A DNA stretch of 32,982 nucleotides from Oscillospiraceae bacterium (GTDB lineage Bacteria > Bacillota > Clostridia > Oscillospirales > Butyricicoccaceae): assembly GCA_015068285.1 (NCBI GenBank), contig SVKW01000005.1, positions 1 to 32,982 of the forward strand, written 5' to 3'. Position 1 is the first letter of the stretch. Every line of letters begins with the position of its first letter. The translations under genes were made by a program, and so were the position numbers. Shown piece after piece: positions 1-32,982 of this stretch. The notes beneath the pieces were generated by a model that saw only the letters and a program-made list of their open reading frames with translations, was not told where the DNA came from and did not search any database.

Positions 1-376
1 TCGCAGAATGACGTAGTCTTTCAAGCTCAGCATTCACATCTGAATCTTTTTCGATATATGTGTCTGTCGACGGAATATAAGCTTCCGGCTGGAAGTAGTC
101 ATAGTAAGATACAAAAAACTCTACCGCATTATCAGGAAAAAATTCTCTGAATTCGGTACAAAGCTGAGCCGCAAGCGTTTTATTATGTGTAAGCACAAGC
201 GTAGGGCGCTGAACCTTTTCAATGATATTCGCCATTGTGAACGTCTTACCGGAACCTGTAACACCGAGCAGCGTCTGTTCTTCCATTCCGAGATTTACAC
301 CCATTGCAAGCTTCTCGATGGCATCGACCTGGTCGCCCGCAGGCTTATATTCGGATTTTATTTTAAAATCTGACAT
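1..376 (-). CDS. uvrB: Excinuclease ABC subunit UvrB (N-terminal part, truncated by window edge)
   Basis: Reverse-strand translation from ATG at 376: [122 protein letters not shown]; Walker A GVTGSGKT and UvrB signature. Confidence 0.96.
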
Positions 377-1058
377 TTTTCTGCCTCCAGTTCGGGTATG
401 AATCGGCATAAGAAACATAGTCCTTATCGCCTACAATAATGTGGTCATAAAGCTCTATACCCAAGGCTTCAAGACCATTCTTAATCATATAAGTTACGCT
501 GTTGTCTGCTTCTGACGGCAACGGCACTCCACCAGGATGGTTATGTGAAATAATTACACCTGCCGCATTGCAGAAAAGGGCTGTCTGTGCTATTTTTCGC
601 ACATTTATTTCAACTGAATTAAAGCTTCCTCTGTGGATAAGCTCACACTTTATAACCTTTGCTTTGGCATCGAGACAGGCTATGTAAACGCATTCCTCTC
701 TTTCGCCGATGAAGCGCGGAAGGAAAAACTCTCCTGCAGCTTTTGAGCTGTTGAGAAATGCCGCTTTATGCTCATCTGTAAGATAACGCTTGGCTATGGC
801 TGGCATAAGCTTGATGAATGCCGCAGAGTTTTCACCCATCCCTTCGATTGTCATCAGTTCTTCAATCGACGCCTCAAACACAGCCGATATAGAGCCAAAG
901 TGTTTTATAAGTCTATGACCTATTTCATTGGTGTCCTTTCTCGGAATTGCATAAAACAGCAAAAGCTCAAGGACATTATGGTCTTCAAAGCCTTCGAGAC
1001 CTTTTTCCAGAAATCTGTTTTTCAATCTTTGTCTGTGATTTTTATGTAATTCTTCCAT
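363..1058 (-). CDS. radC: RadC family protein (JAB/MPN-domain, DNA repair-associated)
   Basis: 231 aa; JAMM motif region [17 protein letters not shown]-terminal HhH-like '[13 protein letters not shown]'. Its 3' end overlaps the uvrB start by 14 bp. Confidence 0.93.
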
Positions 1059-1154
1059 AGCGCAATTTCCATTCTTTGTAAATAATTCGTATATATGGAC
1101 ACTTCGTTTATACTCAGGAATAATTATTTTTTCAAATCTTTGTTCCCATCTTTT

Positions 1155-1184
1155 ATTATAATAAATTTCTGCTCACTCTGTCAA
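1155..1184 (-). promoter_or_regulatory. Putative sigma-A promoter for radC-uvrB
   Basis: Minus strand TTGACA (1184-1179) - 18 bp - TATAAT (1160-1155), upstream of the radC start at 1058. Confidence 0.6.
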
Positions 1185-1245
1185 CATAATAAGGCAGATT
1201 TTATCATATATATTTTTGACCAGCTACTTTAAAATGGAGGTTGTT

Positions 1246-3834
1246 ATGAAGCGAATATTATTACTTGTTTTTATGTTTTTATCTGTATCTTTTACCTCTT
1301 CTGCCCTGACACAGGACATGCGCGGAGTGTGGGTAAGCTCTGTGTATAATCTTGACTTTCCATCCGCACCGGGACTTTCGGCAGAACAACTTAAATCAGA
1401 AATTGACAGCATTATTGAAAAGGTCAAATCCAATGGACTTACCGATATTTTTCTGCAGGTACGCCCCACCTGCGACGCCCTTTACAAGTCGGCTATTTTC
1501 CCTTCGAGTGCCTATGTCTGCACTACACAAGGCGATAATTTCCCCGATGATTTCGATATTTTGCAATACTTTATCGACAAGGGTGCAGAGTTCGGCATAA
1601 ATATTCACGCATGGATAAATCCTTATCGTATTACGCGCGGCGGCTTTTCTTCAAAGGAAGAGGCTATGGAAGCTTTGTCGGCAGATAATCCTGCGAGAGC
1701 TTTGGCTGATGATGTTATTTTTCACACAGACGGGAATCTTTATTTCGATCCATCTTCCGAAAAAGTCCGACAGTTAATTATAGATGGTGCTCTCGAACTT
1801 GTGAATAATTATGACATTGCCGGTATACATCTCGATGACTATTTTTACCCTTCTTCTGATTTTAATGATGGCAGGTCATACCAAAGTCTTAAACTTGAAA
1901 ATGAGGATTTACACTCGTTCCGTGTACGTCAGGTGGACAGCCTGATTTATTCACTTTATGATGCAATAAACTCTGCCGATCCCGAGTGCCTGTTTGGTGT
2001 TTCCCCTTTTGGCGTGTGGGCAAATAAATCGAGTAATGAAAATGGAAGTGACACACGCTCATCTCAGTCATATTATGACCATTATGCAGATACTTTAAAA
2101 TGGGTAAAGAATGAAAAGCTTGATTATATAATGCCTCAGCTTTACTGGAATATCGGAAACAATGAGGCCGATTATTCCGTACTTTTGAAATGGTGGAATG
2201 AAGCTGTTGAGGGCACCTCAGTAAAGCTCTATACCGGCAATGCGGCATACAGGATCGCAGATGGCGAGCTGGGATATACGGCTGATGAGATTTCCGCACA
2301 GCTTGAGCTGAACATTGCATCAGAAAATTGCAGCGGCTTTTGTCTGTTCCGTCTTAACAGCATAGATGACAGTTTGACAGAAAAACTGTCTTGTTTTGCA
2401 GATAATTCGGAACTTTACATTGCCGTTGAAAATGACAATTTCCAGACTACGCTTCCAAGATTCCATTTTTATGGTACGACCGGTAATCCGCTCTCCGTAA
2501 ACGGACAGCCTGTTGAAACATCTTCAGACGGATACTTTTCCATTTCCAAACCTCTGGTTTACGGAGCTAATGAATTTGTTTTCACATCCGGAAATAATCT
2601 GCGAAAAGTAAACATATTCAGAAAATATACATTAAATAAAGCTGTAAATGGATACAACTTTACACTCCCCTGTGATACTGGGATTATAACCGCTGTGTTT
2701 ACAGCCTGCAAAGCCAATGGCTCTTTTTTCGGGTGCTTTTATCCCGGAAATATTTTGAAGGAATACAATGATGAAAATATCTTTTCTGTTTCTGTCGCAA
2801 ATGAGTCTTCCAATATATATCTAAATCCCGCAACCGATAATGGCGCAATATCCGTGTTGCCTGCAGGCATCAGATGGAATGTGACCGCTTCAAAAGGCGA
2901 GTTTTTCTGTCTGGAAAGCCTCGGCTGGATAAAGAAAGATAATTGCCAAATACTTTCAAAACCAGTAAAACCTGATGGAAAAATTAAGAAAAGCTCTGCT
3001 TTTGATGAGGATAATATGCTCACAATACGATTTGAGCATTCAGATAAAATCCATTACGCAATCACAGAAAGCGAAACCGGATATAATTTGCATTTAAGCG
3101 GTATTTCTTGCATTGAATACCTCCCCGAAGCTATAGAAAACGGCAGTACTATGCTTAATTCAGGCGGACTGGTTTACACCTTTACACCATCGGTAAATAC
3201 TGACATATCAGGATATGACATAGTATATTATAATGGATATACAGATATAATTTTTTACAAGAAGCCTGTTGCCGAGGATTCTGATTTACCCCTTGCCGGA
3301 ATCTCATTTTTACTTGATGCCGGGCACGGCGGAAGCCAGGTGGGAGCACTTTCCTGCTCTCCCGATATTTATGAAAAAGATATAAATCTTGACTACACAC
3401 TTGCTCTTGGTGAAAAACTTTCCGCACTCGGCGCAGATGTAAAATATACTCGCACAGAAGATGCCGATATATCTCTTGATGAAAGATACAAAATGGCCTT
3501 GGGCACGAATGGAGTATTTATTTCAATTCACAACGACAGCATAAGCAACTCATCTGTAAGCACAAATATGAGTGGTGTTTCTCTCCATGTGAATAATCGT
3601 CATTCCTCTTTACTGGCAGATTATATTGCTGATAATATGGGCGACATACCCGCCAATTATATTTCCCGCAATTCCAATTTATATATGGCAAAGCCCAAAA
3701 ACACATACAGTATTCTCATAGAAAACCAGTTTGTCTCTTCCCCGTCCTCTCTTGAATTGTTGCTCTCCGAAGAATACAAATCTCATTTTATTGACTTATT
3801 ATCCAATGCATTATGCAATTTCTTTGCAGAATAG
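1246..3834 (+). CDS. Secreted family-10 glycosyl hydrolase-like (DUF187/GHL10, DigH/YngK-like) protein with C-terminal N-acetylmuramoyl-L-alanine amidase (Amidase_3) domain
   Basis: Start ATG 1246 preceded by GGAGG; signal peptide MKRILLLVFMFLSVSFTSSA; GHL10 signature 'MRGVWVSSVYNLDFPS...IFLQVRPTCDALYKSAIFPSS...IHAWINPYRI...GIHLDDYFYP'; C-terminal Amidase_3 motifs LLDAGHGG, YEKDINLD, ISIHND, ILIENQF. Confidence 0.9.
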   Translation: MKRILLLVFMFLSVSFTSSALTQDMRGVWVSSVYNLDFPSAPGLSAEQLKSEIDSIIEKVKSNGLTDIFLQVRPTCDALYKSAIFPSSAYVCTTQGDNFPDDFDILQYFIDKGAEFGINIHAWINPYRITRGGFSSKEEAMEALSADNPARALADDVIFHTDGNLYFDPSSEKVRQLIIDGALELVNNYDIAGIHLDDYFYPSSDFNDGRSYQSLKLENEDLHSFRVRQVDSLIYSLYDAINSADPECLFGVSPFGVWANKSSNENGSDTRSSQSYYDHYADTLKWVKNEKLDYIMPQLYWNIGNNEADYSVLLKWWNEAVEGTSVKLYTGNAAYRIADGELGYTADEISAQLELNIASENCSGFCLFRLNSIDDSLTEKLSCFADNSELYIAVENDNFQTTLPRFHFYGTTGNPLSVNGQPVETSSDGYFSISKPLVYGANEFVFTSGNNLRKVNIFRKYTLNKAVNGYNFTLPCDTGIITAVFTACKANGSFFGCFYPGNILKEYNDENIFSVSVANESSNIYLNPATDNGAISVLPAGIRWNVTASKGEFFCLESLGWIKKDNCQILSKPVKPDGKIKKSSAFDEDNMLTIRFEHSDKIHYAITESETGYNLHLSGISCIEYLPEAIENGSTMLNSGGLVYTFTPSVNTDISGYDIVYYNGYTDIIFYKKPVAEDSDLPLAGISFLLDAGHGGSQVGALSCSPDIYEKDINLDYTLALGEKLSALGADVKYTRTEDADISLDERYKMALGTNGVFISIHNDSISNSSVSTNMSGVSLHVNNRHSSLLADYIADNMGDIPANYISRNSNLYMAKPKNTYSILIENQFVSSPSSLELLLSEEYKSHFIDLLSNALCNFFAE

Positions 3835-3905
3835 TATATTTCACACTTGCAAGCACCATCTATATGTGATAGAATATTAGAAAATAATATTTTATGGTGT
3901 TAATT

Positions 3906-4481
3906 ATGAATGTATACGATTTTGATAAAACAATTTTCAATCCTGACAGCTCAAAGAAGTTTATCTTCTACTGTCTTAAAAAGAAGCCTTATGTAGTCTA
4001 CAGACTTCCGCTTGCCGGCGTTTACTTTATCAAGTATAAGCTTGGTCTTTGTGAAAAGGACAGAATGAAGGAAAAACTTTTCAGCATTATTCGTCATTTC
4101 CAGCCGCTTGACAAATATGTACATGATTTCTGGAGCAAGAATATGGACGGTTTTTCCAAGTATTATCTTGCACAGAAAAGACCGGATGATGTTATCATCT
4201 CCGCAAGCCCGTCTTTCCTGCTTCGCGACATTTGTAAAGAGCTTGGAATAGGCACACTTATCGCCTCTGAAGCAGATGAAAAGACTGGTAAATGGCTGAG
4301 AAAAAATTGCTATGGTGCAGAAAAAGTAGTACGATACAGAGAAATTTTCGGTGATGCAAAAATCGATGAATTCTATTCCGACTCCCTTTCTGACAGCCCT
4401 CTTGCAGAAATTGCTGAAAAGGCTTTTGTCGTCGACTATGAAACACTTACACCTTGGGAAGAATACAAAAAGCAGCACTAA
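3906..4481 (+). CDS. HAD-superfamily subfamily IB phosphatase
   Basis: Motif I DFDKTIF, motif II SAS, motif III region DSLSDSPL. Confidence 0.82.
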   Translation: MNVYDFDKTIFNPDSSKKFIFYCLKKKPYVVYRLPLAGVYFIKYKLGLCEKDRMKEKLFSIIRHFQPLDKYVHDFWSKNMDGFSKYYLAQKRPDDVIISASPSFLLRDICKELGIGTLIASEADEKTGKWLRKNCYGAEKVVRYREIFGDAKIDEFYSDSLSDSPLAEIAEKAFVVDYETLTPWEEYKKQH

Positions 4482-4486
4482 CTTAA

Positions 4487-4511
4487 AAAGGAAGCCTTAT
4501 CGGCTTCCTTT
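4487..4511 (+). terminator. Rho-independent terminator of the HAD gene
   Basis: AAAGGAAGCC-TTATC-GGCTTCCTTT followed by GTTTTTT. Confidence 0.8.
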
Positions 4512-4817
4512 GTTTTTTATAAAATATATGATTATTGATAAAATTACCCCTATGAATAGTGCAAAAACTCCGCCGTATATTATAAGCAATCCAAATAAAT
4601 CCCAGCCTGTTATGATATGCGACAAGCCTTCAAGAGTGATAACTGCAATCGCAAGAATAAATGCAAATGCCCATTTAAGATAGCTTTTTACCTTTTTCAG
4701 CAAAATATACTGAATAACAAAACCTATTATAACACATATCCACAGCGGTATAGTTATCTGCCATGCTTCTGTGCTGAAAAATGCATGAAACATTCCGATT
4801 TCAAACATTTCTTTCAT
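4497..4817 (-). CDS. Small multi-TM membrane protein of unknown function
   Basis: 106 aa, strongly hydrophobic; RBS AGGAGGG embedded in the 3' end of the upstream apgM-like gene (stop at 4819, start at 4817). Confidence 0.7.
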   Translation of the reverse strand: MKEMFEIGMFHAFFSTEAWQITIPLWICVIIGFVIQYILLKKVKSYLKWAFAFILAIAVITLEGLSHIITGWDLFGLLIIYGGVFALFIGVILSIIIYFIKNKGSR

Positions 4818-4818
4818 A

Positions 4819-6042
4819 CTATCCCTCCTGTTTCAGAAGTTCTCCCATCAATTCGTGTGCTTTGTCAAAGAAAACACCTGTGTTTTTAGCGTTAGTTTCT
4901 GTGTATACAAACGCGTTTTCTGCAGGAATGTCCATGTTTCTGTACATTGCAAACGGAACAGGATCTGCCGAATGAGTTCTTATCACCATCGGAGTCGGAT
5001 GATCAGGCATAATAAGCACAGAATAGTCGTCACCGCAATTTTCAAGATACTCCATAACAGGAGCTATAACCTTGCTGTCGATATCTTCAATACATTCGAT
5101 TTTCTCTTTAAGCTGATTGTGATGGCCGCATTCGTCAGCCGCTTCAACATGAAGATAAACAAAACTGTAACCGTCCTCAAAGGCTTTTATCGCAGCTTTT
5201 GCCTTAGCAAGATAATCTGTTTCAAATGTGCCCGTGATATTTCCCTCAACATGAAGAACATCAAGCCCTGCGCAGATGCCTATGCCTCTTATAAGATCGA
5301 CAGCAGAAATAATTCCGCCTTTTTCTATGCCAAACTTCTCTTTATATGGTGTAAGGGCAGGCTTTCTTCCTTCGCCCCAGAACCACAGACAGTTAGCAGG
5401 ATTCTTCCCCTCGGCAATACGCTTTTTATTGACCGGATGATCTTTGAGCAGCTCATAGGAGCGGCGCATCATTGAATAAAGATAGAGAGCATTTTCCCCA
5501 TCAGGAAGATATTCAAAAACAGGCTTGCCGCTTATATCGTGAGGAGGAGTTGTGACTGCGCCTGTATCTGCATTTCTCAGCACAAGACAATGGCGATAGC
5601 TTATACCGCAGTAAAGCTCAATAAAATCATTACGGAAGGTCTTGTCCATGTATTCGATAAGCTGACGAGCTTCTTCTGTGGAAATCTCACCTGCGCTGTA
5701 GTCGTGCATTATACATTCGTCGATATTATCTGAGCCGGAAAGGGTCACAAGATTACATCTGTATGCCACATCTTCTGCCGCAAGTTCAATTCCCATATTC
5801 ACAGCTTCAAGCGGGGATCTGCCTGTATAATAAACATGGGGATCATATCCGAAAACCGAAAGATTGGCGTTATCGCTGCCCGGATGCATACCAACAGGAA
5901 CTGTGCGCGCAAGACCGAATATACCTTTGCCTGCAATTTTGTCCATATTCGGGTGTTTTGACACTTCAAGCGGAGTTTTTCCGTCGAGCTCAGGTACAGG
6001 ATAATCGGCCATACCATCACAAAGAATAACTATCGTTTTCAT
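4819..6042 (-). CDS. apgM: Cofactor-independent phosphoglycerate mutase-like protein (ApgM/COG3635); possibly a functional homoserine kinase
   Basis: MKTIVILCDGMADYPVPELDGKTPLE, HPGSDNANLSVFGYDPHVYYTGRSPLEA, VHVEAADECGHH, IMPDHPTPMVIRTHSADPVPF: alkaline-phosphatase-superfamily iPGM motifs; starts 3 bp after thrC. Confidence 0.9.
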   Translation of the reverse strand: MKTIVILCDGMADYPVPELDGKTPLEVSKHPNMDKIAGKGIFGLARTVPVGMHPGSDNANLSVFGYDPHVYYTGRSPLEAVNMGIELAAEDVAYRCNLVTLSGSDNIDECIMHDYSAGEISTEEARQLIEYMDKTFRNDFIELYCGISYRHCLVLRNADTGAVTTPPHDISGKPVFEYLPDGENALYLYSMMRRSYELLKDHPVNKKRIAEGKNPANCLWFWGEGRKPALTPYKEKFGIEKGGIISAVDLIRGIGICAGLDVLHVEGNITGTFETDYLAKAKAAIKAFEDGYSFVYLHVEAADECGHHNQLKEKIECIEDIDSKVIAPVMEYLENCGDDYSVLIMPDHPTPMVIRTHSADPVPFAMYRNMDIPAENAFVYTETNAKNTGVFFDKAHELMGELLKQEG

Positions 6043-6045
6043 GTT

Positions 6046-7533
6046 TTACCTCCCTTTTAACCAGTTGAGAACCTCGCTTCTCATATCATCTTTTTCTATA
6101 ACCTTTTCAAATCTTGGAGTTTTATTTTTAAGCTCAGCTAAAGGCGCAGGAGCTTTTTTATTTACAGCATTTTCCAGATTCGCAAGCTTTTCAAAGTCAT
6201 CGCCGCTGTTTTCTTCATCCAAAGCAGAAAGAATTGCAGGAGCGAACTTGAAAGGCGATGCGGTAGACACAACAACCATAGGGAAATCTTCAGACTGTGA
6301 GATTTTATACTGCTCGGCAACATTTACACCTACTGCAGTATGTGTATCGCAGAGATAACCAGTTTCATTATATATTCTCTTTATCGTTTCAGCCGTATCG
6401 TTATCATCGCAGCAGAAGCCGATAAAACCTTCTTCGTGAAGTTTGTTTAAAATATCTTCTCCGATATTATATTTACCATTTTCCTTAAGCTGTTTCATCC
6501 AGTTTTTTACAGTTTCATCATCTGTGAGCATAAAGAGAAGTCTTTCAAGATTGGATGAAATCAGAATATCCATACTTGGCGATGTTGTAAGATGGAATGT
6601 GCGGTTTCTGTCGTAAACACCTGTTTCGAGGAATTCTGTCAGCACATTATTTTCATTCGATGCGCAAACGAGTTTATTTATCGGCAATCCGCTCTTCTTC
6701 GCCATATATCCTGCAAGAATATTGCCAAAATTGCCTGTTGGCACACAAAAATCCACTTTATCCCCTGTTTTTATAACATTATTTTTAACAAGACGGGAAT
6801 ATGCCCAATAATAATAGACAATCTGCGGCGCAAGTCTGCCCCAGTTGATAGAGTTGGCGCTGGAAAGCATAATTCTATTTTCAGCAAGCTCATCTGCCAT
6901 CTCAGCGTCGGTGAATATTGCCTTTACACCATTCTGGGTATCATCAAAATTGCCCTTTACCGCAAATACATTGACGTTATTACCTGTCTGGGTAACCATC
7001 TGATAACGCTGGATATCTGATGTGCCACCATGAGGATAGAATACGCATATTTTCGTGCCATTTACGTCTGCAAAGCCTTCAAGGGCGGCTTTTCCTGTAT
7101 CGCCCGATGTGGCTACAAGAATAGCAACCGTCTTATCTTCGCCGCATTTTCTTGCTGCAGCAGGAAGAAGCTGAGGAAGCATCTGGAGCGCAAAATCTTT
7201 AAAAGCACATGTCGGACCATGCCACAATTCAAGGCTGTACATATTGTCCTTTACTTTGATAAGCGGAGCTACTTCATCCGTATCAAACTGAATGCCGTAT
7301 GCATTTTTTACATACTCCGCAAGCTCTTCGGCTGTATAGTCAGGCAGAAAATCCTTAAGGACAGTTTCGGCAGTTTTATGATAATCATAGTCTGCCATTT
7401 TACCAATTTCTTCAATGCTGATTTCTGGCATTGTGTGCGGAATATAGAGTCCTCCGTCATCTGCAAGACCGTTCAGAATGGCATGAGCAGACGGAACATT
7501 CATTTCTTTATTTCTTGTGCTGCAGAATAGCAT
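6046..7533 (-). CDS. thrC: Threonine synthase
   Basis: MLFCSTRNKEMNVPSAHAILNGLADDGGLYIP; PLP motif ELWHGPTCAFKDFALQ; VATSGDTGKAALEGFA; GNFGNILAGYMAK. Start at 7533 (GGGAGGG RBS; the upstream ATG at 7548 overlaps the RBS). Confidence 0.97.
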   Translation of the reverse strand: MLFCSTRNKEMNVPSAHAILNGLADDGGLYIPHTMPEISIEEIGKMADYDYHKTAETVLKDFLPDYTAEELAEYVKNAYGIQFDTDEVAPLIKVKDNMYSLELWHGPTCAFKDFALQMLPQLLPAAARKCGEDKTVAILVATSGDTGKAALEGFADVNGTKICVFYPHGGTSDIQRYQMVTQTGNNVNVFAVKGNFDDTQNGVKAIFTDAEMADELAENRIMLSSANSINWGRLAPQIVYYYWAYSRLVKNNVIKTGDKVDFCVPTGNFGNILAGYMAKKSGLPINKLVCASNENNVLTEFLETGVYDRNRTFHLTTSPSMDILISSNLERLLFMLTDDETVKNWMKQLKENGKYNIGEDILNKLHEEGFIGFCCDDNDTAETIKRIYNETGYLCDTHTAVGVNVAEQYKISQSEDFPMVVVSTASPFKFAPAILSALDEENSGDDFEKLANLENAVNKKAPAPLAELKNKTPRFEKVIEKDDMRSEVLNWLKGR

Positions 7534-7593
7534 GGTATTCCCTCCCAAATAAAGTATCTTTGTTTACATTATACCATATACTTATACAAAAAT

Positions 7594-7618
7594 AAAGCCG
7601 GACTTATCATCCGGCTTT
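7594..7618 (-). terminator. Rho-independent terminator of the VWA gene
   Basis: Minus strand AAAGCCGGA-TGATAAG-TCCGGCTTT followed by ATTTTT, directly after the stop codon at 7625. Confidence 0.8.
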
Positions 7619-7624
7619 GATTTT

Positions 7625-9001
7625 TTAACCCTCACAGCATGGGAAATAATCATAATCGACAACATTTGCAAAGGCTCTCGCTCTGAATGTTCTTGCAGAA
7701 CAAAGTGTATCAGGTGTGCCGTCAAGATCAAGGTCCTCCGGCAGAACAAACTTGATGCAGTTGACCTGCACATTCTGACATTCTGTACCTGTAAGCGCAG
7801 GAAGTGTGAAGATTTTTCTTCCGCGTGGATATTCAAGACCTTCTTCATCGAGTTCGGACAGGAAAACCGCTACAGCTACCCTTTTACCGGGACAAACATT
7901 GAGCAAAGTAAGGCTTACCTCGGCAATTCTGCCCTTTCCGTCAATTGTGACATTGGACATATCAAATGCAATGATATCCTGACAGTTTTCTGTTGTTACA
8001 TCGACAGATGCAGGACATGGCTCGGAATATTCAACAATGTCACTGCACTGTACTGTGACAAGCGGATCAGGAAAATCTACGATATTTTCTTCTGCATCAG
8101 AATATGTTATCGCTTCATTTACAGCCTTTGTACCGCCTGTGATAGCCGTATGCCGGACATACAACTGAAGTGTTGCGCCTTCATCTGCTTCTGTGCCAAG
8201 GCTGTCAATAGCCCACGCGACGCTCTGTGGAGTAACAAGCGTTGCTGTACCGACAGTTGGTGAAACAATCTGTGTGATTTCAAAATCAGGATTTACTGTA
8301 TCGAGAATCTGAATATCTGTTGCGCCTGCCTTTGTGATGTTTGATCCCAATTCACCAAGCAACGCTTCAATACTCTCTGTATCAGGAGCAATAATCACAT
8401 GTGATTCGTCAGGGTCTGTTGCCCATTCATTGAGATTATTGATATCAATGCCTTCCGTACCTTCAATGCCAACCATATAGATCGTAATACCAAGGGTTTC
8501 TCTTGCATAACGAGCAATATTGTCAGCAGATGTGCCTTCGGAATCGACACCATCTGTCAGCATAACAAGCACTTTCTCATTTTCCGATGTTGTATTGAAC
8601 AATGAAATAGCCTTTGAAAATGCATCATAATGGTTTGTGCTTCCCGCTTCTTCAGTTGTAAGATTATTTACAATCTGCCTGAGCAGTACTGCATTTGTGT
8701 CAAGAGGACTTTCGATAGTTGCAACGCTGTCAAAGCTTACAATACCTACTCTGCTGTTTTCTATAATGCCGTCAATGTCTCCTGTTGCACCATCAATAAT
8801 GTCGATAATCTGATTTGCGGCAGCCTGCAATGTTGCAAAGGCTTCGCCTGCCATGCTTGCTGAATTATCGAGAGCAAGAACAAGGTCAACCGGTGCGGAC
8901 ACGATATCGGGTGCGGCTGAAATTGCAAGGGTTACAAGCAAGGAATCGCTGCACCCGATTATCTGCTGATCGATCGTTTTATTTGAATTAGTAATTCCCA
9001 T
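7625..9001 (-). CDS. Von Willebrand factor type A domain protein with Cys-containing C-terminal domain, no recognisable signal peptide
   Basis: MIDAS residues LALDNSASMAGE, AGSTNHYDA, VLVMLTDGVDSEG; C-terminal VCPGKRVAVAVFLSELDEEGLEYPRG...CIKFVLPEDLDLDG...YFPCCEG; RBS GGAGGG upstream of ATG. Confidence 0.85.
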   Translation of the reverse strand: MGITNSNKTIDQQIIGCSDSLLVTLAISAAPDIVSAPVDLVLALDNSASMAGEAFATLQAAANQIIDIIDGATGDIDGIIENSRVGIVSFDSVATIESPLDTNAVLLRQIVNNLTTEEAGSTNHYDAFSKAISLFNTTSENEKVLVMLTDGVDSEGTSADNIARYARETLGITIYMVGIEGTEGIDINNLNEWATDPDESHVIIAPDTESIEALLGELGSNITKAGATDIQILDTVNPDFEITQIVSPTVGTATLVTPQSVAWAIDSLGTEADEGATLQLYVRHTAITGGTKAVNEAITYSDAEENIVDFPDPLVTVQCSDIVEYSEPCPASVDVTTENCQDIIAFDMSNVTIDGKGRIAEVSLTLLNVCPGKRVAVAVFLSELDEEGLEYPRGRKIFTLPALTGTECQNVQVNCIKFVLPEDLDLDGTPDTLCSARTFRARAFANVVDYDYFPCCEG

Positions 9002-9065
9002 ATTACCCTCCGTTTGTTGTATTTCATTAGTATACTATTCGGTTTGGGCAAGTATGGTGACAAAA

Positions 9066-9093
9066 GAAAACGGCCGCATCTGCGACCGTTTTT
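9066..9093 (-). terminator. Terminator of the substrate-binding protein gene
   Basis: AAACGGCCGCA-TC-TGCGACCGTTTTT hairpin (one mismatch) just downstream of the stop at 9099 on the minus strand. Confidence 0.6.
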
Positions 9094-9098
9094 ATGTT

Positions 9099-10085
9099 TT
9101 AATTTACAGGGACATATCCTGCATCTTCGATGATTTTACTTCCTCTTTCAGAAAGCACAGCCTCGACCCACTTTGCAGTATTTGCATTATCGTCGTTTGC
9201 TCTTGTTACGATAAAGCCATTGGTATAGATAGGATATTCGCCATTTTTAATTGTTTCAATAGTCGGCGCTACGCCATCAACTGAAATCATTTTAATGGTA
9301 TCACGCTTATACATGGTGTTGACATAATAGAAATACGAATAGCCGAAAGCATTCTTTGCGTTATCGTATTCGGCAACAGCATCAATAAGCTCACCCATAT
9401 CACCCTGCACCTGGCTTGTTGGAGGAGTCATTATTTCCTTGTCCTTCATAACAAGCGACAACATAGCAGTCTGGCTACCCGAGCCTGTCGGGCGCTGATA
9501 TGGGATTATTTCGCCGTCATCTCCGCCGACTTCACTCCAGTTTGTTATCTCGCCTGTGTAAATCTTCTGAATCTGCTCAAAAGTGAGGTCATCGACAGGG
9601 TTTTCTGTATTGACGATAAATACAAAAGCTGAGCTTGTTGCCGGGATAATATTCAGTTCAACCCCTTGTTGTTTTGCATATTCCTTATCTTCTTCGCTTA
9701 TTTCAGCGGCAAAGATAACGTCAACCTTTCCGTCTATAAGATTATGGTACACCTCGCTTGAGCGTGTTGTTGTATATTCAAAATTAAGCTCACTTTCATC
9801 TACGCCGAGAAAATCTGCCGCAATGCTGTCTACAAGCGGATGAATAGCAAGAGATGCATCCACTTTAGGATAATTCTCAAGTGTAAAAATCGGTTCGTTT
9901 TTCTCTTCAGCTTTTTCAGTAGCTTCTGTCGGCGCTTCTGTTGCTGCAGTTGTACTTTCCGTTGCCGGCACTGCTGTTGTTGGGTTGTCAAGTTCAGCAG
10001 TTGCCGAATTATACCAGTACACACAGCCTGCTGTAATTGCAATAACGGCAGCCAGGGCTATAATATACATGCCGCTTTTCTTCAT
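9099..10085 (-). CDS. Phosphate ABC transporter-like (PstS-family) substrate-binding protein, membrane or lipid anchored
   Basis: N-terminal hydrophobic segment IIALAAVIAITAGC; Thr/Glu/Ala-rich linker; EQIQKIYTGEITNWSEVGGDDGEIIPYQRPTGSGSQTAM is the PstS/PBP-like_2 signature. No pst permease/ATPase genes in the window. Confidence 0.85.
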   Translation of the reverse strand: MKKSGMYIIALAAVIAITAGCVYWYNSATAELDNPTTAVPATESTTAATEAPTEATEKAEEKNEPIFTLENYPKVDASLAIHPLVDSIAADFLGVDESELNFEYTTTRSSEVYHNLIDGKVDVIFAAEISEEDKEYAKQQGVELNIIPATSSAFVFIVNTENPVDDLTFEQIQKIYTGEITNWSEVGGDDGEIIPYQRPTGSGSQTAMLSLVMKDKEIMTPPTSQVQGDMGELIDAVAEYDNAKNAFGYSYFYYVNTMYKRDTIKMISVDGVAPTIETIKNGEYPIYTNGFIVTRANDDNANTAKWVEAVLSERGSKIIEDAGYVPVN

Positions 10086-10088
10086 TTT

Positions 10089-11684
10089 TTATTCCTCCTG
10101 TCCGTAGATTTTAAGCTGGGATTTTTCAAACTGGCTTAATCCAATGCTATATGGATATTCAAAAGCATCAACGGTAATCTCAACATTCCCGCCTTTAAGC
10201 CTTATCTCGGCAGAATCAAAAAGTTCTTCTGCCTCTGCCGCACCATATCCTCTGTCCATATAGTTGCGCATAGCTTCATTTTTTATAAAGCTCATAAAGT
10301 CATAGCCTTCTTTAAACACATCGGAAAACTCAACGAGTTCATCGCCGGTCATATAATTTACAAGCTTTGTTCCGTCGATTTTTGTAAACTGCACATCGCT
10401 TGGAAGATTTTCTGTATCGAGATATGCTCCGCCGCGCATTGCAAAGTACTGATAACGATATGTGTCGATTATTGCATCACGATATCTGTTTTCATAAAGC
10501 TCTATCGGCATTTCGAATATCTGAATATTTGAGCTTATTTCCATAGTATCGGAATATTCATAATCCCATTGGCCATCTATATATTCCGATGCCGAAACCA
10601 CATAATATCCCGGCTTTGCCATTACAATATAAAACTTATCCTTGTTGTTTCGAGCTTTATCTTTATACTCTTCAACAAGCTCATATATTTCTTCCTGAAC
10701 TTGTTTGTTGACTGCAATTATCTTTTCAATGCGCTCTTCATCAATTTCAGAATCATAGAGCTTCCATACAGTAAAGTCATACCAGAGATTTTCTTCTCCA
10801 TAGCCATAGTCGATTATCTCAAACGGCTCATAGCTGCAGTCGGCACAGGTGAATATATCTTCATAGCCTATATCATCATTTTCATATATGCTTTCTTCTG
10901 TGAGATATTTGGAATATATAGAAATTTCATCGTAATGCTCTATCATCTTGGCGCTTGCCATACGCTTATCTGTATAGAAGCATATCTCAGATGGAGTAAA
11001 GCTGAAATCCTTTACATCATCTTCCATATATGACTTTACTGCCTTATATACTGCATTTTCATCAGGAGAGGTTGCCTGCCCCTCCCACATATACCAGTTT
11101 TCGGAAGCTGATGACTTATAGAACGAATCACGGACAATCGAAAGAATGTCTGTATCTCTCATAAACAGGTCCTCAAGCAATATTTCATTGCCGTTTACCA
11201 GTTCGTAATTGAGATATTTCTGCTCATATTTATCATCGTTGCCTATATGCAGACTTATGGACAACACATTGGCAAAATTAGCTCTTGTATAGAAATTGGC
11301 ATAATTTATGGTATCATATTTTGCCAGAAGCTCATCCATATTTTTTCTGAGATCGGCATTTATTTTATCCTGCACAGCTTTATTTCTGAGGCCTTCAATT
11401 TCAGGATATCTTACTTCCGCCTCGCCCTTTTTGTCAATTGCCTCGCTTATAACAATATCATTTGTATCGTATGTACCATAAAGATCGATAGGCTTTTCAA
11501 CAGGCTCAGGAACAGCTTCTGTCGGCGCTTCTGTATTTCCAACAGGTGTTTCTGTTGTCTGTGGAATTACTTCTTCCATTTTTGCCGACTCTTTAGCCTT
11601 TTCAATACTGAAATATGTAAATCCTGCCGCCGCTATACCGAAAAGAAGCACAAATGACGCCAATATTTTTACCGTTTTATTCAT
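10089..11684 (-). CDS. Membrane-anchored protein with RsiV/PdaC-like DUF3298 (and DUF4163-like) region
   Basis: N-terminal TM MNKTVKILASFVLLFGIAAAGFTYF, low-complexity linker, 'YPEIEGLRNKAVQDKINADLRKNMDELL', 'LSISLHIGNDDKYEQKYLNYELVNGNEILLEDLF', C-terminal 'VEITVDAFEYPYSIGLSQFEKS'. Start at 11684 (RBS GGAGAG). Confidence 0.65.
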   Translation of the reverse strand: MNKTVKILASFVLLFGIAAAGFTYFSIEKAKESAKMEEVIPQTTETPVGNTEAPTEAVPEPVEKPIDLYGTYDTNDIVISEAIDKKGEAEVRYPEIEGLRNKAVQDKINADLRKNMDELLAKYDTINYANFYTRANFANVLSISLHIGNDDKYEQKYLNYELVNGNEILLEDLFMRDTDILSIVRDSFYKSSASENWYMWEGQATSPDENAVYKAVKSYMEDDVKDFSFTPSEICFYTDKRMASAKMIEHYDEISIYSKYLTEESIYENDDIGYEDIFTCADCSYEPFEIIDYGYGEENLWYDFTVWKLYDSEIDEERIEKIIAVNKQVQEEIYELVEEYKDKARNNKDKFYIVMAKPGYYVVSASEYIDGQWDYEYSDTMEISSNIQIFEMPIELYENRYRDAIIDTYRYQYFAMRGGAYLDTENLPSDVQFTKIDGTKLVNYMTGDELVEFSDVFKEGYDFMSFIKNEAMRNYMDRGYGAAEAEELFDSAEIRLKGGNVEITVDAFEYPYSIGLSQFEKSQLKIYGQEE

Positions 11685-11729
11685 ACCGACTCTCCTTTCC
11701 ATTAAGTCTGTCTATTACATAAGACTCTT

Positions 11730-12614
11730 TTATTTGCCGTTTGGTTTCAGCTTTTTTGCTTCAATTAAATTATTTGCTACAAAAATAATTACCGCCGCAA
11801 GAACAAACATAAACATCACAAGATTTGTTTTAGTAAATGTTTCGTTATAAAGCAACACACCTACAAGCATCTGGAGTGTTGGGTTTATATACATAAGTAT
11901 GCCGGAAAGTGTAAGCGATGTATCTTTCATACCCTTTGCAAAAAGCAAAAGTGGTACAGATGTGACAACACCTGCAATCGGGAATAAAATAAGCTGATAT
12001 GTGCTTACATTCGTGATATATCCTGTGCCTGTAAACTCTTTGAACAGAATAAACATCAGTGCAATTGGCGCCATATAAAGTGTTTCCATAAACACAGATG
12101 TTACGCTGTCTGCCTTGACTCGCTTTTTAGCCGCACCATAGAAGGCAAAAGAAACTGCAATCGCAAGTGCGTAATATGGGATAGTGCCGTAAATAACAAT
12201 AGGAATCATTACGCCGATAAATGCAATGAGCACAGAAAGCCACTGAAGCTTTGTGAGTTTTTCCTTATAGATAACAAATCCAAGCACAACTGCAAAAATA
12301 GGGTTGATAAAATATGCAATGGAGGATTCGAGAACTTTACCGCTCATTACAGCAAAAATATACACGCCCCAGTTTATAGTAACCATTATACTGCTCAGAA
12401 GAAGCATATTTCTTTCCTTTTTGTCGGACAAAGCTTCTTTTATTTTGTGAAGCTCGCCTTTTGCCGCAAGAATAAGACCGCAGAATATAAGCGACCATAC
12501 GATTCTCAGCGAAAGAATATAGAAAGAATCAATACCGCCAAGCTGTTTCCAGAATATCGGCAGAACTCCCCATAAAATGTAACACATCAATACATAAATC
12601 GCGCCTTTTTTCAT
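11730..12614 (-). CDS. rarD: EamA/RarD-family transporter
   Basis: MKKGAIYVLMCYILWGVLPIFWKQL; 10-TM EamA pattern; MLLLSSIMVTINWGVYIFAV typical of RarD. Confidence 0.9.
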   Translation of the reverse strand: MKKGAIYVLMCYILWGVLPIFWKQLGGIDSFYILSLRIVWSLIFCGLILAAKGELHKIKEALSDKKERNMLLLSSIMVTINWGVYIFAVMSGKVLESSIAYFINPIFAVVLGFVIYKEKLTKLQWLSVLIAFIGVMIPIVIYGTIPYYALAIAVSFAFYGAAKKRVKADSVTSVFMETLYMAPIALMFILFKEFTGTGYITNVSTYQLILFPIAGVVTSVPLLLFAKGMKDTSLTLSGILMYINPTLQMLVGVLLYNETFTKTNLVMFMFVLAAVIIFVANNLIEAKKLKPNGK

Positions 12615-12700
12615 ATCAGATACCCCTCTTTTATAGTTTCTTTAATTAAATAGTATCACTTATCATATTCATTGTCAATCATCATACATCTTTATACAGC

Positions 12701-12727
12701 AAAAGCTCCCCAAATTGGGGAGCTTTT
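12701..12727 (-). terminator. Rho-independent terminator of the MATE gene
   Basis: AAAAGCTCCCC-AAATT-GGGGAGCTTTT immediately downstream of the MATE stop codon. Confidence 0.8.
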
Positions 12728-12731
12728 AAGA

Positions 12732-14075
12732 CTATTTATTTACAAACAGCTTTTCAGTTTTCGGATATGGATCCTTTATAAATTGTTTATAATATACCAG
12801 ACCGACTGCTGTTGTCAGCAATTCTGTCATCGGGAATGTGAGCCAGAACCAATTCAGCCCGATTCTTGAGAACAGATAGCCCAATGGTACAAACAGAATG
12901 ACAGTTCTTACTATCGTCAGCATTGAGCTTTTCAGTCCCATTCCTATAGCCTGGAAAAACACAGGAAAAATCAGCGAAAATGACATAGGAACGAAACTCA
13001 TGCCGATTATTCTGAATGCAACTTTGCCGATTTCAAGTACCAATTTATCGGATGTAAAGACCTTTAAAAGCTGTACCGGGAACAATGCAAAGCATAATGC
13101 CCCTGCCGCCATTAAAGCCACTCCAAAAACCTCCGCGGTATACAATGTCTTTTTGCATCGCTCAACATTTTTTGCCGCATAGTTGAAGCTTATTATCGGC
13201 ACAATACAGGTTTGCATTGCCATAAGCGGAATGAAGAAAAATGTCTGCCACTTATAATAAAGCCCCAATGTAGTAACTGCCTGGTCTGAAAAGGTGGCAA
13301 GAATCAGATTAAGCCCCAGAATATAGAAAGTATACGCCGACTGCATAAGCATATTAGACGCGCCTAAAGTGAATATTTTGCGTATATAACGAGGATATTT
13401 GCTGCGTTCAGGTGATTTATAAATTGCTTTTCTTCCTACAACTGCCGCAGCCACTATCTGTCCTGCAACAGTTGCCACTGCTGCGCCTGCAATTCCCATC
13501 TGTGGAAAACCAAACATACCGAAAATCAACAATGGGTCAAGGGCAATATTTGTTATTGCACCGATTATCTGGGCTGTCATAGGAGTTTTCATATCGCCCT
13601 TTGCCTGCAGAATCTTTGTCCACACACTTTCACAGAATAAGCCAACGCTCAACACGCAGACAATTCTGCCATAAACAATAACACTGTTTATTATCGTTTC
13701 TGAATCTGTCGACATTTTTGCATAAAAAGGCATTATAAACCAGCATAACACAGCAAAAATAATCCACATTACAACAGCTATCGGTGTGCCCGACCCTGCA
13801 TATTCGTCTGCTTCTTCATTCTGCCCATACCCGAGCTTTGCGGCAATTATTGTATTTATGCCAACACCGGTGCCGACAGCAAGAGCTATCATAAGAAGCT
13901 GCAGAGGATAAACTATTGAAAGTGCAGTCAGCCCTGTTTCGTCATATCTTCCTATAAACAGGCTGTCGACAATATTATAAAGAGCCTGAATTAACTGTGC
14001 AAACATGACGGGCGGAGCCATTTTGAAAAGCACCTTGCTGATTTTTTCGGTTGCGAACATCTGTGTTGATTCCAT
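12732..14075 (-). CDS. MATE family efflux transporter
   Basis: ISKVLFKMAPPVMFAQLIQALYNIVDSLFIGR; 12-TM pattern; repeat-half motifs. Start set to 14075 because the ATG at 14090 overlaps the GGAGATAG RBS. Confidence 0.93.
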   Translation of the reverse strand: MESTQMFATEKISKVLFKMAPPVMFAQLIQALYNIVDSLFIGRYDETGLTALSIVYPLQLLMIALAVGTGVGINTIIAAKLGYGQNEEADEYAGSGTPIAVVMWIIFAVLCWFIMPFYAKMSTDSETIINSVIVYGRIVCVLSVGLFCESVWTKILQAKGDMKTPMTAQIIGAITNIALDPLLIFGMFGFPQMGIAGAAVATVAGQIVAAAVVGRKAIYKSPERSKYPRYIRKIFTLGASNMLMQSAYTFYILGLNLILATFSDQAVTTLGLYYKWQTFFFIPLMAMQTCIVPIISFNYAAKNVERCKKTLYTAEVFGVALMAAGALCFALFPVQLLKVFTSDKLVLEIGKVAFRIIGMSFVPMSFSLIFPVFFQAIGMGLKSSMLTIVRTVILFVPLGYLFSRIGLNWFWLTFPMTELLTTAVGLVYYKQFIKDPYPKTEKLFVNK

Positions 14076-14103
14076 ACTATCTATCTCCATACGAAAACAC
14101 TAT

Positions 14104-14131
14104 AAAAGCTCTTCCATACGGAAGAGCTTTT
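14104..14131 (-). terminator. Terminator downstream of tRNA-Thr
   Basis: AAAAGCTCTTCC-ATAC-GGAAGAGCTTTT directly following the tRNA 3' end on the minus strand. Confidence 0.7.
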
Positions 14132-14132
14132 A

Positions 14133-14208
14133 TGGAGCTTGTGATCCGGCTCGAACGGACGACCTGCTCATTACGAATGAGCTGCACTGCCAGCTGTGCT
14201 ACACAAGC
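14133..14208 (-). tRNA. tRNA-Thr (anticodon CGT), CCA encoded
   Basis: GCTTGTGTAGCACAGCTGGCAGTGCAGCTCATTCGTAATGAGCAGGTCGTCCGTTCGAGCCGGATCACAAGCTCCA: acceptor GCTTGTG/CACAAGC, anticodon stem GCTCA/TGAGC, loop TTCGTAA, T-loop TTCGAGC. Confidence 0.93.
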
Positions 14209-14358
14209 ATATCTATAACATTATTATTAAATCACAAATAAAAAGATTTGTCAAACATATTTTGCCGCATCATCAATAATTTATCTGTCATAATATTATG
14301 CTTTTTCGGTAATTTCCAACTAAATTACCATATATTCTTCATTTTTTAAAAATAATCA

Positions 14359-14387
14359 TTGAAAATCAGAATTATCTGTGATAAAAT
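14359..14387 (+). promoter_or_regulatory. Putative sigma-A promoter for typA
   Basis: TTGAAA (14359-14364) - 17 bp - TAAAAT (14382-14387). Confidence 0.6.
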
Positions 14388-14435
14388 ATATAAGTTAAAG
14401 AAGACTTTTATTCCTTACAAAGGAGATATATAAAT

Positions 14436-16265
14436 ATGGAAGCAAAAAACATTAGAAATGTTGCAATTATTGCCCATGTCGACCATGGTAAGACAACTCT
14501 TGTCGACCAGATGCTTCGTCAGGGCGGTGTTTTTCGCGACAATCAGGCTTCTCCTGAACGTGTAATGGATAACGGTGACCTTGAAAAGGAAAAGGGCATC
14601 ACTATCCTTGCAAAAAACACATCTATCATGTACAAAGATACAAAGATCAATATCGTTGACACGCCAGGTCACGCCGACTTCGCAGGCGAAGTTGAGCGTA
14701 TCCTCAAGATGGTAAACGGTGTTCTTCTTCTCGTCGACTCTTTTGAAGGCACAATGCCTCAGACCCGCTTTGTTCTTCAGAAGGCTCTTGAGCTCGGCCA
14801 TAAGGTCATCATTGTTGTAAACAAGATCGACCGTCCTGATGCTCGTCTTGCGGAAGTTACAGACGAAGCTCTCGAGCTTCTCATGGATCTTGATGCAACA
14901 GATGAACAGCTTGACAGCCCTATCCTTTACTGCTCCGGCCGTGATGGTACAGCATCCAAGGATATCAATGTCACAGGTACAGATCTTATCCCAATGTTTG
15001 AAACTATTCTTGAGCATATTCCTGCTCCTGAATGCGATTCTGAAGGCGAACTTCAGCTTCTCGTTTCTTCTGTCGACTACAACGACTATGTCGGCCGTAT
15101 CGGTATCGGCAGAATTGAACGCGGTACAATTTCTGTAGGTCAGGAAGTTCATGTTTCCAACTACAACGACGAAGGCGTAAACTACAAGAGCAAGATCGTT
15201 TCCCTCTTCTCCATTGAAGGTCTCAAGCGTATACCTGTTGAAAAAGCTTATGCAGGCGATATCGTATGCTTCTCCGGCATTGAAGAAATCTTCATCGGTG
15301 ATACAATCTGCTCCCTCAATGCCATTGAGCCATTGCCATTTGTGAAGATTTCTGAGCCAACTGTTGAAATGACATTCTCTGTCAACGACAGCCCTCTCGC
15401 AGGTCGTGAAGGTAAGTTTGTCACATCCCGTCAGATCAGAAGCCGTCTTTTCAAGGAGCTTCTCAAAGACCTTTCTCTCAAGGTATTTGAAACAGACAGC
15501 ACAGATGCTTTCCGTGTTCTCGGCAGAGGCGAAATGCATCTCTCTATTCTCATCGAAACAATGCGTCGTGAAGGTTTTGAATTCTCCGTTTCCCCGCCAC
15601 GTGTACTTTTCAAGGAAAAGAACGGCAAGAAGATGGAACCTATTGAACGTCTCTTCATTGACGTTCCTGAAGAATATGTTGGCGCTGTAATGGGCAAGCT
15701 TGGCGAAAGAAAGGCTATCATGACTCACATGGCTCCTCACGGCAGCCGTATGAGAATTGAGTTCCTCATTCCTTCCCGCGGTCTTTTCGGCTATAAGAAT
15801 GAATTCCTCACAGATACAAAGGGCGAAGGTATTCTCAACACTATTTTCTACGAATATCAGGAATACAAGAGTGATATTCCAACAAGAAATACAGGTTCGC
15901 TCGTTGCATTTGAACCTGGTGTTTCCACAGGTTATGGCCTTTATGCAGCTCAGGAACGCGGTATGCTCTTCATCGATCCGGGCGTTGAAGTTTACGAAGG
16001 TATGATCATCGGTCAGAATCCAAAGGGCGATGATATGGCTGTAAATGTATGCCGCAAGAAGCAGCTTACAAATATGCGCGCAAGCGGCTCTGATGATGCT
16101 CTCAGACTTATTCCTCCAAAGAGAATGAGCCTTGAACAGTGCATTGAATTTATGGCTCCGGACGAACTTCTGGAAGTTACACCAAAGAGTCTCCGTCTCC
16201 GCAAGCAGGTTCTCAGCAACACAGAACGTCTCCGTATTGCAAGTAAGAAAAAGGCAAATCAGTAA
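14436..16265 (+). CDS. typA: Translational GTPase TypA/BipA
   Basis: NVAIIAHVDHGKTTLVDQMLRQGGVFRDNQ; DTPGHADFAGEVER; NKIDRPDAR; full-length 609 aa; RBS AAAGGAG. Confidence 0.97.
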   Translation: MEAKNIRNVAIIAHVDHGKTTLVDQMLRQGGVFRDNQASPERVMDNGDLEKEKGITILAKNTSIMYKDTKINIVDTPGHADFAGEVERILKMVNGVLLLVDSFEGTMPQTRFVLQKALELGHKVIIVVNKIDRPDARLAEVTDEALELLMDLDATDEQLDSPILYCSGRDGTASKDINVTGTDLIPMFETILEHIPAPECDSEGELQLLVSSVDYNDYVGRIGIGRIERGTISVGQEVHVSNYNDEGVNYKSKIVSLFSIEGLKRIPVEKAYAGDIVCFSGIEEIFIGDTICSLNAIEPLPFVKISEPTVEMTFSVNDSPLAGREGKFVTSRQIRSRLFKELLKDLSLKVFETDSTDAFRVLGRGEMHLSILIETMRREGFEFSVSPPRVLFKEKNGKKMEPIERLFIDVPEEYVGAVMGKLGERKAIMTHMAPHGSRMRIEFLIPSRGLFGYKNEFLTDTKGEGILNTIFYEYQEYKSDIPTRNTGSLVAFEPGVSTGYGLYAAQERGMLFIDPGVEVYEGMIIGQNPKGDDMAVNVCRKKQLTNMRASGSDDALRLIPPKRMSLEQCIEFMAPDELLEVTPKSLRLRKQVLSNTERLRIASKKKANQ

Positions 16266-16271
16266 TATTAT

Positions 16272-16301
16272 TAAAGCCATAGATGAAAATTCTATGGCTT
16301 T
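16272..16301 (+). terminator. Terminator of typA
   Basis: TAAAGCCATAG-ATGAAAATT-CTATGGCTTTA followed by TTTTTAATTT. Confidence 0.75.
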
Positions 16302-16315
16302 ATTTTTAATTTACA

Positions 16316-16342
16316 CGAACATTCTTCTTAAAAGTCTGTCTA
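16316..16342 (+). promoter_or_regulatory. Candidate ECF-sigma promoter (possible autoregulation)
   Basis: CGAAC (16316-16320) - 16 bp - TGTCTA (16337-16342), resembling the AAC/GTC ECF architecture, ~33 bp upstream of the sigma-factor start codon. Confidence 0.4.
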
Positions 16343-16374
16343 TATAGGTAAAGAAACACGAAAGGGGGATAAAT

Positions 16375-16932
16375 ATGGAAGACGAAAAAATCATTGAGCT
16401 ATATTGGTCGAGAGATGAGCTTGCGATATCTGAATGCAAGGCTAAATATGACAGCTCACTCATTCGTATTTCGTATAATATCCTGTCAAATCACGAAGAC
16501 AGCGAAGAATGTGTCAATGATACACATATAAAGGTATGGAATGCCATTCCGCCCGATAAACCTTGTTCGCTCTTCGCTTATTTAGGCAGAATAACACGAA
16601 ATATTTCCATTAATTTATGGCACAAACGAAACGCGCAGAAACGCAGAAGCGCAGGCGATATTCTGCTGTCGGAATTATCCGAATGTATTCCTCATACAGA
16701 AACAACGGAAAATGCCGCTGAATCCAACGAATTAAGCAGAATAATCTCCGATTGGCTCTACACTTTGCCTGTTGATGATCGCGTACTGTTTGTACGCAGA
16801 TATTGGTATGGTGATTCTGTGGAATATCTTGCACAAAATCTCTCGCAGACGAGAAGCGCTGTTTCAGGCAGACTTTTCCGTATGCGTAAGAAACTGAGAA
16901 CACTTCTTGAAAAGGAGGGTATTTCAATATGA
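16375..16932 (+). CDS. ECF-type RNA polymerase sigma-70 family sigma factor
   Basis: EDSEECVNDTHIKVWNAIPP...LFAYLGRITRNISINLWHKRNAQKR (region 2) and LPVDDRVLFVRRYWYGDSVEYLAQNLSQTRSAVSGRLFRMRKKLRTLLEKEG (region 4); RBS AAAGGGGG. Confidence 0.92.
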   Translation: MEDEKIIELYWSRDELAISECKAKYDSSLIRISYNILSNHEDSEECVNDTHIKVWNAIPPDKPCSLFAYLGRITRNISINLWHKRNAQKRRSAGDILLSELSECIPHTETTENAAESNELSRIISDWLYTLPVDDRVLFVRRYWYGDSVEYLAQNLSQTRSAVSGRLFRMRKKLRTLLEKEGISI

Positions 16933-18290
16933 AAGAGAAAAAGCTTTTTGATGCGATGACCGATATCGATGATAAGCTTATCGATGAGGCAAAGGTAATT
17001 CGCAAAAAGAAAAATATTTATTTGAATAAACTTCTGCCTGTTGCCGCTTGTCTTGTTTTGATTTTGGGATTTTTAGTGTTTAACGGAAACGGAAATGAAA
17101 GTATTGAAGGAGCACTTATGGACGTAGTTTTCCCTAAAGCATTTGCATTTGATGATTATGATTCGCGGCGTGAAATGCGTGAAAATAATCCTGTAGATGA
17201 TTCATTCATTGATGCGGTCAACAATTTTTCCTATGAAACCGCTTCAAAACTGCTGACCGAAAACTATGGCAATATCAACTACTCCCCTGTTTCAATGTAT
17301 TATGCCCTCGCCCTTGCAACAACGGGTGCTGAAGGTGAAACAAGGAATGAGCTGCTTGAGCTTCTCGGCACAGGCGATACGGCTACTTTATCAACACAGA
17401 GCCGCTATCTTTACAACCGGCTCTATCGCGACAATAAAATTATCAAATCACATATCAATAATTCTTTGTGGCTGAATAATGCAGAGAATTTCAACGAAGG
17501 TTTTGTAAACAATGCGGCAAGCAATTTCTATGCTCATGTTTTCAACGAGGATTTCACCAAAGCTGAAACTTCCGAAAAGATGTCCGAATGGGTTGCTTCA
17601 AATACAGGAAACACTATAACTCCTGATATTAAGATTTCTCCGCAGCAAATTATGAGTATTTTTAATACGATTTATTTCAGCACACAGTGGACAGACGAAT
17701 TTGATAAGAACAAAACCGAGGAAGATGTTTTCTATCTTTATGACGGTGACACAGTAAATGTGGACTACCTTAACTCAAAATATGATTCGTACAGATATAT
17801 TGTCGGTGATAATTATATTTCATCTTCCCTGTCTCTTAAAGATGGCGCAAGTATGTTTTTCGTCCTGCCTGATGAGGGTGTTTCACCTCGTGATTTGCTT
17901 ACAACTGCTGAAGACATCAATGCAATTATCAATAACGAAAACGCTTATGCCGGCGAAGTTACATGGCAGATTCCAAAATTTGACTTTAATTCAAATATTG
18001 AAATCACCGAAACCTTGAAACAGCTTGGTGTCACATCGGCTTTCAATGAAAATGCTGATTTTTCCGGAATTACCGATGGAATTGCATATATTGACGATAT
18101 TTTGCAGGAAACCCACATCGCCATTGACGAAAAGGGTGTTACAGCTTCTGCTTTCACACAGATAGATTATGCTGGCGCAATGCGTCCCGAAGGCAAAGCT
18201 GACATGATACTCAACAGACCGTTCATTTTCGGTATTGAGTATGGCAAGACTTTACTTTTCATCGGCATCTGCGACAATCCGGCTGAATAA
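16929..18290 (+). CDS. Membrane-anchored serpin with anti-sigma-like N-terminal segment
   Basis: Overlaps the sigma gene stop by ATGA. N-term MKEKKLFDAMTDIDDKLIDEAKVIRKKKNIYLNK + TM LLPVAACLVLILGFLVF; serpin signatures INYSPVSMYYALALATTGAEGETRNELLELLG, IFNTIYFSTQWTDEFD, VTWQIPKFDFNSNIEITETLKQLGVTSAFNENADFSGI, hinge/RCL THIAIDEKGVTASAFTQIDYAGAMRPEGKADMILNRPFIFGIEYGKTLLFIGICDNP. Confidence 0.92.
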   Translation: MKEKKLFDAMTDIDDKLIDEAKVIRKKKNIYLNKLLPVAACLVLILGFLVFNGNGNESIEGALMDVVFPKAFAFDDYDSRREMRENNPVDDSFIDAVNNFSYETASKLLTENYGNINYSPVSMYYALALATTGAEGETRNELLELLGTGDTATLSTQSRYLYNRLYRDNKIIKSHINNSLWLNNAENFNEGFVNNAASNFYAHVFNEDFTKAETSEKMSEWVASNTGNTITPDIKISPQQIMSIFNTIYFSTQWTDEFDKNKTEEDVFYLYDGDTVNVDYLNSKYDSYRYIVGDNYISSSLSLKDGASMFFVLPDEGVSPRDLLTTAEDINAIINNENAYAGEVTWQIPKFDFNSNIEITETLKQLGVTSAFNENADFSGITDGIAYIDDILQETHIAIDEKGVTASAFTQIDYAGAMRPEGKADMILNRPFIFGIEYGKTLLFIGICDNPAE

Positions 18291-18294
18291 CAGA

Positions 18295-18323
18295 AAAGGC
18301 GTTCTCAAAATGAGAGCGCCTTT
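18295..18323. terminator. Bidirectional terminator between serpin and C39 peptidase genes
   Basis: AAAGGCGTTCTCAAAATGAGAGCGCCTTT hairpin between convergent stop codons (one non-Watson-Crick position). Confidence 0.7.
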
Positions 18324-18326
18324 ATT

Positions 18327-19121
18327 TTATGCCGATTTACACGACCAGAGGTTTTTAATCTGGTCTTTTATTTTGTCATATTCCCATAATTTATTGGAAC
18401 GCGATATGCTGTTCGGGTCATTTATTGTGATTTTGCCATCAGCATAGCCTGTCATAACGATATAGTGCCCTGTTGTTGTAAAATCGCCCGGACCGACCAC
18501 ACATATTATCGGATTTCCTGCTTCAAGTTCATTTATAATCGTCTGTTCATTGAGAGGAAGCTCATCAATATCAAGACCAAGCTTTTTACCTCCTTCCGAG
18601 ATAAGAGTCCACGAGCTGCCCTTTCCTTTTTCGGCATATCCCTCTTTCTCGCTCATATCTGCGATATATCCTGGATTGTATTCCGTATTTCCCGTAAGAT
18701 AAACAGAAACCATAGACAGGCATGTCGGTCCGCAGCCGGAAAGCCCCATTATCTCACCGCTGTACTGTTTATATCCCCATCTTTCGTCCCATTGAAGCAT
18801 AAGCGGAACATTTTCTGTATTTGCGTATTCTTCAATTGAAATATCGACCTTTTTATCCTTTTTCAATGGATAATTCAGCACAAATTCCTCTGTTTCAGGG
18901 TTTTTATCGAGCATAGCAAGTATATTATCGGGCCAATCGCTGATTTTCAATTCATGTGTCTGAGCAAAATCCTTCACCCTTTCCACAGTTTCATCCGATA
19001 TATCTTCACCTGCAATATGATTCACAGCTCCGACTATGACCGAAATGGCGATTATCGGTATCATTATAACAATTGCAAGTCTGTGCGGAATAAATCCCCC
19101 TATTTTTCTTCTCTTTCTCAT
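18327..19121 (-). CDS. Membrane-anchored C39-like (papain-fold) peptidase
   Basis: N-term TM LAIVIMIPIIAISVIVGAV; VPLMLQWDERWGYKQYSGEIMGLSGCGPTCLSMVSVYLTG (Cys), FTTTGHYIVMTGYADGKITINDPNS (His, Asp/Asn): C39_2 motifs. Confidence 0.87.
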   Translation of the reverse strand: MRKRRKIGGFIPHRLAIVIMIPIIAISVIVGAVNHIAGEDISDETVERVKDFAQTHELKISDWPDNILAMLDKNPETEEFVLNYPLKKDKKVDISIEEYANTENVPLMLQWDERWGYKQYSGEIMGLSGCGPTCLSMVSVYLTGNTEYNPGYIADMSEKEGYAEKGKGSSWTLISEGGKKLGLDIDELPLNEQTIINELEAGNPIICVVGPGDFTTTGHYIVMTGYADGKITINDPNSISRSNKLWEYDKIKDQIKNLWSCKSA

Positions 19122-19155
19122 AAAATGACCTCCTTTCTTTTTGAAGTCATTTTAT
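19120..19155 (-). promoter_or_regulatory. Perfect 10-bp inverted repeat spanning the RBS and start codon of the C39-peptidase gene
   Basis: Minus strand: ATAAAATGAC-TTCAAAAAGAAAGGAG-GTCATTTTAT(G). The SD (AAAGGAG) lies in the 16-nt loop and the ATG start shares the 3' arm. Confidence 0.6.
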
Positions 19156-19208
19156 CACACCATTCTTATTTTCAGCGAAAGGATTTCTTACGATATTCTT
19201 AAAAAAGA

Positions 19209-19236
19209 AAAAGCTGACAGAAACCTGTCAGCTTTT
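19209..19236 (-). terminator. Terminator of the CD1247-like gene
   Basis: AAAAGCTGACAG-AAAC-CTGTCAGCTTTT just downstream of the stop at 19254 on the minus strand. Confidence 0.75.
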
Positions 19237-19253
19237 AATTTTAGTTTTAATGA

Positions 19254-19874
19254 TTACTTCTTGTCATCGCAAGGGCAATTGTCGCAGTCTGCTTCGCACT
19301 TGCATTCTTCACAGTCATCTTCGCATGTGCAGTCGCATTCTTCACAATCACATTCTTCGCAGTCTTCGCAATCACAGCAATCACATTCGAGGTCAGAAAG
19401 ATCAAACTCCAACTCTTCGCCGCAAGCCGGGCACTTGATTTCGCCCTGTTCGAGGATGCCTTCGTCTACGCTGATTTCTTCGCCGCATGTTGGGCAGATT
19501 ACCTGATAGAATTCTTCTTCATCGAATTCCCAGTCTTCATCATCGTCATCTTCATAGTCGTCGTCATCGTCTTCATCATCTTCGTCTTCTTCGTCAACGT
19601 ATTCGCAGATTTCGTCGAGTGTATCGTCGATATCTTCGATAGCTTCGTCGATTTCGTCAATGATTTCATCGATTTCATCAAGAGATTCTTCGATAAGATC
19701 GAGTTCTTCGCCCATGATTTCTGTCTGATCTTCGAGATCTGCTACAGAGATGCAAAGTTCATCGAGAAGGTCAGCGATAGCAGCAAAAAGCTTGCCTTCG
19801 TTAGTTGTTGTATCGAGATTCATACCGTCCATAAGACCCTTGAGGTATGAAGCCTTTTCTGTGAGTGTCATCAT
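19254..19874 (-). CDS. CD1247 N-terminal-domain-like acidic protein with zinc ribbon and Cys/Asp/Glu-rich C-terminal tail
   Basis: MMTLTEKASYLKGLMDGMNLDTTTNEGKLFAAIADLLDEL N-terminal pattern; acidic run EEDEDDEDDDDDYEDDDDED; CPTCGEEIS...KCPACGEEL; tail ECDCCDCEDCEECDCEECDCTCEDDCEECKCEADCDNCPCDDKK. Start 19874 with RBS AAGGAGAG. Confidence 0.75.
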   Translation of the reverse strand: MMTLTEKASYLKGLMDGMNLDTTTNEGKLFAAIADLLDELCISVADLEDQTEIMGEELDLIEESLDEIDEIIDEIDEAIEDIDDTLDEICEYVDEEDEDDEDDDDDYEDDDDEDWEFDEEEFYQVICPTCGEEISVDEGILEQGEIKCPACGEELEFDLSDLECDCCDCEDCEECDCEECDCTCEDDCEECKCEADCDNCPCDDKK

Positions 19875-19925
19875 TTTCAACTCTCCTTTCAAATGTGAGT
19901 TTCGTTAAGTGACAAGTAAATTAAA

Positions 19926-20489
19926 TTACTTCTTGGAACGACCGAGGTATTCACCTGTACGTGTGTCGATCTGAATTCTTTCACCGATATCGATGAAGAT
20001 TGGAACCTGGATAACAGCGCCTGTTTCAACTGTAGCTGGCTTTGTAACGTTGTTTGTTGTATCGCCCTTGAAGCCTGGTTCTGTATCTGTAACTTCGAGG
20101 TCAACAAAGTTTGGAGCTTCTACGAGGAATGCAGAGCCATTGTAGGACTTGATTGTAACTTCGTCGTTTTCTCTGATGTACTTAAGAGCTTCTTCAACCA
20201 TATCGAAGCCGAGAGGGATCTGATCGTATGTTTCAGGATCCATGAAGTAGTAGAGCTCACCGTCTGTGTAGCTGTACTGCATCTTCTTTGTTTCGATGTG
20301 TGCCTTTGGGAACTTTTCATCTGGGTTGAAAGCTTCTTCACGGATAGCACCTGTGAGGATGTTCTTGTACTTTGTTCTTACGAAAGCTGCACCCTTACCT
20401 GGCTTAACATGCTGGAAGTCGATAACAACATGTGGCTGACCGTTAATTTCAAAAGTAAAGCCTTTTCTAAAATCACTTGCAAAAAGCAT
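19926..20489 (-). CDS. efp: Translation elongation factor P
   Basis: [47 protein letters not shown]...; C-terminal [19 protein letters not shown]. Confidence 0.97.
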
Positions 20490-20608
20490 ATATACTCTCC
20501 TTTATTTATATATTCATAATATACCGATACACTATTTTACACTATTTGTGAAAAAAAATCAAGTACTAATCGGCTTTTTCTACACAATTTCAGCAACTTT
20601 TTACTTAA

Positions 20609-21676
20609 TTATTTGATAATGAGGAGTTCCTTTGGCATATGTGTAAGGTTTACTGTGCCTTCTTCTGTGAAGTAGAGCATATCTTCGATACGAACACCGA
20701 ACTTGCCTTCGATATAGATACCTGGTTCGATTGTGAGGATATTGCCTGCTTCGAGAGGTGTTGTGTCGATCTTATTAGCTCTTGGGCCTTCGTGAACAGC
20801 AAGACCGATGCAGTGGCCGAGACCATGCTGGAAGCATTCGCCGTAACCTGCTTCTGTGATGATGTTACGAGCGAGAGCGTCGATTTCTTTACCCGGCATA
20901 CCAAGCTTTGCGCCTTCGAGGCAAGCGAGCTGAGCCTTGAGAACTGTGTTGTAAACATGTTCCATTTCTTCTGTTACATAACCGAATGCAACTGTTCTTG
21001 TCATATCGGAGCAGTAACCACCGATCTTAGCGCCGAAGTCCATTGTGAGGAAGTCGCCTTCTTCGATCTTCTTATCTGTTGGAACGCCGTGTGGAAGAGA
21101 AGAATTCTTACCGGAAACAGCGATTACAGGGAATGCAAGACCTTCGGAACCGTGCTTGCTCATTTCGTATGTAAGGAGTGTTGCTACATCCTTTTCTGTC
21201 ATGCCGACCTTGAACTGCTTGAGAGCTTCTGTGAGAGCTGCTTCTGCAATAGCCTGAGCCTTCTTGATACATTCGAGTTCATGAGCATCCTTATTGCGTC
21301 TTACGATTTCAATACCGTCATCGAATGCCACGAATTCAGCATCGATCTGAGCCTTGTAATTTTCAAAATCAAATACGCTCATTGTGCGGTTTTCAAAGCC
21401 GATACGCTTGATGCCCTGTTCCTTGACGATTTCAGCAAGGTCTTCCATGAATGTCTTCTTGAGCTGAGTTACTGTGATGTCAGGATTTGCGCCCTTCTTT
21501 GCAGCTTCAATATATCTGAAGTCTACGATGAAGTATGCCTTGTCCATTGTGATGAGAACATTGCCGGCGGAAGAACCGAAGCCTGTAACATATCTTCTGT
21601 TTTCACCGGATGTTACGAGGAGCGCGCAAAGCTCTTTTTCTTTCATCTTTGCTCTGATTTTTTCAAGTCTTGTCAT
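20609..21676 (-). CDS. pepP: Xaa-Pro aminopeptidase (M24 family)
   Basis: LTMDFGAKIGGYCSDMTRTVAFG, FQHGLGHCIGLAVHEGPR, LTIEPGIYIEGKFGVRIEDM: M24 metal ligands. Confidence 0.95.
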   Translation of the reverse strand: MTRLEKIRAKMKEKELCALLVTSGENRRYVTGFGSSAGNVLITMDKAYFIVDFRYIEAAKKGANPDITVTQLKKTFMEDLAEIVKEQGIKRIGFENRTMSVFDFENYKAQIDAEFVAFDDGIEIVRRNKDAHELECIKKAQAIAEAALTEALKQFKVGMTEKDVATLLTYEMSKHGSEGLAFPVIAVSGKNSSLPHGVPTDKKIEEGDFLTMDFGAKIGGYCSDMTRTVAFGYVTEEMEHVYNTVLKAQLACLEGAKLGMPGKEIDALARNIITEAGYGECFQHGLGHCIGLAVHEGPRANKIDTTPLEAGNILTIEPGIYIEGKFGVRIEDMLYFTEEGTVNLTHMPKELLIIK

Positions 21677-21691
21677 AAGTCTATATCTCCT

Positions 21692-22537
21692 TTAAATATT
21701 TTCATATATTGATTTCATTATAACAGCATCTTCAGCCTGTGTGCCTGCACTTTCACAGATAAATGTCGGAGAATACTCTCTTTCCTTTATTATCTTTGCA
21801 ACATGGTCAAACACAGGACCATAGGTTTCATCTTCAAATGTAAGATGACGCACTTCCCCGCCCCTGCTGTATTCAATTTTGCTGAAATGGGAATGGAATC
21901 GCTTTGCTCTTTCGATGCCGATTGCTTTTTCCATTTTGTCAAACAAGTCAGCGAAAGCTTCATAGCTGTTGAGCGAGCCGTGAGTGCGGGCATTGAGATG
22001 ACCGAAGTCTATACAAGGCAGAAGTCTTTCGTCGAGAGTGCATATTTCAAGCACTTCTTCAAGTGTACCGAGGACATTTATTTTCCCCATCGTTTCGATA
22101 CACGGAATGATATGAGATAAGCCATTTTCATCGAGAGCTTTTAAAAATGCCCTGACATTTATTTTTGTATTCTCCATGGCTTCTTCCCTGCTCATTTTAG
22201 AAAGACCGCCCATATGGATAACTATACGCTGACCGCCCATAATATCAACGCATTTTGCGCTGTCGAGTATGTACCTGATATTCTTTTCAACTCTTTCAGG
22301 CTCTGCCGACGAGAGATTTATAAAATACGGTGCGTGAAGCGAAACCTGTATTCCGTGAAGCTTGGCTTCGTCGCCTATTGCTTTAGCTGTGACTTCACCG
22401 ATATTCACACCTCGTCCGCATTGATATTCATATGCTGTAAGCCCCTTATTTTTGAGCCACAGCGGAGCATTTTTTGATGATTTATATTCCTTTGAGAAAC
22501 TGTCTGAGTTTCCCGCAGGACCGAAGAGAACTTTCAT
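21692..22537 (-). CDS. nfo: Endonuclease IV-like (AP endonuclease family 2) TIM-barrel protein
   Basis: VSLHAPYFINLSS, RIVIHMGG, IPCIETMGK, LPCIDFGHLNART, RFHSHFSKIEYS: Nfo/xylose-isomerase-like metal-binding motifs. Confidence 0.8.
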   Translation of the reverse strand: MKVLFGPAGNSDSFSKEYKSSKNAPLWLKNKGLTAYEYQCGRGVNIGEVTAKAIGDEAKLHGIQVSLHAPYFINLSSAEPERVEKNIRYILDSAKCVDIMGGQRIVIHMGGLSKMSREEAMENTKINVRAFLKALDENGLSHIIPCIETMGKINVLGTLEEVLEICTLDERLLPCIDFGHLNARTHGSLNSYEAFADLFDKMEKAIGIERAKRFHSHFSKIEYSRGGEVRHLTFEDETYGPVFDHVAKIIKEREYSPTFICESAGTQAEDAVIMKSIYENI

Positions 22538-22617
22538 TTGATATTACCTTTTCTTTAGTATCAGTTATATTTTATCATACTTTTCATATATTTAACAAGG
22601 GGGAGGACCATAAATTT

Positions 22618-23388
22618 ATGAATAATACTAAAGTTTTTTTATTTGCTTCGCTTAATGATTCGCAAAATGTATCCAAAATCACTCGGAACTGCACTTTTTT
22701 CAATTACTATATAGATAAAAACGGATTATTGAGGAAGCGGACAGCTAATCCGGGCAATATGAGCGGGCTAATGTATCTGTCTGATTACGGCATTGATAAT
22801 TACAAAGAGCTGGATATTCCGCGCCTTTCCATGGATATTTTATCCGAGTGCCGTTCAAGGAGATATTCCGGTATTTTTCTCGATTTTGAAAACAGACAGA
22901 GCATCGAGCTACTTCGCAATATCGGTATGCTTGTTATGCGAAATGGAATTACTGTTTTTATTCCTGTTGCCTTTGCGGGATGTGTGCAGAATGCCAAGCT
23001 TGTTGTACCTTCCGCAATAAGCGGAGGCAGTTTTGAGCAGATGCTTCGGGAATACAAGACAAAGTACGGCGCAGAAAATCTCTGCCTTGATATTATCCGC
23101 ACCTGTCAGGATTTCACCATGCCTTCATATATGCCCGAGGGCAAAAATCTGTCAGATGAGGAGTTTGATGCTTTGATGAATGAACATTCACCAAGCTCAT
23201 TCTTTTCCAAGGATTTATGCTCAAAATATTTTACATATCGCTGTGACGGAGAATATCATTTCGTTATATATGACGATGCTTCTACCGCTATTTCCAAGCT
23301 CGAAATTGCTGATTCACTGAGATTTTATGCGGCGTTTATTCTTTATTCCGATTTTGGTGATGATGCAAAATATATTTTAAACAGATAG
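22618..23388 (+). CDS. Hypothetical protein, possible degenerate glycosidase-type TIM barrel
   Basis: ATG at 22618 preceded by GGGGGAGG; no signal peptide; beta-strand-like 'YSGIFLDFENRQS' and 'ENLCLDIIRTC' suggest a (beta/alpha)8 fold, weakly. Confidence 0.55.
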   Translation: MNNTKVFLFASLNDSQNVSKITRNCTFFNYYIDKNGLLRKRTANPGNMSGLMYLSDYGIDNYKELDIPRLSMDILSECRSRRYSGIFLDFENRQSIELLRNIGMLVMRNGITVFIPVAFAGCVQNAKLVVPSAISGGSFEQMLREYKTKYGAENLCLDIIRTCQDFTMPSYMPEGKNLSDEEFDALMNEHSPSSFFSKDLCSKYFTYRCDGEYHFVIYDDASTAISKLEIADSLRFYAAFILYSDFGDDAKYILNR

Positions 23389-23392
23389 AGAA

Positions 23393-23419
23393 AACCACGG
23401 CCAATCTGACCGTGGTTTA
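23393..23419. terminator. Bidirectional terminator
   Basis: AAACCACGG-CCAATCTGA-CCGTGGTTT between convergent genes. Confidence 0.75.
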
Positions 23420-23421
23420 TT

Positions 23422-23793
23422 TTATATATTTCTGATATAATCTGTCATTTCTGCAATATTATCTGCGCAATATCTGCCTTCATCTATTCCATTTTCGGTG
23501 GAAAAAATATGGATTTTTCCGCCTTGTCTGTCGTATGCAAAGCAATCCAGACAATCATCTGCATCAGCGAAAAAGATGTATCTTCCCTTTTCGATTTCAC
23601 AGAATATCTCATTTGCCGCAAGAATACTGTCAATACACCAGAAATGAACATAGCTGTAATTTATGTCCATACCAAATCCGTCTGATTCTTCATAAAGCTT
23701 TCTGAAATCAGCGGGAAACTCAAATTTCAGCCTATTTTCAGCATATTCTATTTTATCCGCCCCTTTATGGGCATACCATACTTTTTCTGCCAT
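23422..23793 (-). CDS. SMI1/KNR4 (SUKH) family protein
   Basis: IEYAENRLKFEFPADFRKLYEESDGFGMDINYSYVHFW...RYIFFADADDCLDCFAYDRQGGKIHIF: SUKH pattern. Start set to ATG 23793, overlapping/abutting the helD stop (TAATATG). Confidence 0.72.
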   Translation of the reverse strand: MAEKVWYAHKGADKIEYAENRLKFEFPADFRKLYEESDGFGMDINYSYVHFWCIDSILAANEIFCEIEKGRYIFFADADDCLDCFAYDRQGGKIHIFSTENGIDEGRYCADNIAEMTDYIRNI

Positions 23794-23794
23794 A

Positions 23795-26179
23795 TTATTC
23801 AATTACAATAAGCTCGGACAATGCACGGGTATACGCGATGTACTGCTCATTTTTAGTCATATCGCGCGGCACAGCATATACCTTATCAAACTCAAGACCT
23901 TTTGCGCTTTCGATGTCGATGAAAGACACCTTGTCTTTTTCTGTCTTTCCAACCACAACAGCGTCGTTTTTCTTATACATCGAAACAACGCGCTTCATAT
24001 ATGGTGACTTCAGATCTTTGCAGATAATTGCAACACGCTTGCCTTCTGTATCAAGGCTGATATACGGTAATTCCTCAAAGTCCATATGCTCAACTTCAAC
24101 GCCGTTGATACCGACAGCCTGCGTTGTCATATCAAGCTTTTCATTACTGTAATCGGCAATCTGAATCGTATTGCGATAGTTGATAGGAAGTTCAAAATGA
24201 GAAAATCCGCGAATCATATCAAGCTTATTCCAGTCATCTGTGCCTCTGCCGATTTTTATAAGCTGATTTGTGTCGCCGTAGATATTGAAGATTACTCCGC
24301 CGTTGACCTTGTTCATCAGTTTATATTCGCAAGGCGAAATATCCTGACCTTCGTCGACTGCAAGCAGGGCATCACTTGTTCTTATCTTGCCGTACATAAG
24401 ATAGAAGAATAAAAGCTTTGCGTAAATGTAGAAACGATAATGCTCGATGTTTTTCAGCTCGCTGATAGTTTTGTTCCATTCGCCGACAGCCTGTGCAAAG
24501 CTTTCGGCAAAAATCTCCTCTACATCAAAGGAAAGCAGACGGTCACGGGAGCGGATAAGGGAGTTGAATTCATCTTCCGAGATAGTTTTGCTCCTTATCT
24601 CCTCGATTTCCTTTTCAACATCACCTACACCCTTTGTATGGTCGATAATTCGCTGTTTTGCAGCGGCAATATCGTCGTTATAGGCTGTGATATTTCTGTA
24701 TGAGCCTGCAATAGCATCGTGTGGAATGCCGAGCAGATGGAGATGCCATTCAAGATTAGGTGTTTTATAGTTGATGCGCGAAGCATTCTTGATTGTATTA
24801 GGCTCTCCTCTTTCGAGATTCTTTTCGACAATCGATTTTGCCTTACTTACAATAAGACGGTGCATCGTATCACGCTCTCGTTCATATCGGGCAATATGGA
24901 CATGGTCGCGGGATATTTTTTCAAGAAGGCTTGCCTTACGCTCTTCGCGCTGGGCAATCATTTCTCGTGCCGAGTTTTCACCGCTGAGAATTGCCGAGAT
25001 GGTCTGGAGATAAACGTCAATTTTCTTATAAGTATTGTCGTCGAAGACTATATTTTTATTGAAACCAAACTTTTCGTTAATCTTGTCGATCTTTGAATAT
25101 GAAACTTCTTCTTCAAACTTATCCCAAACATCTTTGTATGCTTTGTTCAGCGCTTCTTCAAACTCATCAGAGTATAAATAGGCGAGGAAATCCTGCGGAA
25201 GATCCTTTTCGCTGATGATTTTATCGGCATTTTTAAGGATCTTCGTTCTGATTAGCTTTTTCTCCTTGTTTTTCTGATTCATCGGCATAACTTTGCGGGA
25301 AATGACGTGTTCTTCATACTCACTGAGGAGATAGCTGTAATATTTTTCTACTGTTATGCGCTCAATTTTGCTCAGCTCAAGACGCTCCGAAAGAGCGTTG
25401 ATATGCATATTGAACATTTCATTAGGAGTGATAATCTTGACTCGCTCCCAGTTAAGCTTTGGATTATTAAACTTGAGATAGGACAATCTGTGGAGCAAAA
25501 CCATTGTCTTACCGGAGCCTGCACAGCCCTGAACAATAATATCATTTTCAAACGGAAGGCGGTTGATGTTATTCTGCTCTTCCTGCATGGAAACGATGAT
25601 TGGTGTAAGCTCGCGCTGCTGACGCTTTTCATTGAGGATTTTAATGAGAAATGGCTCTGTTACGATGTCAGCACCCATTACATCAGCGCCTGCTCCCTCC
25701 CTGCCTGCGCCATAAGCCATACTCTGATACTCATTTTCATAGGCAACGAGCTCAGCATCTTTTACAAACAGGGCGCGTCTAAGAAGCAATCTGTAATCGA
25801 AGTCGTTATGTGTAAACTCCAGCTCGTTTTTCATGTAGAAACGCTGACCGACAGGCGTACGCCAGTCGTAGACAAGAAACTTATTGTCAAGGTAAATCGA
25901 GCGTTCACCTATATAGGCTATAAGACCTTCGTTTTCGTCACCCTTGACGGCAAAATCCATTCGTCCTGTGTAAGGTGAATTATATAAATTGGCAAACTCC
26001 GCTCTTTCTCTGCGGTTTTCGTTAGCGTCAGCTATTCGTGTTACATCACCGTAAAGCATCTCACCAAAAGCGTTGGTGGCATAAGTGGGATTTTTATCGA
26101 GGAATAAAATATGGTCCTCTATTTCTTCCTTGACTTTCGTAAGGTATTTTTCTTCTTCTTCAAAAACTTTGTCTTTCAT
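23795..26179 (-). CDS. helD: HelD-like superfamily I helicase (RNA polymerase recycling motor/helicase IV type)
   Basis: SPYTGRMDF, YIGERSIYL...LVYDWRTPVGQRFY (HelD N-domain), Walker A IVQGCAGSGKTMVLLHRLSYL, LLAVDEGQDISPCEY, INYRNTIQIADY, IDIESAKGLEFDKVYAVPRD, YIAYTRALSELIVIE. Confidence 0.93.
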   Translation of the reverse strand: MKDKVFEEEEKYLTKVKEEIEDHILFLDKNPTYATNAFGEMLYGDVTRIADANENRRERAEFANLYNSPYTGRMDFAVKGDENEGLIAYIGERSIYLDNKFLVYDWRTPVGQRFYMKNELEFTHNDFDYRLLLRRALFVKDAELVAYENEYQSMAYGAGREGAGADVMGADIVTEPFLIKILNEKRQQRELTPIIVSMQEEQNNINRLPFENDIIVQGCAGSGKTMVLLHRLSYLKFNNPKLNWERVKIITPNEMFNMHINALSERLELSKIERITVEKYYSYLLSEYEEHVISRKVMPMNQKNKEKKLIRTKILKNADKIISEKDLPQDFLAYLYSDEFEEALNKAYKDVWDKFEEEVSYSKIDKINEKFGFNKNIVFDDNTYKKIDVYLQTISAILSGENSAREMIAQREERKASLLEKISRDHVHIARYERERDTMHRLIVSKAKSIVEKNLERGEPNTIKNASRINYKTPNLEWHLHLLGIPHDAIAGSYRNITAYNDDIAAAKQRIIDHTKGVGDVEKEIEEIRSKTISEDEFNSLIRSRDRLLSFDVEEIFAESFAQAVGEWNKTISELKNIEHYRFYIYAKLLFFYLMYGKIRTSDALLAVDEGQDISPCEYKLMNKVNGGVIFNIYGDTNQLIKIGRGTDDWNKLDMIRGFSHFELPINYRNTIQIADYSNEKLDMTTQAVGINGVEVEHMDFEELPYISLDTEGKRVAIICKDLKSPYMKRVVSMYKKNDAVVVGKTEKDKVSFIDIESAKGLEFDKVYAVPRDMTKNEQYIAYTRALSELIVIE

Positions 26180-26261
26180 ATAAATCACCTCTTTTCAAAT
26201 TATTCTTTATATTCCGTTGAGATTATGTTATAATATACTTATCAGATTAAAGGAGGACAGC

Positions 26262-26582
26262 ATGGAAGAGCTTAAAACCAAAATCAAATACTATCTTCGA
26301 AAACTCACCGAGCGGCCGATAATCTGCTTCTGTGTAGCTATTGCCATTCTGTTGCTTCAATATATTTTGCTGGAAATCATTCCATTTCGATTTATAAGTA
26401 CAGTAATTGCACTTCTGATGCAGTTTTCCACTCTTGCTTTGTGCAGTAAAGCCGTTGTTTTTGCCGCCGATGCCTGCTCACTCAGAACAATGATAGCACT
26501 TTTTATGATATTTTTCATTCTGGTGGTCGTTGTTCTCATTTCCTCAGCAGGACTTGTTGTAATGCGCCTTCTGGGAGCCTGA
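26262..26582 (+). CDS. Small membrane protein, unknown function
   Basis: ATG 26262 preceded by AGGAGG; 106 aa with about three hydrophobic segments (PIICFCVAIAILLLQYILL, FISTVIALLMQFSTLALC, MIALFMIFFILVVVVLISSAGLVVM). Confidence 0.7.
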   Translation: MEELKTKIKYYLRKLTERPIICFCVAIAILLLQYILLEIIPFRFISTVIALLMQFSTLALCSKAVVFAADACSLRTMIALFMIFFILVVVVLISSAGLVVMRLLGA

Positions 26583-26603
26583 TATTTTAAATAAAGACAC
26601 AAC

Positions 26604-26632
26604 AATCAGGGCGGGGATTTTCCGCCCTGATT
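26604..26632. terminator. Bidirectional terminator
   Basis: AATCAGGGCGG-GGATTTT-CCGCCCTGATT followed by TTT, between convergent genes. Confidence 0.8.
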
Positions 26633-26647
26633 TTTATGTATAACTTC

Positions 26648-27610
26648 TTATTTCATTGAAGCCTTGATTACTCTGAGAGCATTTTCGTGGTTGATCATGT
26701 CGATTTCACGAGGTGTGAAGTGCTTGGAAAGAGCCTCTTCAAGCTTTGGCATACCTGCATAGTCAACCCATTCAAGTGTTGGAGCGATACCGTCAAAGTC
26801 AGAGCCCCATGCAACAGCTTCCATACCGGCCTTATCCTTGATGTGGAGCATATGCTTTACAACATCGTCGATTGTGGAGAAGTTGCTGCCGTCACGAAGG
26901 AAGGAGCTGGAGAAGTTTACACCGACAACAGAGCCTGTTTCGCCCACAAGCTTGAGCTGTTCATCCCAGAGATTTCTCTTGTGGGAAGCAAGATTTCTTG
27001 CGCAGGAATGGGATGCTACGAATGGCTTCTTGGAGTACTTTGCCACATCATAGAAACCGCCTTCATTGAGGTGAGATACGTCGATGAGCATACCGAGTTC
27101 ATTCATATAACCGAGAGCTTCAATACCGAATTCCTTGAGGCCCTTCTTCATAATTGTATCGTCATCGGAGTTTGGATAGCCGAAACAGTTTTCAAAGTTC
27201 CATGTGAGAGTGATAAGACGGACACCCTTATCGTAGAACTCCTTGATTCTTTCCATCTTGCCCTGAACAGGGTCGCCTTCTTCGATTGTAAGGATGGAGG
27301 ACATCTTGCCTTCAGCCTTATTCTTCATGATTTCATCATAGTTGCGTGCAGGAAGAATGAACTCCTTATTCTTTTCCATTTCGGAAAGATAGACTTCATA
27401 AGCCTTATTGAAATATTTATATGAGCTGTCTTCGCCATAGATTTCCTTCATCTTCATCATAGGAATGAAGATAGCAAAGAACTGAGCAAGGCAGCCGCCC
27501 TTCTGAAGCTTTGCAATATCAATATGACCATCGTTCTCACGAAGAGCAATCTTGCCGTCAGAAAGAGCCATGCGCATAATAGTGTCACAATGCATATCTA
27601 CAATTTTCAT
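26648..27610 (-). CDS. Membrane dipeptidase (peptidase M19 family)
   Basis: MKIVDMHCDTIMRMAL, LTIEEGDPVQG, LITLTWNFENCFGYPN, GMLIDVSHLNEGGFYDVAKYSKKPFVASHSCARNLASHKRN, AWGSDFDGI. Confidence 0.94.
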   Translation of the reverse strand: MKIVDMHCDTIMRMALSDGKIALRENDGHIDIAKLQKGGCLAQFFAIFIPMMKMKEIYGEDSSYKYFNKAYEVYLSEMEKNKEFILPARNYDEIMKNKAEGKMSSILTIEEGDPVQGKMERIKEFYDKGVRLITLTWNFENCFGYPNSDDDTIMKKGLKEFGIEALGYMNELGMLIDVSHLNEGGFYDVAKYSKKPFVASHSCARNLASHKRNLWDEQLKLVGETGSVVGVNFSSSFLRDGSNFSTIDDVVKHMLHIKDKAGMEAVAWGSDFDGIAPTLEWVDYAGMPKLEEALSKHFTPREIDMINHENALRVIKASMK

Positions 27611-27700
27611 AAATGTACCTCCACTTTATTGGATTTTTTTGTGTTTGCTATATTATAACATTAAATTTTGCAAATTAAAAGAAAAATTTGAAAAAAAGAC

Positions 27701-27729
27701 TTGTTTATTTTGGAATTAAGTGATAGAAT
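27701..27729 (+). promoter_or_regulatory. Putative sigma-A promoter for the serine gene cluster
   Basis: TTGTTT (27701-27706) - 17 bp - TAGAAT (27724-27729); implies ~100-nt leader before the ATG at 27838. Confidence 0.45.
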
Positions 27730-27837
27730 AAAAATGTCAATAAAATGGTATTTATGCGAAGCTGTATGTATGTTTCGCTTTTGTGCTATGTTTTGACATT
27801 TAAATTGATTACAATATATTTATTGGAGGAGATTATA

Positions 27838-28908
27838 ATGCATAAGAAACTCTTTATCCCAGGTCCAATCGACTGCCGTCCAGAAGTTCTTGAAAAGCTC
27901 GCTCAGCCAATGATCGGCCACCGTACAAAGGAATGTACAGAAATCGGCCAGAGAATCATGGCTAACATGCAGAAGATCTGGAAGACTAAGAACGTTGTTG
28001 TTATTTCCACAACATCCGGTTCCGGTCTTATGGAAGCTGCTATCAAGTGCTGCACAGCTAAGCGCGCAGCTTGCTTCTCTGTTGGTTCTTTCGGTGACAG
28101 ATGGCACAAGATGGCTACAACAAACGGCGTTGAAGCTGACATCTTCCGTTCCGAAGAAGGTAAGTGCACAACTCCAGAAATGGTTGAAGAAGCTCTTGCT
28201 ACAGGTAAGTATGACCTTATCACAGTTACACATAACGAAACATCTTCCGGTGTTATGAACCCAGTTGGCGAAATCGCTAAGGTTGTTGCTAAGTACCCAG
28301 ATGTAGTATTCTGCGTTGACTCCGTTTCTTCCGCAGGCGGCGCTGATATCCCAGTTGACGAATGGGGCATCGACATCTGCATCACATCCACACAGAAGTG
28401 CCTTGGTGTTCCTCCAGGACTTTCCCTCGCATCTGTTTCCGAAAAGGCTTACAACAGAGCTAAGACAGTTCCTAACCGTGGTCTTTACCTCGACATCGTT
28501 TCTATCTATGACATGATGGCTGAAAAGGCTCAGTATCCTTCCACACCAGCTCTCTCCCTTATGTACGCTCTTGACTGGCAGCTCGATCAGATCGTTAACG
28601 TTGAAGGTATCGAAAACCGTTACGCTCGTCACATCGAAATGGCTGAATACATCCGTGCATGGGCTAAGAAGCACTTCGGTCTCGTAGCTGATGAAGCTCA
28701 CCTTTCCAACACACTTACAGTTATCAAGAAGCCAGAAAACGTAGATATCGCTGACCTCAACAAGAAGCTCGGTGAACTCGGTCTCACAGTTGCTCCTGGT
28801 TACGGCAAGCTTAAGGCTTCTTCCTTCCGTATCTCCCATATGGGCGACTACACAATGGAAGACATGAAGCTCGTTACATCCTCTATCGAAAAGGTTCTCG
28901 GCTTGTAA
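27838..28908 (+). CDS. Class V PLP-dependent aminotransferase, probable phosphoserine (or serine-pyruvate/alanine-glyoxylate) aminotransferase
   Basis: MHKKLFIPGPIDCRPEVLEKLAQPMIGHRTKE; VVVISTTSGSGLMEAAI; FCVDSVSSAGGADIPVDEWGIDICITSTQKCLGVPPGLS (PLP Lys); start at 27838 with GGAGGAG RBS; adjacent to serA. Confidence 0.9.
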   Translation: MHKKLFIPGPIDCRPEVLEKLAQPMIGHRTKECTEIGQRIMANMQKIWKTKNVVVISTTSGSGLMEAAIKCCTAKRAACFSVGSFGDRWHKMATTNGVEADIFRSEEGKCTTPEMVEEALATGKYDLITVTHNETSSGVMNPVGEIAKVVAKYPDVVFCVDSVSSAGGADIPVDEWGIDICITSTQKCLGVPPGLSLASVSEKAYNRAKTVPNRGLYLDIVSIYDMMAEKAQYPSTPALSLMYALDWQLDQIVNVEGIENRYARHIEMAEYIRAWAKKHFGLVADEAHLSNTLTVIKKPENVDIADLNKKLGELGLTVAPGYGKLKASSFRISHMGDYTMEDMKLVTSSIEKVLGL

Positions 28909-28922
28909 TTTGTATTTTCTTC

Positions 28923-28951
28923 TATAAAGGCGTACGCTGTACGCCTTTATA
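28923..28951 (+). repeat. 13-bp perfect hairpin between aminotransferase and serA
   Basis: TATAAAGGCGTAC-GCT-GTACGCCTTTATA; followed by GTTATATTT (poor U-tract). Confidence 0.7.
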
Positions 28952-29024
28952 GTTATATTTACTGAAAAAATCTTCAGGGGGCTCCCCCGCTATTACTATT
29001 TATATTCTAAAGGAGAATGTTATC

Positions 29025-29939
29025 ATGATTAAGATTCTTGCTTCTGACGGTATGGAGAAGGCAGCTGTTGCTCTCCTTCGCGAAAAGGGCTATGAAGTAG
29101 AAGAACAGTTCTACGCACCAGAAGAACTCGGCGCAAAGCTCGCTGAAGTTGACGTATTGGTAGTTCGTTCCGCAACTAAGGTTCGCAAGCCAATCATCGA
29201 CGAAGCTAAGAAGGCTGGCAAGCTTCAGCTCGTTATCCGCGGCGGTGTTGGCGTTGACAACATCGACGTAGCATACGCAGAAGAAAACGGCATCAAGGTT
29301 CGCAACACACCAAAGGCATCCAGCGACTCCGTTGCTGAACTCGCTCTCGGTCATATGTTCGCTCTCGCTCGTTACATTGCAGTTGCAAACGTAACAATGA
29401 AGAACGGCGAATGGAACAAGAAGAAGTACGAAGGTATCGAACTCGCTGGCAAGACACTCGGTCTTATCGGTATGGGTCGTATCTCCCAGTCTATCGCAAG
29501 AAAGGCTACAGCTCTCGGCATGAATGTTATCTACACAGATATCTTCGAAATCAAGGGTCTCCCAGAATCCTACAAGAGCATGAGCCGTGACGAAGTTCTC
29601 GCAAATGCTGACTTCGTTTCTCTCCACATTCCAGCAGCTAAGGACGGCAAGCCAGTTATCGGCGCAGCTGAACTCGCTCTCATGAAGCCAACAGCTTACA
29701 TCATCAACACAGCTCGTGGCGGTCTCGTTGACGAAGACGCTCTTGTAGAAGCTCTTGACAACGGCAAGCTCGCAGGCGCAGCTCTCGACGTATTCGCAGA
29801 AGAACCAGCTAAGAACGAAAAGGTTCTCAAGCACTCCAAGATTTCCCTCACACCACATATCGGCGGCTCCACAAAGGAAGCTCAGGCTCGTATCGGTATG
29901 GAAATCGTTGACATCATCGAAGACCACTTCAAGAAGTAA
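29025..29939 (+). CDS. serA: D-3-phosphoglycerate dehydrogenase (short form without ACT domain)
   Basis: VVRSATKVRKPIIDEAKKAGKLQLVIRGGVGVDNIDV, GLIGMGRISQSIARKATALGMNVIYTD, INTARGGLVDEDALVEALDNGKLAGAALDVFAEEP, LTPHIGGSTKEAQARIG. Confidence 0.95.
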   Translation: MIKILASDGMEKAAVALLREKGYEVEEQFYAPEELGAKLAEVDVLVVRSATKVRKPIIDEAKKAGKLQLVIRGGVGVDNIDVAYAEENGIKVRNTPKASSDSVAELALGHMFALARYIAVANVTMKNGEWNKKKYEGIELAGKTLGLIGMGRISQSIARKATALGMNVIYTDIFEIKGLPESYKSMSRDEVLANADFVSLHIPAAKDGKPVIGAAELALMKPTAYIINTARGGLVDEDALVEALDNGKLAGAALDVFAEEPAKNEKVLKHSKISLTPHIGGSTKEAQARIGMEIVDIIEDHFKK

Positions 29940-29960
29940 TTTTCTTCAATAAAATTAAAT

Positions 29961-29992
29961 AATAGGGACGGATGAGACCATCCGCCCCTATT
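29961..29992. repeat. Imperfect palindrome (REP-like) between serA and DUF1015 gene
   Basis: AATAGGGACGGATG-AGAC-CATCCGCCCCTATT, 13 of 14 bp paired, no downstream T-run. Confidence 0.55.
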
Positions 29993-30029
29993 ACCAAAGT
30001 CAAATAATATAAAGGAGAAACTAACTAAT

Positions 30030-31274
30030 ATGGCAGTTGTAAGACCATTTAAGGCTATTCGTCCTACACCAGAACTTTCCGATAAGGTTGCTGCTCTTCC
30101 TTACGACGTAATGAACTCTGACGAAGCTCGCGAGATGGTTAAGGGCAATCCTTATTCCTTCCTCCACATCGACAAGGCTGAAATCGACCTCGATCCTTCT
30201 ATCGACCATTACGATCAGCGTGTTTACGAAAAGGCAGCTACAACACTTACAGAAATGATCAAGAACGGCACATTCATCCAGGATGAAAAGGCTTGCTACT
30301 ATGTTTACAAGCAGGTTATGGACGGCCGCGCTCAGATCGGTATCGTTGGTTGTGCATCTATCGACGACTATATCAACAACATCATCAAGAAGCACGAACT
30401 TACACGTGCTGACAAGGAAACAGACCGTGTAAACCACGTTGACTTCCTCGACGCTAACACAGGTCCTATCTTCCTCACATACAAGGCTCGCAAGGGCATC
30501 AACGAAATCGTTAACAAGACAATGGAAAATGCTCCTGTTTATGACTTCGTAACAGAAGACGGCATCGGCAACACAGTATGGGTTATCTCCGATGACGCAG
30601 ACGTAGCAGCTATTTCTCAGGAATTTGCTGATACACAGTACCTCTACATCGCTGACGGCCACCACAGAAGTGCTTCCGCAGTTCGTGTCGGCAGAAAGCG
30701 CCGTGTTCAGAACCCAGAATACACAGGTAACGAAGAATTCAACTTCTTCCTCTCCGTATTCTTCCCAGATGAGCAGCTTTACATCATGGACTACAACCGT
30801 GTAGTTGTTGACCTCAACGGTCTCACAGACGAAGAATACTTTGCTGCTGTTGAAAACAAGTTCACAGTTGAAGAATATAAGGGTGAAGGCCAGTACCGCC
30901 CAACAGAAAAGCATACATTCGGTATGTTCATCAACAACAAGTGGTACATCCTCACAGCTAAGGAAGGCACATACGATGCTAACGATCCAGTTGAACGCCT
31001 CGATGTTTCCATCCTCCAGAAGAACCTCCTCAACCCAATCCTCGGCATCGGCGATCCACGTACAGACAACCGCATCGACTTCGTTGGCGGTATCCGTGGT
31101 CTCGCAGAACTTGAACGCCGTGTAAATGAAGGCATGAAGGTTGCTTTCTCCATGTTCCCAACAACAATCGATGATCTTATCGACATCGCTGACGCAGGTA
31201 AGATTATGCCTCCAAAGTCCACATGGTTTGAGCCAAAGCTTCTCTCCGGTCTCTTCATCCACAAGCTTAAGTAA
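30030..31274 (+). CDS. DUF1015 (COG4198) family protein
   Basis: MAVVRPFKAIRPTPELSDKVAALPYDVMNSDEAREMVKGNPYSFLHIDKAEIDL; YLYIADGHHRSASAVR; typical DUF1015 pattern and serA neighbourhood. Confidence 0.9.
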   Translation: MAVVRPFKAIRPTPELSDKVAALPYDVMNSDEAREMVKGNPYSFLHIDKAEIDLDPSIDHYDQRVYEKAATTLTEMIKNGTFIQDEKACYYVYKQVMDGRAQIGIVGCASIDDYINNIIKKHELTRADKETDRVNHVDFLDANTGPIFLTYKARKGINEIVNKTMENAPVYDFVTEDGIGNTVWVISDDADVAAISQEFADTQYLYIADGHHRSASAVRVGRKRRVQNPEYTGNEEFNFFLSVFFPDEQLYIMDYNRVVVDLNGLTDEEYFAAVENKFTVEEYKGEGQYRPTEKHTFGMFINNKWYILTAKEGTYDANDPVERLDVSILQKNLLNPILGIGDPRTDNRIDFVGGIRGLAELERRVNEGMKVAFSMFPTTIDDLIDIADAGKIMPPKSTWFEPKLLSGLFIHKLK

Positions 31275-31289
31275 TCAATTACAAATAGC

Positions 31290-31315
31290 AAAAGCCACTC
31301 AGATGAGTGGCTTTT
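31290..31315. terminator. Terminator (bidirectional) after DUF1015 gene
   Basis: AAAAGCCACTC-AGAT-GAGTGGCTTTT followed by TTATTTT. Confidence 0.8.
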
Positions 31316-31324
31316 TTATTTTGT

Positions 31325-31870
31325 TTAGAACCAGTATTCACTATCCGGGGCATCAGGATAATAATCCATTTCCATAATGCCACCTCTTTCCATAGTTTCA
31401 AAATATGTAAGAGTTTTAAGCGACATTTCATGACCTACAATGATGATGGTATCATGATGGGAATACTTATCGAGTACAGCTCTCATTCTCCTGCGCATAG
31501 GCTCAAGTTCCTCCCATGTGCAGTCTTTCCCTGCTGGGTGAACGCCCTTATATTCCTTGAATTCTTTTGCTGCATCAGGAGATTTCCTCATTGTGTTGCT
31601 CATATCGGCAATCCATTCATGAAGTCCTACTTCAACAGCAACATCAATTCCTGTATTCTTTGAAATGATCTGTGCAGTCTGGAGTGCTCTTGTATACGGA
31701 GAAGAAATGATTATTTTTGCATTTTTAAGACGCTCATCATGGGAAGTTTCTTCAGCTTTTTCGACACCTTCTTTTGCAAGAGGAGCAAAATTCTTGCCAA
31801 ATCCCCAGAATCCATATTTATCTGCCTGTGTATAATCAGGCTCTGCGTGTCGTACGATATATACTTTCAT
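31325..31870 (-). CDS. Histidine phosphatase (phosphoglycerate mutase-like) family protein
   Basis: MKVYIVRHAEPDYTQ (RHG-type motif), ISSPYTRALQTAQII, IIIVGHEMSLKTL. Confidence 0.9.
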   Translation of the reverse strand: MKVYIVRHAEPDYTQADKYGFWGFGKNFAPLAKEGVEKAEETSHDERLKNAKIIISSPYTRALQTAQIISKNTGIDVAVEVGLHEWIADMSNTMRKSPDAAKEFKEYKGVHPAGKDCTWEELEPMRRRMRAVLDKYSHHDTIIIVGHEMSLKTLTYFETMERGGIMEMDYYPDAPDSEYWF

Positions 31871-31880
31871 AAGCTTCTCC

Positions 31881-32507
31881 CTATCTTGCATCCTTTGAGA
31901 AAATCAGAAGTCCTCTGCCCTTGCCTATTGTTACATGGGCAATTTTTTCTGTGATTTCATTGCTTATTCCAAGGCTTTTATAACGATACATTTCCGCATT
32001 TTGAAGCGGATACTTCACACCTTCAAGTATGACACCCTCAAGCTTTTCATCAACCGGCACAATACTCATATACTTAAAGCCGTCAGGCATTGTGTAATCT
32101 CCGCTTTCAAGCTTTGTTATAATATTGCACCTGTCAAAGGCAAATATCTTTGCGGATATCCAATCGGGATTGAGCAGACCGAGCAGATTGGACATCATAT
32201 GGTCTGCCCTGCCGCCAAGTATGCCTGTAAGATAAATCTCATCAGCGCCTGTTTCAATCGCCTTATAAATACAAGCCTCGGTATCTGTCCAGTCTTTTTC
32301 ACACGGATGACGAATCACATCACAATTATCCGCTGAGGGCGCAGAGTCAAAATCGCCGATATGGAGATCGACACCAATGCCCAACTTGTCAGCTTTTTCT
32401 ATGCCTCCGTCGGCACAGATAACATATAAATCATCATTTTCATCATATATTTTATTGATATAATCAATATCACTCTCAGGAGATGATGCGATTATAAGGA
32501 CTTTCAT
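31881..32507 (-). CDS. thiN: Thiamine pyrophosphokinase
   Basis: ADGGIEKADKLGIGVDLHIGDFDS, KDWTDTEACIYKAIETGADEIYLTGILGGRADHMMSNL; TAATG overlap with the upstream rsgA stop. Confidence 0.92.
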   Translation of the reverse strand: MKVLIIASSPESDIDYINKIYDENDDLYVICADGGIEKADKLGIGVDLHIGDFDSAPSADNCDVIRHPCEKDWTDTEACIYKAIETGADEIYLTGILGGRADHMMSNLLGLLNPDWISAKIFAFDRCNIITKLESGDYTMPDGFKYMSIVPVDEKLEGVILEGVKYPLQNAEMYRYKSLGISNEITEKIAHVTIGKGRGLLIFSKDAR

Positions 32508-32982
32508 TATTCCCACTCCTTAAGTGCGGCGAGTTCTTCATAAAGCTTGAGATAGCTTTCGTGTCTTGATGCGCTGATAATACCATCTTCGATGGCCTGC
32601 TTGACAGCACAATCAGGCTCTTTTCTATGTGTACAGCCGTTGAATCTGCACTTGTCCCAATATGGCTCCATCTCCGGGAAAAGATGCATAAGATAGTCCT
32701 TTTCTATTTTATGCATTCTTGTAAGATCGAATGAGGAGAAACCAGGTGTATCAGCTACAAACCTGCCTTCATCGAGAACGAAAAGCTCTGTTGTTCGTGT
32801 AGTATTCTTACCACGGCTGATTTTCTCACTGATAGAACCAACTTCAAGCTCAATATCGCTGAAAACTGCATTGAGAATACTCGATTTTCCAACACCGGAA
32901 TTGCCTGTGAAAACAGAAACCGAATTCTTTGTCAGCTCTCTTATCTCATCGCAGCCTTCTTTAGTAACTGCGCTGCATGAAA
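32507..32982 (-). CDS. rsgA: Ribosome small-subunit-dependent GTPase RsgA (C-terminal part, truncated by window edge)
   Basis: Minus-strand translation includes VFTGNSGVGKSSILNAV, FVADTPGFSSFDLT, CRFNGCTHRKEPDCAVKQAIEDGIISASRHESYLKLYEEL. Confidence 0.95.
   Translation of the reverse strand, partial: SCSAVTKEGCDEIRELTKNSVSVFTGNSGVGKSSILNAVFSDIELEVGSISEKISRGKNTTRTTELFVLDEGRFVADTPGFSSFDLTRMHKIEKDYLMHLFPEMEPYWDKCRFNGCTHRKEPDCAVKQAIEDGIISASRHESYLKLYEELAALKEWE

Follow-up and report, generated by a model that had tools for sequence, protein, structure and literature searches.

Why an ECF sigma factor gene should run directly into a gene for a membrane-anchored serpin is the question raised by the locus studied here, which lies in a 32,982-nucleotide stretch (hereafter the window) of the genome of an Oscillospiraceae bacterium (assembly GCA_015068285.1, contig SVKW01000005.1). 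The sigma gene lies behind typA, and its ORF shares the four bases ATGA (16929-16932) with that of the serpin, an overlap already described in the initial annotation of this DNA. NCBIfam sigma70-ECF matches the first product with E 4.9e-20 (71.8 bits, cut-off 42.9) and Pfam Sigma70_r2 with E 6.9e-8, above its cut-off, region 4 falling below its cut-off (E 0.0016). As expected of an ECF factor, it has only regions 2 and 4, lacks region 3 and is about 180 aa long. The serpin is the sole one found in the source genome, the assembly of which is 86% complete. Features of the module are collected in Table 1.

Table 1. Features of the sigma factor/serpin module, with positions in the window.
Feature	Position	Strand	Basis
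Predicted autoregulated ECF promoter: CGAACATTC (16316-16324), 12-base spacer, TGTCTATATA (16337-16346)	16316-16346	+	Clade motif
Sigma-gene ribosome-binding site, gaaaggggga	16360-16369	+	Read from the sequence; 5 bases ahead of the start codon (16375)
ECF sigma factor gene, 185 aa, regions 2 and 4	16375-16932	+	Pfam, NCBIfam
Serpin-bearing putative anti-sigma factor gene, 453 aa	16929-18290	+	Start overlaps sigma stop (ATGA)
Putative anti-sigma segment (residues 1-28) with two short helices	16929-17012	+	Motif common to 62 non-serpin partners; AF2 helices
Transmembrane helix, residues 36-51	17034-17081	+	Hydrophobic stretch LPVAACLVLILGFLVF; helix in AF2 model
Ala-Phe-Ala, residues 71-73, candidate signal-peptidase-type site-1, juxtamembrane	17139-17147	+	A-x-A comparison
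Serpin domain, residues 96-451	17214-18281	+	Pfam Serpin E 6.8e-74
Proximal hinge EKGVTASAFTQ, residues 401-411 (P17-P7)	18129-18161	+	Hinge conservation in 51 serpins
Nominal scissile bond P1-P1' Ala417-Met418, in exposed loop 407-418	18177-18182	+	Count from hinge, Gly403 = P15

The initial annotation had described the second protein as a cytosolic segment, a single transmembrane (TM) helix, a linker and a full serpin fold with a recognisable hinge, EKGVTASAFTQ, and had tentatively placed P1-P1' at Ala-Met by counting the hinge glycine as P15. All of this was borne out, the cytosolic segment being 28 residues long, the hinge being of the inhibitory type and the bond falling, by that count, at Ala417-Met418. 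The Pfam Serpin match scored 249.7 bits (cut-off 27), and a Pfam search of the first 95 residues found no other credible domain. The structure prediction that had been called for, made for the serpin protein alone by AF2 with 51 sequences, gave helices at residues 2-11 and 15-26 near the N-terminus, then the TM helix and, after a short linker, the serpin domain, most of it above pLDDT 90, with low confidence in the exposed loop 407-418. The complete fold was also supported by Foldseek (6.6e-31), and the nearest solved sequence to the serpin domain was conserpin (2.6e-40). Tengpin, TBG and miropin were found in the fold search, as were thyroxine- and cortisol-binding globulins, the matches to inhibitory serpins being as good as those to the hormone-binding globulins. 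When the hinge was compared across 51 serpins, P15 Gly was invariant and P12 Ala, P10 Ala and P8 Thr were nearly so; the window stretch GVTASAF shows the small residues expected at P15-P9, and the inhibitory-type hinge is retained in the sigma-linked serpins. The reactive-loop consensus, YAGAAxPEG, is unusually alike between sigma-linked and secreted lipoprotein serpins, hinting at a shared class of proteases that would accept small residues.

The segment in front of the TM helix turned out to belong to a family. The source genome encodes six paralogs of the sigma factor (E < 1e-20), and each of the five for which the downstream gene is complete is directly followed by a membrane protein with a similar segment (for example MKPEKIIDAMNMLDDDLIEQAERK, MKTDMILDAMNEIDDEFLIISEKK and MNRKLLDIIGQADEKYIAEAENY) and a different outer part. 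The wider collection comprised 97 sigma genes, each having a partner downstream, from 87 genomes of the family and from the serpin loci. The commonest spacing was a -1 overlap (73/97), and nearly all partners of about 90 sigma factors start with M..(k)e.lldAmG.iDd.yIeEA and continue through a basic region into a TM helix. Pfam matched only 3 of 63 partners (62 profile rows and L193), with DUF4179 each time, and in the window protein DUF4179 gave no match at E up to 1. The initial annotation had made its proposal depend on conservation of the N-terminal segment among homologues, and the segment is indeed shared with non-serpin partners of paralogous sigma factors. The window protein has the layout of a membrane anti-sigma factor, lying directly downstream of a sigma gene and having a cytosolic N-terminus and one TM helix. 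The four-helix ASD or zf-HC2 domain of class I anti-sigma factors was absent, with no Pfam match before residue 96 and two short helices in that part. The proteins of the paralogous loci L033-L037 and the other non-serpin partners are a large anti-sigma-like membrane family, with one shared N-terminus and outer domains that are mostly unannotated.

With the 62 non-serpin partners as its only training set, a profile was applied to 107 serpin frames, 8 contig-edge cases being set aside. A sigma gene lay directly upstream of 23 of the 24 motif-positive serpins but of only 5 of the 75 motif-negative ones, the other 70 having none (Fisher p = 1.2e-16). The sole motif-positive serpin without a sigma gene (L066) still has the last 18 sigma codons, beside an unrelated gene. 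Among the sigma-linked serpins scored as negative, L009, L011, L013 and L014 visibly contain the same motif in a diverged, weakly scoring form, and L096 belongs to a divergent sigma factor. Several of the exceptions are cases of decay or of detection limits. A diverged segment with no sigma gene was seen at L084, TM-anchored serpins without the segment (L054, L059 and L061) have no sigma gene of this family adjoining, and the other serpins have no sigma gene, most of them bearing signal sequences of the lipoprotein or another type. Gene pairs of this kind, N-terminal motif included, are found in many genera, and the proposed switch is present in many gut and anaerobic-digester Clostridia. Because the genes around the module vary between the loci compared, the bicistron is a self-contained unit.

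The sigma factor and the segment also vary together. Their distances correlated with a Mantel r of 0.56, while shuffling partners within genomes gave 0.295 +/- 0.047 with none of 2000 shuffles as high, and the co-variation persisted once close relatives were dropped. The co-variation shows paired inheritance; it would be expected from co-inheritance even without contact, and does not of itself demonstrate contact. The survey of homologous gene pairs, in which accidental neighbours would have spoken against the initial annotation, thus found adjacency following the segment, and the shared segment, the adjacency (p = 1e-16) and the co-variation together strongly support the sigma-serpin coupling.

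In the sigma tree, 22 serpin-linked sigma factors form one clade (SH-aLRT 86), which reaches from the family studied here to Faecalispora and Lachnospiraceae, and the others lie elsewhere. The tree requires at least 7 changes of serpin label, a figure that is slightly high because L193 was mislabelled, and 3 of the changes are forced by well-supported branches. L193 itself was rejected as a serpin partner, being a false positive. In a Tissierella sp. (L103:4322-6200) and a Clostridium sp. MAG (L104:579-2511), a serpin with a different cytosolic N-terminus, YNDANKDIIVSEALKKETIDKM, overlaps a distant, unrelated ECF sigma gene. These scattered tree positions and the second sigma class indicate that serpins were recruited to this role more than once, and independently in the second class. 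Serpins with the YNDANKDIIVSEALKKETIDKM-type N-terminus were also seen at L094 and L101, both cut at a contig edge.

Upstream of the sigma gene, CGAATATTC-N12-TGTCTATATA or a variant was found in 20 of the 22 clade members, with a spacer of exactly 12. The match averaged 15.9 of 19 in the clade, compared with 11.3 in shuffles and 11.6 in other paralogs, and in one subgroup (L011, L013, L014 and L017) CGACT replaces TGTCT. The copy in the window is the only one without mismatch in the source genome. A bipartite promoter in front of its own sigma operon is the typical appearance of an autoregulated ECF operon; a promoter of this kind with a fixed spacer at 20 of 22 sigma genes thus implies that the operon is autoregulated. 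A wider regulon search of the genome gave about as many matches as a reversed control and found no other targets of the sigma factor, and loose AAC...CGT/GTC promoter patterns were dropped, most of them being little above chance. Each sigma subgroup seems to possess its own promoter variant. An ambiguous second promoter-like copy, conserved with 2-3 mismatches, was seen at G000:C182:3750-3780 (L201:2551-2581) and G070:C64:4580-4610; in the source genome some 200 bases separate it from a downstream gene for a 188-aa lipoprotein, a gene that continues on contig C166, and the stretch between them is unrelated, differing in G070.

We consider the window protein very probably to be a membrane anti-sigma factor with a serpin as its sensor. 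Computation supports the pairing of the genes, the family of N-termini, the promoter, and both the fold and the hinge of the serpin; physical binding of the sigma factor, inhibition, loop cleavage as the trigger and the site-1/site-2 steps are inferred. In the mechanism that we propose, the two-helix cytosolic N-terminus would hold the sigma factor inactive at the membrane, and the inhibitory-type serpin outside the cell would serve as the sensor. An extracellular protease attacking the reactive-centre loop would cause the serpin to snap irreversibly and carry the protease to its opposite pole, and the snapped serpin could leave the anti-sigma factor vulnerable to site-1 and then site-2 proteolysis, by which the sigma factor would be freed. 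The freed sigma factor would then transcribe its own operon, raising the supply of serpin until the protease has been titrated out. Release of the sigma factor by a protease engaging the loop is a proposal only, and in our judgment the best explanation; we hold it to be fairly probable when taken as a whole, that is, with the sigma/anti-sigma pairing, the serpin as sensor and the loop-triggered release together.

Protease sensing by the loop is consistent with the conserved inhibitory hinge. A serpin N-terminus is not known to shift far upon loop insertion, and we counted this against the proposed signalling from the loop to the membrane. For the cleavage steps, A-[FY]-A at residues 71-73 occurs in 12 of 17 sigma-linked serpins as against 3 of 31 others (p = 3e-5, confounded with lineage). 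A-x-A is also found in 3 of 3 TM-only serpins and is missing in the sigma-linked L053, L057, L060 and L062; as a candidate site-1 it is only a lead. A site-2 protease of family M50 is encoded in the source genome. At L056 the sigma and anti-sigma frames are in register across one TGA, and an AF2 model of this read-through fusion, with sigma rows only in the alignment and none for the segment, was weak, reaching pLDDT 65 and pTM 0.57, with the segment helices near 65 and no contact data. We advance more tentatively, and would not be surprised to see it fail, the further idea that the serpin is a one-shot irreversible membrane receptor, whose snap upon loop cleavage by an attacking protease, or the protease dragged to its other pole, would be read across the membrane to free the sigma factor, that inhibitor and sensor would thus be one, and that serpins of Clostridia may have acquired this role more than once.

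Other readings of the gene pair have to be weighed against this one. A plain tethered serpin might stand behind a sigma gene by chance, given that the serpins collected are for the most part lipoproteins or secreted and have no sigma gene beside them; the association described above and its recurrence in many genera with the -1 overlap led us to reject this reading, the chance of which is practically negligible. The serpin fold might instead be a non-inhibitory ligand-binding or scaffold sensor, like the hormone-carrying serpins, and the thyroxine- and cortisol-binding globulins among its fold matches could be taken that way. However, inhibitory serpins match equally well, and P15 Gly, P12/P10 Ala and P8 Thr are kept in the sigma-linked members, making such a function very improbable. 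Neither co-inheritance nor co-variation can separate inhibition from activation, so that the N-terminal segment could also be something that the sigma factor requires in order to act, a co-activator or a membrane tether as FecR-like regulators can be. This too we regard as improbable: the class II anti-sigma factor CnrY restrains its sigma factor, CnrH, likewise with two helices, on sigma4 and sigma2 (PMC7406223), and the DUF4179 found in 3/63 paralog partners is a domain reported to be restricted to anti-sigma families (PMC6066255).

There is a smaller but real chance that the serpin is only an effector, a protective inhibitor tethered to an anti-sigma factor, and that another trigger, such as envelope stress or another sensor protein, frees the sigma factor, the operon just making more serpin. 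The promoter, which suggests self-regulation and has no other strong copy in the genome than the one before its own operon, would fit such a design, as would a serpin that looks inhibitory and a reactive loop nearly the same in the sensors and the secreted lipoprotein serpins. Against it, the outer domains of the paralogs differ and sit at the usual position of a sensor, and serpins have been put behind such an N-terminus more than once, which suits sensing. On balance we find this reading unlikely, and prefer the serpin as the sensor.

That preferred arrangement can be compared with known systems. RsiV is an anti-sigma factor that senses lysozyme by its outer domain and is cleaved first by signal peptidase, then by a site-2 protease (PMC4183432, PMC6066255); the site-1 cut of RsiP is also made by signal peptidase (PMC8844934). 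Like RsiV/sigmaV of Bacillus subtilis and Clostridioides difficile, the window protein is the single-TM partner of an ECF sigma factor in Bacillota, the outer domain of RsiV being a receptor for an attacking enzyme, and a few partners of the sigma paralogs bear DUF4179, the juxtamembrane domain of RsiV (PMC6066255). Unlike RsiV, its outer domain is a serpin, it has neither DUF4179 nor the RsiV receptor domain, and its N-terminus is of a different family. In Bifidobacterium breve, a serpin gene is induced by protease under serpin-dependent autoregulation through SerRK (PMC7822027), so that a gut bacterium switching on a serpin gene upon meeting protease, proposed here, was shown there; that system is a two-component system with a separate serpin, whereas here there are two genes and the serpin is built into the regulator. 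CnrY-CnrH resembles the module in its short two-helix cytosolic segment, and CnrH was among the fold matches of the L056 fusion model; it differs in being a metal-response system without a serpin. RsgI-type anti-sigma factors of Clostridium thermocellum are reported to be a paralogous family with varied outer sensor domains, cleaved by RseP (PMC12203970). One paralogous family with differing outer domains is what we see here as well. RsgI differs from the window protein in its SigI-type sigma partner, its substrate-sensing domains and its N-terminus. The siropins of Eubacterium siraeum, miropin, tengpin and conserpin, which are bacterial or designed, have the same fold and hinge as the window serpin; accounts of the siropins present them as inhibitors, either secreted or intracellular, and mention no coupling to a sigma factor.

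Most known serpins act as soluble inhibitors or carriers, and a serpin wired into an anti-sigma factor would give bacteria a protease receptor of a new type; we regard it as a new sensor type within a known kind of membrane anti-sigma factor. A literature search for a serpin joined to an anti-sigma factor, with subscription literature largely outside its reach, returned only an unrelated mention in one Bifidobacterium study. Such a protein could explain why some gut Clostridia retain serpins, and the module offers a testable route by which commensals could sense proteases of the gut or of their neighbours. The modular N-terminus with its exchangeable outer domains would also be a handle for decoding many unannotated sensors, since a Pfam match was found in so few of the partners (3/63).

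Some single loci deserve mention. At L079 (4432-8402) the sigma gene, the serpin anti-sigma gene and a second, lipoprotein serpin gene lie in a row, an order suggesting a secreted serpin as an output of the module. At L066 (1-1958) the sigma gene is apparently cut by an inserted gene and the serpin anti-sigma gene is intact; its product may be an orphan in the membrane. Frame changes have broken both the sigma and the serpin gene in Tissierella praeacuta DSM 18095 (L114:4858-6202), which gives the impression of a joint loss. In the window, a gene for a membrane-anchored C39-like papain-fold peptidase (18327-19121, minus strand) is convergent to the serpin gene, and its conservation was not seen at other loci of the module. 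Beyond it, an acidic protein with no Pfam match above cut-off (19254-19892, minus strand) has a coiled coil and a Cys/Asp/Glu-rich tail that resembles a zinc ribbon (CPTCGEEI...CPACGEEL).
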